Shown here: positions 1 to 64,000 of the stretch, in pieces
Layout of the letters: each line of letters starts with the position of its first letter
How positions within the stretch are numbered: position 1 is the first letter of the stretch
Assembly: GCF_029109325.1 (NCBI RefSeq)
Contig: NZ_JAQKQJ010000010.1
Location: 1 to 64,000 of the forward strand
Direction: 5' to 3'
Origin: Nodosilinea sp. PGN35
GTDB lineage: Bacteria > Cyanobacteriota > Cyanobacteriia > Phormidesmidales > Phormidesmidaceae
DNA length: 64,000 bases
The notes under the pieces: model-generated
The model's input: only the letters and a program-made list of their open reading frames with translations
Databases searched by the model: none
Told to the model about the DNA's origin: nothing
Made by a program: the position numbers and the translations under genes

Positions 1-88
1 CACTAACGCCGCCACTAACCCTAAGTGATCCAGGTTTTCTATCTTCAAGGCGCGATCCCAATCCTTACCCTGAGCTTACCTCCGCTGA

Positions 89-502
89 CCCAAATACTCC
101 TTTTGTCAACCTGCGGAATGTCGGCTGTACCTGCCTGCCCAGGGTAAACCTTCGACCAAAGAGCCGATGGAAAGCCTGCGCAAGCGAGCCCGCTCCGCTG
201 GGCTGGGTATTTTGCTCGCTACACAGAGCCATGGCGATCTGGACTACCGGTGTCGAGAGCAAATCTCCTCCTGGTTTGTCGGCAAGGTGAAGGAAAACAC
301 CGCCCTCAACAAGCTGAGGCCTATGCTCAGCGAAGCCAAGACAGACGTGACCAGCAAGCTCGCCAACCAACAGGTCGGTAAGTTCTTCGCGATCCGTGCT
401 GGGGAGGTCACCAGCCTGAAGGCAAACCTGTCATTGATTCGGGCTGAACAGGTACCGTTGGAAATGGTGCAAGCCCTAGCGGCCAGTTCTGTAAATCAGT
501 AG
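89..502 (+). pseudogene. C-terminal remnant of a HerA/DUF87-type ATPase
   Basis: The open frame reads like the C-terminal third of HerA-like P-loop ATPases: a LYLPAQGKP stretch after a damaged Walker B position, then RSAGLGILLATQSHGD, which carries the TQS sensor-type motif, then SWFVGKVKE. Frame stops at 26, 71 and 86 cut it off from any N-terminal part, and no Walker A is present. The acidic Walker B residues expected just before LYLPA are replaced by ECR. I see no promoter or ribosome site. It is best read as a decayed fragment, probably from a mobile element, since it sits 190 bp from a partial tRNA. The first ATG (167) is internal to the homologous region. Confidence 0.6.
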
Positions 503-692
503 ATAGCTAACCGGCACGGGCTGCGATCCTGGAACCAGCTTTCAGGAGCAATCCTGAACGAACTGTCTGCTTTTGCTTGTTCATCCCCATCGTCGGGCAC
601 CCCTCTGAGCAAATTGCGGTAGGAAATTGGTAGGACGGTTTATTGAGAACGGCTATAATCGAGGGACAGAAGTGATTAGAAGATTTTCTGAA

Positions 693-739
693 CTTCGTTC
701 GGGACGAAGGGGCCGTGGGTTCGAATCCCGCCATCCCGA
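693..739 (+). other. 3' half of tRNA-Pro(CGG), probable integration (att) scar
   Basis: The segment folds as the 3' half of a tRNA. It has a perfect 5-bp anticodon stem (CTTCG/CGAAG) around loop TTCGGGA (anticodon CGG), a 5-nt variable loop, the T arm GTGGG-TTCGAAT-CCCGC, then acceptor strand CATCCCG and discriminator A. The matching 5' acceptor (CGGGATG) and D arm are absent upstream, so this is not a functional tRNA. A 3' tRNA half with no 5' half is the usual by-product of integrase-mediated insertion into a tRNA gene. Confidence 0.75.
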
Positions 740-750
740 TTTATCTGTGT

Positions 751-826
751 CGAGTAACGGTTTAGTTAAGACGACCCTAAATTGTTAGCGACGAAGGGTT
801 AGCGACGACAAGTAACTCGTTACTCG
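751..826. repeat. Inverted repeat CGAGTAACG / CGTTACTCG
   Basis: CGAGTAACG at 751-759 is matched by its inverse CGTTACTCG at 818-826, just 3' of the tRNA fragment. Between them AGCGACGA occurs twice. It could be an integrase or excisionase arm site or simply remnant sequence; the position beside the partial tRNA is the only functional hint. Confidence 0.35.
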
Positions 827-1236
827 GCAAGTACGCCCAGAGCGTAGAGCGCGAGATCTGGATTCAGCGGGGCTGGAACCGGCTGCGCTACCGCAAAGCG
901 GCCCAGGTGCTGGCCCAAACCCCCAATCATGAACCGTGGGATGCCGACTGGGCTGAGGTGCGACTGGAATTTATGGGCCCCGATGGGCAGGGCGCGGGAG
1001 CCTACGAGGCCAGAGCTGAGGCCTGGGGCGCGGTGATGATGGCTCACAACTCGGGAGCAGAGCCTGTGTCGGTGAAGCAATATCGAGTCAGCTGTTTGGT
1101 GCAGGTCGCTGAGGTACCGTGCCCGCAGTGAGGCTTGATCTACTGCGGGGAATGAATCTTCGCCCCGGCCCCCACCTGCCAGGACTTGGCCCGCTGTTGT
1201 TCCTGCCACAGGCAGCGGTACAGCCCCTCCTGCTGA
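781..1236 (+). pseudogene. Decayed ORF of unknown function
   Basis: A frame opens at 781 without an ATG, runs to a stop at 1131 and, read through that stop, continues with protein-like sequence (LIYCGE, stop, IFAPAPTCQDLARCC) to 1236. The Cys-rich tail after the stop keeps the same frame, which suggests one former gene with nonsense mutations. The nearest in-frame start is a GTG at 907. I do not recognise the family. Its place next to the tRNA fragment and the ATPase remnant suggests it came from the same decayed mobile element. Confidence 0.35.
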
Positions 1237-1311
1237 ACACGCCGCCAACTGTTCATCTACTGATAATAAATGTCAATAACTGCTGGTTGACGGGTTTGTG
1301 GATAATCTCGG

Positions 1312-2154
1312 CTAAAACAAATTGCCTAATTGAGTGCAGATGCGTTCGATGCTGGCGATGCTGCCGGGGTTGACCAGGCCAAAGTAGTCGAAGCTGTGTA
1401 CCTGATTCTGCTGGGTGGCTTTGATCTGGCCCCAGAAGGGTTCGCCCTTGAGCTGCTCCAGCAGGTTTTCTCCGGCATCGACGATGAGCAAAACCTCGGG
1501 ATTGGCGGCCAGTACTTTTTCCTCGGGTAGGGTGATGTAGCCGGCAAAGGGGCTGTCGCCCTGGAGGTCGGCGGCGACATTTTCAATCCTGAATTGGGTG
1601 AGAAAGTCTCCGGCCCAGCTGCTCTGGTTGGGGGTGAGCAGGGGCTGGCGGCTGACCAGTACCAGGGTGGTGGGGCTGGTGTCGGGGGCCTGGGCCAGGC
1701 AGGCGTCGTAGCGCGCCACCAAGGGCTGGGGGTCGGCCGCCAGGGTATCGGCCAGCGATGTGGTCAGGTCCCGCAGGTCAGCCCAGCTGTTGACTTCGGT
1801 AGTGAGGGTGGGGGTGCCGAGGTCGGCCAGGCGCTGGAGGGTGCGATCGTGGAACCCCGCCGCGCCGATCACCAGGGTGGGCTCCAGGGCGACGATCTGC
1901 TCCAGGTTGGGTTCGGTGCGGCCCTCGCTGACGGTGGGCAGATCGGCAAAGCGATCGTCGCCGCGCAGCAGTTCGTTGCCGGGGATGCCCACCAGGGCGT
2001 CGCCATCGAGGGTTTGCACCAGGTCGGCGCTGAGGGAGGTGAGGGCGACGATGCGGGTTTCGGTGGTCTCGGTGGTCTCCGTTGCTGGGGGAGAGTCCTG
2101 GCCGCTGCAGGCGGCGAGGGGGAGGAGGACGAGGAGGGGAAGGGGGAGTTTCAT
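1312..2154 (-). CDS. Iron-chelate ABC transporter substrate-binding lipoprotein (FecB/BtuF type)
   Basis: Periplasmic solute-binding lipoprotein of the helical-backbone FecB/FhuD/BtuF class, 280 aa. A signal peptide ends in the lipobox LPLAAC; the mature part starts with IVALTSLSADLVQTL and has the typical SEGRTEPNLEQIVALEPTLVI segment that precedes the linking helix. The ATG at 2154 is chosen because the longer frame upstream only translates a G-rich intergenic repeat. It is transcribed toward the decayed left end. The TonB receptor, ATPase and permease on the same strand (2908-7634) are the natural partners, separated from it by the BrnTA pair. Substrate is likely ferric siderophore or heme; cobalamin cannot be excluded. 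Confidence 0.8.
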   Translation of the reverse strand: MKLPLPLLVLLPLAACSGQDSPPATETTETTETRIVALTSLSADLVQTLDGDALVGIPGNELLRGDDRFADLPTVSEGRTEPNLEQIVALEPTLVIGAAGFHDRTLQRLADLGTPTLTTEVNSWADLRDLTTSLADTLAADPQPLVARYDACLAQAPDTSPTTLVLVSRQPLLTPNQSSWAGDFLTQFRIENVAADLQGDSPFAGYITLPEEKVLAANPEVLLIVDAGENLLEQLKGEPFWGQIKATQQNQVHSFDYFGLVNPGSIASIERICTQLGNLF

Positions 2155-2268
2155 GGGTGAAGGGGTGGATGGTGAAGGGGTAAAGGGGTGGGAGGGTAGG
2201 TTGTTTTTGGGGTCGGTTTTGGGAGTTAGTTGGCGGGCTGGCAATTACGTTGTAGTTACACTGTCGGT

Positions 2269-2562
2269 ATGGGTGAGCTAGACTTTGAGTGGAATGAGCG
2301 CAAGGCAGAGGCCAACGTTGCGAAGCATGGGATTAGCTTTGATGAAGCTGTCACGGTTTTTTATGACGACAATGCTCGCGTGATCTTCGACCCTGACAAC
2401 TCACTTGAGGAAGATCGATATCTCATTTTGGGAATGAGTGAAGCTTCTCAACTGCTGTTGGTATGCCATGTCTATAGACGAAACGATGAGGTGATTCGGG
2501 TTATTTCGGCCCGTAGGGCTACCAGCAGAGAAGAACGACAGTACTGGAGTTTTATACCATGA
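2269..2562 (+). CDS. brnT: BrnT family type II toxin
   Basis: Small RNase-like toxin, 97 aa. It carries the family hallmarks: FEWNERKAEANVAKHGISFDEA at the N-terminus, a central DDNARVIFDPD strand region, EEDRYLILGMS, and the C-terminal ISARRATSREER element where the catalytic Arg residues lie. BrnT cleaves RNA and is neutralised by BrnA, which autoregulates the pair. The start at 2269 (MGELDF) fits the family better than an upstream in-frame start. The stop overlaps the next start by 4 bp (ATGA), the usual translational coupling. Confidence 0.85.
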   Translation: MGELDFEWNERKAEANVAKHGISFDEAVTVFYDDNARVIFDPDNSLEEDRYLILGMSEASQLLLVCHVYRRNDEVIRVISARRATSREERQYWSFIP

Positions 2563-2786
2563 GGGACGAGTACGATTTTTCGGCATCAGTTGAAAACCCT
2601 TATACGAAAAAATTGAAGAAACAAATCACCATTCGGCTTGAGGAAGGGGTGGTTGACTACTTTAAAGACCTGGCTGAGGAGGTTGGGATTCCCTATCAAA
2701 GTCTGATCAATCTGTACCTACAGGACTGTGTACGGTCTCAGCGCAAGCTGTCTTTGGAGTGGGTGAGTTCGGAGGGGCGGTCCTAG
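2559..2786 (+). CDS. brnA: BrnA family antitoxin (ribbon-helix-helix)
   Basis: 75-aa antitoxin. The N-terminal half (MRDEYDFSASVENPYTKKLK) would bind the toxin; the C-terminal half (QITIRLEEGVVDYFKDLAEE, then IPYQSLINLYLQDCV) is a ribbon-helix-helix dimerisation and DNA-binding fold as in BrnA. It overlaps brnT by 4 bp. In known systems BrnA dimers or the BrnTA complex repress the shared promoter, here expected between 2155 and 2268. The pair is inserted between parts of an iron-uptake locus. Confidence 0.8.
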   Translation: MRDEYDFSASVENPYTKKLKKQITIRLEEGVVDYFKDLAEEVGIPYQSLINLYLQDCVRSQRKLSLEWVSSEGRS

Positions 2787-2830
2787 CTGATGACAAAACG
2801 TAAGGGGTAGGAGGTGGATGGGTGGGTAGT

Positions 2831-2887
2831 GGGTGTCAGGTTTCGGGTATCGGGTGTCGGGTATCAGGCACCTGTTACCTGACACCC
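2831..2887. repeat. Heptad-type repeat hairpin, GGGTGTC family
   Basis: GGGTGTCAGG (2831-2840) and CCTGACACCC (2878-2887) are perfect 10-bp arms around degenerate GGGTATC/GGGTGTC units. It lies between convergent brnA and the TonB receptor gene, so it could act as a bidirectional terminator. It belongs to the repeat family found at 5094, 19302, 20685, 25363, 26349 and 28042. Confidence 0.7.
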
Positions 2888-2907
2888 AACACCCTGACCC
2901 TCTTTAT

Positions 2908-5571
2908 CTAAAACCGATAGCTCACCCCCAATCGCACGTTGTTACCGGCCTGGCTGAATTGGGAGATGGCTTCGTTGTTGGGGCGATCGCGCACCTCGGC
3001 GTACTGGTAATACTCGGTATTGAACAGATTGTAGATACCCAGGTTGATGCCCAGGGCGGGGGTGACGTTGTAGGCCCCAATCAGATCCACCAGGGCGTAG
3101 GCGTCGGGCACAAAGTTGGGGTTGTCGTCGGGCACGCGGGCGCGACCCACGAAGGTGCCGATCAGCTCGGCGCGCCAGCGGTTTTCGGGGGCCTGGTAGC
3201 GCAGGCCCGCTACGGCGCTGAAGGGGTCGATGGTGGTGAGGGGGCGGTTGGTGGTGGTGTCGTCGCCCTGGGCAAAGGCGAGGCTGGCCAGCAGGCTAAA
3301 GCCGTCGGGGGTGGGGCTAAAGCGGTATTCGCCGCCCAGCTCGATGCCGTAGATGCGGGCGCTGCCGATGTTGATTGCCTGGAACTGGTTGACCACCTGG
3401 GTAGGGGGGCAGACGGGGGCGACGATCAGGCAGCGGGTGCCGATCTGTTGTTCGGCGGCGATGAAGTTGTTGTAGGTGTTGTAGAAGCCGGTGAGGCGAG
3501 CGTTCCACTGGGGATAGTTGGCCCGCACGCCGATCTCAAAGCTGTTGCTGGACTCGGGCTGGAGGTTGGGGTTGGAGAGGGTTTCGTACTTGAAAAAGGC
3601 CCCGGCCAGGTTGGTGAAGCTGCCGGTAATCTCGCTGTAGAGCGGAGCGCGAAAGCCGCGGGCGTACTGCCCGTAGAAGGAAATTTCGGGGGTGGCTTCG
3701 TAGAGCACCGCCAGCCGGGGGGAAAGGGCCGAGGCCGTCAGATCCACGGTTTCGCCCCGAAAAATGCCGTCGTCAATGGTTTGCAGGTCGTAGTGGTCGA
3801 AGCGCAGACCGGCGATCACATTCAGCGGCCCGATCGCGATCTCATCCTGCACGTAGACGCCCAGGCGCAGGGTGTTGGCGTCGGCAAAGTCTTTGATCGG
3901 GAAGATCTGGTCGGCCCCAGGGCCAAAGACGTTGGTGACGGCCCCGGTGACCAGGTTGGTCTGGGTGCGATCGCGCGGTCTGGAGTTAAATGTCTGCGAC
4001 ACATCCACCCCGTAGGTGAGGCGGTGATCGACGCTGCCGGTGGTAAAGTCACTGCGAAACTGCACGTCGCCGCCGTAGCTGTTGGTGATGAACTGGTTGT
4101 TGCTGTCGCGGCGTGTTGGCGACCCGGCAAACCCCGGCCCCGCCCCCGTGGGGCGCACCTCCTGGACGATCTCGGTGGTGTTGGCCGCCTGGTAGTAGAT
4201 CTGCCCCCGGGCAAACTGCAGGAACGCCTCGCTCTCGGGGTCGTCGAACTCGTAGGTGAGGCTGAGGCGGGTGCGATCGATGCGGTTTTCGCCGCTGGAG
4301 CTGAGGGCCAGGGGGTCCACATTGCCGGGGGCCAGCACGTAGGCGGTGCGGCGGTTGATGTCCTCAAGGATCAGGCTGAGGTTGCTGACTTCGTCGGGGA
4401 AGTAGACGATATTGCTGTAGAAATTGGTGTCGCCGATGTCGATGCTGTCGGTGAACTGGGGCGGGGCAAAGTTGCTCAGCTCGCGCCCATCGCGGCGGCT
4501 GATCACAAACACGCCTTCCACCTCCTCATTGGCCAGGGCAATGCGGGCCGCCGACTCCAGCCCGCCCACGGCGCTGCTGTAGGTGGTGAACACATCGCCG
4601 CCAAAGGTGTCCTCGGGCCCCAGCAGGTCGCTGGGCCGCAGGGAGCGGAAGCTGATCACCCCGCCGAGGGCATCGCTGCCGTAGAGGGTGGAGGCGGGGC
4701 CGCGCAGCACTTCCACCGCCTGGAGGGTGGCGAAGTCTACATAGTCGCCGCGCCCCACCCGAAAGCCGCGCGGCGGCGCATTGCCGAAGGAAAACTGGTC
4801 GGGCAGGCGAATGCCGTCGAGCTGAAACAGGATGCGGTTGCCCTCGATGCCGCGAATGTTGACGTCCTGGGTGCCGTAGCGCTGGAGCGCCCCCGCCGCC
4901 GACACCCCCGGCTCGTAGCGCAGCAGGTCATCGAGACCCTGGATCTGGTAAAACTCGAAGTCTTCCAGCTCAAACACGGTGACGGTGGCGGGCAGGTCGT
5001 CCACGGCGCGGGGGGTGCGGGTGCCGGTGACGGTGATCCGCAGGGTGCCGCCGGGGGTGAATTCGACTTCGGGGAGGTCGGCGGATTGGGCGAGGGTGTT
5101 GGGTGTCGGGTGTTGGGTGTCGGGGGTGGGTAGGAGGGCGGCGCTGGTGGTGGTGAGGGGTTCGATTTCGGAGAGCAGTGGGGCGGCGGCGGACTGGGTG
5201 CGATCGCGGTTAGGTGCTTCACCGGGTACCGAATCTGGATTCACCGGCCCCGATTCCTCCAACGCCAAACCGTAGGGTGCATTAGCGGCTGCAACCCCAC
5301 CTGGCCATAACCCGATCGCCTCTGTCAGCCGCAATGCACCGTCAGGGAATTGGGGGTAGCCGAGCGAGATTGGGGCTGAAACCGTCTCATCCTCACCTGG
5401 GGCAGAAACCGACTGATGAGACTGAACATTATCAACCAGTCCGGTTTCCTCATTGAATTTAGCCACAGCCTCCTGATCTGCTGGGCTTGCACGGGCCACA
5501 TCCCACAGCAGAACAAGCAACAGCGGCGTACTACAAACAAGAAAAATTCTCAATAAAAATTGCTTAAGCAT
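2908..5571 (-). CDS. TonB-dependent outer-membrane receptor, heme/siderophore type
   Basis: 887-aa outer-membrane gated channel. A signal peptide (about 1-28) is followed by a low-complexity stretch (29-165), a plug domain (about 180-300: LRITVTGTRTPRAVDDLP, LLRYEPGVSA, NIRGIEGNRI, VEVLRGPASTLYGSDALGG) and a beta-barrel ending in the aromatic C-terminus VRLGVSYRF. The barrel contains GFRAPLYSEI and NPNLQPESSNSFEIG, typical of hemoglobin/heme and siderophore receptors. A GAGGAG ribosome site precedes the ATG at 5571. The linker before the plug is partly encoded by genome repeats (see the repeat at 5094). It is likely Fur-controlled, though no clear box is visible directly upstream. Confidence 0.85.
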   Translation of the reverse strand: MLKQFLLRIFLVCSTPLLLVLLWDVARASPADQEAVAKFNEETGLVDNVQSHQSVSAPGEDETVSAPISLGYPQFPDGALRLTEAIGLWPGGVAAANAPYGLALEESGPVNPDSVPGEAPNRDRTQSAAAPLLSEIEPLTTTSAALLPTPDTQHPTPNTLAQSADLPEVEFTPGGTLRITVTGTRTPRAVDDLPATVTVFELEDFEFYQIQGLDDLLRYEPGVSAAGALQRYGTQDVNIRGIEGNRILFQLDGIRLPDQFSFGNAPPRGFRVGRGDYVDFATLQAVEVLRGPASTLYGSDALGGVISFRSLRPSDLLGPEDTFGGDVFTTYSSAVGGLESAARIALANEEVEGVFVISRRDGRELSNFAPPQFTDSIDIGDTNFYSNIVYFPDEVSNLSLILEDINRRTAYVLAPGNVDPLALSSSGENRIDRTRLSLTYEFDDPESEAFLQFARGQIYYQAANTTEIVQEVRPTGAGPGFAGSPTRRDSNNQFITNSYGGDVQFRSDFTTGSVDHRLTYGVDVSQTFNSRPRDRTQTNLVTGAVTNVFGPGADQIFPIKDFADANTLRLGVYVQDEIAIGPLNVIAGLRFDHYDLQTIDDGIFRGETVDLTASALSPRLAVLYEATPEISFYGQYARGFRAPLYSEITGSFTNLAGAFFKYETLSNPNLQPESSNSFEIGVRANYPQWNARLTGFYNTYNNFIAAEQQIGTRCLIVAPVCPPTQVVNQFQAINIGSARIYGIELGGEYRFSPTPDGFSLLASLAFAQGDDTTTNRPLTTIDPFSAVAGLRYQAPENRWRAELIGTFVGRARVPDDNPNFVPDAYALVDLIGAYNVTPALGINLGIYNLFNTEYYQYAEVRDRPNNEAISQFSQAGNNVRLGVSYRF
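5094..5140. repeat. GGGTGTTGGGTGTCGGG repeat inside the TonB receptor gene
   Basis: The same heptad family that fills intergenic gaps occurs here in frame within coding sequence. Read on the minus strand it encodes PTPDTQHPTPNT, a Pro/Thr-rich piece of the linker between signal peptide and plug. Confidence 0.7.
5271..5345. repeat. TAGGGTGCATTAGCG palindromic element inside coding sequence
   Basis: TAGGGTGCATTAGCGGCTGC and the inverse-type CAGCCGCAATGCACC flank this stretch; it encodes AAANAPYG-like sequence in the receptor linker. A related element, GGTGCATTGCTGCGCTAATGCATCC, lies in the gap upstream of the gene at about 5699-5724, so an intergenic repeat seems to have entered the linker. 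Confidence 0.5.
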
Positions 5572-5722
5572 GGCTACACTCCTCAGTGGACATCACAGGC
5601 TATGGGTTGAAACGAAAACTCAGTGGGTCAGAAACCAAGCTCTTTGGGCGATAGTGGAGAATTTGGCGCTAGAAGCCCAAGAAACCCAGCTTTTCTGCGG
5701 TGCATTGCTGCGCTAATGCATC

Positions 5723-6598
5723 CTACGGGGGGGTAAGGCTGGGGTGTGGGCGATCGCCCGCTGCCTCCAGCTCGGCTCTGGGTGAACCTTCAACAGCGGG
5801 ACTGGGGGCGCTGGCCGCGATCGGAAACACCTGCTGGCCAAAGGGGGTGGTGAAAATCTCCACCTCCACCTGAAACACGTCCCGCAGGTTCTCGGCGGTG
5901 AGCACTTCAGCGGGCGGGCCGATCGCCCACAGGTGTCCCTGGCGCAGCATGGCCAGGCGATCGCAGTACCGCGCCGCCAGATTGATGTCGTGGAGCACCG
6001 TGACGATCGAGAGCCCCTGCTGGCGGTTGAGCCGCTTCAGCAGCTCCAACAGCTGGAGCTGATAGTGAATATCGAGAAACGTGGTGGGTTCGTCGAGCAG
6101 CAGCACCTGGGGGGCTTGGGCCAGGGCCAGGGCCAGGAAGGCGCGCTGGCGTTCACCGCCGGAGAGTTCGCTCACCGGGCGATCGCGGTAGGCCCCAAGC
6201 TCTGTCCAGGCCAGCGCCTGGGCTACCCGCTGCTGGCCCTCGGCGTCGAGGTCCCACTGCCACCAGCTCTGGTGGGGCGATCGCCCCAGGCTGACCAGCT
6301 GCTGTACCGTCAGCCCCTCGGGCAGGGTCTGCTGCTGGGGCAGCAGCGCCAGCGTTTGGGCCACGGCGGTGGGCGACAGGGCATGGATGTCGCGCCCCAG
6401 CAGCATCACCCGGCCCCCCTGGGGCTTGAGCACCCGGCTAAGCAGCCGCAGCAGCGTGGATTTACCGGAGCCGTTGGCCCCCACCAGGCACAGCCACTCC
6501 CCCGGCTCCACCGCCAGGTTGACCCCCTGGACAATCGGCTGGTTACCGTAGCCGCCGGAGAGATGGCGAGATTCTAAAGGTCGCGATTCTGGGGGCAT
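5723..6598 (-). CDS. Iron-siderophore ABC transporter ATP-binding protein (FecE type)
   Basis: 291-aa ABC ATPase. Walker A GANGSGKST (40-48), Q-loop in LLPQQQ, signature LSGGE (145-149), Walker B LLLDEP (166-171) and the switch His in VLHDINLA are all intact, matching FecE/FepC/BtuD. The start at 6598 lies 1 bp after the permease stop, so translation is probably coupled; a longer upstream reading only repeats permease sequence in another frame. The C-terminal about 40 residues (Pro/Ala/Glu-rich) extend past the usual end. It probably energises the permease next door and perhaps also the ATPase-less set at 11966-17537. Confidence 0.9.
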   Translation of the reverse strand: MPPESRPLESRHLSGGYGNQPIVQGVNLAVEPGEWLCLVGANGSGKSTLLRLLSRVLKPQGGRVMLLGRDIHALSPTAVAQTLALLPQQQTLPEGLTVQQLVSLGRSPHQSWWQWDLDAEGQQRVAQALAWTELGAYRDRPVSELSGGERQRAFLALALAQAPQVLLLDEPTTFLDIHYQLQLLELLKRLNRQQGLSIVTVLHDINLAARYCDRLAMLRQGHLWAIGPPAEVLTAENLRDVFQVEVEIFTTPFGQQVFPIAASAPSPAVEGSPRAELEAAGDRPHPSLTPP

Positions 6599-6599
6599 A

Positions 6600-7634
6600 T
6601 CAGCGTCCTCCCAGGGTGTTGCGGCGGTACAGCAGCCAGATGAACACGGGGGCACCCAAAAAGGCCGTCACCACCCCCACCGGCAGTTCCACCGGGCCGG
6701 CGCGCGCCACCAGATCCGCCGCCGCCAGCACCAGGGCACCCCCCAGGGCCGAAAAGGGCAGCACCAGCCGGTAGTCGGTGCCCACCAGCAGCCGCACCCC
6801 GTGGGGCACGATCAGCCCCACAAAGCCCACCAGCCCGGCGATGCTGGCGGCTCCGGCGGCCAGGAAGGTGGCCGCCGCGCCGATCCCCAGGCGCGATCGC
6901 ACCAGGGAGGTGCCCAGCCCCACCGCCAGATCATCGCCCAGGTTCAGCAGGTTCACCTGGCGGGCCAGCAGACAGCCGACCACCAGGGCGACGACCATCG
7001 CCGGCCCCACCAGCCGCACCTCCGCCCAGCCCCGCCCGTTGAAGCTGCCGATCAGCCAGTTCAGCGCCGCCTGAATGCGGCCGTCCCGCGCCGTCAGCAG
7101 CAGCAGCGACTGGATTGCCCCAAACAACGAGCTAAAGGCCACCCCGCCCAGGATCAGCCGCTCCACCGACAGCCCGCCCCGGCTACAGGCCAGCAGGTAG
7201 ACCAGGGCCGTGGTGGCGATCGCCCCCAGCCAGGCCCCCAGGGGCACCCACACCTGCCACAGCCCCAGGGTGACCACCAGCACCACCACCAGCCCCGCCC
7301 CGGAGGAAATGCCCAGCAAAAACGGGCTGGCCAGCCCGTTGCGCAGCATGCCCTGGAGCAGCGCCCCGGACACCCCCAGGGCAGCCCCCACCAGCAGCGC
7401 CGCCACCAGCCGGGGCAGGCGCAGATCCCACAGGATCACCTGGTGGGTGGGGTTGCCCTGGCGCAGCAGCGCCGCCCACAGTTCCGGCCCGCTCATCGGC
7501 ACCGAGCCCTGGGTGAGCGACAGCCCCACCACCAGGAGCAGCCCCAGCAGCAGCAGCCCCAGGGCCAGGGGCGTACGATAGGGCGATCGCCGGGGGCGCA
7601 CTTGAGGTTTAGGGGGTCGAGTCAGGGTCACCAT
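6600..7634 (-). CDS. FecCD family iron-chelate ABC permease
   Basis: 344-aa inner-membrane permease with about ten hydrophobic segments. Family signatures include LRLPRLVAALLVGAALGVSGALLQG, NGLASPFLLGISSGAG and GLVGFVGLIVPHGVRLLVG, and PVFIWLLYRR at the end. It works as a dimer with the ATPase encoded immediately downstream and a periplasmic binding protein. The 5' end overlaps the ferritin-like gene by 7 bp. Gene order on the minus strand is ferritin-like, permease, ATPase, then the TonB receptor, and the substrate-binding protein after the BrnTA pair. Confidence 0.9.
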   Translation of the reverse strand: MVTLTRPPKPQVRPRRSPYRTPLALGLLLLGLLLVVGLSLTQGSVPMSGPELWAALLRQGNPTHQVILWDLRLPRLVAALLVGAALGVSGALLQGMLRNGLASPFLLGISSGAGLVVVLVVTLGLWQVWVPLGAWLGAIATTALVYLLACSRGGLSVERLILGGVAFSSLFGAIQSLLLLTARDGRIQAALNWLIGSFNGRGWAEVRLVGPAMVVALVVGCLLARQVNLLNLGDDLAVGLGTSLVRSRLGIGAAATFLAAGAASIAGLVGFVGLIVPHGVRLLVGTDYRLVLPFSALGGALVLAAADLVARAGPVELPVGVVTAFLGAPVFIWLLYRRNTLGGR

Positions 7635-8068
7635 CCGCTAAAGTCCCGCAGCATTTTCTTAATTTCCAGGTTGTGCAGCTCCTCCTGGCCGATCTTGGTG
7701 CGGGCGTATTCCTCCAGGTAAATGCTGGCGTCTTCTACTAGGTCTAGCAGCTGCTTGTACATGGCCAGGGCCTTTTGCTCGTGGTTGAGGCTCTCTTGCA
7801 GCAGGTCGCGCACGCCGTGGCGGTGGGTCTCTTCAATGGGGGCAATGCGCTGGCTGGGGTGCCCCTCCAGCCCGGTGATGATCTCCCCTGCCTCCTGGGC
7901 GTGCAGCAGCGACTCCCCCGCCTGGGCCTTGAAAAAATCCACAATCGGAATCCGGTATGGCCCCGTCACCATCAATGAGTAGTGGGTGTAGCGCACCACC
8001 CCCGCCAGCTCAAACTCCATAATCTGGTTGAGTAACTCTGTCGTCGCCCGCGTATCCAGGTCTTGCAT
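7628..8068 (-). CDS. Bacterioferritin-like di-iron protein
   Basis: 146-aa four-helix ferritin-like protein. Candidate di-iron ligands in order: E18/E20 (IMEFE), E52 and H56 (GESLLH), E92/E97 (QESLNHE), and E129-H132 (QEELH), matching the ExxH pairs of bacterioferritins. A ferroxidase or iron-storage role fits its place as first gene of an iron-uptake operon. The ATG at 8068 is preceded by GAGAG at good spacing; a GTG at 8086 is an alternative. The 3' end overlaps the permease start by 7 bp. A heme-binding Met equivalent is not assigned. Confidence 0.8.
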   Translation of the reverse strand: MQDLDTRATTELLNQIMEFELAGVVRYTHYSLMVTGPYRIPIVDFFKAQAGESLLHAQEAGEIITGLEGHPSQRIAPIEETHRHGVRDLLQESLNHEQKALAMYKQLLDLVEDASIYLEEYARTKIGQEELHNLEIKKMLRDFSGW

Positions 8069-8143
8069 TGTTCTAACTCTCGTCACTTCCTAGCAAACCC
8101 ACGGCAATGCATCTGCCGCCCAATGTCACCCATGAAGTTTGTT

Positions 8144-8162
8144 GAGAATTGGTATCATTAGC
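8144..8162. promoter_or_regulatory. Fur-like box upstream of the ferritin/iron-uptake operon
   Basis: Read on the minus strand, GCTAATGATACCAATTCTC matches 14 of 19 positions of the Fur consensus GATAATGATAATCATTATC. It sits 76 bp upstream of the ATG at 8068, a sensible operator position. Confidence 0.55.
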
Positions 8163-8322
8163 ATTAACCTCTTTTGAGAGTGCAATGTCAAGATAACCCA
8201 CAGTGCTACTGGTGCAGTGGTAGTCCAGCCGAGTTGATCGATATCGCCACTGCTCCTGGCATGGTTCTTGCCCGGTGCACGGCTGCGCCCACAGACCCTG
8301 CGGGGATGGCGAGACATTAGAT

Positions 8323-10263
8323 CTATTCAGTCACGCTCCAGCACAGCACCCGCTCTGGAGCCAAATGCACATACCAGGGCATGGGCTGCTGCTTCCAGGT
8401 CTGCCACAGCTCCTTAGGCAATTCTGCTTGCAGGTGGTAATTCGCCCTGGGCTCCAAGCCGTCTGCCCGCTCTGGGCGACCATTGAGCTTGAGAAACAGG
8501 GTCACCCGGTGGGGTGTTTCGCTGGTGGAGACTACCCAGCCGGGAAAGGTGTTGGGCAGCTGCGGGGTTTTGACAAAGGCAATGTGGTGAGCTCGAAATC
8601 CTACCTGACTGAGGCCAGGGGGGATGGGCTCCACCACCTCCAGCACGCAGTTCCAGTCTTCAGCCTGGATGGTTGTGGGCGATAGCCTGGTGGCCCTAGA
8701 AAAATTCTTGCAGCCGGTGATCTGGGCTGCGATCGCACTGCCCGGCCGCTCAAACACCGCATGCTTTGTGCCAGAGGCAACAGGCTGCCCTGCCGCCATC
8801 ACCATAATCTGGGGGCACACCCGAAACACCTCCTCCAGATTATGGGTGACAAACAGTGTCACCCCGCCATAGCCCGCCAGTGTCTCGATCAACTGCTGCT
8901 CTACCTGGCTGCGCAGGTAGGTATCTAGCGCCGAGAGCGGTTCATCTAGCAACAGCACCTCTGGGGCTATGGCCAGGGCGCGGGCAAAGGCCACCCGCTG
9001 CTGCTGTCCCCCGGAGATCTGATCGGGGTAGCGATCGCCCAGACCTTGTAGCTGCATCGTCGCCAACCAGCCACTCACCCGCTGCATCCGCTCCCCCCTG
9101 GGCAAGTCCTGTAAGCCAAAGCCAATATTCTCAGCCACAGTCAAATGGGGAAACAGCGCGTAGGTTTGAAACAACAGCCCCACTCGCCGCCGATGGCTGG
9201 GCAAGTTGATCCCCGCCTCGCTGTCGAAAAGCACTCGATTATTCAGCACAATTCGCCCGCTGGCCGGAGTCTCTACCCCGGCAATGCACCGCAGCGTCAT
9301 CGACTTGCCCGAGCCCGATGCACCGAGAATGCCCAGCGGCTCAGCGCCAACCTCAAAGGAAACCTCTAGGGGAAAGGTGGCCAGAGGTTTATAGATCGTG
9401 ACGTGCAGAGATGGGGGAACGGAGGAGCGGGGGAACGGGGGCGGCGCAGGGGTCAGCTCTAACCCGGGGGGGAGAAAGGCTGCCTTTTGAGCAGCAGGGT
9501 AAACCGTTTGAGGAGCCAATGCCCATGGGCGCTTAACCCCATCCCCTCCTAGACTGGGTTGGGCCAGGTCTCGCCCGGTCTCAGGCAGCACAGTATTTGC
9601 CCGGCAATGGCGCTGGGCCTGCCACAGATTTGCGCCAACAATCCCTGAGAGCGACACCATCAAAATAATCGCCACCCATAGCCAGGCTTCATTCATTGCC
9701 CCGGCTTCTACCGCAAAGTAGATCGCCATCGGCATTGTCTGAGTCCGTCCCGGAATGTTGCCCGCCACCATCAGCGTCGCCCCAAATTCGCCCAGGGCGC
9801 GGGCAAAGGCCAGGGTGAGGCCCGCCAGCAGCCCCGGCACCGACAGCGGCAGCAAAATGCGCCAAAAAATTCGTCCCTCCCTGGCCCCCAGGGTGCGTGC
9901 CACCTGGATCAGCGTCGGGTCAATCTGCTCAAAGGCCCCCAGGGTGGTGCGATACATCAGAGGGAACGCCACCACGGTGGCGGCGATGACCGCCCCGTAC
10001 CAGGTAAAGATGAGGTTGATGCCGAGCGATCGCAGCCCCTGCCCCAGCGGCCCGCTGCGGCCCAGCACCAGCAGCAGCAAAAAGCCTACCACCGTCGGCG
10101 GCAGCACCAGCGGAGCCACCAAAACTCCCTCAATCAGCGATTTCCCCGGCCCCCGATAGCCCAGCATCCAGTAGGCGGCGGCAAGGCCTGAAAAAAAGGC
10201 AACCACCGTAGCCAGTCCGGCCACCTTTAGAGAAATCCACAGAGGCGATAGCTCTAAGGCCAT
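8323..10263 (-). CDS. modBC: Molybdate ABC transporter permease-ATPase fusion (ModBC)
   Basis: 646-aa fusion. Residues 1 to about 215 are a ModB permease (LAPLVLPPTVVGFLLLLVLG, then the EAA-like VARTLGAREGRIFWRILLPL and ALGEFGATLMVAGN). A Pro-rich linker of about 75 residues follows. Residues from about 290 are the ModC ATPase with Walker A GASGSGKS, signature ISGGQQQR, Walker B LLLDEPLSALD and a C-terminal regulatory region. Fused ModBC is known in cyanobacteria. The gene begins 5 bp after modA ends, so one transcript is likely. Part of the linker (PAPPPFPRSSVPPS) comes from G-rich near-repeats (GGGGGAACGG). Confidence 0.92.
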   Translation of the reverse strand: MALELSPLWISLKVAGLATVVAFFSGLAAAYWMLGYRGPGKSLIEGVLVAPLVLPPTVVGFLLLLVLGRSGPLGQGLRSLGINLIFTWYGAVIAATVVAFPLMYRTTLGAFEQIDPTLIQVARTLGAREGRIFWRILLPLSVPGLLAGLTLAFARALGEFGATLMVAGNIPGRTQTMPMAIYFAVEAGAMNEAWLWVAIILMVSLSGIVGANLWQAQRHCRANTVLPETGRDLAQPSLGGDGVKRPWALAPQTVYPAAQKAAFLPPGLELTPAPPPFPRSSVPPSLHVTIYKPLATFPLEVSFEVGAEPLGILGASGSGKSMTLRCIAGVETPASGRIVLNNRVLFDSEAGINLPSHRRRVGLLFQTYALFPHLTVAENIGFGLQDLPRGERMQRVSGWLATMQLQGLGDRYPDQISGGQQQRVAFARALAIAPEVLLLDEPLSALDTYLRSQVEQQLIETLAGYGGVTLFVTHNLEEVFRVCPQIMVMAAGQPVASGTKHAVFERPGSAIAAQITGCKNFSRATRLSPTTIQAEDWNCVLEVVEPIPPGLSQVGFRAHHIAFVKTPQLPNTFPGWVVSTSETPHRVTLFLKLNGRPERADGLEPRANYHLQAELPKELWQTWKQQPMPWYVHLAPERVLCWSVTE

Positions 10264-10268
10264 AGGGG

Positions 10269-11066
10269 TTAGTTCAGCAGGGTAAAGCCAAAGTCTTCAA
10301 ACACCGCCCCCGCCGCATCGCTGGCCAGGTAGTCGAGAAAGGTGCGGGCGGCTTCTGGACTAGCGGCATCGCCCACGATCGCCACCGGATAGACAATTGG
10401 GTCGTGCAGATCTTCAGCCGCCGTCGCCACCACCGTCACCTGCTCTGAAATGGCCGCATCGGTAGCGTAGACAATGCCCGCATCCACATTGCCCGACTCA
10501 ACGGCGGCGAGCACCCCCCGCACGTTGTTGGCAAAAACCAGCTTGGGCTGAAGGTCTGTCAAAATGCCCAGATTGCTCAGCACCTGCTCAGCATACTGTC
10601 CGGCGGGCACACTGCGAAACTCACCCACTGAAACCCGCTCTACCTCGCTCCGGGTCAGCTCAGGGAAGGCGGTCAGGCCCAGGGTAGAGTCGTTGGGGGC
10701 AATTAGCACTAGGCGGTTGCCCAGCAGATCTATGGAGGTATTGGGCAGCAGCAGATCTTGCTCTTCGAGGGCATCCATTTGCTGCACCCCGGCAGAAATA
10801 AAGACATCCACAGGGGCACCCTGCTCAATCTGCTGTTGCAGCGCACCGGAAGAGCCAAAGTTATAGTTGATGGCGATATCGGAGTGCTCCGCTTCAAAAT
10901 TGGTTTGCACCACCGCTAGGGCATCTTGAAGGCTGGCTGCCGCCGAAACCAGCAGCGTGGTCTGGGCCGCACTGCCCCCAGAAATCTCAGGCTGACAGGC
11001 CGTGCCCAGAGAGAGGCTCAGCCCAAAGGCAACCATCAGCGCTAGAAAATTACGTCTTTTTATCAT
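10269..11066 (-). CDS. modA: Molybdate-binding lipoprotein ModA
   Basis: 265-aa periplasmic binding protein. The N-terminus MIKRRNFLAL resembles a Tat-type signal and ends in a lipobox-like GTAC. Mature features: LLVSAAASLQDAL (oxyanion-binding Ser residues), NYNFGSSGALQQQIEQGAPVDVF, the GNRLVLI hinge, and AGIVYATDA, all typical of ModA. The ATG at 11066 is preferred; a GTG at 11093 would add nine polar residues. It is first in the modA-modBC unit, divergent from the RHH-Mop gene with a perfect palindrome between them. Confidence 0.9.
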   Translation of the reverse strand: MIKRRNFLALMVAFGLSLSLGTACQPEISGGSAAQTTLLVSAAASLQDALAVVQTNFEAEHSDIAINYNFGSSGALQQQIEQGAPVDVFISAGVQQMDALEEQDLLLPNTSIDLLGNRLVLIAPNDSTLGLTAFPELTRSEVERVSVGEFRSVPAGQYAEQVLSNLGILTDLQPKLVFANNVRGVLAAVESGNVDAGIVYATDAAISEQVTVVATAAEDLHDPIVYPVAIVGDAASPEAARTFLDYLASDAAGAVFEDFGFTLLN

Positions 11067-11134
11067 CTTTATAGAAGATGAGAACTGATCCACCGCGCCA
11101 CAGTGACAGCGAGCCGTACTGCAATTGCAAACAG

Positions 11135-11155
11135 AATACCAACCGAGTTGGTATT
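11135..11155. promoter_or_regulatory. Perfect palindrome between modA and the RHH-Mop gene
   Basis: AATACCAAC-CGA-GTTGGTATT is a 9-bp perfect inverted repeat with a 3-bp centre, the only strong dyad in this 116-bp divergent gap. It lies 28 bp before the RHH-Mop start and about 70 bp before modA. A homodimeric regulator acting on both genes is the obvious reading. Confidence 0.65.
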
Positions 11156-11182
11156 TGACTATGCCCTACCCTGAGTTTTGCT

Positions 11183-11623
11183 ATGCCCCGAAAAAGTCAA
11201 GGATGGATTACCTTTCAGGCCTCGGCGGCGGAGCGCCAGATACTGGATGACTACTGCCAGCGTAACCAGCGCTCCAAAACCGATATTCTGCGAGAATTGG
11301 TGCGGGGCCTAGAACAACGCGACGGGGAATTGCAGGCAGAGTCGGCAACTGCGGTGCCCTTCACAACGGAGCCGCCAGAGCCGAGCAGTTTGCAGGTCAA
11401 ACAGGACTTTGCCATCAGCGCCCGCAACCTGCTGCGCACAACCGTAACGGCGATCGCCTCGGACGGCGTCAATGTCGAACTCACCCTCACCGCTGCTCCT
11501 GGGGTTGAGGTAATTGCCATGGTCACCCTGGCCTCGGTGAAGCGCTTGAATCTGGCCGAAGGCAAAGAGGTCTACGCGGTGATTAAGGCCAACAGTGTGA
11601 TGGTCGCGGCGGTCGCACCCTAG
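11183..11623 (+). CDS. Ribbon-helix-helix-like plus Mop (molybdate-binding) protein, candidate regulator
   Basis: 146 aa in two parts. Residues 6-45 (WITFQASAAERQILDDYC, then RSKTDILRELVRGLEQR) look like a beta strand plus two helices, as in CopG/RHH DNA-binding domains of cyanobacteria. Residues 75-146 are a Mop/TOBE domain: SARNLL (79-84), GVNVEL, then VTLASVKRLNLAEGKEVYAV and IKANSVM, as in molbindins and the ModE C-terminus. An acidic, Pro-rich linker joins them. It is divergent from modA across a perfect palindrome, so a molybdate-sensing repressor or activator of molybdate uptake is inferred. ModE instead uses a winged helix. A storage-only molbindin role is the alternative. Confidence 0.8.
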   Translation: MPRKSQGWITFQASAAERQILDDYCQRNQRSKTDILRELVRGLEQRDGELQAESATAVPFTTEPPEPSSLQVKQDFAISARNLLRTTVTAIASDGVNVELTLTAAPGVEVIAMVTLASVKRLNLAEGKEVYAVIKANSVMVAAVAP

Positions 11624-11965
11624 CAGACTGCCAGGCTAAAGATGACGGGTCAGTGGGGTATAGGGTTTGAGGTTGCAGGTTCAAGGCGAGCCGTAGACCG
11701 TAGACCTTGCGCCCCGCACCCAGAACGGCTGGCCCCTGTCAAAATCAGCTTGGTCAAGTATTAGTCGTCAGTCAAGTCAAATGTGACGGATTAACGGGTT
11801 GCGGGGGGTTCTCACCAGCTTGTAGGGCAGTGCTCCCACCTGGTTAGAGGCGACCCCAGACCTATTTGAGCAACCCGCAGTCTCTCCCTTGCCCTGCGGC
11901 GTTGGCCCCGCAGACCCTAGCGCCATGGCCAGAGTGGCTGGAACAGGATCGATTTGCTGGCGGGC
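11624..11965. other. Intergenic region, no gene found
   Basis: This 342-bp gap lies between the converging RHH-Mop gene and the permease gene. I see partial inverse copies of GGGTTGCGGG (about 11798) and GCAACCCGC (about 11871), but no convincing ORF, tRNA or known riboswitch core on either strand. Confidence 0.5.
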
Positions 11966-13003
11966 TTACCGAACAGGATTTCGCCTCAGCATGAGCCAGA
12001 TCAGCACCGGGGCCCCGATCAGAGCCGTGACGGCGTTGAGGGGCAAGATCACCTGGCTGCCGGGCAGTTGGGCGACGCCGTCGGCCACCAGGGCCAGAAG
12101 TGCGCCGAGTAGGATCGAGGCGGGCACCAGCACGCGGTGGTCGAGGGTGCGAAACAGCGCCCGCCCCAGGTGGGGAACAGCTACGCCTAAAAAGGCGATC
12201 GGGCCGCAGAAGGCGGTGACCGTACCGGCTAACAGCGATGAGCTGACGATCAGGTACAGGCGCGTCAGCTGGATCGACAGCCCCAGGCTGAGGGCCTGCT
12301 CTTCACCCAGCAGCAGTAGGTTGAGCGGTTTGCAGGCCAGGTAGGCCAGCCCCAGCCCCAGGGCAATGATCGGCAGCAGCACGGGGATCTGCTGCCAGGT
12401 CACGCCTGCGAAGCTGCCAAAGGTCCAGCTTAGGTAGGCCAGGGCCTGATCAACCTGGCTGAAGTGCAGCAGGATGGTCACCAGGGCGGTGGTGGTGTAG
12501 CCCAGCATCAGCCCAAAGATCAGCAGCGCCAGGGAACTTCTCACCCGCTGGGCGACCAGCAGCACCAGGCCCATGGTGGCGGTGGCTCCCAGGCTGGCGG
12601 CGGCCACCAGGCTAATCTGGCCGAGCCACCCCGCCGCCCCGCTGCCGGTGAGCACCACCAGGGCGGCCCCCAAACTGGCCCCGGCATTGATGCCTAAGAT
12701 CGACGGCCCGGCCAGGGGATTGCGAAACAGGGCTTGCAGCTGGAGACCGCTAATCGCCAGGGCCGACCCGGCGGCCATTGCGGCGATCGCCCTGGGCAGG
12801 CGAAATTGCAGCACGATCGCCTGCCAGGACGCTCTGGCGGGTTCCCCCCCCAGCAAAATGGTGACCACCTGCGAGGGCGGAATCGAAACCGACCCCAGGG
12901 CCAGGCTGGCCAGAAAGACAGCCATCAGCAAAATGCCCAGACCGAGCAGACCCATCTGCCGAGGGGGGAAGGGGTGGGGTGGTGGGCGGGTGGCGGGGTG
13001 CAT
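11966..13003 (-). CDS. FecCD family metal-chelate ABC permease (second set)
   Basis: 345-aa permease with about ten membrane segments. Family motifs: FRLPRAIAAMAAGSALAISG, NPLAGPSILGINAGAS, FCGPIAFLGVAVPHLGRALF and PVLIWLMLRR. It is the last gene of a minus-strand set with a TonB receptor, binding lipoprotein and phosphodiesterase. The first 16 residues (Pro-rich) translate a G-rich repeat, so the true start may be the Met at 12955. No ATPase gene follows; the FecE-type ATPase at 5723 might serve both permeases. Substrate is unknown: siderophore, cobalamin or zinc chelate are all possible. Confidence 0.85.
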   Translation of the reverse strand: MHPATRPPPHPFPPRQMGLLGLGILLMAVFLASLALGSVSIPPSQVVTILLGGEPARASWQAIVLQFRLPRAIAAMAAGSALAISGLQLQALFRNPLAGPSILGINAGASLGAALVVLTGSGAAGWLGQISLVAAASLGATATMGLVLLVAQRVRSSLALLIFGLMLGYTTTALVTILLHFSQVDQALAYLSWTFGSFAGVTWQQIPVLLPIIALGLGLAYLACKPLNLLLLGEEQALSLGLSIQLTRLYLIVSSSLLAGTVTAFCGPIAFLGVAVPHLGRALFRTLDHRVLVPASILLGALLALVADGVAQLPGSQVILPLNAVTALIGAPVLIWLMLRRNPVR

Positions 13004-13018
13004 GGGTGAGGGGCGGGT

Positions 13019-13043
13019 AGGGGCAGACCTATGTGTCTGCCCT
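13019..13043. repeat. GGGCAGAC-N6-GTCTGCCC hairpin element, copy 1
   Basis: GGGCAGACCTATGTGTCTGC followed by CC, with 8-bp perfect arms, between the permease and phosphodiesterase genes. Six more copies lie at 34238, 35109, 39255, 49823, 49903 and 51731. Confidence 0.7.
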
Positions 13044-13066
13044 GGGGGAATGGATGGAAGGGAGGA

Positions 13067-13852
13067 TCAGGTGGGGGCCGGGGAAGGAACCCGTCGGATT
13101 TCGGTGTGGTAGCTGCCGCTGGGGTGGAGGGTGAGGAGCCGGAAGCCAGGCCAGTGGTGATCGGGCGTTGGGGTGGAGGGGGTGACCTGGAGGCCGGTGG
13201 AGGGGCACCCATAGCAGGCGATCGCCCCGGTCTGAGTTTGCAGGGGGCGATGAAAAGCCTGGTGAATGTGGCCAAACAGAATCAGCTGCACCTGGCTGAA
13301 GCCGTTGAGTAAAGCCAGCAGAGCGTCGGCGTTTTGCACCTGCATTTGGTCGAGCCAGTCGATGCCGGTGGGCACCGGGTGGTGGTGCAGGGCCAGGGCG
13401 GTGGGTTGATGGCGGTGCCGGGTCAGCTCGGTGCGCAGCGATCGCAGGGTAGCGGGGGCCAGAGCCCCTTCGCCAAACTGCGCCCCCGGCAGTACCGAGT
13501 TGAGCAGCAGCAGTCGCCAACTGCCCAAATCAATCGACTCCAGCCCCTGCCGCTGGGGGCCACGGTATTGAGTTCCCTGGAGTATCGCTTGCGCGGTGGC
13601 ATCGTCGTCGTGGTTACCGGGTACCCAGTAGACGGGCAGATGGAGGGGGGCGATCGCCTCCCTCAGCTGCTCATAGGCGGCGCGATCGCCCCGATCGGCC
13701 AGGTCGCCGGTCAGCAGCAGTCCATCGGGCTGGCACTGCGCCACCTCGCGCAGCACAGACCGAAAGCTCTGCCAGGGGTTGCAGCCGCGCAGTTGGGCGG
13801 TGGGGTCGGTGAGCAGGTGGGTGTCGGTGATTTGGGCGAGGGTGAGGGGCAT
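13067..13852 (-). CDS. CpdA-like metallophosphoesterase (cyclic-nucleotide phosphodiesterase family)
   Basis: 261-aa calcineurin-like phosphoesterase. All metal motifs are present: QITDTHL (DxH), LTGDLADRG, PGNHDDD, LHHHP and FGHIH. The pattern and length match the CpdA/3',5'-cAMP phosphodiesterase group; the real substrate cannot be read from sequence. It lies between the binding-protein and permease genes of a metal-chelate uptake set and is probably cotranscribed, an uncommon position for this enzyme. A cytoplasmic location is expected since no signal peptide is visible. Confidence 0.85.
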   Translation of the reverse strand: MPLTLAQITDTHLLTDPTAQLRGCNPWQSFRSVLREVAQCQPDGLLLTGDLADRGDRAAYEQLREAIAPLHLPVYWVPGNHDDDATAQAILQGTQYRGPQRQGLESIDLGSWRLLLLNSVLPGAQFGEGALAPATLRSLRTELTRHRHQPTALALHHHPVPTGIDWLDQMQVQNADALLALLNGFSQVQLILFGHIHQAFHRPLQTQTGAIACYGCPSTGLQVTPSTPTPDHHWPGFRLLTLHPSGSYHTEIRRVPSPAPT

Positions 13853-13873
13853 AGGGGTGGGGGGGGGAGGGCA

Positions 13874-13900
13874 TTTGAACGTTCGAACGTTTGAACGTTG
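13874..13900. repeat. AACGTT palindrome cluster, copy 1
   Basis: AACGTTCGAACGTT (13878-13891) is a perfect palindrome followed by another TTGAACGTT. Related arrays occur at 31525, 41758 and 49506. Confidence 0.65.
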
Positions 13901-13908
13901 GATGGGGG

Positions 13909-15159
13909 TTAGGGGGTGAGGGGTTGGTAGTAGATGAGGGTGTGGTTGGGTAGTAGGTCGGGGTGGAGAATTTTGATCAGATCGGCCAGTACCCAGTGGG
14001 GGTTGAGCGGGCCGCTCTCCCAGTAGTCGTTGCCGCCGCTGGGGTTGAGGCGGGCATTGTTGTTGAAGACCCGGCCCGATTGCAGAGCCAAAAACTGGCC
14101 GTAGCGGGGGTCGGCGGCGATCGCATCTCCCTGAGAAAACCAGTCCTGGCTGACATTCACCCAGACATCGGCGCTGGCGGCCCGGTCGTAGACCGCCTCA
14201 AAATCGAGGGGCAGGCTGCCGGCGCGATCGCTGGCGGCCCACAGGTAGGTGGCCCCGGCATCTCTGAGCAGCTGGGCGGCGTAGCTCTGGCCCCCCGGCA
14301 TGTACCAGGTGCCCTCGTAGCTAAAGCCGGTGAAGACCGTCGGTCTTAGCTCCAGGGATTGGGTGAGCTGCACCAGGGCGTTGTAGTCCTGGGCGACGGT
14401 GCCAAACACCTGCTCAGCTCGGGCCTCCTGGTTAAAGAACAGGGCCGTGAACTTCAGCCATTCCGCCCGCCCCAGGGGGGATTGCTCCAGGTACTCCGCC
14501 ACGATCGCCACCGGCACCCCGGCCTGAATCAGGCGATCGTGGCTGTCGGTGGCGGCATTGCCTGTGGCAAAGGCCATCACCAGGTCGGGCTCCGCGTCGA
14601 TCAGGCGCTCCAGGTTGACCGCGCCGCCCGAGCTAAACTCCTGCAGGTCGCCCCGATCAATTTTTTGGCGCACGCTAGCCGTATTCACCGTGGCAAACTG
14701 GTCTACCCCCACCAGCGCTTCCACCTCGCCCAGCGCCTCCAGGTGGGGCAGGTAGGTGGTCGAGAGGGCCGCCACCCGCCGTACCGGCACCTCAATCACC
14801 TGGGCAGATTCAAAGCGGGGGGGCACGGGGGTGCCACACTGCACCAGGACGTAGGTAAACGCGCTGTCGGCATCCTGCCAGGGGGAATGCACCGTCACCA
14901 CCTTGTAGTGGCGGTGATACGCCACCGCAAACCCCTTGGCGTAGGTTGGCTCCACCTGGTCAGGAAAATAGTCCTCGGTCGGATCGTAGGTGGTGACACA
15001 GTCCGCTGCCTGAGCCGTTGTGTCAACGGTGCCGGGGGCCGGTTGGGTCAGCGGGCACCCCCCTAGGGTCAGGGCGACCGCCGCGAACCCCAGCAGTTGA
15101 CCGGCTGCCCTGAGGGGGACGGGAAGAGGAACAGGGACGATTGGTCTGAGCAAGGGCAT
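13909..15159 (-). CDS. Substrate-binding lipoprotein, FecB/BtuF-like (second set)
   Basis: 416-aa periplasmic lipoprotein. The signal peptide (MPLLRPIVPVPLPVPLRAAG, then a hydrophobic stretch) ends in lipobox LTLGGC. A binding-protein fold follows: VRRVAALSTTYLPHLEALGE, VGVDQF, VNLERLIDAEPDLVMAFATG and a C-terminal domain with GFSYEGTWYMPGGQSYAAQLL. It is longer than usual, with about 90 residues before the first beta strand. The start at 15159 gives a clean signal peptide; an alternative ATG at 15282 overlaps the receptor stop by 4 bp. It should hand the chelate from the TonB receptor to the permease. Confidence 0.8.
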   Translation of the reverse strand: MPLLRPIVPVPLPVPLRAAGQLLGFAAVALTLGGCPLTQPAPGTVDTTAQAADCVTTYDPTEDYFPDQVEPTYAKGFAVAYHRHYKVVTVHSPWQDADSAFTYVLVQCGTPVPPRFESAQVIEVPVRRVAALSTTYLPHLEALGEVEALVGVDQFATVNTASVRQKIDRGDLQEFSSGGAVNLERLIDAEPDLVMAFATGNAATDSHDRLIQAGVPVAIVAEYLEQSPLGRAEWLKFTALFFNQEARAEQVFGTVAQDYNALVQLTQSLELRPTVFTGFSYEGTWYMPGGQSYAAQLLRDAGATYLWAASDRAGSLPLDFEAVYDRAASADVWVNVSQDWFSQGDAIAADPRYGQFLALQSGRVFNNNARLNPSGGNDYWESGPLNPHWVLADLIKILHPDLLPNHTLIYYQPLTP

Positions 15160-15278
15160 GGGGGGCAAGCTTGCGGGGGGAGGTTGGGGTGGAGCTAGGG
15201 GGCTCCCTTCCTGGGAGACCTGGGCTGAGTCTGTCGAAGCGGGCGGGGTGGAGCCTCTTAGATATTGAGTATTCCTCA

Positions 15279-17537
15279 TCAAAACTGACTGCGGAGCCCC
15301 ACCTGAAAATTGCGCCCCAGGCCGGGGAAGCCAGGAAACTGCTCAAACTGGGTATTAAACAGGTTGTTGACGCTGGCGTTGACCGCCAGGGCCTGGCCCA
15401 GGGGTACCCGCAGCTTGACATCCAGGGTGGTGCGCCCCGCCAGCAACTCTTGGTTGGCGCGATCGACCAAGACATTGCTGATGCCGCGCACAAACAGCGC
15501 CCCGTAGAAGCCCTGGGGCGTTTCGTAGGCGAGGCCGAGGTTAAAGCTGTCGGCGTGGGTGAAGGGCAGCAGGTTGCCGCGATCGCTCGGGTTGGCGCTC
15601 TCGCGAATCCTGGGATTGTTCCAGGTGTAGTTGGCAAAGGCAAACAGGTTGTCCAACAGTTGATAGTTCAGCTCGGCCTCCAGACCGATGGCCTCGATCC
15701 GGCCAATGTTTTGGGGGGTGAAGGTGGCCAAATCAAAGCTGATGGCATCGCGAAGGTCGTTGCGGTAGGCGGTCAGGCGCAGCAGTCCGCGATCGCCCAA
15801 CTGCTGATCGATGCCCACATCCAGGCTGAGCCCCGACTCGGGCGCGAGGTTGGGGTTGTTGAAGGGGGCAAAGAACAGGTCGGCCAGGGTGGGCACGCGG
15901 AAGTTGCGGGCCAGGTTGGCGCGCAGGTTGGTGGTCTCGGTGAGCTGCACCCGTGAGCCCAAATTAAACGAGGTAAAGGAACCCCCAACCAGGTTGTTGA
16001 AGTCCTGGCGCACCCCCACATTCGCGCTAAAGCCGGGGGTGACATCGGCCTGGTAGCGGGCGAATAGTCCGGCCTGGGCGATGCCGCCCCGGTAGTTTTC
16101 GGTGAGGCTGTCGGTCCGCAAATTGAGGGTGGTGTTGTTGGCCACCACCTGGCGGTAGTCCACCCCGTAGGTGAGGTTTTGGTTGGGGGCCAGCTGCCAG
16201 GCGTGCTGCACCTGTGCCCCCACCGAGGATTGAGCCACCCGGTCGCGGGAGGGGGCAGCAAAGGGGCCATCGGCCACCGGATTGTTAAAGGTCAGGCTGA
16301 GCAGGTCGCCAAACAGGCGGGCGGTGAGGCGCGAGTCGTCGGCCAGGCCCAGGTTGGCTGTGTAGGTGAGGTCGAGGAGCCAGTTTTCGCTGTACTGGCG
16401 ATCGTCGTCGGTCAGCGCGTTGAACCCGCCAGCGCTACTGCCCGGCACCGGCACGCCCCCCGGTGCCCCCAGATCTTTGCTGAGAAACAGCAGGCCAAAC
16501 CGCAGTCGACTGCGATCGCCCAGGGTCGTTTCGGCACTCATATTGAGGTTGTTGTAGAGCACGTCGGCGTTGGTGCGCACGCCCTCAAACGCCGTCGAAG
16601 TCAGGCTGAAGGGGAAGGCATTGGCGGCGGCGGTGCGGTTGTAGCCCAGCGCCCAGCTCAGATCGTCCTCGCGGCCCCGCAGCTGAATCACCTGGTCGTT
16701 GAAGCCAAAGCTGCCCACCGCCGCCGTGGCCGCTGTCTCCAGGCCCGCCGCAGGGGGGCGACGGGTAATGATGTTGATCACGCCGCCCATGGCATTAGAC
16801 CCGTAGAGCACCGAGCCACCGCCGGGCAGCACCTCAATCTGCTCTACCCCATCGGTGGTGAAGGTCGATAGGTCAAAGGCCCCAAAGGCCCCAATCTCAT
16901 TCAGAGGCCGCCCATCCAGCAAAATCAGCGTCTGGGACGACACCCCACCCCGAATGAGCTGCCCGCTCGGAGCACCCAACTGCCCCCCGGCGGTGCCTTC
17001 ACTCAGCACTCCCGGCAGATAGCGCAGAGCCTCACTCACCGTGCGCGCCCCCTGGGCCTCCATCTGCTGGCGGTTGATCACATACACCGGCTGGCTCGAC
17101 TCCCTCACTGTGCCCTCCCGTCGGAATGGGGTGAAAACGGGCTGATCGAGAATTTCCCCGGTGACCGAAATCCGAATTCGGGGGGTGGTGTCCTCGGGGG
17201 GCTTGGGATCTGGAGCCGGGTCTAGCGGTGCGGCCTGTTTTCCCCGCCAGCGGTGCAGTTCCGCCCGCCGGTCGGCCAGGGCGGGTGGCTGAGGCCAGGC
17301 CAGCAGGGCCGCCTCGGTGGCGACGGTCTCCCCACCGGAGACCGTCGCCCCATCACCCGAAAGTTCATCTGCCAGTGGCGAGGGGGTGGGGCGGTCTGTC
17401 GAGGTGGCCTCGCCGCGTTCCAGAGGCTCGGCCCAGGCGGTTGCAGAGTCTGACCCGAGGCCAGCGATCCACAGCAGTAGGGCGATCGCACTCAGTTGAG
17501 TAGCGAAAAGTGGGGCAAAGCGTTTGATCGGTTCCAT
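15279..17537 (-). CDS. TonB-dependent outer-membrane receptor (second set)
   Basis: 752-aa receptor. A signal peptide ends near ATAWAEP. After a Pro-rich linker comes a plug: VYVINRQQMEAQGARTVSEA, LRYLPGVLSEG, QTLILLDGRPLNEI, EVLPGGGSVLYGSNAMGGVI and NIITRRP. The barrel runs to the terminal FQVGLRSQF. The plug resembles BtuB and siderophore receptors. The start at 17537 is chosen for its signal peptide; upstream in-frame sequence has none. It is first gene of the set ending at 11966. No cobalamin riboswitch core, Fur box or Zur box was found in the 340 bp upstream. Nearby zinc genes make a zinc chelate conceivable, but nothing proves it. Confidence 0.85.
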   Translation of the reverse strand: MEPIKRFAPLFATQLSAIALLLWIAGLGSDSATAWAEPLERGEATSTDRPTPSPLADELSGDGATVSGGETVATEAALLAWPQPPALADRRAELHRWRGKQAAPLDPAPDPKPPEDTTPRIRISVTGEILDQPVFTPFRREGTVRESSQPVYVINRQQMEAQGARTVSEALRYLPGVLSEGTAGGQLGAPSGQLIRGGVSSQTLILLDGRPLNEIGAFGAFDLSTFTTDGVEQIEVLPGGGSVLYGSNAMGGVINIITRRPPAAGLETAATAAVGSFGFNDQVIQLRGREDDLSWALGYNRTAAANAFPFSLTSTAFEGVRTNADVLYNNLNMSAETTLGDRSRLRFGLLFLSKDLGAPGGVPVPGSSAGGFNALTDDDRQYSENWLLDLTYTANLGLADDSRLTARLFGDLLSLTFNNPVADGPFAAPSRDRVAQSSVGAQVQHAWQLAPNQNLTYGVDYRQVVANNTTLNLRTDSLTENYRGGIAQAGLFARYQADVTPGFSANVGVRQDFNNLVGGSFTSFNLGSRVQLTETTNLRANLARNFRVPTLADLFFAPFNNPNLAPESGLSLDVGIDQQLGDRGLLRLTAYRNDLRDAISFDLATFTPQNIGRIEAIGLEAELNYQLLDNLFAFANYTWNNPRIRESANPSDRGNLLPFTHADSFNLGLAYETPQGFYGALFVRGISNVLVDRANQELLAGRTTLDVKLRVPLGQALAVNASVNNLFNTQFEQFPGFPGLGRNFQVGLRSQF

Positions 17538-18145
17538 GGAAAAATGCCTGTGCTCAAGGGTTAGAAAAACAGCTCCCCAGGCGCAGCAAAATCCTGCACC
17601 CAATGGAGGTTCAGAAAAGTGAAGGAGGGGGCGATCGCAAATCAGAATCCGGCAATGCAAAGCACAATGAGCACCACCCCAGGGCAGTGCTAATAGCCGC
17701 AATCTGATTTACAAAACCGCAGGCAATGGCTCGGCAACAATGCCTGAGTGACAACCAATTCTTAGAACGGGAGCTGTGTAGGGACGCTCCTAGGGCAATA
17801 CGATCGCGATCGCGCAACCATCAAAACAGTCATCATCCGTACCTCGCAGATGTTGTGGAATAGGGGTTAGTCATCGGCGGGCATTCTGACTTAGGCAAGC
17901 GGGTATCGAGTATTGGGTACTCGGTTTTGGGTAGAGCCGATTAGCTCAATCCCTGAAACCTGAACCCCAAAACCTGAAACCTCCCCTGCCAATACAGCTG
18001 CGGGACAGCGGCAGATTCTCACTGCTCTTTCCCCGTTTCCTCCAGCGGCTGCTCCCCGCTGGAACCGAATCAGACTGCAACATACCACACAATCCCCAGA
18101 GCAGCACGCCAGAAAGTTAATACAAAGCCTTGAACGAAATTGAAT
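17538..18145. other. Long intergenic region with hairpin repeats, no gene found
   Basis: The 600-bp gap between the divergent TonB receptor and COG0523 genes holds GGGAGC(N11)GCTCC around 17770 and a GGGTACTCGGTTTTGGG stretch (about 17910-17990) facing AACCTGAACCCCAAAACC, another member of the GGGTNTCGG repeat family. No supported ORF. Confidence 0.5.
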
Positions 18146-18229
18146 AAGGTTTACGGTGAACGGTGCAAGGTTTACGGTGAACGGTACAAGGTTTACGGTG
18201 AACGGTGCAAGGTTTACGGTGAACGGTGC
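18146..18229. repeat. Four tandem 21-bp repeats
   Basis: Unit AAGGTTTACGGTGAACGGTGC is repeated four times with one substitution (TAC for TGC in copy two), followed by a partial unit. It ends 62 bp before the -10 element of the COG0523 gene. Confidence 0.9.
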
Positions 18230-18290
18230 AAGGTGTAGTCCTGAACCGTAGACCACGAACCGCAAACCCCTCAATATACCCCCCACCTCC

Positions 18291-18314
18291 TATAATCTGA
18301 AAATGATTATCATT
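18291..18314 (+). promoter_or_regulatory. -10 element with Zur box
   Basis: TATAAT at 18291-18296 is followed 5 bp later by the perfect palindrome AATGAT-T-ATCATT (18302-18314), the core of the cyanobacterial Zur box. The box would cover the transcription start, which fits zinc-dependent repression. Confidence 0.75.
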
Positions 18315-18333
18315 CCATAAACGAGGTGTGGCT

Positions 18334-19329
18334 ATGGTTGCTGCTGATACCCTGCATTCGGTGCCGGTGACCGTGCTCACGGGTTATTTAGGGGCGGGCA
18401 AGACCACGCTGCTCAACCGCATCCTCACCCATGAGCACGGCAAGAAAGTGGCGGTGATCGTCAACGAGTTTGGCGAGGTGGGCATTGACAACCAACTCGT
18501 GATCGACGCCGACGAAGAAATCTTTGAGATGAACAACGGCTGCATCTGCTGCACCGTGCGCGGCGACCTGATTCGCATCATCGGCAACCTGATGAAGCGC
18601 CGCGACAAGTTCGACCACCTGGTGATCGAGACCACGGGCCTGGCCGACCCCGCCCCGGTAATCCAGACCTTCTTTGTCGATGACGAGGTGCAAACCCAGG
18701 CCAGCCTGGATGCGGTGGTGACTGTGGTGGATGCGGCCCACATTGCCCAACACTGGGAGGCCGACGAAGCGATCGAGCAGATTGCCTTTGCCGACGTGAT
18801 TTTGCTCAACAAAATTGACCTGGTGACCGAAGCTGAGCTAGCCGCCCTTGAGGAACGAATTCGCGGCATGAACGCGATCGCCAAACTCTACCGCACCCGC
18901 GACGCCCAGGTGGAGATGGACGCCATCCTCGGCGTCAGCGCCTTTGACCTGGGCAATGCCCTCCAGATCGACCCCGAGTTTCTCAACGAAACCGCCCACG
19001 AACACGACGAAACCGTCGGCTCCATCGCCCTGGTGGAATCAGGCGAGGTCGATGGCAACAAGCTCAACCGCTGGCTGGGAGCGCTACTGCGCGATCGCGG
19101 CCCCGATATCTTCCGCATGAAGGGCATCCTCAACATCGCTGGTGAAGACTGCCGCTTCGTCTTCCAGGGCGTGCACATGCTCTTCGACGGTCGCCAAGAC
19201 CGCCCCTGGCGCGCAGGCGAAACCCGCAAAAACGAGCTGGTGTTTATTGGCAGGAACTTGGAGGGGATGGGGTTGGAGGAGGGGTTTAGGGGGTGTCTGG
19301 TGGGAGGGGTGTCGGGTGTCGGGTCTTAG
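18334..19329 (+). CDS. COG0523 (CobW/ZigA-like) zinc-associated GTPase
   Basis: 331-aa G3E-family GTPase, a candidate zinc metallochaperone. Walker A GYLGAGKT (17-24), the metal-binding GCICC motif (69-73), ETTGLADP, the guanine-specificity motif LNKID, and a CobW C-terminal domain with His-rich ETAHEHDETV. The ATG at 18334 has GAGG 7 bp upstream. The gene lies directly under a Zur box. The last residues (VSGVGS) and the stop are encoded by GGGTGTCGGGT repeats, so the original C-terminus may have been replaced by repeat sequence. Confidence 0.9.
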   Translation: MVAADTLHSVPVTVLTGYLGAGKTTLLNRILTHEHGKKVAVIVNEFGEVGIDNQLVIDADEEIFEMNNGCICCTVRGDLIRIIGNLMKRRDKFDHLVIETTGLADPAPVIQTFFVDDEVQTQASLDAVVTVVDAAHIAQHWEADEAIEQIAFADVILLNKIDLVTEAELAALEERIRGMNAIAKLYRTRDAQVEMDAILGVSAFDLGNALQIDPEFLNETAHEHDETVGSIALVESGEVDGNKLNRWLGALLRDRGPDIFRMKGILNIAGEDCRFVFQGVHMLFDGRQDRPWRAGETRKNELVFIGRNLEGMGLEEGFRGCLVGGVSGVGS

Positions 19330-19345
19330 GTTTTGGGTGGGGAGG
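19302..19345. repeat. GGTGTCGGGTGTCGGGT repeat at convergent gene ends
   Basis: Heptad-type repeats supply the last codons and stop of the COG0523 gene on the plus strand and the stop of the four-helix-bundle remnant on the minus strand. Confidence 0.6.
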
Positions 19346-19520
19346 GGTTGGATTGGCGGGCCTGGATCAGTCGGTTGAGCATGCGGGCGATGGCTGCGCA
19401 GTTTTGTTCGATGTGCTGGTATTGATCCGAGCTAGTGATTTGATAGACCCACACCGCTAGATCTTTGCCCTTCTCCCAAACTTTTAATTCCCGAAACTTT
19501 CCCACCTGCGAGTTCCCCAT
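19326..19520 (-). pseudogene. Four-helix-bundle protein remnant with internal deletion
   Basis: 64 codons. The N-terminus (FRELKVWEKGKDLAVWVYQI) is typical of the four-helix-bundle family linked to 23S rRNA intervening sequences. It is followed directly by the family C-terminus (IARMLNRLIQARQ). The middle of the usual about 120 residues (the IPSNIAEG region) is missing, so an in-frame deletion is likely. The stop lies in repeat sequence and overlaps the COG0523 stop tail to tail. A short functional version cannot be excluded. Confidence 0.6.
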
Positions 19521-19527
19521 CCTACAT

Positions 19528-19583
19528 CCTCAAGATTCCCCCCCTGACACCCAAAACCCGACACCCAACACCCAATCCCCCCC
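19528..19583. repeat. CCCGACACCCAA repeat in front of the WD40 gene
   Basis: CCTGACACCCAAAACCCGAC and neighbouring CACCCAACACCCAATC units run straight into the WD40 start codon, leaving no space for a purine-rich ribosome site. Confidence 0.6.
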
Positions 19584-20666
19584 ATGCCCAAACCCCTCCT
19601 CACCCCCACTTGGCAAACCCTGCTTGCTGACTACATCACCGCGATCGCCTGGCTGACCGACGGATCTCGATTGGCGGCTGGTTCGGCGGCGGGGGAGGTG
19701 GTTGTGTTTGACGCCAGGACAGGGGCATCGGTGGTGCTGCAAGCAAAGCAGGGCTTTTCGGTGGATGCGATCGCCTTCTCCTCGGATGGCCAATTCTTGG
19801 CAGCGGGGGGGCAAGATGGCGCGGTGAGAATTTGGTCGATGGTGGGAGATCCGCCGACGCTGGTGACTGAGCTGGAAAATTCTAGGGTGTGGGTGGATTG
19901 CTTGCAGTGGCATCCGCATCGGCCAGAGCTGGCGGTGGGACTGGGGCGCTACGCCCAGGTGTGGGATGCGGCAGGGCAAGCGGTAGTGGCGACGCTGAAC
20001 TTTGAGGCGTCGTCGGTGCTGGATTTGGCCTGGCATCCCAGCGGTGACTTTTTGGTACTGGCGGGCAACCAGAGTGTGAAGACCTGGCGGCGAGAGGATT
20101 GGGATGACGATCCACTCATCCGAGAAACCGGTGGGGCCAGTGGGGCGATCGCCCTGTCCGCCGACGGTCAGTACCTGGCCTCGGGCAACAACGATCGCAC
20201 CCTGCTGGTGTGGGCCTGGGACAACCCCTACCCCTGGCAGATGCAGGGGTTTCCGGGCAAGGTGCGGCAGCTGGCCTGGTCTACGGTCAAGGCCCAGGGG
20301 GGCGCACCCTTGCTAGCGTCGGCCAGTGCCGAGGGCGTGGTGGTGTGGGCGAAGGCCGAGGGTGAGACCGAGGGCTGGACTGCTAACGTGCTGGATCTGC
20401 ACAGCGGGACGGTGCGGGCGTTGGCGAAGCCTCTCCGATGGAGAATTGCCTTTCAGCCCCAGTCCAAGCTGCTGGCCTCAGCCTCCGAGGATGGCTGGGT
20501 CTGTCTATGGCAGAACGCCACTCAGGCCGCCCAAATCCTGGAAGGCGCAGCGGACGGATTCTCAACCCTGGCCTGGTCGCCCCAGGGAAAGCACCTGGCA
20601 GCGGGGGGCCGTGGGGGCGAGGTGATGGTGTGGAGCCAGGGGTTGGCGGGGAAGGGGTTTGGGTAG
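19584..20666 (+). CDS. WD40-repeat protein of the zinc cluster
   Basis: 360-aa beta-propeller. About seven blades are visible through recurring units such as IAFSSDGQFLAAGGQDGAVR, LAWHPSGDFLVLAG, IALSADGQYLASGNNDRTLL and LAWSPQGKHLAAGGRGGEVM. WD40 proteins are scaffolds; partner and role are unknown. WD40 genes next to COG0523 genes recur in cyanobacteria, suggesting a chaperone or adaptor link. No ribosome site precedes the ATG; C-rich repeat DNA does. One blade is interrupted by a short palindromic insertion (20421-20450). The 3' end faces zur, with a long hairpin between. Confidence 0.8.
   Translation: MPKPLLTPTWQTLLADYITAIAWLTDGSRLAAGSAAGEVVVFDARTGASVVLQAKQGFSVDAIAFSSDGQFLAAGGQDGAVRIWSMVGDPPTLVTELENSRVWVDCLQWHPHRPELAVGLGRYAQVWDAAGQAVVATLNFEASSVLDLAWHPSGDFLVLAGNQSVKTWRREDWDDDPLIRETGGASGAIALSADGQYLASGNNDRTLLVWAWDNPYPWQMQGFPGKVRQLAWSTVKAQGGAPLLASASAEGVVVWAKAEGETEGWTANVLDLHSGTVRALAKPLRWRIAFQPQSKLLASASEDGWVCLWQNATQAAQILEGAADGFSTLAWSPQGKHLAAGGRGGEVMVWSQGLAGKGFG
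20421..20450. repeat. Possible small dispersed repeat inserted in a WD40 blade
   Basis: TTGGCGAAGCCTCTCCGATG followed by GAGAATTGCC contains the hairpin TCTCC-GAT-GGAGA. It adds residues like AKPLRWRI between LHSGTVRAL and FQPQSKLLASASEDG, where WD repeats normally continue directly. It resembles the small palindromic repeats of filamentous cyanobacteria. Confidence 0.5.
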
Positions 20667-20684
20667 GATTCGGGGGGTTTGGGT

Positions 20685-20756
20685 ATTGGGTGTTGGGTGT
20701 CAGGTGTTGGGTGTCAGGTACCCGACACCCGACACCTAACACCTAACACCCCAATT
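20685..20756. terminator. Long hairpin repeat between convergent WD40 and zur genes
   Basis: GGGTGTTGGGTGTCAGGTGT and further GGTGTCAGG units are followed, after a short TAC centre, by CCGACACCCGACACC and TAACACC units on the other side. The arms would form a stem of about 30 bp, plausibly a bidirectional terminator. Confidence 0.65.
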
Positions 20757-21186
20757 ACCCCTCACACCCCCCACAGACGCCGAAGAATTCCAGCGTGTGG
20801 TAGTAAATCCGGAACGAATTGGTTCCCTGGAGATGCGCCGCCAGTTCCTGCACCGGACAGGTCTCCACCGGCACCGAAACCCCGCACTGCAGGCAGGTGA
20901 GGTAGGGGTGGTCGTGTTCCACCACGCTATAGAGCGTTTCCCCGCTCAGGGTCACTCGGTGCTGCGCCAGCCCCAATAGCTTTAGGGCATCCAGCGCTCG
21001 GTAAACCGTGGCCAGCCCGATGGATTGCTGAGTGCCCATCACCCCATGGAGCGCCTGGGCCGAGAGCGGCTGGGGCTGCTGCCGTAGAGCCGCTAACACA
21101 GCCTGCTGCCCAGGGGTCAGACGGGGTGGAGGAGTAACGGTGGACACCACCGCACCAATTTCCTTGGCAAAAGGGTCGCGATCCAT
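20755..21186 (-). CDS. zur: Fur-family zinc-uptake regulator Zur
   Basis: 143-aa Fur-family repressor. Winged helix at about 22-80 (GLATVYRALDALKLLGLAQ is the recognition region). The dimerisation half has the structural zinc site C98-C101 and C138-C141, and sensing-site candidates H91, H93 and H130 (EHDHPYLTC, YHTLEFFG). Assignment as Zur rather than Fur or PerR rests on the zinc-import and zinc-sparing neighbours and the three Zur-type boxes. It is divergent from hemB across one of those boxes, so it is probably autoregulated. Confidence 0.88.
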   Translation of the reverse strand: MDRDPFAKEIGAVVSTVTPPPRLTPGQQAVLAALRQQPQPLSAQALHGVMGTQQSIGLATVYRALDALKLLGLAQHRVTLSGETLYSVVEHDHPYLTCLQCGVSVPVETCPVQELAAHLQGTNSFRIYYHTLEFFGVCGGCEG

Positions 21187-21211
21187 AGCAAGATAGGCTA
21201 AGATGCTCTGG

Positions 21212-22302
<1,091 letters not shown>

Positions 22303-22460
22303 GCGGTTAACGGTTAACGGTTAACGGCGAGCGGTGGGCGGTGAACGGCGAGCGGTGGGCGGTGAACGGTAAATAGCCCCGTGCCCCGTGCCCCGTTTAC
22401 CGTGCCCCATGAACCATAAACCGTGCCCCGTTTACCGTGCCCCGTGCCCCATTTACCCCT
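22303..22460. repeat. GGTTAAC and GTGCCCCGT repeat array before znuA
   Basis: GGTTAAC occurs three times in tandem, followed by GGCGAGCGGTGGGCGGTGAAC twice, then GTGCCCCGT and GTTTACC units. The G-rich left half and C-rich right half could pair (GGTAAAT/GTTTACC). No Zur box is visible here. Confidence 0.7.
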
Positions 22461-22473
22461 CTAGGAGACCCCC

Positions 22474-23616
22474 ATGCCAACCCTCTTCCCCTTCCGCCGA
22501 ACGGCCCTACTGCTTGCATCCTCTGTGGCGATCGCCCTGGGGGGCTGCGGCGCTGGCCCTACCGAGGTCAGTGAGGCCGATGCCCCTGGTGGGGCGGTGG
22601 AGGCCACTGATCTGACGGTGATGACAACGATTTTGCCGATTACGCAGTTTACTAACGCGGTGGTGGGCGATCGCGCCGAGGTGATTCCCCTGATGCCGAC
22701 CAATGTGGACCCCCACGATTTTCAGGCGCGGCCTGCGGATGTGCAGGCGCTGGCCAATGCGGATGTGCTGGTGAAGAACGGTCTGGAGATGGAGTTCTTT
22801 TTGGATGACCTGATTGCCAATGCCGAGAACCCGGATCTAGTGATGATCGATTCCAGTGAGGGTATTGCGGTGCTGGCCAATGAAGACCACGGCCACAGCC
22901 ACGATCATGACCATGGCCATAGCCATAGCCACGACCATGACCATGCCCACGATCATGACCACGACCACAGCCACGACCACGCCGAGGCGGGGCACCACCA
23001 CCACCACCACCACGGTGAGTACAATCCCCACATCTGGCTCGACCCCAAGCGGGCGATTCAGCAGGTGGAGAACATTCGCGACGGCATGATTGCGGTGGAC
23101 CCCGAAGGGGAGGAGATTTACACGGCCAACGCGGCGGCTTTCATTGCTGAGCTAGAGGCGCTGGATGCCGAGATTGCGGAAAAACTAGCGCCTTTTACCG
23201 GACAGAGCTTCGTAGTATTCCACGACTTTGCCCCCTACTTCGCCGAGAGCTATGGGCTTGAAACCGAATTTCTAGTGGATGTGCCTGCCATCAACCCCTC
23301 CCCCGAGGATGTCAAACGGGTGATGGACACGGTGCAAGCTTCTAACCTGAAGGCCATTATGACGGAACCGTCGGCAGGGGAGGGCAGCTTTGCGGCGGTC
23401 GCTAACGACCTGGGTGTAGACGTGGGCCTGTTCAACCCGATTGAAGTGGGTGGCCCGGAGGCTGTGCAACCGGAGTACTACCTGAATGCCATGCGCCAGA
23501 ATGCCGCCAACCTTGTCGCCTCCTTTGAGTCGTTTAACCAGCAGCAGTCGTGGCTGCCGGTATGGCCCACCCAGCCCCTAGCCCTGCTGCCCCAGCCCGT
23601 GGGCCTGCGGTTTTAG
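22474..23616 (+). CDS. znuA: Zinc ABC transporter substrate-binding lipoprotein ZnuA
   Basis: 380-aa cluster A-I metal-binding protein. Signal peptide with lipobox ALGGC (C25). Zinc ligands H81 (NVDPHDF), H186 (NPHIWLD) and H250 (FHDFAPYF), with a fourth acidic ligand late in the chain. The loop at 139-180 holds 23 His in HD/HS/HG steps plus seven in a row, the flexible loop typical of zinc- rather than manganese-specific members. AGGAG precedes the ATG. It delivers zinc to ZnuB/ZnuC downstream. The Pro-rich tail (QPLALLPQPVGL) is unusual. Confidence 0.95.
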   Translation: MPTLFPFRRTALLLASSVAIALGGCGAGPTEVSEADAPGGAVEATDLTVMTTILPITQFTNAVVGDRAEVIPLMPTNVDPHDFQARPADVQALANADVLVKNGLEMEFFLDDLIANAENPDLVMIDSSEGIAVLANEDHGHSHDHDHGHSHSHDHDHAHDHDHDHSHDHAEAGHHHHHHHGEYNPHIWLDPKRAIQQVENIRDGMIAVDPEGEEIYTANAAAFIAELEALDAEIAEKLAPFTGQSFVVFHDFAPYFAESYGLETEFLVDVPAINPSPEDVKRVMDTVQASNLKAIMTEPSAGEGSFAAVANDLGVDVGLFNPIEVGGPEAVQPEYYLNAMRQNAANLVASFESFNQQQSWLPVWPTQPLALLPQPVGLRF

Positions 23617-23627
23617 GAGGAGCGCCC

Positions 23628-24392
23628 TTGAACCCTGCCTTTCTGCTGATAGACGGTCTGACGGTTTATCGCGATACCTACCCCGCCGTGGAGGCGGTGT
23701 CCTTTGCCCTGGCTGAGGGCACCGACACCGCCATCGTCGGCCCCAATGGGGCTGGCAAAAGTACCTTGATCCAGGCCATTCTGGGCATTCTGCCCCGGCG
23801 GGCGGGGGATGTGTTTGTGCTGGGACATGCCCTCAGTCGCCGGGGTCGTTTACCGGCCCAGGTGCGTCAGCAGATTGCCTACCTGCCCCAAAACTTTCTG
23901 TTCGACCGCCGCATTCCCATCACCGTCAACGAACTGGTGGCCCTGGGCTGGGATGACCTGGGCCTGAAGCTGCCCTGGGCCAATCGTACCCCCCGCCGCC
24001 GCGCCGTTCGCCAGGCCCTCGCCCGAGTCGATGCCCTGCACCTCGGCCCCCAGCCCATCGCCCGACTCTCCGGCGGCGAAATGAAGCGAGCCCTACTCGC
24101 CTACTGCCTGGTGCGTCCCCGCCGATTACTCATCCTCGACGAAGCCTCCGCCGGGCTGGACATGCGCGGTGAATCGGAGTTTTACCAACTCCTCTACCAG
24201 CTCAAACAAGACCAGGGCTGGGCCATCCTGCAAATTTCCCACGACCTCGATATGGTCCGCAAACACTGCGATCGCGTCCTCTGCCTCAACCGCTCCATCC
24301 GGTGCCAGGGCACTCCCGACTATGCCCTCGCTCCGGATAATTTAGCTGCTGTGTATGGGTCGGAGTTTGTGCGTTATCGGCATCAGCATTGA
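23628..24392 (+). CDS. znuC: Zinc ABC transporter ATP-binding protein ZnuC
   Basis: 254-aa ABC ATPase with Walker A GPNGAGKST (38-46), Q-loop YLPQ, signature LSGGEMKR, Walker B LLILDEASAGLD and switch ISHDLDMV. A TTG start at 23628 is chosen: a strong AGGAGG lies 7 bp upstream, overlapping the znuA stop, whereas the longer in-frame ATG at 23562 lies inside znuA. It powers zinc import with ZnuB. Family members with this metal-cluster signature also include Mn transporters, but ZnuA and Zur point to zinc. Confidence 0.92.
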   Translation: MNPAFLLIDGLTVYRDTYPAVEAVSFALAEGTDTAIVGPNGAGKSTLIQAILGILPRRAGDVFVLGHALSRRGRLPAQVRQQIAYLPQNFLFDRRIPITVNELVALGWDDLGLKLPWANRTPRRRAVRQALARVDALHLGPQPIARLSGGEMKRALLAYCLVRPRRLLILDEASAGLDMRGESEFYQLLYQLKQDQGWAILQISHDLDMVRKHCDRVLCLNRSIRCQGTPDYALAPDNLAAVYGSEFVRYRHQH

Positions 24393-24531
24393 AGGGTGAG
24401 CGGTGAGCGGTGAGCGGTGAACGGTGAGCGGTTGTAAACCGTTTCCCCCTTCCTCCCGCAAACCGCATACCGTATGCCCCACCTCCCCGCTTACCGCAAA
24501 CCGCTTACCGTATACCGTTTCCCCCCTCCCC
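24393..24531. repeat. GGTGAGC array and long repeat, inverted partner at 31011-31180
   Basis: GGTGAGC units are followed by TTGTAAACCGTTTCCCCCTT, CCTCCCGCAAACCGC and TATGCCCCACCTCCCC. The same sequence, reverse-complemented and only slightly diverged, lies at 31011-31180, so about 100 bp of near-identical DNA flanks 24.5-31.0 kb in opposite orientation. Confidence 0.8.
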
Positions 24532-25362
24532 ATGTCCGACCTCACCCGAATTATCGACCTCTTCCAACTCCCCTTCATGCAGCGCGCCCTGATGGGTGGC
24601 ATTCTCACCGGCTTGATGGGGGGACTGATGGGCAGTTTCACCATCCTGCGGCAGCTGTCGTTTTTTAGTGATGCCCTGGGGCATTCGGCGCTGTTGGGTA
24701 TCAGTCTGGGGCTGCTGTTGGGCGTGAGTCCGACCTCGGTGCTGTTGCCGTTTGCGGTGGTGTTCGCCCTGGGGGTGACGTATTTGCTAGAGCGCACGCG
24801 GCTGTGGACGGATGCGCTGTTGAATATTGTCTACTCGTCGTCCCTGGCGATCGGGGTGATTTTGCTGACCTTTGTGGGGCAGTACCGAGGCGGCATTAAC
24901 AATATTTTGTTCGGCGACATTTTGGCGGTGCGGCAGAGCAATCTGGTGGTGAGTTCGATCTTGCTGGCAGCCTGCGTGGTCTATGTGGGGCTGACCCTGC
25001 GATCGCAAATCCTGCTCACCCTCCACGAACCCTTGGCCGTGGCTCGCGGCATCTCTGCCCCCATCCACCGCACTGTATTTATTGTCCTGCTGGCGCTGGT
25101 GGTGGGTACCTCGATTCAGGCGATCGGCGTGCTGCTGGTCAGTGCCTTTGTGGTGATTCCCGCCTGTGCTGCCCGTCTACTCAGCCGCACTTTCACCAGT
25201 TACGTACTTCTGTCAGCCTTGCTCGGAGCCATCGGGGCCGTGCTGGGCATGGTGTTCTCTGCCATGTTTAATCTGCCGTCGGGGCCTGCGATCGTCGCCA
25301 TGCAGCTGGCCATTTTTCTAGGGGCGATCGTGCTGCCTAGGACGCAATTGTCGGCGGTTTAG
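24532..25362 (+). CDS. znuB: Zinc ABC transporter permease ZnuB
   Basis: 276-aa membrane permease of the ABC-3 family with seven to nine hydrophobic segments. Signatures: QRALMGGILTGLMGGLMGSF, FFSDALGHSALLGI, VALVVGTSIQAIGVLLVSAF and the IPAACAARLL-like VIPACAARLLSRTF. The start at 24532 follows directly on C-rich repeat DNA (CCCCTCCCC) without a ribosome site; upstream in-frame sequence is repeat. A 139-bp repeat separates it from znuC, so coupling to znuC is by transcription only. Confidence 0.92.
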   Translation: MSDLTRIIDLFQLPFMQRALMGGILTGLMGGLMGSFTILRQLSFFSDALGHSALLGISLGLLLGVSPTSVLLPFAVVFALGVTYLLERTRLWTDALLNIVYSSSLAIGVILLTFVGQYRGGINNILFGDILAVRQSNLVVSSILLAACVVYVGLTLRSQILLTLHEPLAVARGISAPIHRTVFIVLLALVVGTSIQAIGVLLVSAFVVIPACAARLLSRTFTSYVLLSALLGAIGAVLGMVFSAMFNLPSGPAIVAMQLAIFLGAIVLPRTQLSAV

Positions 25363-25660
25363 GGGGGAGGCGAGGTGTTGGGTGTCGGGTTTCAGGTGTC
25401 GGGTTTTAGGTGTCGGGTGATGGGTGTCGGGTTTCAGGTGTCGGGTGTCGGGTGATGGGTGTCGGGTGTCAGGTTACCCCCCCCCCCCGCCCCGCCCATG
25501 AGGGGATTTTGAAACCCAAAACCCAAAACCCAAAACCCAAAACCCAAAACCTAAAACCCAAAACCTAAAACCTAATACCCAAAACCCAAAACCCAATACC
25601 CAAAACCTAAAACCTAATACCCAAAACCCCACACCCAACACCCCGCTTCCCCCATCCCGT
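25363..25660. repeat. 300-bp heptamer repeat array with a C12 tract
   Basis: The left part is built of GGTGTCGGGT, GGGTTTCA and GGGTGAT units; then a run of 12 C (25477-25488); the right part has CCCAAAA repeated many times with CCTAAAA and CCCAATA variants. Left (GGGTTTT) and right (AAAACCC) parts are complementary and could form a very long, slipping hairpin. No coding content. It lies between znuB and folE. Confidence 0.9.
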
Positions 25661-25694
25661 TATCGTTTTCCCACCCAATTAGGAGTCTCATTCC

Positions 25695-26345
25695 ATGACC
25701 GCACAACTTCCCTCAACAAACATGTCTGCTGACCAAGCCATTGCTTCCCTAGCGACCCAACCCAAAGCACGGGTTTCCGACGCCGAAATGCGGCAGGCGG
25801 TGCGGACCCTGCTGATTGGCCTGGGGGAAGACCCCGATCGCGAAGGGCTGATCGACACCCCCAAGCGGGTGGTCAAGGCTCTGAAGTTCCTCACCTCCGG
25901 CTACAACCAATCCCTGGATGAGTTACTCAACGGTGCTGTTTTTCACGAAAACACCAACGAAATGGTGTTGGTGCGCGACATCGACCTGTTTAGCTCCTGC
26001 GAACACCACATTCTGCCCATCCTGGGTCGCGCCCATGTGGCCTACATTCCCAACGGCAAGGTGATCGGCCTCTCCAAGGTCGCCCGCATCTGCGAAATGT
26101 ACGCCCGTCGCCTGCAAGTGCAGGAACGCCTCACCGCCCAGATCGCCGACGCTCTCCAGGGGCTCCTGCAACCCCAGGGCGTTGCCGTTGTGGTCGAAGC
26201 CACCCACATGTGCATGGTCATGCGCGGCGTCCAAAAGCCCGGCTCCTGGACCGTCACCAGCGCCATGAAAGGCGTCTTCGCCGACGACGCTCGCACCCGG
26301 CAGGAGTTTATGAGTTTGATTCGACACAGCCCGGCGTTTCATTAA
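25695..26345 (+). CDS. folE: GTP cyclohydrolase I (FolE type)
   Basis: 216-aa enzyme converting GTP to 7,8-dihydroneopterin triphosphate for folate and pterins. Motifs: [10 protein letters not shown], the metal site S-C102-E-H-H105, [15 protein letters not shown] and C173 in THMCMVMRG. So all three zinc ligands (C102, H105, C173) are kept. AGGAG precedes the ATG. Second FolE copies in Zur regulons are known from cyanobacteria and other bacteria, where they tolerate low zinc or use another metal. Whether that applies here cannot be told from the ligands. Confidence 0.93.
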
Positions 26346-26348
26346 AAA

Positions 26349-26460
26349 GGTGTCGGGTGTCAGGTGTTAGGCAAACCCGATACCCGAACAACCCACCCCT
26401 GCCCCTCCCAGGGAGGGGATTCCGAAACCCGAAACCCGAAACCCGAAACCCATTCACCCA
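26349..26460. repeat. Repeat block with inverted partner at 28042-28245
   Basis: Contains GGTGTCGGGTGTCAGGTGTT, then ACAACCCACCCCTGCCCCTC with CCAGGGAGGGGATTCCG, then four CGAAACC units. The central 40 bp recur exactly reverse-complemented at about 28091-28130, so the P-loop and phosphoesterase genes are bracketed by an inverted repeat. Confidence 0.75.
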
Positions 26461-26461
26461 A

Positions 26462-27232
26462 ATGCCCCACCTCATCGCCATCTCCGGCCCCTCTGGCAGC
26501 GGCAAAACCACCTGGATTAGCCAGTTCCTCAAGGATCAGGCCACCCCTCAGTACTACGTGAGTCCGGGGTTGGGGGAGATCTCGGTGGATCTAGCGCGGG
26601 TTGGCTATCGATTTCCCTGGGTGCAGGTGGTACCCGAGGCTCAGTTGAAGGCCGTTCTGGCGGATCTGCCGGAGCAGGCGACGGTGTATTTGGAGTGGGG
26701 GTTTCACCTGGATTTGGGCTCGCCGTTTTTGGCAGAGTTGCCCTGGGAGCGGGTGGCGGTGCTGCCGCCCGACCTGGCCGAATCGGACTGGCACAGGTGG
26801 AGCGATCGCATCGTGACCGGCAACCCGGTGGCGGCTCCGGCCAATGGCTACTTGCCCGAGGTCTGGTGTACGCCGCTGAATGGGCAGGTGTTTGACCCGC
26901 CCAGCCTGGAGGCGCTGCTGCTGGAGGTGTCCGGGGGAGCCTACGGCCAGGTGGGCCGCATGAAGGGAATTTTTGAGCTACCCGATGGGCGCGCCTTCCA
27001 TGTGGATTTTGTCGAGGGGCTGCCGGGGATGGCCTATACCGAACTGGCGATTCCCCGCTGGCGGTCGGGGCGGCCCGATCGCGTCAGCGGCATGGAGGTG
27101 GTGGGCTATGGGCTGGAGCAGGAGGCGATCGCCCAAACCCTGCTGGATAGCACCCTATCCGACGCCGCCCTGGCCCAGTACCAACAACATTACCAATCCC
27201 TACACCCCAGCGAGGAGGCCATTTCAGCATGA
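26462..27232 (+). CDS. Reduced CobW-like P-loop protein
   Basis: 256 aa. Walker A GPSGSGKT (9-16) is clear at the N-terminus. The C-terminal third (GQVGRMKGIFELPDGRAFHV) resembles the CobW C-terminal domain. The GCxCC metal motif and the NKxD guanine-specificity motif of COG0523 proteins are not present, so nucleotide choice is unclear. The start at 26462 follows C-rich repeats; the longer upstream reading overlaps folE. The stop overlaps the next gene by 4 bp, so it is coupled to the phosphoesterase. A role in zinc allocation is inferred from context only. Confidence 0.75.
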   Translation: MPHLIAISGPSGSGKTTWISQFLKDQATPQYYVSPGLGEISVDLARVGYRFPWVQVVPEAQLKAVLADLPEQATVYLEWGFHLDLGSPFLAELPWERVAVLPPDLAESDWHRWSDRIVTGNPVAAPANGYLPEVWCTPLNGQVFDPPSLEALLLEVSGGAYGQVGRMKGIFELPDGRAFHVDFVEGLPGMAYTELAIPRWRSGRPDRVSGMEVVGYGLEQEAIAQTLLDSTLSDAALAQYQQHYQSLHPSEEAISA

Positions 27233-28041
27233 AACTTGCGGTCATTTCCTGCATCCATGGCAACTATGAGGCCCTCGATGCCGTGCTGTGCGACATCGAC
27301 GATCAAAAGGCTGAGCAGATCTACTGCCTGGGCGACCTGGTGGGCTATGGCCCCTACCCCAACGCCGTAGTCGAGATGATTCGGTCTTTGGATATCCCCA
27401 CCTGTCAGGGCTGCTGGGATGAAGACATCGTCGAAGGGCTGAACGCCTGCGAGTGCAGCTACCCCTCCCAACTGGCGGAAAAGCGCGGTCGCCTCGCCCA
27501 CGAGTGGACTAACCGCGCGATCAACCCCGAGGTGCGCGAGTACCTGGCCAGCCTGCCCATGACCCTGCGGTTGGACAACCTCTGCTTTGTCCACGGTAGC
27601 CCCAACAGCCAGCACGAGTACCTGCTACCCACCATGGATGGCTTCGCCGCCCTGGAGCGAGTCCTGGCCGCCGAGGCCGATGTGCTGTTCTGTGGCCACA
27701 CCCACGTCCCCTACCTGCGAGAGCTAGAGAATGGCACCCTCTCGGTCAGGGTGCAGCAGCCCGGCCAAGGGGAAACCCAGCGCCAGTTCACCGCCCCCCT
27801 CAAGCGCATCGTCAACGCCGGTTCCGTCGGCGAACCCCGCCACGGCAGACCCAACGCCACCTACGTCCTCTACGACACCGACACCACCCAGGTCACCCTG
27901 CGGGAAGTGCCCTACGACTACAAAAAAACCTGCGCCGCCATCCTCGAACAGGGCCTGCCGCCGATCTTCGCCTGGCGACTGGAGCGCGGGATGGAGTTCG
28001 CCGAACGGGCGGAGGATGCGGGGCATGTTTGTGAAAGATGA
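27229..28041 (+). CDS. Metallophosphoesterase-fold protein with Cys-substituted metal ligands
   Basis: 270 aa, YfcE-type fold. Motif I is SCIHGN (C8, H10) where the family has SDxHGN; motif II GDLVGYGP is normal (D36); motif III is GCWDED (C62) instead of GNHD; VHGSP (H122) and GHTH (H157, H159) are normal. Thus two metal ligands, Asp and Asn, have become Cys while the others remain. The region 59-76 is also Cys-rich (C59, C62, C74, C76). It overlaps the P-loop gene by 4 bp (ATGA). This may be a phosphoesterase tuned to another metal, or a metal-binding non-enzyme. Confidence 0.8.
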   Translation: MKLAVISCIHGNYEALDAVLCDIDDQKAEQIYCLGDLVGYGPYPNAVVEMIRSLDIPTCQGCWDEDIVEGLNACECSYPSQLAEKRGRLAHEWTNRAINPEVREYLASLPMTLRLDNLCFVHGSPNSQHEYLLPTMDGFAALERVLAAEADVLFCGHTHVPYLRELENGTLSVRVQQPGQGETQRQFTAPLKRIVNAGSVGEPRHGRPNATYVLYDTDTTQVTLREVPYDYKKTCAAILEQGLPPIFAWRLERGMEFAERAEDAGHVCER

Positions 28042-28245
28042 GGGGTTTTGGGTTTTGGGTGTCGGGTCTTGGGTTTCGGGTCTCGGGTCTCGGAATCCCC
28101 TCCCTGGGAGGGGCAGGGGTGGGTTGTTCGGGTCTCGGAGTACCTCATACCTGACACCCAAAACCTAACACCTGACACCCAGCACCCGACCCCCGACCCC
28201 TAACACCCAGCACCCGACACCTAACACCTCATACCTTCCCCAAAA
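28042..28245. repeat. Repeat block with CCCTCCCTGGGAGGGG hairpin
   Basis: GGGTTTTGGGTGTCGGGTCT units, the hairpin CCCCTCCCTGGGAGGGG with GCAGGGGTGGGTTGTTCGGG, then ACACC/AACACC units up to the next gene. It is the inverse partner of 26349-26460. Confidence 0.75.
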
Positions 28246-28249
28246 ACCA

Positions 28250-29002
28250 ATGACTAACTGGGCCATTCTTAGCGGCATTGAAGGCAATCTAGCGGCCTAC
28301 GAGGCGGTGCTAGCGGACATTCGGCGGCAGCGGCAGCCGGTGACGGATCTCTATATTCTGGGGGATCTGGTGGGGTTGCGGGGCGACAGTGAGGCGGTGG
28401 TGCGGCGGGTGAGAGAGCCCCAGCCAGGGGAACCTATCCCCCAGGTCTGTACCGGCTGGTGGGAGGAGCAGTGCTTTAGCCTGCACGGTTTTCGCGGGCT
28501 GCCCGACGCGCCGGAGCTGGTGGAACGTCATGGATTGGAGGCGGTAAAAGACCTGTGGGAGGCGGTGTCGCGGCAGACGGTGCGGTGGTTGGCGGATCTG
28601 GATTTTGGCTTCCATGAGCTGGACTGTCTGCTGATCCATGGCAGCACTGTGGGCTATGGCGATGAGCTGACGCCGGAGACGCCGCCGATTCAGCTGTGCG
28701 ATCGCCTGATCCGCGCCGATGCCAATACGTTGTTCTGCGGGCGATCGGGCCTGGCCTTTGAGTGCTGGGTAGAGCCCGGTGCTCTGCGCTCTACGGTGAC
28801 CACCCTCGATCAAACCACGCCACCCCAGGAGCAGGGGAAGTCGCCCCGCCGGGTGGTGGGGGTCGGCAATGTGGGTCGCCAGGGAAGTCAACCAGCCTAC
28901 GTGCTCTATAACCCTGGGACAGACCAAGTGCGCTTTAAATATATTCAGCACAGTTCGGCCAAAGGATTTGGTGCGGCCAGGCCCAAGCATAGAAAATGCT
29001 GA
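28250..29002 (+). CDS. Degenerate paralogue of the metallophosphoesterase-fold protein
   Basis: 250 aa, collinear with the preceding protein but with most metal ligands lost: SGIEGN for SCIHGN, TGWWEEQ for QGCWDED, and FCGRSGLAF for FCGHTHVPY. GDLVG, IHGS and the C-terminal VGNVGRQGSQPAYVLYN are kept. The fold is probably intact (strands and Gly turns conserved), so this looks like a pseudo-enzyme rather than a decayed gene; the frame is fully open. It may pair with or regulate its neighbour. It starts right after C/A-rich repeats without a clear ribosome site. Confidence 0.7.
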   Translation: MTNWAILSGIEGNLAAYEAVLADIRRQRQPVTDLYILGDLVGLRGDSEAVVRRVREPQPGEPIPQVCTGWWEEQCFSLHGFRGLPDAPELVERHGLEAVKDLWEAVSRQTVRWLADLDFGFHELDCLLIHGSTVGYGDELTPETPPIQLCDRLIRADANTLFCGRSGLAFECWVEPGALRSTVTTLDQTTPPQEQGKSPRRVVGVGNVGRQGSQPAYVLYNPGTDQVRFKYIQHSSAKGFGAARPKHRKC

Positions 29003-29091
29003 ATTTGGCGCTCGGTAACTACGGGCTGTCCTGAGAGGGCCTGGGTCTTGAAAATGCTAGAAAATCTGTAACTTAACGGTTTTATTTCACC

Positions 29092-29796
29092 ATGAAAAGC
29101 CCAGAACCGACTATTGTTTTCGATCAAGAACGCGCTGCGTCCTACGACCAACAGTTTGCTGCCCTAGCTCCAATCCGTGAGGCCCTACATCTACAGATCC
29201 GCATCATCCTGTCAGAACTTCCTGCCAATGCAAACATTCTCTGTGTGGGAGTGGGCACCGGAGCAGAACTGATTTATCTTGCTGAAGCGTTTCCGCAATG
29301 GCGATTTACTGCGGTCGAGCCCGCTGCACCAATGCTCGATATTTGTCGCCGCAAAACCGAAGAGACCGGCATCGCGTCACGCTGTACGTTTCATCAGGGC
29401 TATCTGGACTCGCTGCCTGCTACAGATACGTTCCATGCGGCAACCTGTCTTTTGGTGTCTCATTTCCTGGTGCAAATCGATGAGCGCAGCCGCTTCTTCC
29501 GGCAAATTGCAGCCCGGCTTCAGCCTGGCGGATACTTAGTCAGTGCCGATTTGACGGCTGACATGGCTACTGCCGAGTATCAAAGCCTGCTTGAAGTTTG
29601 GCTGCGAATGCTGAGGTACGCTGGGTTGCCTGCTGCAGAAGCTGACAAATTTCGCGCATCCTACGGTCGCGATGTTGCCTTACTGCCACCGGAAACCGTT
29701 GCAGCAATCATGACTGAGGCAGGCTTTGAGCTGCCAGTCTTGTTTTACCAAAGCCTTCTGGCTCGGGCTTGGTATGCCCATAAGCGCCCTGAGTGA
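29092..29796 (+). CDS. Class I SAM-dependent methyltransferase
   Basis: 234 aa. SAM-binding motif I ILCVGVGTGAEL, motif post-I TAVEPAAPML (acidic ribose contact), and LQPGGYLVSADL near motif III. The substrate is unknown. GC content is visibly lower than its neighbours (roughly 50% against over 60%), hinting at a different history. It is preceded by 90 bp without heptad repeats, unlike the rest of the cluster. It stands between the pseudo-phosphoesterase and the second Zur-boxed COG0523 gene, so a link to zinc is only positional. Confidence 0.8.
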   Translation: MKSPEPTIVFDQERAASYDQQFAALAPIREALHLQIRIILSELPANANILCVGVGTGAELIYLAEAFPQWRFTAVEPAAPMLDICRRKTEETGIASRCTFHQGYLDSLPATDTFHAATCLLVSHFLVQIDERSRFFRQIAARLQPGGYLVSADLTADMATAEYQSLLEVWLRMLRYAGLPAAEADKFRASYGRDVALLPPETVAAIMTEAGFELPVLFYQSLLARAWYAHKRPE

Positions 29797-29821
29797 ACGT
29801 TGCCAATTAGTTGAGTTGTAG

Positions 29822-29838
29822 GGTGGGCACTGCCCACC
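29822..29838. terminator. GGTGGGCA-C-TGCCCACC hairpin after the methyltransferase
   Basis: Perfect 8-bp dyad 26 bp after the stop; related GTAGGGTGGGCA elements occur near 53540 and 63488. It may act as a terminator, though no T-run follows. Confidence 0.5.
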
Positions 29839-29899
29839 ATTCAGAAACCATTTTCCCAAAAGTAGGACAGCTGGCCTGACTGAAAGCCAGCCATGGGGG

Positions 29900-29938
29900 T
29901 TGCAGCTCGATTTTGCACTGCTATGATAACGATTATCA
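29900..29938 (+). promoter_or_regulatory. Promoter with Zur box for the second COG0523 gene
   Basis: TTGCAG (29900-29905), 16-bp spacer, TATGAT (29922-29927). The -10 overlaps the Zur box TGATAAC-G-ATTATCA (29924-29938), one mismatch from a perfect dyad. Binding of Zur would block RNA polymerase directly. Confidence 0.75.
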
Positions 29939-29957
29939 TTCTATGGGTGATGCGGTG

Positions 29958-30998
29958 ATGTCTTCCCTTCCTCAGCCCTCGTCAGTGGCAGACCCAGTCA
30001 TTCCTAAGCGGGGCCTGCCGGTGACGCTGATTACGGGCTTTTTGGGCAGCGGCAAAACCACCCTGCTCAACCACATTCTGACCAATCGGCAAAATCTCAA
30101 AGTGGCGGTGCTGGTCAACGAGTTTGGCGACATCAACATCGACAGCCAGATGCTGGTCGCCATGGACGAGACCATGGTGGAGCTGAGCAACGGCTGCATC
30201 TGCTGCACCATCAACGACGACCTGATCGACGCGGTGTATCGAGTGCTGGAACTGCCCGATTCTCGTCGAGACGGCAAAGCCGAACGCATCGACTACCTGG
30301 TGGTAGAAACCACCGGCCTGGCCGACCCCCTGCCGATCATGCTCACCTTCGTGGGCACCGAGCTGAAGCGGCTCACCCACTTAGATTCTGTGATCACCGT
30401 CGTCGATGCCGAAACCTTTACCGACGACCACTTCGACAGTGCCGCCGCCACCAGCCAGCTCACCTACGGCGATATCATTCTGCTCAACAAGGCCGACCTC
30501 GCCCCCGAAGCCAAGCTGACCTGGCTAGAGACCTATATCCACGGCTTCAAAGACCAGGCGCGGGTGCTGCGCTGCTCGCTGACCGCACAGGCCGACCAAC
30601 TGCCCCTCTCGGCCCTGCTGGATGTGGGGCTGGCGGCGGACCTGCCCCCGGCCATGGTCAGCGCGGCCCAAGCGTCCCCCGACGGACACCTGGGCACCGA
30701 TGGCTTTATGGCCGTTCCGTTCAAAAGCGATCGCCCTTTCAGCGTAGACCGCTTCGAGCACTTCTTAATGGCTCAGCTGCCCGCCGAAGTGTTTCGGGCC
30801 AAGGGCATCCTCTGGTTTGAGGGCGAAGACCTGCGCCACATCTTTCAGCTCAGCGGCAAACGCGTTAACCTCAGCCCCGAACCCTGGACCGGCCCACCCC
30901 AAAACCAATTGGTCTTCATCGGTCGCCAGCTCAACCCCCTCCAGCTGCACCAGCAGCTTAGCAATTGCCTTACCGGGGGGCGATCGCGCTGTCTGTAA
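29958..30998 (+). CDS. COG0523 (CobW-like) GTPase, second copy
   Basis: 346-aa G3E GTPase with Walker A GFLGSGKT (27-34), metal motif GCICC (79-83), VVETTGLADP, LNKAD and a CobW C-terminal domain (FRAKGILWFEGEDLRHIFQL). A candidate zinc metallochaperone under a Zur box. It shares domain order with the 18334 gene but is clearly divergent, so a different client is likely. The ATG at 29958 is preferred because the ATG at 29943 begins only 4 bp after the Zur box. Inverted repeat DNA follows the stop. Confidence 0.88.
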   Translation: MSSLPQPSSVADPVIPKRGLPVTLITGFLGSGKTTLLNHILTNRQNLKVAVLVNEFGDINIDSQMLVAMDETMVELSNGCICCTINDDLIDAVYRVLELPDSRRDGKAERIDYLVVETTGLADPLPIMLTFVGTELKRLTHLDSVITVVDAETFTDDHFDSAAATSQLTYGDIILLNKADLAPEAKLTWLETYIHGFKDQARVLRCSLTAQADQLPLSALLDVGLAADLPPAMVSAAQASPDGHLGTDGFMAVPFKSDRPFSVDRFEHFLMAQLPAEVFRAKGILWFEGEDLRHIFQLSGKRVNLSPEPWTGPPQNQLVFIGRQLNPLQLHQQLSNCLTGGRSRCL

Positions 30999-31240
30999 GG
31001 CAGGGTAAACGGTGCACGGTTTGCGGTGTGCGGTAAGTGGTTTGCGGTAAGTGGTTTGCGGTCTGCGGGGGAGGTGGGGCATACGGTAAGCGGTTTGCGG
31101 TTTGCGGGAGGAAGGGGGAAACGGTTTATAACCGCTCACCGCTCACCGCTCACCGCTCACCGCTCACCGCTCACCGTTCACCTGACACCTAATACCCAAC
31201 ACCTAATACCCCACCTCCAACCCCCAGCCCCTCCAGGGTC
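30999..31240. repeat. GGTTTGCGGTAAGT array, inverse copy of 24393-24531
   Basis: GGTTTGCGGTAAGTGGTTTG units, then GGGGGAGGTGGGGCATACGG, GGAGGAAGGGGGAAACGG and six CCGCTCA units, then CACCTAATACCC. This is the reverse complement of the repeat upstream of znuB. Confidence 0.85.
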
Positions 31241-31679
31241 TACAGCCAACCGGCAACAACCAGCGCTTCCCGAGGTTCGTTAGCCCTGCCAATACCAAAC
31301 CCCCAAAGCGTGAAAACAACCTCTTCTTATCGGGTTTAGCCGCTTCGTAAGCCTGGTACACCGCAGCTCGCAGCAGCTGCCCACTGCCGCCGCTTTAGCA
31401 AAGTGCTGCCAGATAGTGGAAGTGATACTGTCTGGTACTGAATCTGCTTTGGCTACCCCGGGTTGGACTGGGCAAACAGTGTTTATAGCCATGGTCATTT
31501 GTGTTAAGACATTCAGCATCCCTAGGAACGTTCAAACGTTTGAACGTTCCCACAGAAATTGTCCTAACCAGACTGGCTACAGCTATACCTCTACGCAATC
31601 CCCCTGTTTGGAATCGGAATTATGCAATTCGGAGTTCGTATGGCCCTAAGCCTGAATTAATTTGGCCTAGCGAATCTGG
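31241..31679. other. Intergenic region without supported gene
   Basis: 440 bp between the convergent COG0523 and sulfonate genes. It holds the 26-bp palindrome at 31525 and short open frames with no recognisable sequence. It marks the border between the zinc and sulfonate regions. Confidence 0.5.
31525..31550. repeat. Perfect 26-bp AACGTT palindrome
   Basis: GGAACGTTCAAAC joined to GTTTGAACGTTCC, a perfect dyad containing AACGTT twice and AAACGTTT at the centre. It is a member of the family at 13874, 41758 and 49506. Confidence 0.85.
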
Positions 31680-32441
31680 TCAATTCTGTAGAATTTGGTG
31701 AAGCACCTTTTGCTTTAGCCGGGCGAGTTCTGGGTCGGCCAGGTTGCGTGGGCGCGGCAAGTGAACCGCCACGTCCAGCTCGATGCGACCCGCTTGAATG
31801 ACAATGACGCGATCGCCCAGCATTACCGCCTCTTCCACATCATGGGTGACAAGCAACGCGGTAAACCGCTGTTCTTGCCAAAGCGTTTCAATCAAGCGCT
31901 GCATGTCAATGCGGGTGAGGGCATCGAGTGCCCCTAAGGGCTCGTCAAGCAGTAATAGATTGGGTTGGGTGACTAACGCCCGCGCCAGGGCAATCCGCTG
32001 TTTTTGGCCGCCCGATAGTACCGTCGTCCAGGCTTGGGCGCGGCTATCTAGCCCCACCTGCTGCAAGGCCCAGTGACTGCGGGGGCGAGCCTGTTCCTTA
32101 AGACCCAGGGCGACATTTTCAATCACCTTGCGCCAGGGCAGCAGTCGAGAGTCCTGAAACATCACCCGCGCTTTGGTGTTTAGCTTGTTCAAGCGCTGAC
32201 CATCGAGGACAATTTCTCCCTGGGTTGGCGTTTCTAGCCCTGCCAGCAGGCGCAGCAAGGTGCTCTTGCCACAGCCGCTTTTACCCACCACGGCGACAAA
32301 CTCACCGGGCAAAATTTCGAGACTAAAGTCGTCGAGTACGGTCAGATCGCCAAACGCTTTGGTGACGCCATTTAGCCAAACATGAGTGCCGGTAGCGGCT
32401 GTGGCCTGGGTTGGAGCGTGGGAGGTTTGAGTGTTGGTCAT
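31680..32441 (-). CDS. ssuB: Aliphatic sulfonate ABC transporter ATPase (SsuB type)
   Basis: 253-aa ABC ATPase of the nitrate/sulfonate/taurine group: Walker A GKSGCGKS (53-60), [13 protein letters not shown] (the Q-loop form typical of SsuB), signature LSGGQKQR, Walker [17 protein letters not shown] and THDVEEAV. The ATG at 32441 follows C-rich repeats; the upstream in-frame reading is repeat. It is last in the minus-strand sulfonate series and would pair with the permease at 32675. Taurine cannot be excluded as a substrate. Confidence 0.85.
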
Positions 32442-32674
32442 GGGAGGGGGTGAGGGGTGAGGGGTAGGGGGTAGGGGGTGGGAGGCGGACAATTGGATGG
32501 GTGGAATTCAAAGTTGAAAATTAGGAAAGCAAAACTTGCATTTTTTTTTAGAAGATTGGGATTGATTAGTCCGAAATCATCCATTTTTTGACCAAATATT
32601 TACACAAAAGTTAGAGCGCCCTTCACAGTTTTGAACGTTGAATCTCTCATGACTCCCCACTCCCCACTCCCCAC

Positions 32675-33475
32675 TCACTTCAAATTCTGACTGGGATGCC
32701 ACGCGATCGTGACTTTCTCCAGCCAGCGGACGGCGGAGTCGGCGAGTTTACCGAGTAGGGCGTAGAGCAAAATAGCCACCACCACCACATCGGTCTGCAT
32801 AAATTCGCGGGCATTCATGGCCATGTAGCCAATGCCGGAGCTGGCGGCGATAGTTTCGGCCACAATCAGCGTCAGCCACATGTTGCCCAGGGCGTAGCGC
32901 AGGCCGACTAAAATGCTGGGCAACGCGCCGGGTAATATCACCTGAGAAAACAGTTCGCGGCGGCTGAGACCATAGACGCGGCCCATTTCAATCAGCCCTG
33001 GGTCGATGGCGCGAATGCCGTAGAAGGTGTTGACGTAAATCGGAAACAGCACCCCCAGCGCCACCAAAAAAATCCGTGCCTCATCGCCGATGCCAAACCA
33101 GAGGATGACCAGGGGAATCATGGCCAGGTGGGGAATGTTGCGAATCATTTGAATGGAGCTGTCGGCCAGCAGCTCGGCGGGGCGGGAGACGCCGTTGAGC
33201 ACGCCGAAAAACAGCCCGATGCTGCCGCCAATGAGAAACCCAACCACGGCCCGCCAGGTGCTAATGGCAACGTGCCTGAACAGTTCGCCGCTGAGGGTAA
33301 GGCGAACGGCAGCCCGCACCACATCGGTAGGGGCGGGCAGAATGCGACTGTTGATAAAACCAACCTGGGCCAGGAGTTGCCACAGGAGAATTAGCCCAAC
33401 TGGGACGGCCCAGGGGAGGATGCGATCCCAGGGGAGGGAGAGGCGAGGGGCGGGGCGGCGGAGGGTGGTGGTCAT
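32675..33475 (-). CDS. ssuC: Aliphatic sulfonate ABC permease (SsuC type)
   Basis: 266-aa inner-membrane permease with about six hydrophobic segments. BPD-transport signature region EMGRVYGLSRRELFSQVILP with GALPSILVGLRYALG, and LPAPTDVV near the N-terminus, place it in the SsuC/TauC/NrtB family. Its 3' end lies 233 bp from ssuB, with an AT-rich, repeat-poor gap between that could contain a separate promoter. The start codon abuts a GGGGTAGGGGGTGAGG-type repeat on the opposite strand. Confidence 0.85.
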   Translation of the reverse strand: MTTTLRRPAPRLSLPWDRILPWAVPVGLILLWQLLAQVGFINSRILPAPTDVVRAAVRLTLSGELFRHVAISTWRAVVGFLIGGSIGLFFGVLNGVSRPAELLADSSIQMIRNIPHLAMIPLVILWFGIGDEARIFLVALGVLFPIYVNTFYGIRAIDPGLIEMGRVYGLSRRELFSQVILPGALPSILVGLRYALGNMWLTLIVAETIAASSGIGYMAMNAREFMQTDVVVVAILLYALLGKLADSAVRWLEKVTIAWHPSQNLK

Positions 33476-33630
33476 GGGAGGGGTAGGGGGTGAGGGGGTG
33501 AGGGGGTGAGGGGGTAGGGGGTAAATGGGTGAGGGGTGATTTTAGATTTTGGAGTTGAAACGCATTGCTTCCCCACTCATCAACTCATCCACCCATTTAC
33601 TCGCCACTCCTCACTCCCCACTCCCCACGG

Positions 33631-34182
33631 TCACACGGCAGTGGGAACGCGAGCTGGAATAGCATGGGTGAGGTCGGTCAGGGCGCTGTGGAAGCGGGTT
33701 TGCAGTTCGGGGTCGTTGAATTCAACCCCGCCGGTTGCTAGGCGCTGGAACTGGTTATCGACCAGGTAGACACCCTGAAGAATGTGGCTGGCTCCGAGGA
33801 CGCCGAGCACGGGGTTGAGGGCGTAGTCGATCGCCAGCAGATGGGCTAAAGTTCCCCCCGTAGCGATGGGGAGGATGGGCTTGCCCACCAGCGCCTTTTG
33901 GGGCAGCAGATCGAGGAAGGCTTTGAGAATGCCGGTGTAGGCGGCTTTGTACACGGGGGTCGAAATGATCACCGCATCGGCGGCGGTGACCTGGGCCGTG
34001 GCGGCATTGATGGCCGCACTGTCAAACCGGGCCTGGAGCAAGTCCTCCGCTGGCAGGTCGCGCACCAGCAAAATCTCTAGTTCAGCGCCCTGGGCTTTCA
34101 AGATTTTCTGCGCTTCCTCCAGCACCGCGTAGGAGCGGGAGGGGTGGGACGGGCTACCGGCGATCGCAACTATTTTTGTCAT
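33631..34182 (-). CDS. ssuE: NADPH-dependent FMN reductase (SsuE type)
   Basis: 183-aa flavodoxin-like reductase. FMN-binding AGSPSHPSRSYAVLEEA at the N-terminus, ISTPVYKAAYTGILKAFLDL in the middle and ATGGTLAHLLAIDYAL match SsuE. It supplies reduced FMN to the SsuD monooxygenase encoded at 39354. GAGG stands 7 bp upstream of the ATG at 34182, one of the few clear ribosome sites in this cluster. Confidence 0.9.
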   Translation of the reverse strand: MTKIVAIAGSPSHPSRSYAVLEEAQKILKAQGAELEILLVRDLPAEDLLQARFDSAAINAATAQVTAADAVIISTPVYKAAYTGILKAFLDLLPQKALVGKPILPIATGGTLAHLLAIDYALNPVLGVLGASHILQGVYLVDNQFQRLATGGVEFNDPELQTRFHSALTDLTHAIPARVPTAV

Positions 34183-34237
34183 CACTTCACCTCAAAAAAT
34201 TTTGGTTTTTGGTCTTTCCTTATGAACCTGGAGAGGA

Positions 34238-34259
34238 GGGCAGACACGTGGGTCTGCCC
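34238..34259. repeat. GGGCAGAC hairpin element, copy 2
   Basis: GGGCAGAC-ACGTGG-GTCTGCCC, 8-bp perfect arms, between ssuE and the second ATPase gene. Confidence 0.75.
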
Positions 34260-34317
34260 CTACGCACCATCCCCCACCCGCACACTCATCTACCCCCCAC
34301 TCCCTACCCCCTACCCC

Positions 34318-35067
34318 TCACAACTCCACCAGATCCAACTCGGGCGTCAGATCTAGCTCCCCAATCAACTGCTCTTTTAGGCGCTGAAACTCTGGGCTGC
34401 TGCGACGACGGGGCCGGGGCAAATCTACCCTCAGCTCACGGTGGATGCGACCGGGGTGGGGGCGCAGGACAATGACGCGATCGCTCAGCACCAGCGCCTC
34501 TTCCACATCGTGGGTAACGACCACCAGGGTGGGGTAGTCGCCCTCCCAAATCTCCAGCAGGTGGTCTTGCAGCTGGGCGCGGGTAAAGGCATCGAGGGCG
34601 CTGAAGGGTTCGTCGAGCAGCAGGATGTTGGGCTGGGTGACCAGGGCACGGGCGATCGCCACCCGCTGGGCCATGCCCCCCGACAGCTGCCGGGGCAACG
34701 ACTCAGCAAACTTGCTGAGGTGCACCTTCTGCAACACCTGCTGGGTGCGCCACTGCCGCTCCAGCGGAGGCAAGCCGTGGAGACCAAACTTGATATTGTC
34801 TGCGACCGTCAGCCAGGGCATCAGCCGCGCCTCTTGGAAGATCAGCCCCACCTTGGGGTGCGGGCCAGCAATTGGCTCCCCATCAATGCTGACCTCCCCC
34901 AGGGTAGGAAAATCCAGCCCCGCCAAAATCCGCAGCAGCGTGCTCTTGCCGCAGCCGCTGGTACCCACCAGGCTGACAATTTCCCCCGGCTGAATGGTCA
35001 GGTCGATCCCCTCCAGGGCCAGGAAGCCATTGGCGAATTGTTTGTGGACGTTTTTGATATGAAGCAT
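34318..35067 (-). CDS. Sulfonate/taurine ABC transporter ATPase, second copy
   Basis: 249 aa. Walker A GTSGCGKST (35-43), LIFQEARLMPWLTV, signature LSGGMAQR, Walker B LLLDEPFSALDAFTR, THDVEEAL; C-terminal DLPRPRRRSSPEFQRLKEQL as in SsuB. Together with the permease at 35200 and the binding protein at 36114 it forms a second complete transporter, probably with a different organosulfonate preference from the first. Confidence 0.88.
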   Translation of the reverse strand: MLHIKNVHKQFANGFLALEGIDLTIQPGEIVSLVGTSGCGKSTLLRILAGLDFPTLGEVSIDGEPIAGPHPKVGLIFQEARLMPWLTVADNIKFGLHGLPPLERQWRTQQVLQKVHLSKFAESLPRQLSGGMAQRVAIARALVTQPNILLLDEPFSALDAFTRAQLQDHLLEIWEGDYPTLVVVTHDVEEALVLSDRVIVLRPHPGRIHRELRVDLPRPRRRSSPEFQRLKEQLIGELDLTPELDLVEL

Positions 35068-35108
35068 TGGGGGGTGTGAGGGTAAGGGGGTGGATGGGTG
35101 GGGGGTAG

Positions 35109-35130
35109 GGGCAGACCTATGTGTCTGCCC
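35109..35130. repeat. GGGCAGAC hairpin element, copy 3
   Basis: GGGCAGAC-CTATGT-GTCTGCCC between the ATPase and permease genes. It is followed by a TTTTGGATTTGCGATTTTGG / CCAAAATCTAAAA hairpin of a second repeat family (35135-35197). Confidence 0.75.
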
Positions 35131-35199
35131 TAGAGAATTTTGGATTTGCGATTTTGGAAAGAAGCATCGGCAATCTAAAATCCAAAATCTAAAATTTCC

Positions 35200-36003
35200 C
35201 TACCCTGCACCATAGGAATCTTGCCAGTGCAGCAGTCGCTTATTAATGGCTGATAATCCTGAATCGGTCAGTTTTCCTAAGAGGGCAAACAGCACGATGC
35301 TGGCGATGATGATGGCCGGGCGTCCGGTAGTTTGGCCATCGATCAACAGGTAGCCCAACCCCTGACTTGCGCCCATGAGTTCGGCGGCGACTACAAACAT
35401 CCAGCCCAGGCCCAGGCCATTGCGAAGCCCGACCAGGTAGGCCGGTAACGTGGCCGGAAAGAAAACCCGCTGCACCAGCTGTAGCTTGGTCAAGCGGTAG
35501 ATTTGGCCCACCTCTACCAGCTTGCGATCGACCCCCTGCACCCCGCTCATCAAATTCAGGTAGACAGGGAAAAACACCCCCACGGCAATCAAGGCGATCT
35601 TCGAGCTTTCGTAGATGCCCAGCCAGAGAATAAACAGCGGCACCCAGGCGATCGAGGGAATATTTCGCAGGGCTTGCAGCAGCGGGTCGAGGTAGGCGTG
35701 GGCCGTGCGAGAGTAGCCCGTCAGCGCCCCCAGCACCGTGGCCACCAGGGTGCCAATGCCAAAGCCCACAATCACCCGATAGAGGGTAATACTTACGTGG
35801 CGAAACAGCGCACCGCTGCGGGCCAGATCAACAACAGTGTCTAACACCGTGGTCGGAGCAGGCAGCAGGTTGGGGGCTACTATGCCCAGCCGCGACACCA
35901 GCTCCCACAGCAGCACTAATACAGTGGGAAGTAGCCAGCCCTGGAGGGGACGGGGAATGGTGAGGTGGGGCTTGGTGGGGTTGCGGGTGAGGGTGAGGGG
36001 CAT
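35200..36003 (-). CDS. Sulfonate/taurine ABC permease, second copy
   Basis: 267-aa permease with about six membrane segments. Features: LLPAPTTVLDTVVDLA, ALRNIPSIAWVPLFILWLGI, EVGQIYRLTKLQLVQRVFFP and LGLGWMFVVAAELMGASQGL, typical of SsuC/TauC. The ATG at 36003 is chosen because upstream in-frame sequence is AAACTCAAAA and G-rich repeat. It partners the ATPase just downstream. Confidence 0.85.
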   Translation of the reverse strand: MPLTLTRNPTKPHLTIPRPLQGWLLPTVLVLLWELVSRLGIVAPNLLPAPTTVLDTVVDLARSGALFRHVSITLYRVIVGFGIGTLVATVLGALTGYSRTAHAYLDPLLQALRNIPSIAWVPLFILWLGIYESSKIALIAVGVFFPVYLNLMSGVQGVDRKLVEVGQIYRLTKLQLVQRVFFPATLPAYLVGLRNGLGLGWMFVVAAELMGASQGLGYLLIDGQTTGRPAIIIASIVLFALLGKLTDSGLSAINKRLLHWQDSYGAG

Positions 36004-36034
36004 GGGTGAGGGGTGGGGGGTGAGGGGGTGAGGA

Positions 36035-36112
36035 AAATTTTGAGTGTTAAGTTTTGAGTTTTGAGTGATTGCTGCACAACAGAAACTCAAAATTCAAAAC
36101 TCAAAACTTTCC
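36035..36112. repeat. TTTTGAGT / ACTCAAAA hairpin repeat
   Basis: AAAATTTTGAGTGTTAAGTT, then TTTTGAGTTTTGAGTG, faces AAACTCAAAATTCAAAACTC further on, giving a long AT-rich stem between permease and binding-protein genes. Similar stems lie at 39282, 51770, 52460 and 56700. Possible intercistronic terminator. Confidence 0.65.
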
Positions 36113-36113
36113 C

Positions 36114-37178
36114 CTACTTCACCGCCACTTTCTCAATAAACTGCGGATCGATCAGCGACTCCACCACGGCATTCACGTCTGTATTGGAGGGGATCACGCC
36201 GCTCTTCTTCAGCACGTCACCGGAGGCGAGGATGGTGGTTTTGTGAACGGCACCGATGACGCTGTTGGATAGATCGGTGCGCTCAAGCTGTTTGGCGGCG
36301 ACGTTCTTTTCCAGGCCAGCGGCGTTGGCGAGGATGGCCTCTAGCTCCGCTGGGTTTTCGAGAGACCACTGGCGGGCCTTTTCGTAGGCGGCGAGCACCC
36401 GCTCGACGTAGGCGGGGTAGGTGTTGGCAAACTCTTCGCGCACGTTGAGCACGCCGTAGGTGTTCAGGTCGGGGTTGCGGAAGAAAAGGCTTGCTCCGCT
36501 TTCTAGCTCGGTTTTGGCCATGTGGGGGTCAAGGCCAGCCCAGGCATCGGCATCGCCGCGCTCTAGGGCGGTGCGGCCATCGGCGTGCTGAAGCTGCACC
36601 ACTTCCAGGTCGCTTTCTGAGAGGCCGACTTGATCGAGGGCGCGCAGCAAGAAAATGTGGGGGTCGGTGCCCTTAGTGGCGGCCACCCGTTTGCCCTTCA
36701 GGTCTTCAACTTTGGTGATGCCGCTGTCGGGGCGGGTGACCAGGGCCGTCCACTCGGGTTTGGAGTAGATGTAGACCGATTTGATCGGGTTGCCGTTGGC
36801 TTTGCCCAGCAGGGCCGCCGCTCCGGCGGTGGAGCCAAAGTCGATGCTGCGGCTGTTGAGCAACTCAAGGGCTTTGTTGCTGCCCTGGCTCTGAGTCCAC
36901 TCGACGGCCACATTGTCCTGGGCCAGGTCTTCTTCGAGCCAGCCTTTCTCTTTCAGCACCAGGCTGACGGGGTTGTAGTAGGCAAAGTCTACGCGCACTG
37001 CGCTGGGGGCGGCAGCGGCGGTGCCGCCAGAGCCTGAGGGCTGGGCGCAGCTGTGCAGCACCACCACGGAGAAGGTGGCCAGAATGGCCCACAGGCTGCG
37101 CCGCATGAGCGATCTGCGCGCTAGCCTCAGGGGGAACTGACGGAATATAGAGGACAGAACACTAGAAAAAAGATTCAT
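36114..37178 (-). CDS. Sulfonate-type substrate-binding lipoprotein (third SsuA-like gene)
   Basis: 354 aa from the ATG at 37178; a start at 37106 would give an ideal lipoprotein signal (MRRSLWAILATFSVVVLHSC). The binding fold shows VDFAYYNPVSLVLKEKGWLE, VEWTQSQGSNKALELLNSRS, DFGSTAGAAALLG, then KGKRVAATKGTDPHIFLLRA and DADAWAGLDPHMAK, as in SsuA/TauA/NrtA proteins. It is more distant from the two SsuA at 40636 and 41827 than they are from each other. Probably it serves the transporter encoded just downstream. Confidence 0.82.
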   Translation of the reverse strand: MNLFSSVLSSIFRQFPLRLARRSLMRRSLWAILATFSVVVLHSCAQPSGSGGTAAAAPSAVRVDFAYYNPVSLVLKEKGWLEEDLAQDNVAVEWTQSQGSNKALELLNSRSIDFGSTAGAAALLGKANGNPIKSVYIYSKPEWTALVTRPDSGITKVEDLKGKRVAATKGTDPHIFLLRALDQVGLSESDLEVVQLQHADGRTALERGDADAWAGLDPHMAKTELESGASLFFRNPDLNTYGVLNVREEFANTYPAYVERVLAAYEKARQWSLENPAELEAILANAAGLEKNVAAKQLERTDLSNSVIGAVHKTTILASGDVLKKSGVIPSNTDVNAVVESLIDPQFIEKVAVK

Positions 37179-37501
37179 CGCCAAGCACTGCGTCAGAACA
37201 ACTAAACGGTAAAAGTCAGGAAAATGCTGGGAACTGGCGATGGACTTAACCAATTCCCAGCAGAGCTAAACGAGACGAGGAAAAGCCGGGAGAGTAATGA
37301 AGCACTATGGAAGAGCCCGGCAAGGCTAGGGGCAGACCACGGCTCTAGCGAAAGAGCTGGTCATAGTCAGGGCCGACCTTCCAGCCAGGAGGGCGAGGGG
37401 TGGGGGGTAGGGGGTGTCAGGGTTTGCGGCATGGGTTGTTTTTTGTGGGCTATGAGGACTGGTTGCTAGGAGCAAGGCTGCAACTTAGATGGGTACCGTG
37501 C
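37179..37501. other. Leader region, no gene found
   Basis: 320 bp upstream of the binding-protein gene. It includes CCCGGC/GCCGGG short dyads, a GGGGCAGACCACGGCTC fragment related to the GGGCAGAC hairpin family (about 37330) and a short GGGGTGGGGGGTAGGGGGTG repeat. A promoter is likely but none is distinct. Confidence 0.4.
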
Positions 37502-37732
37502 CTAATCGATGGGGGTCAACGCGGGACATAGACCACTGGGGTCTGAGCCGTGGATGACTTGAGTCCAAAAGGTCTCGCTGCTGCCGAGGAATGCTTTGGA
37601 CACGGTTACCTCCAGGAGGATGAGGCCCAAGAGGCAGAGCAACCCCAGCAGGGTGGGCAGGGTAATGATGAAGAGGTTGCGGGCATCGTTGTTGGCCCTG
37701 GCCGGGGCATTGAGCAAGCTGGAATGAGTCAT
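37502..37732 (-). CDS. Small single-span membrane protein A of the sulfonate locus
   Basis: 76 aa. A polar N-terminus (MTHSSLLNAPARANNDARN) is followed by one strongly hydrophobic span (LFIITLPTLLGLLCLLGLIL) and a short tail with SKAFLGSSETFW. No known family recognised. It resembles the neighbour at 37778 through the span and the tail (LP-L-G pattern, then SxxFL), so the two are probably paralogues. It lies in the minus-strand series between the flavoprotein and the binding protein. Translation is supported by conservation between the pair, not by a clear ribosome site. Confidence 0.55.
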   Translation of the reverse strand: MTHSSLLNAPARANNDARNLFIITLPTLLGLLCLLGLILLEVTVSKAFLGSSETFWTQVIHGSDPSGLCPALTPID

Positions 37733-37777
37733 GGTGAGGATTCCGAGGGGTCGAGATGGTGGGCGGGCTGGGACGAT

Positions 37778-37996
37778 TTAGTCCTCCAGAAAATCTTGGG
37801 AGATCAGCACCTGGACAAAGATGAGGGCCAGCAGGCCGAAAAACCCAGCGAGAGCGGGCAGGACGACAAAAAAGTGCTGCATAGGGTGGCTTGCCGGGGG
37901 TTGGGCTACGGCAGCGGTGCGTTCCCGCAGGGCGGCTGAAGGGCGATCGCGCTCAGCGCTTGACGGTGGCGGCGGAAGCAAGTGGGGAGGAATCAT
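37778..37996 (-). CDS. Small single-span membrane protein B of the sulfonate locus
   Basis: 72 aa: Pro-rich N-terminus (MIPPHLLPPPPSS), then one span (FFVVLPALAGFFGLLALIFV) and tail QVLISQDFLED. The span-tail part aligns without gaps with protein A (37502): LPALAGFFGLL against LPTLLGLLCLL, then VLISQDFL against VTVSKAFL. An internal Met (MQHFF) could be the true start, giving 34 aa. A regulatory or assembly subunit of a transporter or of the membrane-near monooxygenase is possible; function unknown. Confidence 0.5.
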   Translation of the reverse strand: MIPPHLLPPPPSSAERDRPSAALRERTAAVAQPPASHPMQHFFVVLPALAGFFGLLALIFVQVLISQDFLED

Positions 37997-38039
37997 CGGG
38001 ATAGGGCCTCGCTGAGTGGATTTCGATTGCTGGGGGACG

Positions 38040-39224
38040 CTAGGAGTACTGGGTGGGGGTGGGGTAAACGCCGTTGAGGAACCAGTTGCCGACGTCGCGC
38101 AGTTTGTAGTCGGCGGGGTCGTGGAGGGTGAAGGTGCGCAGGTCGCGCCAGTAGCGGTCAAAGCCGTAGTGGGTGGCAGTGGCGCGGCTGCCGGTGACTT
38201 CAAAAATGCGGTTGGCAATGTCGAGGCCGACGCGGGTGGAGAAAGCTTTGGCTGCCGAAACCTGGACGGCGACCTCGCCCCGTTCTTCGTGGGTGAGGGT
38301 GTCTCCCTTTTCCCAGGCGACCTGCACCTGCTCGGCCACCTTGTCGGCCAGGGCGCTGGCGGCCTGAAGCTCCGTCCACAGTTCGCCGTAGTGGCGCAGA
38401 ATGTAAGGCTCGGTGGTAATGCCGCTGACGCCGGAGGCCACCCAGGGGCGGGTTTTCTCCTGGGTATACTGGCGGGCCGCCTCCAGCGCTCCTTCGGCAA
38501 TGCCCAGGTAGGTGTAGACCTTGGCCACCTGGGCCACGGGGCCGGGCAGGGTGGCGAAGGCTCCGTCGGGGTCAACTGGGGGGCCGTAGATTTCGTCGGC
38601 CTCGACCCACACGTTGTCGAAGCTGAGGCTGTTGCTGGCGGTGCGGCGCTGACCGACGTTGTCCCAGTCGTCGAGAATGGTGACGCCGGGGCGATCGCTC
38701 GGAATCGCCAGAAACAAGGGCAGCTCTACCCCCGCCTGCACCGCCGAAAACACCCAGCGATCGGCGGCGGGAATGCCCGTACCAAACCCCTTCTCACCAT
38801 TTAGCCGAAAGCCATCGCCGTCGGGGCTGAGCTTCAGGCGATCGTCGCGGGTGTTGATGGCATTGCCCCAAAACCACTGGTGCTGGGCAGTGCCGCGATA
38901 GTCGCGCTCTTTTTGGGCCGGGGTGCCGATCGCATGGGCCAGGGTGACCAGCCCCACGTGGTTGCCGTAGAGCTGCCCAATCGAGCCATCGGCCTTGGCC
39001 AGTGCTTTGATCACCTGGTACACCGTCACCAGGTCGGCCCCAGCTCCGCCGTACTCCTGGGGAATCACTAGAGAGAGCAGGCCAGTTTCCCGCAGGCGCG
39101 AGACTTCGTAGGTGGGAATGCCAGCGGTGCGATCGCGCTCCACGGCATTGGCAGCCAGCTCCTGGGAGAGGGCGGCGGCGGTGGCGAGGATAGTGGTGGG
39201 GTCGAGGCGTTGGAGGGTGGGCAT
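38040..39224 (-). CDS. Acyl-CoA dehydrogenase-fold flavoprotein (SfnB/DszC-like)
   Basis: 394 aa. Flavoprotein of the acyl-CoA dehydrogenase fold: LSLVIPQEYGGAGADLVTVY, QHQWFWGNAINTRDDRLKLS, LNGEKGFGTGIPAADRW, RRTASNSLSFDNVWV and FEVTGSRATATHYGFDRYWR. The catalytic Glu of true dehydrogenases is not evident; the sequence is closer to the FMN-dependent sulfur monooxygenases (DszC) and SfnB. It stands beside SsuD and SsuE, which supports a desulfurising oxygenase using reduced FMN. The ATG at 39224 follows directly on a C-rich repeat. Confidence 0.82.
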   Translation of the reverse strand: MPTLQRLDPTTILATAAALSQELAANAVERDRTAGIPTYEVSRLRETGLLSLVIPQEYGGAGADLVTVYQVIKALAKADGSIGQLYGNHVGLVTLAHAIGTPAQKERDYRGTAQHQWFWGNAINTRDDRLKLSPDGDGFRLNGEKGFGTGIPAADRWVFSAVQAGVELPLFLAIPSDRPGVTILDDWDNVGQRRTASNSLSFDNVWVEADEIYGPPVDPDGAFATLPGPVAQVAKVYTYLGIAEGALEAARQYTQEKTRPWVASGVSGITTEPYILRHYGELWTELQAASALADKVAEQVQVAWEKGDTLTHEERGEVAVQVSAAKAFSTRVGLDIANRIFEVTGSRATATHYGFDRYWRDLRTFTLHDPADYKLRDVGNWFLNGVYPTPTQYS

Positions 39225-39254
39225 GGGGGTGAGGGGGTAGGGGGTGTGTGGTAG

Positions 39255-39276
39255 GGGCAGACCCACGTGTCTGCCC
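39255..39276. repeat. GGGCAGAC hairpin element, copy 4
   Basis: GGGCAGAC-CCACGT-GTCTGCCC between the flavoprotein and ssuD genes, followed by a TTTTGGATTGGCGATTTTGG / CCAAAATCCAAAATC stem (39282-39351). Confidence 0.75.
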
Positions 39277-39353
39277 TGGGGAAATTTTGGATTGGCGATT
39301 TTGGATTTTGGAAAAGTGAATCGCAAATCCAAAATCCAAAATCCAAAATCGGC

Positions 39354-40496
39354 TTAGCTCGCCGGGCTCGGCACTTTCTCGTTGGCGATAATCTCCCCAA
39401 TCGGGCTGACGTAGCGGCTGGGGGCTGCCGTGGGCAGGTTCTCCAGGGGCAGCTTGGGAAAGACCAGTTCGGCGAAGCGGTAGGCTTCTTCCAGGTGGGG
39501 GTAGCCGGAGAAGATAAAGGTGTCGATGCCGAGGTCGATGTATTCCTGCATGCGCTGGGCAATGGTGTTGGGGTCGCCGACCAGGGCGGTACCGGCCCCG
39601 CCGCGCACCAGACCAACGCCGGCCCACAGGTTGGGGCTAATTTCGAGGCTGTCGCGGCGGCCCCCGTGGAGGGCGACCATGCGGCGCTGGCCTTCGGAGT
39701 CGGCGGTGGCCAGGGCGGCTTGGGCGGCGGAGATGGTGTCGTCATCCAGGTAGCGGATCAGGTCATTGGCGGCGTCCCAGGCCTGGGCGGTGGTTTCGCG
39801 CACGATGACGTGCAGGCGAATACCAAAGCGCAGGGTGCGACCGTGGGCAGCGGCCAGTTGCTTCACCTCGGCGATTTTCTCGGCCACCTGGGCCGGGGGT
39901 TCGCCCCAGGTGAGGTACAGGTCTACGTGTTTGGCGGCAATGTCTTTGGCAATGGGGGAGGAACCGCCAAAGTACAGGGGCGGGTAGGGGTCTTGCACGG
40001 GGGGAAACAGCAGCTTTGCGCCTTTCACCGTCAGGTGCTGGCCCTCAAAATCCACCACCTGCTGCTGCATGACGCCGCGCCAGACTTCCAGGAATTCGTC
40101 GGTGAGTTCGTAGCGTTCTTGCTTGTCGAGGTGCAGACCGTCACCAGCGAGTTCGGTGGGGTCGCCCCCTGTGACCACATTTACCAGCAGCCGACCGCCA
40201 GAGATGCGATCGAAGGTGGCCGCCATCCGGGCCGCCATACCGGGGGAAGAAATACCGGGGCGAATGGCGACCAGGAACTTCATCCGCTTGGTGACGGCAA
40301 TCAGTGAGGCGGCGGTGATCCAGGCGTCTTCGCAAGATTTGCCCGTGGGCAGCAGCGCCCCGGCATAGCCCAATTGGTCAATGGCCCCGGCCAACTGCCG
40401 CAGGTAGTCGGCGGTAATGGCACGCCCCCCTTGGGCGGTGCCCAGGTAGCGGCCATCGCCGTGGGTAGGAATGAACCAGTGGATGTCTAAGCTCAT
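39354..40496 (-). CDS. ssuD: FMNH2-dependent alkanesulfonate monooxygenase SsuD
   Basis: 380-aa luciferase-like monooxygenase releasing sulfite from alkanesulfonates. Motifs: [70 protein letters not shown] and [20 protein letters not shown]. An Arg near the end of the barrel ([14 protein letters not shown], then [13 protein letters not shown]) fits the SsuD Arg loop. It depends on SsuE (33631) for FMNH2. The length matches the family. Confidence 0.93.
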
Positions 40497-40635
40497 GGGG
40501 AAAGAAGGATGGGCAAAATGGAGGTCAAGAGAAAAGGCGCAGGACGGAGATTTGAGTCAGGAGAGCACGGGCTTTTCAGCCGCTTTCGAGTGATGCTGCC
40601 TGAACCTGCGCCAGGCTTAGCAGTGTTGGACGGCG

Positions 40636-41673
40636 CTACCTCGTCCAGATCACCGTAGACACGTCAATTTGTTTGGGAATGAGCTGGAGGTTGTAGAACA
40701 CATCGGCCACGTCCTGCTGGTAGGCAACCACCTCTGGGGTAATGGGCTGAATGCCATAGCCCCGGCGGGTTTCAACCAGATCCAGCACATCGGTGGGAAT
40801 GCCCAGCTCGTTGGAGAGAAACTTCGACACCTCTGGGGGGTTGTCCTTGGCGAAGGCGCTGACGGCTTCCAGCTCCTCTAGCAGCCCAGCTACCAGGTCT
40901 GGATTACCCTCCACAAAGGACTTTGTGGCCAGATAGAAGCCGCGATTTTGCACAATGCCTTTGCCGTCGCGCAAAATTCTGGCCCCCAGCTGCTTCTCCG
41001 CCGCCGCCTGGAAGGGATCCCAGATCACCCAGGCATCGACGCTCTTTTGCTCAAAGGCCGAGCGGGCATCGCCGGGGGGCAGGTAGGCGGTTTCAACGTC
41101 GCTGTACTGGAGCCCCGCTTCTTCTAGCGCTTTGACCAGCAGATAGTGGACGTTGGAGCCCTTGTTGAGGGCGACTTTTTTGCCCTTCAGCTCGGCCACG
41201 CTCTGGATGGGCGAGTCCTGCTGCACCAGCAGAGCCTCGGCCAGGGGGCCGACATCTTCCCAGGCGATGTAGAGCAGGGGGGCACCAGCGGCCTGGGCAA
41301 AGACGGGGGGTGTTTCGCCGGTGTAGGCCAGGTCGATGCTGCCAACGTTGAGCGCCTCCAGCATTTGGGGGCCAGCGGCAAACTCGTTGAAGCTGATGTT
41401 GACCGACTCGCCCTTAAAGCGATCCTCCAGGCGTTTCTGGTTTTTCAGCAGGTTGAGAATGGTGGAGGATTTTTGGTAGCCGACGCGGATGGCTTTGCTG
41501 CCCCCCGCCGATGCGGCAGCGGGGGCGGCGGCGGTGGTGACGGGTGCAGTGGCCTGGGGGGTGGACTCGGTGCTACAGGCGTTGACGGTGCCCGCCAGGG
41601 CAATGCCGCCGAGGAAGAGGCTGCTCTGGCAGAGGAATCGGCGGCGGGAGGGGGTGGGGGGGATGGGGGACAT
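40636..41673 (-). CDS. ssuA: Aliphatic sulfonate-binding protein SsuA, copy 1
   Basis: 345 aa. Tat-type signal SRRRFLCQSSLFLGGIAL ending ALAGTVNAC. Binding fold: IRVGYQKSSTILNLLKNQKR, FAAGPQMLEALNVGSIDLAY, TGETPPVFAQAAGAPLLYIA, GKKVALNKGSNVHYLLVKAL and SVDAWVIWDPFQAAAEKQLG, all SsuA hallmarks. The start at 41673 follows C-rich repeats. Closely related to the neighbour at 41827, so a tandem duplication followed by divergence. Confidence 0.9.
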   Translation of the reverse strand: MSPIPPTPSRRRFLCQSSLFLGGIALAGTVNACSTESTPQATAPVTTAAAPAAASAGGSKAIRVGYQKSSTILNLLKNQKRLEDRFKGESVNISFNEFAAGPQMLEALNVGSIDLAYTGETPPVFAQAAGAPLLYIAWEDVGPLAEALLVQQDSPIQSVAELKGKKVALNKGSNVHYLLVKALEEAGLQYSDVETAYLPPGDARSAFEQKSVDAWVIWDPFQAAAEKQLGARILRDGKGIVQNRGFYLATKSFVEGNPDLVAGLLEELEAVSAFAKDNPPEVSKFLSNELGIPTDVLDLVETRRGYGIQPITPEVVAYQQDVADVFYNLQLIPKQIDVSTVIWTR

Positions 41674-41757
41674 AGGTGAATGGGTGGGGGGTAGGGTGTA
41701 GGGAGTGAGGGGTGGGGGGTATGGCTTTAGCTGATCGGGTTGAGACATTTTTCTGGT

Positions 41758-41789
41758 GAACGTTCACACGTTCGAACGTTCACACGTTC
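41758..41789. repeat. Tandem GAACGTTCACACGTTC (2 x 16 bp)
   Basis: Two perfect direct copies of a 16-mer rich in AACGTT, in the gap between the two ssuA genes. A member of the AACGTT palindrome family. Confidence 0.85.
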
Positions 41790-41826
41790 ATGGGTTTCTG
41801 GATGCACAACCGACGAAACCATGGCT

Positions 41827-42861
41827 CTAGGTGGGTCGCCAGATGACGTCGAGGACCTGGACGGATTTGGGAATTAGATCCAGTTCGTAGAAGGCGTCGG
41901 CGATGCGCTGCTGTTCGGCGATCGCATCGGGCTGTACTGCATCAAAGGTCCAGCTGCGGCGGCGGGTGACGGTCTCTAGAATGTCGGGCTCGATGCCCGT
42001 CACGGGGGCCAGCACCTCAACCACCTCGTCGGGGTTGTCGTCGGCCCAGCGGGCCACCTCGGCGGTTTCCTCCAGCAGGGCCAGCAGCAGGGCCTCGTTG
42101 TCCGCCGCGAAGGTTTTGTGGGCCAGGAAGAACTCCCGGTTGGGGGCCAATCCTTCGCCTGTGGTCAGGGCGCGTGCCCCAACCTGCTTTTCGGCGGCGG
42201 CGTAGAAGGGGTCCCAGATCGCCCAGGCGTCGATGTTGTCCTGCTCGAAGGCGGCGCGGGCATCGGCGGGGGAGAGGTTTTCGGGCTGGATATCGCTGGG
42301 GGTCAACCCGGATTCCTTGAGGGCCTGCACCACCAGGAAGTGGGCACTGGAACCGCGCTGGAAGCCGACCTTTTTGCCCTTGAGATCGGCGAGCGATCGC
42401 AGCTCCGAATTCTCCTTGACCAGAATGCCGGAGCTGCTGGGCCGGGGTGCGCCGCTGCCCACATAGAGAAAGGGCGTATCCGCCGCCTGGGCAAAGATCG
42501 GCGGGGCATCGCCAGTGCGGGCCAGGTCGATGCTGCCGACGTTGAGCGCCTCCAGCATTGGCGGCCCTGACTGAAACTCCGTCCACTCGATGCGGGTGCC
42601 AAAGGCCTTGAGCCGCTCCTCCAGCCCGCCCCGCGCCTTGATCAAAATGAACGGGTCGAACTTTTGGTGGCCGATGCGCAGCACCCTGGCCTTGGCCTGG
42701 GTGGCAGCAGGCTCGGGCTCGACGCTGGTGGTGGGGTCGGTGCTGCACGCCGTGGCGGCCAAACTCAGGCCAAAGCCGGTGGCAAACAGGCCACCTAAGG
42801 ATTTGAGCGACTGTCGCCGGGTCAGGCCCCAGGCCGTAGAACGATTGGGTTTAGATGCCAT
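41827..42861 (-). CDS. ssuA: Aliphatic sulfonate-binding protein SsuA, copy 2
   Basis: 344 aa. Tat-type signal TRRQSLKSLGGLFATGFGLS ending LAATAC. Binding fold: LRIGHQKFDPFILIKARGGL, FQSGPPMLEALNVGSIDLAR, TGDAPPIFAQAADTPFLYVG, GKKVGFQRGSSAHFLVVQAL and NIDAWAIWDPFYAAAEKQVG. The ATG at 42861 has a GGAGGTG ribosome site. It is the first gene of the minus-strand sulfonate series. A 10-bp inverted repeat (42888-42923) stands in its leader. Confidence 0.9.
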   Translation of the reverse strand: MASKPNRSTAWGLTRRQSLKSLGGLFATGFGLSLAATACSTDPTTSVEPEPAATQAKARVLRIGHQKFDPFILIKARGGLEERLKAFGTRIEWTEFQSGPPMLEALNVGSIDLARTGDAPPIFAQAADTPFLYVGSGAPRPSSSGILVKENSELRSLADLKGKKVGFQRGSSAHFLVVQALKESGLTPSDIQPENLSPADARAAFEQDNIDAWAIWDPFYAAAEKQVGARALTTGEGLAPNREFFLAHKTFAADNEALLLALLEETAEVARWADDNPDEVVEVLAPVTGIEPDILETVTRRRSWTFDAVQPDAIAEQQRIADAFYELDLIPKSVQVLDVIWRPT

Positions 42862-42887
42862 TGCTGCACCTCCACAGAGATACTCAA

Positions 42888-42923
42888 CAAACCCCGGCAC
42901 ATCGGTCGAAATACCGGGGTTTG
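42888..42923 (-). promoter_or_regulatory. 10-bp inverted repeat in the ssuA leader
   Basis: CAAACCCCGG, a 16-nt loop, then CCGGGGTTTG, a perfect 10-bp stem 26 bp upstream of the ssuA start. It could be an mRNA hairpin (attenuation or stability) or an operator. The AT-rich DNA just upstream (42945-42990) is the likely promoter region. Confidence 0.5.
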
Positions 42924-43204
42924 CTGGCGCAGTATGGCATGCAGCAAAATTCAATTTCAAGTAAACTCAGTTACAAATGAAATTAAACTTTGCTCAATCT
43001 TGAGGTTTCCTCCTTTGTTTTGCTGGCAGTTTTGCCGCTCCAGTTGGTGGCCCCCAGCAGCGATCGCAGCACGTTTTTTTAGCCCGACGGCCTCGCTGCC
43101 TGGAGGTGCCTTTGGCGGTCTTGGAACGTTGGGCTCACCAGTGGGTCACGCTATTTGGCCTGACTACCGGTGCCATAATAGGGCTAGCCATCCCCGCCGT
43201 ACCG

Positions 43205-43945
43205 ATGCAGCCCAACTTCCCTGGCATGAATCCTTACCTGGAGGCTCCCGACCTCTGGCCAGAGGTGCCCGCCTGGCTGATTGTGCAACTGGCCCGCACC
43301 CTTAACCCCGTGCTGCGGCCCAAGTATCGGGCAGCGGTAGAGCAGCGGGTGTATACCGACACAGTGTTGGTGGGCATTCCCGATGTTTCGGTGGTACAGC
43401 AGCGCCCCCAACCACAGCCCAGCCCGACGGCAGCCGTCCTCAGCCAGCCCATCACCGTCAGCCTGCCCATGCCTGAGGAGGTGCGGGAGAGCTACCTGGA
43501 AATTCGCCAGATTGGTACAGGCCAGGTGGTGACGGTGCTGGAGGTGCTGTCGCCCAAAAATAAGCGCCCCGGCGAGGGAAGAACCCAGTACCTAACCAAG
43601 CGCCTCAAGGTGCTCGAAAGCCAGAGCCATTTGGTGGAAATCGACCTGCTGCGAGGAGGCGAGTCACTGCCCATGGCCGGGGGGGTAGCCTCTGACTACC
43701 GCATTTTGATCAGCCGTGCCCAACGACGACCCCAGGCCGAGCTCTACCCCTTCAACCTGCGGCAGGCCATACCTCACGTGCCGCTGCCGCTACAGCCAGG
43801 GGATGATGAACCGACGATTGACCTGCACTCGCTCTTGCAGGAGATCTACACCGCCGCCGCCCTGGACGCGGTGATTGACTATGGCCAGCCGCCAGTGCCG
43901 CCCCTGACGGGAGAGGAGTGGCACTGGGTGCAAAGCCTGATGTAG
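43205..43945 (+). CDS. DUF4058 family protein
   Basis: 246 aa. It starts with the family hallmark PNFPGMNPYLEAPDLWPEVP and continues with VYIPDVSV-like VGIPDVSVVQQRPQ, EEVRESYLEIRQIGTGQVVT, LEVLSPKNKRPGEGRTQYL and EIDLLRGGESLPM. The EVLSPKNK element resembles a nuclease-like core; function unknown. This family is common, often in many copies, in filamentous cyanobacteria. The start at 43205 fits the family; longer readings add unrelated sequence. Confidence 0.85.
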   Translation: MQPNFPGMNPYLEAPDLWPEVPAWLIVQLARTLNPVLRPKYRAAVEQRVYTDTVLVGIPDVSVVQQRPQPQPSPTAAVLSQPITVSLPMPEEVRESYLEIRQIGTGQVVTVLEVLSPKNKRPGEGRTQYLTKRLKVLESQSHLVEIDLLRGGESLPMAGGVASDYRILISRAQRRPQAELYPFNLRQAIPHVPLPLQPGDDEPTIDLHSLLQEIYTAAALDAVIDYGQPPVPPLTGEEWHWVQSLM

Positions 43946-43965
43946 CGGGGGCGCTAGAGGTGGCC

Positions 43966-44742
43966 TCAGACCAGGGCCAGCAGCGGCGCACCATCCTGAA
44001 ACACCAGCAGCTCGCCGGGCTGGATGGGGGTCCAGGCTTCGTTGTCGGTGAGGGAGGTGGTGGCGATCACGGCGACGCGATCGCTCGGTGTGGTCAGCTC
44101 CTGAAAATCCACCGTCAGGTCTTCGTCGATCAGGTGGGCGGCGGCAAAGGGGGCCTGGCGCACGATGTAGCAGAGCTTGGTGGAGCAGTGGGCAAAAAAG
44201 TGCTCGCCATCTGACAGCAGGTAGTTAAAGATGCCGTGCTGGGCAATGTCGGCGGTGACCTCTCGCAACACCGCATAGAGGTCGGCGATGGGAGGCTTGC
44301 GATTGGGGAAGCGCTGGCGAATGGTGTTGAGCATCAGGCAAAAGGCCCGCTCGCTGTCGGTCTGGCCCACCGGGCGATAGATGCCCTCGGGGTCGGCCTC
44401 CAGGGTGGGCACGTCGCCATTGTGGGCAAACACCCAGTAGCGGCCCCACAGCTCGCGCTTGAAGGGGTGGCAGTTTTCCAGGCCCACTGGCCCCACCGTG
44501 GCCTTGCGAATGTGGGCGATCACGTTCATCGATTTGATTGGGTACTGGCGCACCAGGGTCGCCACGGGTGAGGTGCTGGAGGGGCTATCGTCGAGAAAGA
44601 CCCGGCAGCCCAGCCCCTCAAAAAAGGCAATGCCCCAGCCGTCTTTGTGGTCGTCAGTTTTGCCACCTCGAGCGCAAAACCCCTCAAAGGAGAAGCAAAT
44701 ATCCGTCGGCACATTACAGTTCATCCCCAGGAGTTGACACAT
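43966..44742 (-). CDS. Class II glutamine amidotransferase (YafJ type)
   Basis: 258 aa. The N-terminal MCQLLGMNCNVPTDICFSFE exposes the nucleophile Cys2 once Met is removed. Further motifs: HKDGWGIAFFEG, VIAHIRKATVG, NCHPFKRELWGRYWVFAHNG and TDSERAFCLML, matching YafJ-like Ntn hydrolases that take ammonia from glutamine. No synthase domain is attached; the acceptor is unknown. It is convergent with the DUF4058 gene. Confidence 0.88.
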   Translation of the reverse strand: MCQLLGMNCNVPTDICFSFEGFCARGGKTDDHKDGWGIAFFEGLGCRVFLDDSPSSTSPVATLVRQYPIKSMNVIAHIRKATVGPVGLENCHPFKRELWGRYWVFAHNGDVPTLEADPEGIYRPVGQTDSERAFCLMLNTIRQRFPNRKPPIADLYAVLREVTADIAQHGIFNYLLSDGEHFFAHCSTKLCYIVRQAPFAAAHLIDEDLTVDFQELTTPSDRVAVIATTSLTDNEAWTPIQPGELLVFQDGAPLLALV

Positions 44743-44887
44743 GGTGAGCTGACCCTAATGGTTGAGATAGGGAATAAAGAGCCTGCCTGCGCCTGCAGAG
44801 TCGGCCACATCAAGGATAAGCTTCAGTGATCCGATTAACAAAGCTCTTATGCTGAGGGTCAGTTCAACAGACACCTGACTGGTTTGC

Positions 44888-45358
44888 CTAGGTATTATTC
44901 TCTAACAATGTCTGAATAATGCGACGGGAGATGCGAAAGTTTGTCTGTTGTAAGCGCGTGATCGCATTGGGAAGATCAACTAATCCCTGACTTGCAGCAG
45001 CATCCAAAACCCCAAGGGTTCCAATAGTAGACACGCCAAGATTATTTGCAAACCGTCGTCCCAGGCGCTCATCAATAATCAGTAAGTCTGCTGGCAAGGT
45101 TTGGGCTAAGGTAATAGCGGCTTGTTCTCCTGGATCAAGCGTACTCAGATTATCAGCTATGACAGAAACAGCCTGAATTTTGAGCCAACCAGGAGGACAG
45201 GTAATCCACTGCTGTAAAACTAGAGGTGCTCCTGGGTCGGTCATTTCATCCCGCACCGCTTCAGGAATAATAATTTCTTGAAACAAGTGGGGCAGTAAGT
45301 CGATCTGGCCAATTAACAACAAATAGTTGATTGGTGAAGTATCAGCAACAACAATCAT
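44888..45358 (-). CDS. PIN-domain toxin (DUF3368 family)
   Basis: 156 aa. VVADTSPINYLLLIGQIDLL carries the first PIN aspartate, with Glu in PEAVRDEM; LDPGEQAAITLAQTL and LLIIDERLGRRFA carry the later acidic residues. This matches DUF3368 PIN-like toxins, presumably RNases. It overlaps the upstream UPF0175 gene by 4 bp, the standard order antitoxin then toxin. GC content is lower than the surrounding core genes. Confidence 0.85.
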   Translation of the reverse strand: MIVVADTSPINYLLLIGQIDLLPHLFQEIIIPEAVRDEMTDPGAPLVLQQWITCPPGWLKIQAVSVIADNLSTLDPGEQAAITLAQTLPADLLIIDERLGRRFANNLGVSTIGTLGVLDAAASQGLVDLPNAITRLQQTNFRISRRIIQTLLENNT

Positions 45359-45633
45359 AGGTTGTGGCTGGCATCTCTTTGCTTCAGTTGGCGAAGGGTT
45401 TCGCGATCGCGCTCTAAATCAGTGTCATCGTAGTGCAAGTCAGCGTTGTGCTCTTTGAGAAAAGCATCTGTAGCCCAACGAGAAGGCAACCCCAAGATGC
45501 GGCCAACTTCAGCACTAGTAATTTTCTCTGCTTGGTAGGCTTGTACCGCTAGCGCTTCTAAAATTTCACGAGAAAGACGATCTTGACTAAAGTGTTGAAT
45601 CAACTCATCGGGCAAGTCAAGGGTGATTTGCAT
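45355..45633 (-). CDS. UPF0175 family antitoxin
   Basis: 92 aa. MQITLDLPDELIQHF, then LSREILEALAVQAYQAEKIT and SAEVGRILGLPSRWATDAFL form the UPF0175 helix-rich DNA-binding region. It is usually paired with DUF3368 toxins, as here. It probably autoregulates the pair. Confidence 0.82.
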   Translation of the reverse strand: MQITLDLPDELIQHFSQDRLSREILEALAVQAYQAEKITSAEVGRILGLPSRWATDAFLKEHNADLHYDDTDLERDRETLRQLKQRDASHNL

Positions 45634-45671
45634 AATCTAGACTTAAAATTGGTTTATCGAATGAAGTAAAA

Positions 45672-47024
45672 CTAATTAGTAGAATTTATTTTTCTCGGTT
45701 GAACTCTCATGCGATATGCTAACGATGTAGCAGCTTCTAACGCAGATATGGCAGTTACTAGAGAAGCTGATTGGGAATTTGTCCCAACATCACGACTAGC
45801 AAATTTAACATCTACTAAGCCATCAGTACCGAGCCGAAAGGATACTGGTTTTAATCGCGCTCTAGCATGGGTTTCCTCTGAAAGCCGACTGTAGATGGAC
45901 TTGTTCATTTCAATGCTGTCGCCCTTCACAACTTGCCCTAAAGACTCTCCTATCCTTATATAAGCAGGATGCTGCGCTTCTTCCATCTTTTGGTTTAGCC
46001 AATTCTTAGCATTTCGGTCCTTCCCTATGAGTCTCTTTGCCTCACCAATTAGCTCCCTCTTACCTGGAGAAATCTCTTCCCACATAACGGTCACTTCTGC
46101 CAGCCTATCTCTAAACCATTTTTCTGCATCCTCTTTGCTGTTCACACCAGAACCTTCGGGGCATGCTTTACCAAGCCATTCACTATCTTTTTCGCAAAAA
46201 TAAATCCAGGCTCGCGTTCCAGCTAAGACATAGTTCTCTTGGGTAGCTAAGACCATAGCTTGTTGAGCAGCTTCAAAAGCAGTCCGTGCAATTGGGTAAG
46301 CTCTATGAGGGAATTCTGTTTCCGCAATTATTTCAACAGCACGTGCACTATCAAGAACGTCAAAAGTAAGACCAAAAAGAGCAATGTCTGCCAATAGAGA
46401 ATCTGCCAAAAACTGAAAATCTCTCTGAATTCTAGAAAGAGTACGAATGGCATTTCGGAGATATTGTGGAGAAGCATATTCCTCAAATAGCTGTCTTATC
46501 TCTGGCTTCAGGTCACCCGACATGCTGAAGATAACATTTCTCCATGCTTCCCATTTCATTTTAAGCTTGTCACTCAAAAGAAAGCCTGCCGCAAAGAACA
46601 TTAATTGCCAGTCCATTCCGCCATTGCTAAGCTCAGCAGCTTCGTTTGATTCAGTGAAGCTATTCAATGTGATGGCCAATGAGAGATATGAAACGTAATC
46701 TTCGTAGCCATTTGAATCAACTTCAGTTTCACCAAGACTATTAATTCGTTGCTTGGCTATTAGCTGTCCAGCCTCACTATTGGCCCATTCTTCAATAAGT
46801 TGAGAAAACTTTATAATATTCGTCTCGGCAGTTGTATTCGAGTTTTTAATTGGCACTAAATCTTGGACAACACTTTTTTCGGCTTGCCGAGCTAAGGAAC
46901 CACAAACCAAAAATAATATCCCCCAAGCACTCATTTGCTTGAAATCAGTGTCAGGGCCTAGCTTCTGTGCTATTTGAATGATTGGATTGGTGTCCCGCTT
47001 AGTTATGCCAAACATTGCTTCCAT
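45672..47024 (-). CDS. Unknown low-GC gene, DUF5677-like
   Basis: 450 aa, mainly helical, no signal peptide or clear membrane span. A central segment (HRAYPIARTAFEAAQQAMVL, then WIYFCEKDSEW) faintly resembles DUF5677-type proteins that occur in defence-related accessory regions; this is weak. GC is about 40% against over 60% in flanking genes, and rare-codon use differs strongly, so recent transfer is likely. Its 5' end runs into a truncated DUF433 gene, suggesting insertion there. Start codon 47024 or the Met at 47015. No ribosome site is evident. Confidence 0.6.
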   Translation of the reverse strand: MEAMFGITKRDTNPIIQIAQKLGPDTDFKQMSAWGILFLVCGSLARQAEKSVVQDLVPIKNSNTTAETNIIKFSQLIEEWANSEAGQLIAKQRINSLGETEVDSNGYEDYVSYLSLAITLNSFTESNEAAELSNGGMDWQLMFFAAGFLLSDKLKMKWEAWRNVIFSMSGDLKPEIRQLFEEYASPQYLRNAIRTLSRIQRDFQFLADSLLADIALFGLTFDVLDSARAVEIIAETEFPHRAYPIARTAFEAAQQAMVLATQENYVLAGTRAWIYFCEKDSEWLGKACPEGSGVNSKEDAEKWFRDRLAEVTVMWEEISPGKRELIGEAKRLIGKDRNAKNWLNQKMEEAQHPAYIRIGESLGQVVKGDSIEMNKSIYSRLSEETHARARLKPVSFRLGTDGLVDVKFASRDVGTNSQSASLVTAISALEAATSLAYRMRVQPRKINSTN

Positions 47025-47145
47025 GTATTTTTTTTATATGGCTCAAGACAGCAAAATCACCGTAGAACATGATGCGGGTGCCGGAAATGGTTAAGCCCCG
47101 CTCGGTGCGAACAATCCTTGGCGTTTGGTTAGGTGCCGAGGTCAT
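46999..47145 (-). pseudogene. 5' fragment of a DUF433-type gene
   Basis: From the ATG at 47145 the frame reads MTSAPNQTPRIVRTERGLTI then SGTRIMFYGDF, the usual N-terminus of cyanobacterial DUF433 proteins. Similarity stops abruptly at about residue 30, where GC-rich DNA changes into the low-GC segment; a stop follows at 46999. The rest of the gene is not found on the other side of the low-GC gene. Confidence 0.55.
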
Positions 47146-47188
47146 GGCCCTACTCTCTGGCTGAAAGGTTAACCCTATCCTAAGTCAT

Positions 47189-47440
47189 CTACTTCAGGGG
47201 CCACCAGGAGACCTTATCGCGGGTGGCTCCGTAGACCTCCTTCAGTCCTTCGGGGTCTACCACCTTCACCAGGTCGTTGGCCGAGTCGGCGGGTTTGTCA
47301 GTCTTGATGTAGCCCGCCTTGGTCAGCCCCTTCAACACCTGTTCCACGGTGCGGTGGTTGAGCTGGCAGGCGCGGGCAATCAGGTCGATGGGCGGGTATT
47401 CTGGATTGCCCCCTGGGCTGGGTTCCCAGATGCACCCCAC
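47189..47440 (-). CDS. Small winged-helix protein downstream of mrp
   Basis: 83 aa. PIDLIARACQLNHRTVEQVL then KGLTKAGYIKTD is a helix-turn-helix with wing; the tail is VYGATRDKVSWWPLK. No effector domain. It starts with GTG 3 bp after the mrp stop, so it is coupled to mrp. A transcription factor or an Fe-S-operon accessory protein is possible; no annotated function known to me. No better in-frame start is available. Confidence 0.6.
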   Translation of the reverse strand: MGCIWEPSPGGNPEYPPIDLIARACQLNHRTVEQVLKGLTKAGYIKTDKPADSANDLVKVVDPEGLKEVYGATRDKVSWWPLK

Positions 47441-47443
47441 CCC

Positions 47444-48487
47444 TTACGCCTCAAATGTTCTGTTCAAACCCTGAGCGATCGGGTCAAATACTGCCTTAAG
47501 GTGGGAGGCAGTGGTAGGGACGGCTTCCCCCGCTGCGCTCAAGCCAGGGTCGATGGGCACCTGCCCCCACAGGGGAACCGAGAGTTCAGCGGCAATCTGG
47601 GCACCGCCGCCGCTGCCAAAAATGGGGGTGCGGGCGTTGCAGCAGGGGCACACCAGGTAGCTCATGTTTTCGATCAGCCCCAGCACGGGAACCCCCACCT
47701 GGCGAAACATGTGGATGCTGCGGCGCAGGTCGGCCAGGGCGATCGCATGGGGCGTCGTCACCATGATCACTCCACAGATGGGGCTCTCCTGCACCAGGGT
47801 GATCTGGGCGTCGCCCGTGCCGGGGGGCAGATCCACCAGCAGGTAGTCCAGCTCGCCCCAGGCCACCTGCTGAATGAACTGGGTGAGAATTTTGTGCAGC
47901 ACTGGCCCTCGCCAGGCTAGGGGATGGTCGGGGTCGGCCAGTAGCCCGACGGACATGAGTTTGAGGCCGTGGACTTCTAGGGGTACAAACCGCTGACCCT
48001 CAGGGGTTTCAACCACCTCAACCTGGGCTTTGCTCAGCCCCAGCAGGTGAGGCACATTGGGGCCGTAGATGTCGGCATCGAGCAGGCCCACCCTGGCTCC
48101 AGTGCGGGTGAGGGCGATCGCCAACTGCACCGCCGTAGTCGATTTGCCGACGCCGCCCTTACCACTGGCGATCGCCAAAGTCGTCCGCACACCGGGGATG
48201 GTGCAGAGCTGCACGTAGACTTTTTTGACCCAGGGGAGTTGCTGCAGATACTGTTCCACCTGCCCTTGCAGGGCGAGTTGGTGGGCACCCACGTACAGGC
48301 GCAGGTACACATAGTCCCCCACCACCCGCAGGTGCCGCACCATACCCAGGCTGACCAGGTCGTTGCCCAGGGTGGGTTCGTGCAGGTGCTTGAGCTGGGC
48401 GGTGACCTCGGCTTTGCGGGCCGCTTCCTCATGGCCAGGGATCGTTTCCTCTGGGGCTGGGGCGCTGGTCTGAAAGGGGCTAGCCAC
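47444..48487 (-). CDS. mrp: Mrp/ApbC family Fe-S cluster carrier ATPase
   Basis: 347 aa. N-terminal DUF59-like region (LHEPTLGNDLVSLGMVRHLR), then the P-loop ASGKGGVGKSTTAVQLA, LLDADIYGPNVPHLLG, LLVDLPPGTGDAQITL, and the CPCC motif that binds a bridging [4Fe-4S] cluster. A GTG start at 48487 is chosen: it overlaps the HEAT gene stop by 8 bp, and upstream in-frame sequence is HEAT coding DNA read in another frame. It probably loads clusters onto client proteins, perhaps the ferredoxin and flavoprotein encoded upstream in the same series. Confidence 0.9.
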   Translation of the reverse strand: MASPFQTSAPAPEETIPGHEEAARKAEVTAQLKHLHEPTLGNDLVSLGMVRHLRVVGDYVYLRLYVGAHQLALQGQVEQYLQQLPWVKKVYVQLCTIPGVRTTLAIASGKGGVGKSTTAVQLAIALTRTGARVGLLDADIYGPNVPHLLGLSKAQVEVVETPEGQRFVPLEVHGLKLMSVGLLADPDHPLAWRGPVLHKILTQFIQQVAWGELDYLLVDLPPGTGDAQITLVQESPICGVIMVTTPHAIALADLRRSIHMFRQVGVPVLGLIENMSYLVCPCCNARTPIFGSGGGAQIAAELSVPLWGQVPIDPGLSAAGEAVPTTASHLKAVFDPIAQGLNRTFEA

Positions 48488-49442
48488 GGGCAGCCTCGGC
48501 CAGGGTCTGGTTGATTTTGGCGATCGCCCGCTCCGAAAAAATCCGCACGTCAATGTCCGGGTCATTCAAAGTTTGCTGCAAGGCCGACAGCGCCTCGGCC
48601 TGCCCCAGGTGACCCAGGGCGGTGGCCGCATCGCGCCGCACGTCGGAGGAGTCATCGGCCAGGGCGTTGATCAGCGCCGGTAAGGCTCGGCTATCCGCCA
48701 CCTTCTGCAAGGCCCGCACGGCAAACTTGCGCACCTGCCATTCCGGGTCGGCCACTGCCGCTACCAGGGCGGCGATCGCCGCCGGGTCAGCCAGCGTGTC
48801 CAGCGCCTGGGCCGCATTGCGCCGCACCTGCCAGTCGGTATCCTCGGTGAGCAGGTAGCTGAGTATGGGCACCACCCCTTCGTCGCTGAGGTGGCCCAGG
48901 GTGAGCACCGCTGCCCGCCGCACCGTTTCGGACGGATCGCGGGCCAGGGCCAGGGCCGGTTCGCAGCGCACCACCTGGTTCAGGTAGCGCAGGGTGGTCA
49001 CCGCCGCCTCCCGCAGCTCAGGGTTGTCAGCTTCAAAGAACGGCAGAATGAACGGCAGCGCCTGGGCGTCGTGGATCTTCCGCAGCAGCACCAGCACGTT
49101 GAGCTGGGCGTGAAAGTTCCCGGTTTGCAGCACATCCAGCAATTTCATCAGGTCGTCGGTTGCAACCAGCTCCTTGAGCGCCGAAAGCGCCTCGTTGCGC
49201 ACCGCCTCGTGGGGCGACCCCAGACAGTCGAGCAGGGGCGGAATCGCGCTGGGGTGGGCGAACTCCCACAGGGTGGTGATCACCAGGGTCTGTACCGTTG
49301 GGTCGTCGTCTTGCAGTGCGTCGATCAGGGGGGCGATCGCATCTTCATCGCCCAGGTGTTGCAGGGTTTTGATGGCGACCAGGCGATCGTCTAGCAGGGG
49401 CGATCGCAGGAGCGTAATCCACTGGGTGAGTTCGGAGTCCAT
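48480..49442 (-). CDS. HEAT-repeat protein
   Basis: 320 aa of tandem PBS-lyase/HEAT-like helical repeats: IAPLIDALQDDDPTVQTLVI, IPPLLDCLGSPHEAVRNEAL, EGVVPILSYLLTEDTDWQVR, IAALVAAVADPEWQVRKFAV and LPALINALADDSSDVRRDAA. No lyase active site is attached. HEAT proteins are binding scaffolds; overlap with mrp suggests a targeting or adaptor role in cluster delivery. The ATG at 49442 follows C-rich repeat DNA. Confidence 0.85.
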   Translation of the reverse strand: MDSELTQWITLLRSPLLDDRLVAIKTLQHLGDEDAIAPLIDALQDDDPTVQTLVITTLWEFAHPSAIPPLLDCLGSPHEAVRNEALSALKELVATDDLMKLLDVLQTGNFHAQLNVLVLLRKIHDAQALPFILPFFEADNPELREAAVTTLRYLNQVVRCEPALALARDPSETVRRAAVLTLGHLSDEGVVPILSYLLTEDTDWQVRRNAAQALDTLADPAAIAALVAAVADPEWQVRKFAVRALQKVADSRALPALINALADDSSDVRRDAATALGHLGQAEALSALQQTLNDPDIDVRIFSERAIAKINQTLAEAARG

Positions 49443-49505
49443 GGGGGTAGGGGGTGAATGGCTAGGGGGTGGGGGGTAGGGGTTGGGGGGGTAGTGTCAA
49501 CAGGT

Positions 49506-49535
49506 TTCCAACGTTAGAACGTTCTAACGTTGGAA
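49506..49535. repeat. Perfect 30-bp AACGTT palindrome
   Basis: TTCCAACGTTAGAAC joined to GTTCTAACGTTGGAA, a perfect dyad with three AACGTT or related cores, in the gap between the ferredoxin and HEAT genes. Confidence 0.85.
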
Positions 49536-49552
49536 CGTTTTCCCACTCCCCT

Positions 49553-49780
49553 TTACCGCAGCAAGAACGGCATCTGCACCATAATCGCCCCCGTCGGGCA
49601 TTCCTTCTCGCAGGGCAAGCAAAACCAGCACTCGTCATATTTCATATAGGCTTTGCCGGTTTCGGGGTTCTTCACCAGCACGTCGAGGGGGCAGACTTCG
49701 ATGCAGGCGTTGCACTTTTCGAGGCATTTCGACTCGTCGACGATCACGGGAACATCGACACGTTGGGAGGTGAGAGCCAT
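49553..49780 (-). CDS. Small 2[4Fe-4S] ferredoxin, AprB-like
   Basis: 75 aa. Two cluster motifs: CLEKCNACIEVCP (C-x3-C-x2-C-x3-C, one residue longer than usual at the first step) and CWFCLPCEKECP (standard C-x2-C-x2-C-x3-C) followed by TGAIMVQMPFLL. The second motif resembles AprB of adenylylsulfate reductase. It is shorter than AprB (about 150 aa). It lies in the same series as the AprA-like flavoprotein and is its likely electron partner. The ATG at 49780 abuts a C-rich repeat. Confidence 0.88.
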   Translation of the reverse strand: MALTSQRVDVPVIVDESKCLEKCNACIEVCPLDVLVKNPETGKAYMKYDECWFCLPCEKECPTGAIMVQMPFLLR

Positions 49781-49822
49781 GGGGGTAGATGGGTAAGGGG
49801 TAGGGGGTGGGCAGGTGGATGG

Positions 49823-49858
49823 GCCTCCGGGGCAGACACGTAGGTCTGCCCCGGAGGC
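49823..49858. repeat. GGGCAGAC hairpin element with extended stem, copy 5
   Basis: GCCTCCGGGGCAGAC-ACGTAG-GTCTGCCCCGGAGGC: arms of 15 bp, the longest of the family. It stands between the flavoprotein and ferredoxin genes; a sixth, weaker copy follows at 49903-49924. Confidence 0.8.
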
Positions 49859-49902
49859 ATTTTGGCTTGGCAATTTTAGATTTTGGAGAATTTCCCCGGT
49901 AG

Positions 49903-49924
49903 GGGCGGACCCACGTGTCTGCCC
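49903..49924. repeat. GGGCAGAC hairpin element, copy 6
   Basis: GGGCGGAC-CCACGT-GTCTGCCC, one mismatch (G:T) in the arms. Confidence 0.65.
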
Positions 49925-49978
49925 TCAGGGTTTTTCGGCGTTGGGTGTAGCCAAGGGGGGTGGTGGGCGGAGCCCACC

Positions 49979-51706
49979 CTACCGGACGGCGACATCGTAG
50001 GTTTCTTTCTTCAAATCAACATCGATGATGTAGGGTTCGACGGGGCGCTTAAACAGCTCCATTTCGCCAGCGTCGCCCTTCTTCAAGTTCACGTGGCAGA
50101 ACCATTCGGCGTCGTTGCGATCGGGGTAGTCGAGGCGGTAGTGGTAGAGGCCCCAGCGGGTCTCTTTGCGGTAGAGAGAAGCCCGGGCGGCCATTTCGGC
50201 GCAGTCGCGGATGAAGTGGACTTCGTTGCAGCGCATCAGTTCGTGGGGGTCGCGGGCACCCATTTCGCTGAGGGTGTCGGTGTAGGCGACGAACTTCTCC
50301 AGGCCGATCGCCATTTTGTGGGGCGACTTGGGCGGTTGCAGGTAGTCGTTGACCAGGCGGCGCAGTTTGTATTCCACCTGGGTGTGGGGAATGCCGTTGG
50401 GCTGGGTGAGAGGGGCATAAATGCGGGCCTGCTCGGCGGCGAGAAAGTCGGGGTCGGGTTCGAGGTGATCCAGGCTTTGGAGGTAGTCAACGGCATTCTC
50501 CCCGGCAATGCGGCCATAGACAAAGGCCCCAATCATATAGTTGTGGGGCACGCTGGCCATGTCTCCGGCGGCGTAGAGGCCGGGGATGGTGGTTTCGGCC
50601 CGCTCGTTCACCCACACCCCAGAGGCGCTGTGGCCGCTGCACAGGCCAATTTCAGAGATATTCATCTCGACGCCGTGGGTGCGGTAGTTTTCGCCCCGGC
50701 CTTCGTGGAAGCGGCCCCGGCTGGGGCGTTCGTTGGCCCAGAGAATGGACTCGATTTCGGCAATGGTGTCGTCGTCGAGGTGGTACATCTTCAGGTGGAC
50801 AGGGCCGTTGCCGGAGTTGAGTTCTTTGTAGATCTCCAGCATCATCTGGCCGCTCCAGTAGTCGCAGTTGATGAAGCGATGGCCCTCGGCGTTGGCGGTG
50901 TAGGCTCCAAAGGGGCTGGCCACGTAGGCGCAGGCGGGGCCGTTGTAGTCTTTAATCAGCGGGTTGATCTGGAAGCACTCGATGTTGGTCAGCTCGGCCC
51001 CGGCGTGGTAAGCCATGGCGTAGCCATCGCCCGCGTTGGTGGGGTTTTCGTAGGTGCCGTAGAGGTAGCCGGAGGCGGGCAGGCCCAGCCGACCGCAGGC
51101 CCCGGTGCAGAGGATCACGGCTTTGGCCTGAATCACCACAAAGTCGCCGCTGCGCACGTCAAAGCCAACGACTCCGGCGGCGCGCCCGTTTTGCACGATT
51201 ACGCGAGTGGCCATCACCCGGTTGGTGACCTGCACTCCGTGGCGCTTCACCTGGCGGGTGAGAATTTTTTTGAGATCCTTGCCTTCGGGCATGGGGAGGA
51301 CGTATTTGCCCACCCGATGTACCTGCTTGAGGTCGTAGTTGCCGTCGGGGTCTTTTTGGAATTTTACCCCCCAGCTTTCCAGTTCCTGAATCACCGCAAA
51401 GCCCAGTCGCCCGGTTTCGTAGACGGCTTTTTGATTGACGATGCCGTCGTTGGCGATGGTGATTTCGCGCACGTACTGCTCGGGGGTGGAGTTGCCGGGA
51501 ATGACGGCGGTGTTGACCCCGTCCATGCCCATGGCGATCGCCCCACTGCGGCGAATGTTGGCCTTCTCTAAAATCAGCACATCACGGTCGGGGTTGGCCT
51601 GCTTGGCCTTGATGCCCGCCATGGTGCCCGCAGTGCCACCGCCGACTACCAGCACATCGGTGCGTAGGTGCTGGGTGTTGAATCCAAAACTCTCTGCTGT
51701 GGTCAC
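49979..51706 (-). CDS. AprA/fumarate reductase-like FAD flavoprotein
   Basis: 575 aa. FAD-binding DVLVVGGGTAGTMAGIKAKQ and LEKANIRRSGAIAMGMDGVN at the N-terminus; VILCTGACGRLGLPASGYLY, GDGYAMAYHAGAELTNIECF and PGLYAAGDMASVPHNYMIGA, the second FAD region. This is the AprA/SdhA/FrdA superfamily; pairing with a small AprB-like ferredoxin favours a sulfur-related reductase or oxidase over fumarate reductase. A GTG start at 51706 is chosen because GGAGAG lies 5 bp upstream; longer readings run into hairpin repeat. First gene of a series with ferredoxin, HEAT, Mrp and winged-helix genes. Confidence 0.85.
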   Translation of the reverse strand: MTTAESFGFNTQHLRTDVLVVGGGTAGTMAGIKAKQANPDRDVLILEKANIRRSGAIAMGMDGVNTAVIPGNSTPEQYVREITIANDGIVNQKAVYETGRLGFAVIQELESWGVKFQKDPDGNYDLKQVHRVGKYVLPMPEGKDLKKILTRQVKRHGVQVTNRVMATRVIVQNGRAAGVVGFDVRSGDFVVIQAKAVILCTGACGRLGLPASGYLYGTYENPTNAGDGYAMAYHAGAELTNIECFQINPLIKDYNGPACAYVASPFGAYTANAEGHRFINCDYWSGQMMLEIYKELNSGNGPVHLKMYHLDDDTIAEIESILWANERPSRGRFHEGRGENYRTHGVEMNISEIGLCSGHSASGVWVNERAETTIPGLYAAGDMASVPHNYMIGAFVYGRIAGENAVDYLQSLDHLEPDPDFLAAEQARIYAPLTQPNGIPHTQVEYKLRRLVNDYLQPPKSPHKMAIGLEKFVAYTDTLSEMGARDPHELMRCNEVHFIRDCAEMAARASLYRKETRWGLYHYRLDYPDRNDAEWFCHVNLKKGDAGEMELFKRPVEPYIIDVDLKKETYDVAVR

Positions 51707-51730
51707 GCTATCTCTCCAAACACTATGCAG

Positions 51731-51752
51731 GGGACAGACACGTGGGTCTGCC
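51731..51752. repeat. GGGCAGAC hairpin element, copy 7
   Basis: GGGACAGAC-ACGTGG-GTCTGCCC upstream of the flavoprotein gene, followed by AAAATC / CCAAAATTC stem-forming repeats and CCCCTCCCAAGAGGGG (51770-51876). Confidence 0.7.
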
Positions 51753-51877
51753 CCTACGGGAAAATTTGCCAAAGTCCAAAATCGTCAATCCAAAATTCTC
51801 ACAGACCCACCCCCGGCCCCTCCCAAGAGGGGAGCCGATCGCCTTTCCAAAATCCAAAATTGCAAATCCAAAATTCA

Positions 51878-52429
51878 CTACGCCGCCACGGGCTGCACCC
51901 GAATCTCGCGCCCCGTGTACTCCGGCACCCAGCCGTCGGTGCCGATGAAGTAGCGCACAGCCTTGATACGGCGGCTCTTGGTGAGCACAAACCAGTGCTC
52001 GGTGCCAGCGGGCACGTTGATGTATTCTTCGGGTTCAATGGTCAGTTCCACCTGGCTTTCATCCGGCAGCACAAAGCCAAAGACGCCTTCACCATCGACG
52101 ATGTAGCGAATTTCGTTGTCGGCGTGGCTGTGGATTTTGTCAAACTTGGCCAGCAGGGCGTCGAGGTTAGGCACATTCGGGTTTAGCACGATCAGGTCGC
52201 GGTTTTTGTAGCCGTCGGAGGCTTGCAGCCGCTGAAAGTAGTGGTCTAACCCAGTCAGGACAGTCTCTTTTTCGCTGCCGTCCAGGCTTTCTTGGGCCAG
52301 GAGCGATCGCAGCTCAGCATTCTCTCCAATGGGCCAGTGGTGGAGCTGAATCCCCAGCGGGGCCAGGGTAGCGGTGATGCTGGGCAGATCGGTGAGGGTG
52401 AGGCCGTTTTCGAGGCGGATTTTTGCCAT
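51878..52429 (-). CDS. mtnD: Acireductone dioxygenase
   Basis: 183-aa cupin of the methionine salvage pathway. Metal ligands H100, H102, E106 (HSHADNEIRYIVDGEGVFGF) and H145 (AGTEHWFVL). With Fe it gives the keto acid precursor of methionine; with Ni it releases CO. It stands alone, without other mtn genes, in a sulfur-salvage region. It is preceded by a GAGG-like site. Confidence 0.92.
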   Translation of the reverse strand: MAKIRLENGLTLTDLPSITATLAPLGIQLHHWPIGENAELRSLLAQESLDGSEKETVLTGLDHYFQRLQASDGYKNRDLIVLNPNVPNLDALLAKFDKIHSHADNEIRYIVDGEGVFGFVLPDESQVELTIEPEEYINVPAGTEHWFVLTKSRRIKAVRYFIGTDGWVPEYTGREIRVQPVAA

Positions 52430-52459
52430 GGCTTTTTGAGGAGTGAGGGGGTGAGGAGG

Positions 52460-52545
52460 AAAAGTTTTGAATTTTAAGTTTTGAATTTTGAATTGAAGCT
52501 GCTACGTCGAGAACTCAAAACTAAGCACTTAAAAATCAAAATTCG
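52460..52545. repeat. AAGTTTTGAATTTTAAG / AAAACTTA-type hairpin
   Basis: AAAAGTTTTGAATTTTAAGT, then TTTTGAATTTTGAATTGAAG, faces GAGAACTCAAAACTAAGCAC. AT-rich stem between mtnD and tauD; same family as 36035. Confidence 0.6.
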
Positions 52546-52550
52546 TTTGC

Positions 52551-53468
52551 TTAAGACACCGCTGCCAACAGCCCGTTGTAGGCCGCCGAGTCGCCTTTCA
52601 GCGCGGTGCTGTGCTGGCCATCTAGACTGACGGGCAGATCGCCGACGATGGTGACCCGCTGCACGCGGCGGGGCTGGTCGCCGTAGTCGGCGATCGCGTA
52701 GTGCTGCGTAGCCCGGTTGTCCCAAAAGGCCACGTCGCCCAGTCGCCACTGCCAGCGCACGGTGTTTTCGGGCCGGGTGACGTAGCTTTGCAGAGTGCGC
52801 AGCAGGTCCTCCGATTCCGCCTGGGAAAGGCCCTGAAAGCGGCGCACAAAGCCACCCAGCACCAGGGATTTTTCCCCCGACTCGGGGTGGACGCGCACTA
52901 CCGGGTGGCGGGTTTCAAACACCTTTGATTCAAAGGTTTCGCGGTATTTCTTGAAGTAGTCGCTCAGGTGGGTGGCCCCGGTGGTGTAGTCGTAGGCGTT
53001 GCTGTGGATGGCCCAGAGCGAATTGACCAGGGTTTTGAGCGGTGCGGGCAGGTCGTCGTAGGCGGTGACGGTGTTGGCCCAGATCGTATCGCCCCCCACG
53101 GGAGGAATCTCCACCGCCCGAAGTAACGACCCCAGCACTGGCGTATCGATAAAGGTGACATCGGTGTGCCAGTAGTTGGCGTAGCCGTGGTTTTTGCCGT
53201 AGTTTAAGTCCAGCACCTCGGGGCGATCGGGCAGGGGCGGCAGGGTGGGGTGGGCGGCGGTGATGGGGCCAAAGCGCTGGGCAAAGGCAATTTGGCCCTC
53301 TGAATCTAGCTCGTGCTGGTCGCGAAAGAAAAGGACTTTGTACTGCACCAGGGTTTGGCGAATAGCCTGAATCACCGCGTCGCTGAGGGGGTCACTCAGG
53401 TCGAGGCCAAGAATTTCGGCACCGATGCGACCGGCAACGGGTCGCACCTCAAAGGGTTGAAGGGTCAT
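52551..53468 (-). CDS. tauD: TauD/TfdA family 2-oxoglutarate dioxygenase, copy 1
   Basis: 305 aa. Iron ligands H101 and D103 (WHTDVTF) and H256 (WDNRATQHYA), with the 2-oxoglutarate-binding Arg about ten residues later (RRVQRV). N-terminal VRPVAGRIGAEILGLDL is typical. TauD oxidises taurine to aminoacetaldehyde and sulfite, and relatives take sulfate esters; substrate here is not proven. It is paralogous to the gene at 54499. Confidence 0.9.
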   Translation of the reverse strand: MTLQPFEVRPVAGRIGAEILGLDLSDPLSDAVIQAIRQTLVQYKVLFFRDQHELDSEGQIAFAQRFGPITAAHPTLPPLPDRPEVLDLNYGKNHGYANYWHTDVTFIDTPVLGSLLRAVEIPPVGGDTIWANTVTAYDDLPAPLKTLVNSLWAIHSNAYDYTTGATHLSDYFKKYRETFESKVFETRHPVVRVHPESGEKSLVLGGFVRRFQGLSQAESEDLLRTLQSYVTRPENTVRWQWRLGDVAFWDNRATQHYAIADYGDQPRRVQRVTIVGDLPVSLDGQHSTALKGDSAAYNGLLAAVS

Positions 53469-53585
53469 GGGAAAACGCTAAGGAAACTAAGATTAGGAAT
53501 CAGTCAGGGCAAACACTGGTGGTTTGAAATGTTTTAGTCAGTGGTGGGCAATGCCCACCAACCCACCAAGGCAATACCCAGAGTC

Positions 53586-54281
53586 TCACTGTGCTAACCA
53601 CAGGGCGCAGTCAGACTGGTTGAGGGTGGCAACAGCCGCCTCCAGCCGCGTAGGCAACCCCCACAGTTCCAACTCAAACCAGCCGTCGTGCTCCCCCTGA
53701 CTGGGTAGGGATGCGCTCAGAATGGTGACCGCCACGTCGTGGTCTTTGACTAGGTTGGAGATCACCGGCTGGGGGTGGCAGTGAGCCGGAATGTGGATTT
53801 GGAGACGAACACGGTCACACCCCCTGGGCAATACCACCGGCTTTTGCTCCGAGGAATCTCCCTCACTCAGCAGCCTGGGCGCAGCCTTGATGTCCCGCTT
53901 CGGCACAAACTGCACCTGCAAGTCTTTCAAGTAGGCCAGCGAACTCGCCTGCTGCTGGGGTTTGCCCCCCAGGGCCAGCAGAAACTCGCCGCCCCGCTTG
54001 CGCCGGGCCGACAGCACCGCCCCTACAATGTTCACCGTCACCCCAAAACGCGAGGTCAGCCGCGACAGAATCGGCAGCCGCTGATAGGTCGGCGGAATCA
54101 CCACCTGGCACACCACCGGCTCCACCGGGGCAGCAGCAGCTTGGGGCAGCGAGCGTCCCTGGGGATAGCGCAGGTGCTCTCCCCGGCCAGAAACCTCCAA
54201 CAAACGGGGCAACCCCACCGGTACGGCAGGAAACCAGGGCTCACCACTTGCCAGCTCATATTCCAGGTTTGAGTACCACAT
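53586..54281 (-). CDS. Protein with two NIL domains
   Basis: 231 aa. After a short N-terminal segment (MWYSNLEYELASGEPWFPAV) come two NIL-type units: VCQVVIPPTYQRLPILSRLT then RFGVTVNIVGAVLSARRKRG, and VRLQIHIPAHCHPQPVISNL then VKDHDVAVTILSASLPSQGE. NIL domains usually sit at the C-terminus of the methionine transporter ATPase MetN as amino-acid sensors. Here they stand alone as a pair between two tauD genes. AGAGG precedes the ATG at 54281. Proposed role: small-molecule (Met/S-amino acid) sensor; no DNA-binding domain is visible. Confidence 0.7.
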   Translation of the reverse strand: MWYSNLEYELASGEPWFPAVPVGLPRLLEVSGRGEHLRYPQGRSLPQAAAAPVEPVVCQVVIPPTYQRLPILSRLTSRFGVTVNIVGAVLSARRKRGGEFLLALGGKPQQQASSLAYLKDLQVQFVPKRDIKAAPRLLSEGDSSEQKPVVLPRGCDRVRLQIHIPAHCHPQPVISNLVKDHDVAVTILSASLPSQGEHDGWFELELWGLPTRLEAAVATLNQSDCALWLAQ

Positions 54282-54498
54282 GGCAAAAACCTCTGAGTAA
54301 CGCCAATCGGCCCACGGCAAACTCTCAGCTCCAGCGCCCCTTTGCCGCGCCCTATCATGAACTAAGCTCACCCGTAGTGAAAGCAAAGCTCATTACAAAC
54401 GCAATCAAAATACACAAAATTCTCAACGCCAGCCCCCCTAGAGCCGACCCACCCATCCACCCATCCACCCCCCACTCCCCACTCCCCACCCCTTCCCC

Positions 54499-55419
54499 TC
54501 AAGCCGCCCTCGGCGTATACCCCGACGAATCCCCCTCAATCGCCTCACTGCGATCGCCGTCCACGCCCACGGGCACATCCCCGGCGATCGTCACCCGGCG
54601 CACCCGACGGGCCTGGCCGTCGTAGTCGTAGACGCCGTAGTGCTGGGTGGCCCGGTTATCCCAAAAGGCCACATCCCCCAGCTGCCAGCGCCAGCGCACG
54701 GTGTTTTCGGGCCGGGTGACGTAGCTTTGCAGCATGGCCAGCACCTCTGCCGACTCGGTGGTCGAGAGGCTGCGAATGTGGCGGGCAAACCCACCCAGAA
54801 ACAGGCCCCGTTCTCCGGTTTCGGGGTGGACGCGCACCACCGGGTGCAGGGTTTCGTAGCGCGTGGCCGAGAACTTTTCTTGAAAGGCTCGAGCCGCTGG
54901 GGAAAGGGCCGCCGCTGCGTAGTCATAGGCGTTGCTGTGTACGGCCCAGGCTTCATCGGCCAGCGCCCTGAGGCAGGGGGGCAGGTCGCTGTAGGCGGTG
55001 ACAGTGTTGGCCCAGAGGGTGTCGCCTCCGGTGGGGGGCAGCTCCAAGGCGCGCAGCACCGAGCCCAGGGGAGGCCGATCCACGAAGGTGACGTCGGTGT
55101 GCCAAAAGTTGGTGCGCGAGGGGCTGCGGCCATAGTCGATGTCGAGCACGGCAGCGTGGTCGGCAGGCGGGGCCACGGTGGGGTGGGCACTGGTCAACTC
55201 GCCAAAGTAGCGAGCGAAAGTCACCTGGCTGTGGTCATCGAGGGACTGGTTGCGAAAGAAGATCACCTTGTATTGCAGTAGGGCCTGGCGCAGAGCAGCA
55301 ATGGTGCGATTGTCCAGGGGCTGCCCCAAATCCAGACCTGAAATTTCGGCCCCAATCCGCCCTCCCAGGGGCCTAATTTCTAGCTCCAGGGCAGGCGGAG
55401 TCAAACTAATGACGCTCAT
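54499..55419 (-). CDS. tauD: TauD/TfdA family 2-oxoglutarate dioxygenase, copy 2
   Basis: 306 aa. Iron ligands H107 and D109 (FWHTDVTF) and H260 (WDNRATQHYG), then RRVRRV. Very similar throughout to the copy at 52551 (shared TLWANTVTAYSDLPP-type, HSNAYDY and SYVTRPENTVRW segments). GGAGAA stands before the ATG at 55419. Duplicate dioxygenases may differ in sulfonate or sulfate-ester preference. Upstream lies a repeat-containing promoter region. Confidence 0.9.
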   Translation of the reverse strand: MSVISLTPPALELEIRPLGGRIGAEISGLDLGQPLDNRTIAALRQALLQYKVIFFRNQSLDDHSQVTFARYFGELTSAHPTVAPPADHAAVLDIDYGRSPSRTNFWHTDVTFVDRPPLGSVLRALELPPTGGDTLWANTVTAYSDLPPCLRALADEAWAVHSNAYDYAAAALSPAARAFQEKFSATRYETLHPVVRVHPETGERGLFLGGFARHIRSLSTTESAEVLAMLQSYVTRPENTVRWRWQLGDVAFWDNRATQHYGVYDYDGQARRVRRVTIAGDVPVGVDGDRSEAIEGDSSGYTPRAA

Positions 55420-56209
55420 CGCAAGTTCTCCAAAAAATAGTTTTTCACCGGAAAAGTCCAGACAGTATTCGCACGAGATAGATTCCAAGGCAGAAAATTC
55501 CTGACTGAATGTTGCCGCGACAACAATCAGCAAGCCAGCTCAATTTTCGACAGAAGTCTAAATGTTTCTGGCGCAACAAATTCAATCTACAGTAAATCTA
55601 CTGTCTTGCCGGAGTTAATGCTTTAATCAAGGCTATCACGATGAAATATCTGTGGCAATGTATTGGTTGGTCACTGACAAAAATGCTGAAAAATCTACTA
55701 TTTTGCAGGTTGAGTGGCGCGGCAGCAGAATCCAGCATAACAACCCTGATGCCGGGCTTTACGTCACTTCACCTATCCTGCTTCTGATATTTTGTAGGAC
55801 GTTCAGCAGCAAAACGCCAGTCATATCGAGGATAAATGTTGCTGGAATCACAATTGGGCTAGAACTGGTTCGACCTAAAGGCTCTGAGCAGAGAGGTCAT
55901 AGATTCTGAATCAGATTAACCAATAGCAAGATTAAAAACTGCAATACTTGCAGATTATTTATCAATTATTCCAAAACTACGGTAAATCTATCGACAAGCC
56001 GCAGTTAATATGGCATTTTAATTTAATCAAGTCTTTCGTCAGCCCAAAGGCTGCTTTAAGTCGCGGGTTTTATAACCCTTGAAAAGCTCAAGGTATTTCT
56101 GGGCTAAATTTTGCTGCGAATCGGTTTTGAGACTTCCGCTCGGGTGTTCTCCGGGGGCAGAGTCAGTGCGATCGCAGCCACCCCTGTCAGTGTTGTAAAA
56201 GGATGAGCG
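55420..56209. promoter_or_regulatory. Long AT-rich intergenic region with two related promoter-like segments
   Basis: 790 bp between the divergent tauD and phosphatase-like genes. Segment 1 (55587-55633) contains the dyad ACAGTA-AATC-TACTGT (55589-55604), then TTGCCGGAGTTAATGC and TTTAATCAAG. Segment 2 (55977-56033) is alike: ACGGTAAATCTATCGACAAG, CCGCAGTTAAT and TTTAATCAAG. No convincing gene is seen; a short open frame at 55652-55909 has no protein-like features. Confidence 0.5.
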
Positions 56210-56683
56210 ATGGAATACGGAACGAAGGTGACCGATGCCCTGACCACCATGGGGCAGGTGCGCGTGGAGCAATTGCAGGCCGCCGTGCAGGAAGGGTTCA
56301 AAGCGGTGCTCAACCTGCGGGTGCCCAACGAGCTGGGTTTTTGGGCCGACGAACAGCGGGTCGCAGAGTCCCTGGGGTTGCATTACATCCACATTCCCCT
56401 GCGGCTAGAGCATTTGGATGAAGCCGTCATTGACCAGATTTTGTGCCAGCTCGACCACCTGCCCAAACCGGTGCTGGTACACTGCGCCGCTGGCATGCGC
56501 TCCACGGTAATCGCCCTGCTGAGTACGGCGATCGCCGAGCGCCTCACCCCCCAGCAAGTGGTCGAGAAAGCCTACGCCATCGGCTTCCACCACATCGACA
56601 ACACCCTGGTCAGCCCCCAGCTGCGGGAGCGGTTCTTCGACTACCTGGCGCGGCATTCGCAGGAGAGGCGGCAGGCGGCTTGA
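56210..56683 (+). CDS. Protein tyrosine phosphatase-like protein (beta-lactamase hydrolase-like, DUF442)
   Basis: 157 aa. Active-site loop HCAAGMRS (C92, R97), with QLQAAVQEGFKAVLNLRVPN before and an acidic residue in LRLEHLDEAV. It matches the DUF442/BLH phosphatase fold often fused to persulfide dioxygenase (ETHE1-like) or sulfurtransferase domains in bacteria. A persulfide dioxygenase domain is encoded 3 kb away (59342), so a role in sulfide handling is plausible. GGATGAGC before the ATG gives a weak ribosome site. Confidence 0.82.
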   Translation: MEYGTKVTDALTTMGQVRVEQLQAAVQEGFKAVLNLRVPNELGFWADEQRVAESLGLHYIHIPLRLEHLDEAVIDQILCQLDHLPKPVLVHCAAGMRSTVIALLSTAIAERLTPQQVVEKAYAIGFHHIDNTLVSPQLRERFFDYLARHSQERRQAA

Positions 56684-56699
56684 GGGGGAGTGGGGAGCG

Positions 56700-56772
56700 A
56701 TGAAAGTTTTGAGTTTCGAGTTTTGAATGGTTGCTGTACACAGAAACTCAACACTTAACATTTAACACTTTC
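56700..56772. repeat. AAGTTTTGAGTTT / AAACTCAACAC hairpin
   Basis: GAAAGTTTTGAGTTTCGAGT faces GAAACTCAACACTTAACAT; a likely terminator-like stem after the phosphatase-like gene. Confidence 0.6.
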
Positions 56773-56854
56773 TCCCTTTCCCCCTACCCCTTACCCCTTC
56801 ACACCAGAGAGCCGGTTTCGCAAAAATTTTCCTATCCTTGATTCAGGTCAGTTT

Positions 56855-57682
56855 GTGTCCAAAGGCAACCCAGTGTCCAATCAGCGACGAGCTCTGTTTC
56901 TGTCCCACGGCGGCGGCCCACTGCCGCTTCTGGGAGACCCGGCCCACGGCGAAATGGTGGCGTGTCTAAAAGACATTGCGGCGACGATAGAGCGACCGTC
57001 GGCGATCGCCGTGGTCAGCGCCCACTGGGAGGCCAGTCAACCGAGCATTACCTCGGCTAGTCATCCGCCGCTGATCTACGACTACAGCGGGTTTCCCAAG
57101 GAATCCTACGAAATTACCTACCCCTGTCCGGGAGACCCGCCTTTGGCCCAGACCGTTGCCGAGCAATTAACCAACGCTGGCTTCGCGGCCCACCTGGATG
57201 GGGCCAGGGGCTTCGACCACGGCCTGTTTGTGCCGCTGAAAATCATGTATCCAGACGCCGACATCCCCTGCATCCAGGTTTCGCTGGTCAAAACCCTGAA
57301 TGCAGAGGAGCACCTGCGGTTGGGCCAAGCCCTGCAAGGGGTGGGCGATCCATCACTGCTCTTGATTGGTTCTGGATTCTCATTTCACAACATGAGAGCC
57401 TTTTACACGCCAGATACAGACGAGTCAAAGGCCATGAATGAGGCGTTTGAAGCCTGGCTGCTGGAGACCTGCTCTGACCCGCAGCTCTCCGAAGCCGAGA
57501 GACGCCAGCGGCTTGCAGACTGGGAGACTGCACCGTTTGCCCGCTACTGCCATCCCAGGGCAGAGCATCTGCTGCCCCTGCATGTCTGCTATGGGTTTGC
57601 GGCCTCGGCCTGTTCCCGCGCCTATGGGTTGCAGATTCTCAAAAAGCAAGCGAGCATGTTTCTGTGGGCAGTCGAGGGCTAG
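56855..57682 (+). CDS. LigB-type extradiol dioxygenase (DODA/YgiD-like)
   Basis: 275 aa. Metal ligands H18 (FLSHGGGP), H57 (VSAHWEA) and a late His in CHPRAEHLLPLHV; other family marks are FDHGLFVPLKIMYPDADIP and IGSGFSFHNMRAF. Matches the DOPA 4,5-dioxygenase/YgiD group, Zn- or Fe-dependent ring-cleaving enzymes. GTG start at 56855; a second GTG at 56873 is possible. Natural substrate unknown. Confidence 0.88.
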   Translation: MSKGNPVSNQRRALFLSHGGGPLPLLGDPAHGEMVACLKDIAATIERPSAIAVVSAHWEASQPSITSASHPPLIYDYSGFPKESYEITYPCPGDPPLAQTVAEQLTNAGFAAHLDGARGFDHGLFVPLKIMYPDADIPCIQVSLVKTLNAEEHLRLGQALQGVGDPSLLLIGSGFSFHNMRAFYTPDTDESKAMNEAFEAWLLETCSDPQLSEAERRQRLADWETAPFARYCHPRAEHLLPLHVCYGFAASACSRAYGLQILKKQASMFLWAVEG

Positions 57683-57837
57683 TCATCCACTGCCGGTGCC
57701 GCCGGTTCACACCAGTAAGGGATTGATTCTGTGTTAGTCCCTCAGTCCTTTTGACTCCGGGAAGTTAAAACAGTATCTACATACAAGCAGTAGCAGGCAT
57801 TTCGTAGGTTTTGTCAGCCCATCAGAGGCTTAGGTGT

Positions 57838-59043
57838 TCAGTACAAACCCACCAGTAGCTGCTCTGTGGCGGCACGCAGGGCGGTGGCGGCTCCGGCGCT
57901 CATGTCGCGGGGGGCACAGATGCGGTTGTGCAAGTACGCATAGGTAATGGCCCCGATCGCGGCGATCGCCACCGCCTGGGGCGTCGATGTCTCTGGCCCC
58001 CCGGTGGCACCGCCGACTACAGGCTCATCCCCCCGCAGCAAGTAGGCGGCCAGGTGGCGCAGGTGGGTATCGACAATGTCGCCCAGGGCCAGATCGGCAA
58101 TAGCCAGGGCCTGTACCCCAGCGTTTTTGAGGATGTCGGCGATCGCCGCCTCGCGGTTGTCGGCCAGTCGCTCCGCCGCCTCCGCCCGGTAGGCCAGATC
58201 GGCGCTGTCTTCGGGGTTGAGGGGCAGGGGTTGCCCTGTGGGTTCCAGGCCAAAGCGGCGGCGCAGCAGCAGCACATTGGTGGTATCGTCGGAGCGCACC
58301 CGGTGGTAGGCAGGGCGGCGGCGCAGAGCCATAAACCAGGCACTGAGGCGCGGGTAGCGGGGGTTGCCCCTGAGGCTGTAGTCCCGGTAGACTGGCCCAC
58401 ACGCCGCCAGCCGATCCAGGTGGGGGCTGTAGAGAATATCCACCAGGCTGAAGCGGCTGAGGAAAAACGCCCCCGAAAATTTTCCCAGCGCTGTCTCCAG
58501 GCGATCGAGGTGTCCCTCCAGGGTGCGCTGCAGGTTCACTCGCTCTTCCTCCGACTCGGCATTGCCGCGCAGGAACCGGTAGCTGGCCTGGAGAAACCCG
58601 CTGGTCTCTGACCACTCAAGCTCCTCGTAGGCCGCCGCCTGTTCAGCGGGGTTCTCCGGCAACAGCGCCGGGTCTGGAAAGCGCTCCTCCAAGGCCAGCA
58701 GAATATCCTTCGACTCATAGACCAGCTGCCCATCGATTTTGGCGGCAGGCACCAGGGCGGTGGGCACCAGATCCAGGTACCACTGGGGCTTGTTTTGCAG
58801 ATCGATAAACTCCGTCTCAAAGGCAATGCCCTTTTCCTCCAGGGCAAACCACACCCGCTCACAGAACGGGCACCAGGAGTTGCTGTCGCGATAGAGCAGC
58901 ACCCGAGGCTTTTCCCCTGCTGCCAGCCCGATGGGCACCGGAGCCGTGGAAGGTGACTGCCCAGGACGGCGCAACCGACGGGCTGGAGTGTGGGTGCGGG
59001 CGGTAGTCAAAACCTGATTCCAAGTGGGCGGAACAATGGCCAT
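57838..59043 (-). CDS. Glutathione S-transferase family protein with C-terminal extension
   Basis: 401 aa. A thioredoxin-like N-terminal domain has CPFC (SNSWCPFCERVWFALEEKGI), then LVPTALVPAAKIDGQLVYES and DILLALEERFPD; the helical GST C-domain follows. About 100 residues after the GST end (LAYRAEAAERLADNREAAIA onward) are an extra helical region. The CPFC active site suggests an Omega/lambda-type thiol transferase or glutaredoxin-like role. Divergent from the persulfide dioxygenase fusion, so linked thiol chemistry is likely. Confidence 0.85.
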   Translation of the reverse strand: MAIVPPTWNQVLTTARTHTPARRLRRPGQSPSTAPVPIGLAAGEKPRVLLYRDSNSWCPFCERVWFALEEKGIAFETEFIDLQNKPQWYLDLVPTALVPAAKIDGQLVYESKDILLALEERFPDPALLPENPAEQAAAYEELEWSETSGFLQASYRFLRGNAESEEERVNLQRTLEGHLDRLETALGKFSGAFFLSRFSLVDILYSPHLDRLAACGPVYRDYSLRGNPRYPRLSAWFMALRRRPAYHRVRSDDTTNVLLLRRRFGLEPTGQPLPLNPEDSADLAYRAEAAERLADNREAAIADILKNAGVQALAIADLALGDIVDTHLRHLAAYLLRGDEPVVGGATGGPETSTPQAVAIAAIGAITYAYLHNRICAPRDMSAGAATALRAATEQLLVGLY

Positions 59044-59183
59044 AGCAGGGAGGGGGAGAACTGGACATGAAAAACGCTGGAGCTACGCGCAAGGGGGCAA
59101 CTCCAGCGATGTTGAAGGATGCAGTTATGAGAGAGGACTGGAAGTAGACCATAGCCCCAAATATGTTCGCACAGCGAAGCTAA

Positions 59184-59197
59184 AATTCATGTGAATT
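59184..59197. promoter_or_regulatory. Dyad AATTCA-TG-TGAATT in a divergent promoter region
   Basis: 6-bp inverted repeat about midway in the 300-bp gap between the GST and fusion genes. The gap is AT-rich and free of G-rich repeats. A regulator site is possible. Confidence 0.4.
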
Positions 59198-59341
59198 AAG
59201 CTACAATTTAAACTCATTTTTATTTTGATTTGAACTAATACACGAGTGCTGTGGCAAACACAACTTGAGAAATGAGTGAGCTACGTTTCGAGCTGATTTG
59301 TAGTCATTTTTAATGCAGTTTCTAGGGTGATTTCTGCTCTG

Positions 59342-61645
59342 ATGACTTTTTCTCCCTCTTTTGTATCCACCGTCGCCATTGTGGGTGCTGGTTTGAGTGG
59401 GTCGCTGGTGGCAGCCCACCTGCTCAAAACCGCCCACCGCCCCCTGGTGATCAAGCTGGTGGAGCGCCGCCCCGAGGCCGGGCAGGGAGTGGCCTACAGC
59501 ACTCCTAACCCCCGCCACCTGCTGAACGTTTCGGCGGGCAATATGAGTGCCTTCCCCGATGAGCCAGGCCATCTGCTGCGCTGGCTCAACTACAACCGCA
59601 CCGCCCTGGCCGGGTTCTTTCCCGAGGGGCCCAGGGGGTTTGAAGCCAGCTCGTTCATTCCGCGAACGGTGTTTGGGATCTATATCCAGTCCATTCTGGA
59701 GGAGGCGGAGGCCTCGGCCCCCAGCACCCTGCGGCTGGAGCGGATTGAAAGTGAAGCGGTGGGGGTGAGGCCCCAGGCGCAGGGGGTGCAGGTGGCCCTG
59801 GCCAATGGGCAGCGCTTCAGCGCCGATCGCCTGGTGCTGGCCCTGGGCAATGCTCCCAGCGGGCTACCCGCTGACCCGCCCGCCTATCTGCGCCACGCCT
59901 GGTCCTGGGATGCCCTGGAGGGGGTGGACGCCGATGCCCCGGTGCTGCTGGTGGGCACCGGGCTGACCATGGTGGACATGGTGATTTCGTTGCACAGCCG
60001 CCGCCACCGGGGGCCAATTGTGGCCCTCTCGCGCCGGGGGTTGGCCCCACTGCCCCACCGCTCGGCCCAGCCCTACCTCACCTTTTTGACCCCAGAGACC
60101 GCTCCAGGGAACTTGCGAGGTCTGGTGCGGCGGCTGCGGCGGGAGGTGGATACGGCGAGCGCCTACGGCTACGACTGGCGATCGGTGGTGGACTCGCTGC
60201 GGCCAATCACCCAAGCCCTCTGGCAACAGCTGCCGCCCCTTGAGCAGCGCCGCTTTCTGCGCCACCTCACCCCCTACTGGGATGTGCACCGCCACCGGAT
60301 TGCCCCGGAGATTGACGCCGTGCTTCAGTCCCTGCGCGATGCCGGCCAGTTGCAGATTCTGGCGGGGCGAATCCTCAACTACGAGCCTGGCCCAGCCGGG
60401 GTAACGGTGACCTATCGCCCCCGCCACACCCAGGTCACCGAGGCGCTGACGGTGGGCCGAGTGATCCAATGCACCGGAGCTCAGGTGGACTACCGCACCT
60501 CGTCCCATCCGCTGATTGCTGGGTTGCGCGACCAGGGCCTGATTCGCCCCTGTGCCCTGGGGCTGGGCCTCGACACCGCTGCCGAGGATGGGGCCGTGCT
60601 CGACGCCCAGGGACAGCGATCGCCCTGGCTGTATACCCTGGGCACCCCCCGCAAGGGACAGTTGTGGGAAACCACCGCCGTGCCCGAGCTGCGCCAGCAG
60701 TCTCTGACCCTGGCCTCCACGGTGCTGCGATCGCTGCCGGTGCGGGTGCGCCCGGTGCCCACCCGCCTCTACGCCCTGCCCCAGCGCGACCCGGTCGGCG
60801 TCGCCCAGGACTGCGGCGATCCGGTTCTGACCTTGGCCGCTTCGACGCTGCTCTTTCGCCAGTTGTTTGACCCCGAGTCGAGCACGTACACCTACCTGGT
60901 GGCCGATCGCCAGACCCGCCAGGCCGCCCTGGTGGATTCGGTGCTGGAAAAGGGCGATCGCGACCTCCAGATCCTCAACGATTTGGGCCTGACCCTGCGC
61001 TACTGCCTGGAGACCCACATCCACGCCGACCACATCACCGGGGCGGGCAAACTCCGCCAGCAGACCGGCTGCCAGGTGCTGGTGCCCCAAAACGCCGCCC
61101 GCTCCGCTGACCACAGCCTGGCCGACGGCGAAACTCTGAGTTTGGGGAATGTGCGCATTGAGGCGATCGCCACCCCCGGCCACACCAGCGGCCACCTGGC
61201 CTACCTGGTCAACGGCACCCACCTGCTGAGTGGCGACGCGCTGCTGATTCGCGGCTGCGGTCGCACCGACCTGCAAGGGGGCAACGCGGGCACCCTCTAC
61301 GACACGATCACCCAGCGGCTATTTACCCTGCCCGACGACACCTGGGTCTACCCTGCCCACGACTACCAGGGCCGCACCGTCTCCACCATCGGCGAAGAAA
61401 AGCGGCTCAACCCCCGCTTCAGCGACCGCAGCCGCGACCAGTTCATCACCCTGATGGCCCACCTGGGCCTGAGCTACCCCAAAAAGATGCACCAGGCCGT
61501 ACCCGCCAACGAGTACTGCGGCGACTTCATCCCCCCCATTGAGGGGGAACCAGCGGCGGCGCTGCCCACAGAACAGGAGCAAACAGAGCAGAACGTGGCC
61601 GCCAATGCGGAGATTTTCGAGAGCTACTTTGCCATGTATATCTGA
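59342..61645 (+). CDS. FAD/NAD(P)-binding protein fused to persulfide dioxygenase
   Basis: 767 aa. Part 1 (about 1-495) is a COG4529-type flavoprotein: STVAIVGAGLSGSLVAAHLL, GVAYSTPNPRHLLNVSAGNM, LALGNAPSGLPAD and VLLVGTGLTMVDMVISLHSR. Part 2 (about 502-735) is an ETHE1-like persulfide dioxygenase: FRQLFDPESSTYTYLVADRQ, iron-site THIHADH, ATPGHTSGH, LSGDALLIRGCGRTDLQGGN, YPAHDYQGRTVSTI and VPANEYCGD. ETHE1 enzymes oxidise glutathione persulfide to sulfite. The ATG at 59342 is chosen over a GTG at 59327. A GST is divergent and a DUF442 gene lies nearby. Confidence 0.9.
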   Translation: MTFSPSFVSTVAIVGAGLSGSLVAAHLLKTAHRPLVIKLVERRPEAGQGVAYSTPNPRHLLNVSAGNMSAFPDEPGHLLRWLNYNRTALAGFFPEGPRGFEASSFIPRTVFGIYIQSILEEAEASAPSTLRLERIESEAVGVRPQAQGVQVALANGQRFSADRLVLALGNAPSGLPADPPAYLRHAWSWDALEGVDADAPVLLVGTGLTMVDMVISLHSRRHRGPIVALSRRGLAPLPHRSAQPYLTFLTPETAPGNLRGLVRRLRREVDTASAYGYDWRSVVDSLRPITQALWQQLPPLEQRRFLRHLTPYWDVHRHRIAPEIDAVLQSLRDAGQLQILAGRILNYEPGPAGVTVTYRPRHTQVTEALTVGRVIQCTGAQVDYRTSSHPLIAGLRDQGLIRPCALGLGLDTAAEDGAVLDAQGQRSPWLYTLGTPRKGQLWETTAVPELRQQSLTLASTVLRSLPVRVRPVPTRLYALPQRDPVGVAQDCGDPVLTLAASTLLFRQLFDPESSTYTYLVADRQTRQAALVDSVLEKGDRDLQILNDLGLTLRYCLETHIHADHITGAGKLRQQTGCQVLVPQNAARSADHSLADGETLSLGNVRIEAIATPGHTSGHLAYLVNGTHLLSGDALLIRGCGRTDLQGGNAGTLYDTITQRLFTLPDDTWVYPAHDYQGRTVSTIGEEKRLNPRFSDRSRDQFITLMAHLGLSYPKKMHQAVPANEYCGDFIPPIEGEPAAALPTEQEQTEQNVAANAEIFESYFAMYI

Positions 61646-61697
61646 ATGTGAGGGGGTGGATGGGTAGGGGGTAGGGAGTAGGGATTGGATGGCTGTT

Positions 61698-62288
61698 TCA
61701 CATCGTCGGTTGGGAGTCTGGGGTGAGGATTAACCCGCGATAGACGTGCTCGATCGCAAAACTCAAACCAATGCTTTGCAGCTCAATGGTGTCGCCGGGT
61801 TGATAGTTAATGATCACCCAATCGTCGGCTTCGGTTTTGTGGTAAAGATCCATCTCAATTTTGGTAGAGCTGACCAGCAAATAATCTTGCAAGACTGGGT
61901 TTTGGCGATACAGCCTGAACTTGCCGCCCCTGTCGTAGGCTTCAGTGCCTTCCGATAACACCTCAACGACCAGGCAGGGATAGGTGATGTACTGGGGCGT
62001 TGTCCTGTCGCGAGCGTCACAGGTAACGCTGGCATCGGGATAGGTGTAGTTTTGGGCTTCAGCAATCTTGACCTTGATGTCAGAGTTGCCGGTGATACAG
62101 TCGCTGCCCTCTAGATGGGTGTCAAACAGGGTGGTTAGCCGAATGGCAATGCGACCATGATTCACACTGCCACCGCTCATGGCATAGACTTCACCGTCGA
62201 TATACTCATACTTTTCTGGCCGGGTTTCTTCCCAAACCAGATATTGCTCGGGGGTGAGGCGAGGCGCGTTGTCGTTGACGGCAATCAT
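61698..62288 (-). CDS. Uma2 family (DUF820) endonuclease-like protein
   Basis: 196 aa. PRLTPEQYLVWEETRPEKYE, YIDGEVYAMSGGSVNHGRIA, YPDASVTCDA, PCLVVEVLSEGTEAYDRGGK and FRLYRQNPVLQDYLLVSST: the PD-(D/E)XK-like core of Uma2 proteins, found in many copies in cyanobacteria. Biological role unsettled. The start at 62288 is typical (MIAVNDN); upstream in-frame codons are unlike the family. Confidence 0.88.
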   Translation of the reverse strand: MIAVNDNAPRLTPEQYLVWEETRPEKYEYIDGEVYAMSGGSVNHGRIAIRLTTLFDTHLEGSDCITGNSDIKVKIAEAQNYTYPDASVTCDARDRTTPQYITYPCLVVEVLSEGTEAYDRGGKFRLYRQNPVLQDYLLVSSTKIEMDLYHKTEADDWVIINYQPGDTIELQSIGLSFAIEHVYRGLILTPDSQPTM

Positions 62289-62430
62289 ACAGCTAGGCCA
62301 GGAAACGCCTGAAAGACTCAAAACAGAACCAGCAGTCCAATTGAACAGTCCACCCTGATTCTAACAATCACCACCTCCCACCCCTTACTCCCCACCCCCG
62401 ACTCCCCACCCCCGACTCCCCACTCCCCAC

Positions 62431-63417
62431 TCAAATCACCGCCTGCCTCAACTCCGGAAACACCTTCCCCACCTTGCCCAGCACATAGTCGCCGTAGGTG
62501 CCCTCAAACAGCCGCAGGCTGGCCCCGTCCCAGCGCTCGTGCCAGTCATCCTCTTGGGCACCCACCAGGGAGGCAATGGGCTCCACTCGGGCGGCAAAGT
62601 TTGGGTCAAAGAAAAAGGGAAACGAGAGGCGATCGCGCCCTGAGGTATTCTTCACCCGGTGGGGAGTCGAGCGGTAGAGGCCGCCCGTGATGCGATCGAG
62701 CATGTCGCCAATGTTGCAGACAAAGCTATTGACAACCGGCGGTGCCTCGATCCACCGCCCCTGGGATTTCACCTGCAAGCCCCCCAAATCATCCTGCTTA
62801 AGAATGGTGAGCAGGCCATAGTCGGTGTGCTCCCCCACCCCCCACTGGTCGCTGGGGGCCTCGGCGGCGGGGTAGTTGAAAATGCGAAACAAAACCAGCG
62901 GGTCATGGGTGTAGCGCCGGTCAAAATAGTTGGCCTCCAGGCCTAGGCTGAGGGCGATGCCCCGCATCACGGCGTGGCTTAGGGCCGTCATCGCCGCCAG
63001 GTAGTCCAGCACCGTCGGTTGCAGCTCAGGAATGGTGTCAGGAAACAGGTTGCGTCCGTGCAGCGGAGTGCCCGCCCGCACCAGAGGGTGGTTGTCCCCC
63101 AGCTCGGCCCCCAGGTAGAGGCCCTCCTTCAGGTCGGGCTGGCCCGAGGTCAGCTCGCCCCCCACCGGAAAGTAGCCCCTCCAGGCGCGCCCCCCTTGCG
63201 CCATGGCAATGGATAGCTTGGTCTCCAAGGGCTGGGCAAAAAATTCGCGGCTCAGGGTTTCGAGCTGCTGCTGCAACCCCTGGTCTACGCCGTGGCCCGT
63301 AATGTAAAAAAAGCCGTGCTGGCGACAGGCCTGTCCCAGTTGTTCGGCCACCGCTGTCGTATTCTTGGCCTCAGCGAGCAGTGGCGCAATATCGATTACA
63401 GGGATGGTCTGGGGCAT
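62431..63417 (-). CDS. Isopenicillin N synthase-like 2-oxoglutarate/Fe(II) oxygenase
   Basis: 328 aa. DIOX N-terminal [13 protein letters not shown] and [14 protein letters not shown]; iron ligands H197, D199 (GEHTDYGLL) and H253 (STPHRV), with RLS (263-265) for the co-substrate. Typical of plant-like dioxygenases of bacteria. No companion biosynthetic genes, so the substrate is unknown; the neighbourhood suggests an oxidative salvage role. It is preceded by C-rich DNA. Confidence 0.88.
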
Positions 63418-63882
63418 GGTGGATCCTTTTGGCGGCTTAAGTTAATTGGGAAGGGGTGGGGGTAGGGGGTGGCGGTCTCGACCTGCCGTAGGGTGGGCAC
63501 CGCCCACCGGCCTTAGCGCAGTGACATTCGCCGTGGGATGGGTCATTGTCCGGTGCCCATGGGCGGCGCGTTGGACTTTGTCACAACACCTTCTATAGCA
63601 TCGGCTTGTTGGGGCTGCCTAATATTCTGACGCCTAATATAGGAATATTTTTTACCTGGTGCTTGCGATCGCACCAGAGCAAAAATGTAGCTACAGAAAC
63701 AATTGTTGCAAAGCCTTACAATGAAACTCAGAAATGGAAGTTAAAGGCCAATTAAATTGTTGTCACAAAAACAATTAAGCCAAATTTTTGAACGTTTTTT
63801 GTAGCTCCAAAAACAATTGCTATTCCTAAATTTTTCGTAACAAAATAGGATCTTAATTTGCTATATAAGTAAATCAAGGTTG
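63418..63882. promoter_or_regulatory. AT-rich upstream region with repeated TGTAGCT..ACAATTG motif
   Basis: After a GTAGGGTGGGCACCGCCCACC hairpin (about 63488), DNA becomes AT-rich. TGTAGCTACAGAAACAATTG (63686-63705) and TGTAGCTCCAAAAACAATTG (63800-63819) are near-identical, with a partial third copy, TGTCACAAAAACAATTAAG, at 63761. They precede the gene starting at 63883 and could be binding sites for its regulator. TATATAAG near 63862 is a candidate -10. Confidence 0.5.
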
Positions 63883-64000
63883 ATGCGGAGAGCTTTTCTT
63901 GCCAAACGTTGGCGGGTATTGGCTACGCTCACTCCACAGTTTTGTCTGACCGTCTTTGCTCAGACTTCGCTAAATTTGTGGATCGGATTGGGCATTAAAC
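63883..64000 (+). CDS. 5' end of a gene running off the window
   Basis: The frame from the ATG at 63883 stays open to the end (39 codons): MRRAFLAKRWRVLATLTPQF then CLTVFAQTSLNLWIGLGIK. AAGG stands a few bases upstream. A basic start followed by a hydrophobic stretch looks like a signal or membrane anchor. Too short to name a family. Confidence 0.45.
   Translation, partial: MRRAFLAKRWRVLATLTPQFCLTVFAQTSLNLWIGLGIK

Follow-up and report, generated by a model that had tools for sequence, protein, structure and literature searches.

The window analysed here is a 64,000-nucleotide stretch of the genome of Nodosilinea sp. PGN35, in which a gene encoding a protein of 146 amino acids (11183-11623, forward strand) was found to be divergent from modA, for a molybdate-binding protein (10269-11093, reverse strand, with an alternative ATG start at 11066), and from a fused modBC, for a permease and ATPase (8323-10263, reverse strand). 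This layout had been given in the initial annotation and agrees with the ORF list and with profile matches above cut-off for modA (TIGR01256) and modB (TIGR02141), with a match to Pfam ABC_tran also found for modBC. The 146-residue protein joins an N-terminal domain predicted to be of the ribbon-helix-helix (RHH) type (amino acids 1-45, 11183-11317, forward strand) to a C-terminal Mop/TOBE oxyanion-binding domain (amino acids 77-143, 11411-11611, forward strand), and is referred to here as RHH-Mop. A palindrome predicted to be an operator lies between the divergent genes. As every orthologue begins with the conserved residues MP(R/K)K, the ATG at 11183 is supported as the start codon.

ModB and ModC were identified as one fused protein of 646 amino acids (8323-10263). 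Pfam and TIGRFAM profile searches gave no match to a TOBE domain in its ModC part, so the transporter's own feedback sensing may be missing. As read from the translations, the flanks of the mod locus (5723-8086 and 11966-17702) hold iron(III)-siderophore-type ABC transporter genes, a bacterioferritin-like gene and a TonB-dependent receptor gene.

Domain composition of the RHH-Mop protein

The single Mop domain reported in the initial annotation was recovered with two profiles, both above their cut-offs, namely Pfam TOBE (PF03459; one match, amino acids 79-141, E-value 3.8e-16, 59.5 bits, cut-off 22.3) and TIGR00638 Mop (69.4 bits, cut-off 55). Among solved structures, this half of the protein resembles molbindins and ModE. 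Its ligand positions (S79, R81, T115, S118 and K135) were found to be invariant among 26 non-redundant orthologues (clustered at 80% identity) and align with S126, R128, T163, S166 and K183 of ModE, which we take to be ligand residues. Four of them (S79, R81, T115 and K135) also align with S4, R6, S40 and K60 of tungbindin, residues that contact tungstate in crystals (PMC11980592). A match on a Klebsiella plasmid was observed to span amino acids 14-142 at 28% identity.

The N-terminus had been described as CopG/RHH-like, and structure prediction, as proposed at that time, bore this out. In the AlphaFold2 model of residues 1-46 (pLDDT 82), two helices (15-28 and 32-45) follow an extended GWITFQ segment; the strand that this segment would form is absent from the monomer model, as is expected without a dimer partner. 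Comparison with the PDB using Foldseek gave 30 matches, nearly all of them RHH proteins, including TacA, AtaR, ParG, MazE-type antitoxins, ParD, CopG, YiiF, AmrZ, PutA, MatP and Arc (all of which we take to be of this fold). Each match is individually weak (best E-value 0.84), and since each E-value is near 1 the fold call rests on the mutual agreement of the matches, which would not be expected by chance. No Pfam RHH profile matched the protein of the window, above the curated cut-off or otherwise, while weak matches to RHH_1 were identified in 10 of the 26 relatives (best E-value 0.0027), with weak TraY and RHH_9 matches among relatives too. Sequence and profile searches of the N-terminus against PDB chains returned nothing meaningful, and for this reason its fold is taken from the structure comparison. 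When the full-length model was compared, the dominant Mop domain drew mostly Mop and ModE chains as matches. The annotation of a related protein on a Nostoc plasmid reads 'ribbon-helix-helix protein, CopG family'. From AlphaFold2 and Foldseek, the beta-alpha-alpha fold of the RHH/CopG superfamily is predicted for the 45 residues of the N-terminus.

Within this domain G7, W8, T10, F11 and Q12 are invariant among the 26 orthologues, and W8, T10 and Q12 appear to alternate in the manner of RHH strand residues that face DNA. Conservation is highest in the N-terminus, at a mean column identity of 80% versus 59% for the protein as a whole. This bears on the reading of the protein as a storage molbindin, whose N-terminal extension would not bind DNA. 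Storage of molybdate or tungstate is indeed known for Mop domains of comparable size (PMC11980592), and the Mop ligand residues here are intact; against this stand the conservation and predicted RHH fold of the N-terminus, the co-occurrence of the fusion with a conserved operator (also in trans, see below) and a separate stand-alone Mop gene (an 82-codon ORF) in the same genome, approximately 15 kb from nifH. Because the N-terminal half is the best conserved and a separate Mop exists, storage as the main role is most improbable, and the original preference for a molybdate regulator over a storage molbindin is retained.

The palindrome and its distribution among Cyanobacteria

A perfect palindrome between modA and the fusion had been noted previously, and it was found to be exact (AATACCAAC-CGA-GTTGGTATT, 9+3+9, at 11135-11155). 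Allowing up to 3 mismatches revealed no second copy in the window, and 100 shuffles gave 0. Comparison of the upstream regions of orthologues yielded a conserved core of 17 bp, TACCAA-N5-TTGGTA (11137-11153), whose distance from the fusion's start codon is mostly 30 bp or less. Its conservation beside orthologues, a check that had been suggested, was clear: in 19 of the 26 non-redundant orthologues an exact core lies no more than 100 bp from the start, and in 21 a core with one mismatch or fewer does so, compared to a mean of 0.03 in dinucleotide shuffles scored at one mismatch or fewer and none with the reversed control pattern. Certain Nostoc orthologues beside modA have a degenerate site only (L060, L063, L100), and a few orthologues have no site near the start (L003, L005, L018). 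Across 1.26 Mb of fusion loci 45 exact sites were found versus 0 reversed-control sites, and half-sites between modA and the fusion were enriched 13-fold (109 in 6,509 bp). Summed over 28 fusion genomes, exact sites numbered 103 and control sites 23.

In the 6.39 Mb genome to which the window belongs, the sole exact site is that beside the RHH-Mop gene, and the predicted regulon there is therefore this divergent pair only. One-mismatch sites were rejected as further members, since they do not exceed the level of the reversed control (11 sites in all versus 12). No sigma-70-like promoter was found around the operator, so that repression by occlusion is an assumption.

The same fusion was sought beside modA in other Cyanobacteria, as had been proposed; by our own count it is present at full length in 42 of 386 sampled cyanobacterial genomes, and in many loci it is divergent from modA with the layout seen here. 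A scan of GTDB genomes gave 207 relatives, all of them cyanobacterial among the matches listed (80 of the 207). Sites were also found where the transporter genes are separated from the fusion. Preceding modBC genes that lie apart from it are sites matching 11-12 of the 12 positions (L188, L189, L191, L198, L206). In L200 a site belonging to modBC itself lies 1 kb away from the fusion, and in L179 modA-modBC and the fusion are on separate contigs, with an exact site ahead of modA-modBC. Within the 1.5 kb that precede modB, 15 of 30 fusion genomes have a site matching at least 11/12 and the other half have none, versus 0 of 30 fusion-free genomes with such a site (Fisher p = 6e-6, a value that overstates independence as the genomes are related).

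Two copies of the RHH-Mop gene were observed in Trichormus sp. NMC-1 (L109:6157-6582 and 8739-9164), approximately 2 kb apart. Many Nostoc were found to possess a second, unlinked RHH-Mop paralogue with a site approximately 220 bp upstream.

Sites in vanadium-nitrogenase clusters

In some Nostocaceae the same site was found before vnfR-like and vnfH genes (L163, L170, L174, L240-L242), and before a further ModA-like gene that resembles ava4025 (L161, L171). Some vanadium-nitrogenase clusters also encode, adjoining nifV, a Mop-less RHH protein of 65-69 amino acids with the same N-terminus as the fusion. Its genes (L165:4003-4197, L177:4420-4626 and L262:20001-20195) have an exact TACCAA-N5-TTGGTA ending 6 bp before the start codon, a spacing equal to that at the RHH-Mop fusion. 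Since the Mop-less gene has the site at this same spacing, the site follows the RHH domain and not the Mop domain.

On plasmid p057_H of Nostoc sp. C057 (L262), which carries a vnf cluster, the short RHH gene is unannotated and lies between nifV and a 2OG-Fe(II) oxygenase gene. Within 40 kb of this plasmid lie six sites of at least 11/12, compared to 0 for the control; the genes that they precede are modA, modD, the RHH gene, a PEP-CTERM gene and a gene for a molybdopterin-binding (Mop) protein. The site by modD (11/12, L262:10151) is immediately upstream of this gene, which suggests that modD belongs to the regulon. The operator was also observed upstream of a gene for an HSDR_N-only protein of approximately 300 amino acids in four genomes (L163:10228-11166, L170:3337-4227, L173:4092-4982 and L159:4815-5828), in vnf clusters or near Mop genes.

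These occurrences raise the reading that the palindrome serves a different regulator, such as VnfR1 or VnfR2, and that its position by the fusion is incidental. The VnfR proteins resemble the predicted regulator in that their repression depends on Mo; the same operator is found at some of their genes, and VnfR1 binds in vitro upstream of the ava4025 promoter according to a review (PMC4284476). They differ from it in possessing HTH_3 and a PBP-like domain, with neither RHH nor Mop. Moreover, a VnfR homologue is absent from the genome of the window and from 20 other fusion genomes, several of which have the site at the fusion gene, and the site tracks the RHH domain in the Mop-less genes (L165, L177, L262). 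Owing to this absence VnfR is not the reader of the site in this genome, and an incidental position is very unlikely, although VnfR might share sites with the RHH protein in strains with vnf genes.

Predicted regulation and relation to known systems

Cyanobacteria need molybdenum for nitrogenase and nitrate reductase. No ModE winged helix (TIGR00637) was identified above cut-off in the 386 cyanobacterial genomes, and the RHH-Mop protein gave no match to this profile. The best score in the genome of the window was 24 bits, for a 317-codon frame elsewhere; the one substantial match below cut-off came from a genome with 9% contamination, and the remaining matches were weak and mostly to frames of approximately 300-400 codons, as expected from LysR-type regulators. 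The ModE-type operator (CGTTATAT-N8-ACATAACG) is absent from the window, while the pattern does find the E. coli operator. ModE of E. coli is a molybdate-responsive regulator of modABC with a palindromic operator by the transporter genes, a role that is predicted here, and the ligand residues of its Mop domain are shared (39% identity across 59 amino acids). However, in ModE a winged helix at the N-terminus is joined to two Mop domains, whereas RHH-Mop has an RHH domain and one Mop, and their operators are unrelated; the regulator would thus be of a type different from ModE, as the initial annotation held.

NikR possesses an N-terminal RHH domain and a C-terminal metal-sensing oligomerization domain, and acts by co-repression at a palindromic operator by uptake genes. 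Judged from sequence and model, RHH-Mop follows the same logic, with an RHH domain, a sensor domain and a palindrome by uptake genes. The sensor of NikR is an ACT-like nickel domain, whereas the C-terminus of RHH-Mop is a Mop, with no ACT-like nickel domain found, and the half-sites of NikR are further apart. In the simplest model RHH-Mop has the function of ModE and the build of NikR, and by these comparisons it belongs to neither family. The stand-alone molbindins Mop/Tub and ModG share the Mop/TOBE fold and its ligands but have no DNA-binding domain and a role in storage or homeostasis. TaoR-like proteins also join another DNA-binding domain to TOBE for Mo/W regulation (PMC11980592), although they contain HTH_17 and an extra PBP-like domain, neither of which RHH-Mop has.

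In Anabaena variabilis, molybdenum and tungsten repress a Mo-transport gene, and a 'modE homolog' located just upstream of modA is named as the probable repressor (review PMC4284476, citing Zahalak 2004). Because it occupies the same genomic place and no ModE helix-turn-helix exceeds the cut-off in cyanobacterial genomes, this homolog is probably an orthologue of RHH-Mop, in which case the regulatory role has probably been anticipated in part. No literature on RHH-Mop, or on CopG with molybdate, was found, nor any description of the RHH architecture and operator, and the relevant passages of the review (PMC4284476) mention neither.

From its sequence and predicted structure, RHH-Mop is likely to be a molybdate- or tungstate-responsive co-repressor of the mod genes, a functional stand-in for ModE with a NikR-like build; physical DNA binding, the oxyanion sensed, co-repression as opposed to induction and the oligomeric state are what we infer. 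In the proposed mechanism, the N-terminal RHH domains would dimerize and insert a beta-ribbon, with W8, T10 and Q12 pointing outward, into the TACCAA/TTGGTA half-sites, a mode of binding to which the conserved palindromic layout of these half-sites gives indirect support. With a centre-to-centre distance of 11 bp between the half-sites, two dimers would probably sit side by side. The C-terminal Mop domains would bind molybdate or tungstate at subunit interfaces, and the oxyanion-bound form would lock the assembly into its DNA-binding state with the RHH dimers in register, comparable to the effect of nickel in NikR. With plentiful oxyanion, the protein would then occupy 11135-11155 and switch off both divergent promoters, that of modA-modBC and that of its own gene.

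The opposite effect, with RHH-Mop acting as an activator or as a repressor that molybdate releases from DNA, is unlikely. The direction of an allosteric effect is not readable from sequence, and the site is located approximately 50-80 bp upstream of the modA start; its nearness to the fusion's own start codon in most orthologues nevertheless suits repression, as does the repression of a Mo-transport gene by Mo and W in A. variabilis described in the review (PMC4284476).

Co-repression by RHH-Mop would give the Cyanobacteria, which are apparently without ModE, a specific candidate protein together with an operator of 17 bp and a predicted set of target genes, and would illustrate how a sensor domain can be combined with a different, unrelated DNA-binding fold. 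More tentatively, and with some doubt on our part, RHH-Mop proteins may be a family of molybdate repressors in their own right, taking the place of ModE in many Cyanobacteria, with an operator network that in Nostocaceae reaches the vanadium-nitrogenase cluster (vnfR-vnfH, the ava4025-like ModA gene, modD, Mop and the Mop-less RHH paralogue by nifV), so that one DNA code read by RHH proteins would link the choice of nitrogenase, Mo- or V-dependent, to the supply of Mo. If the sites at the V-nitrogenase genes are functional, they would help to explain the repression of the alternative nitrogenase by molybdenum.
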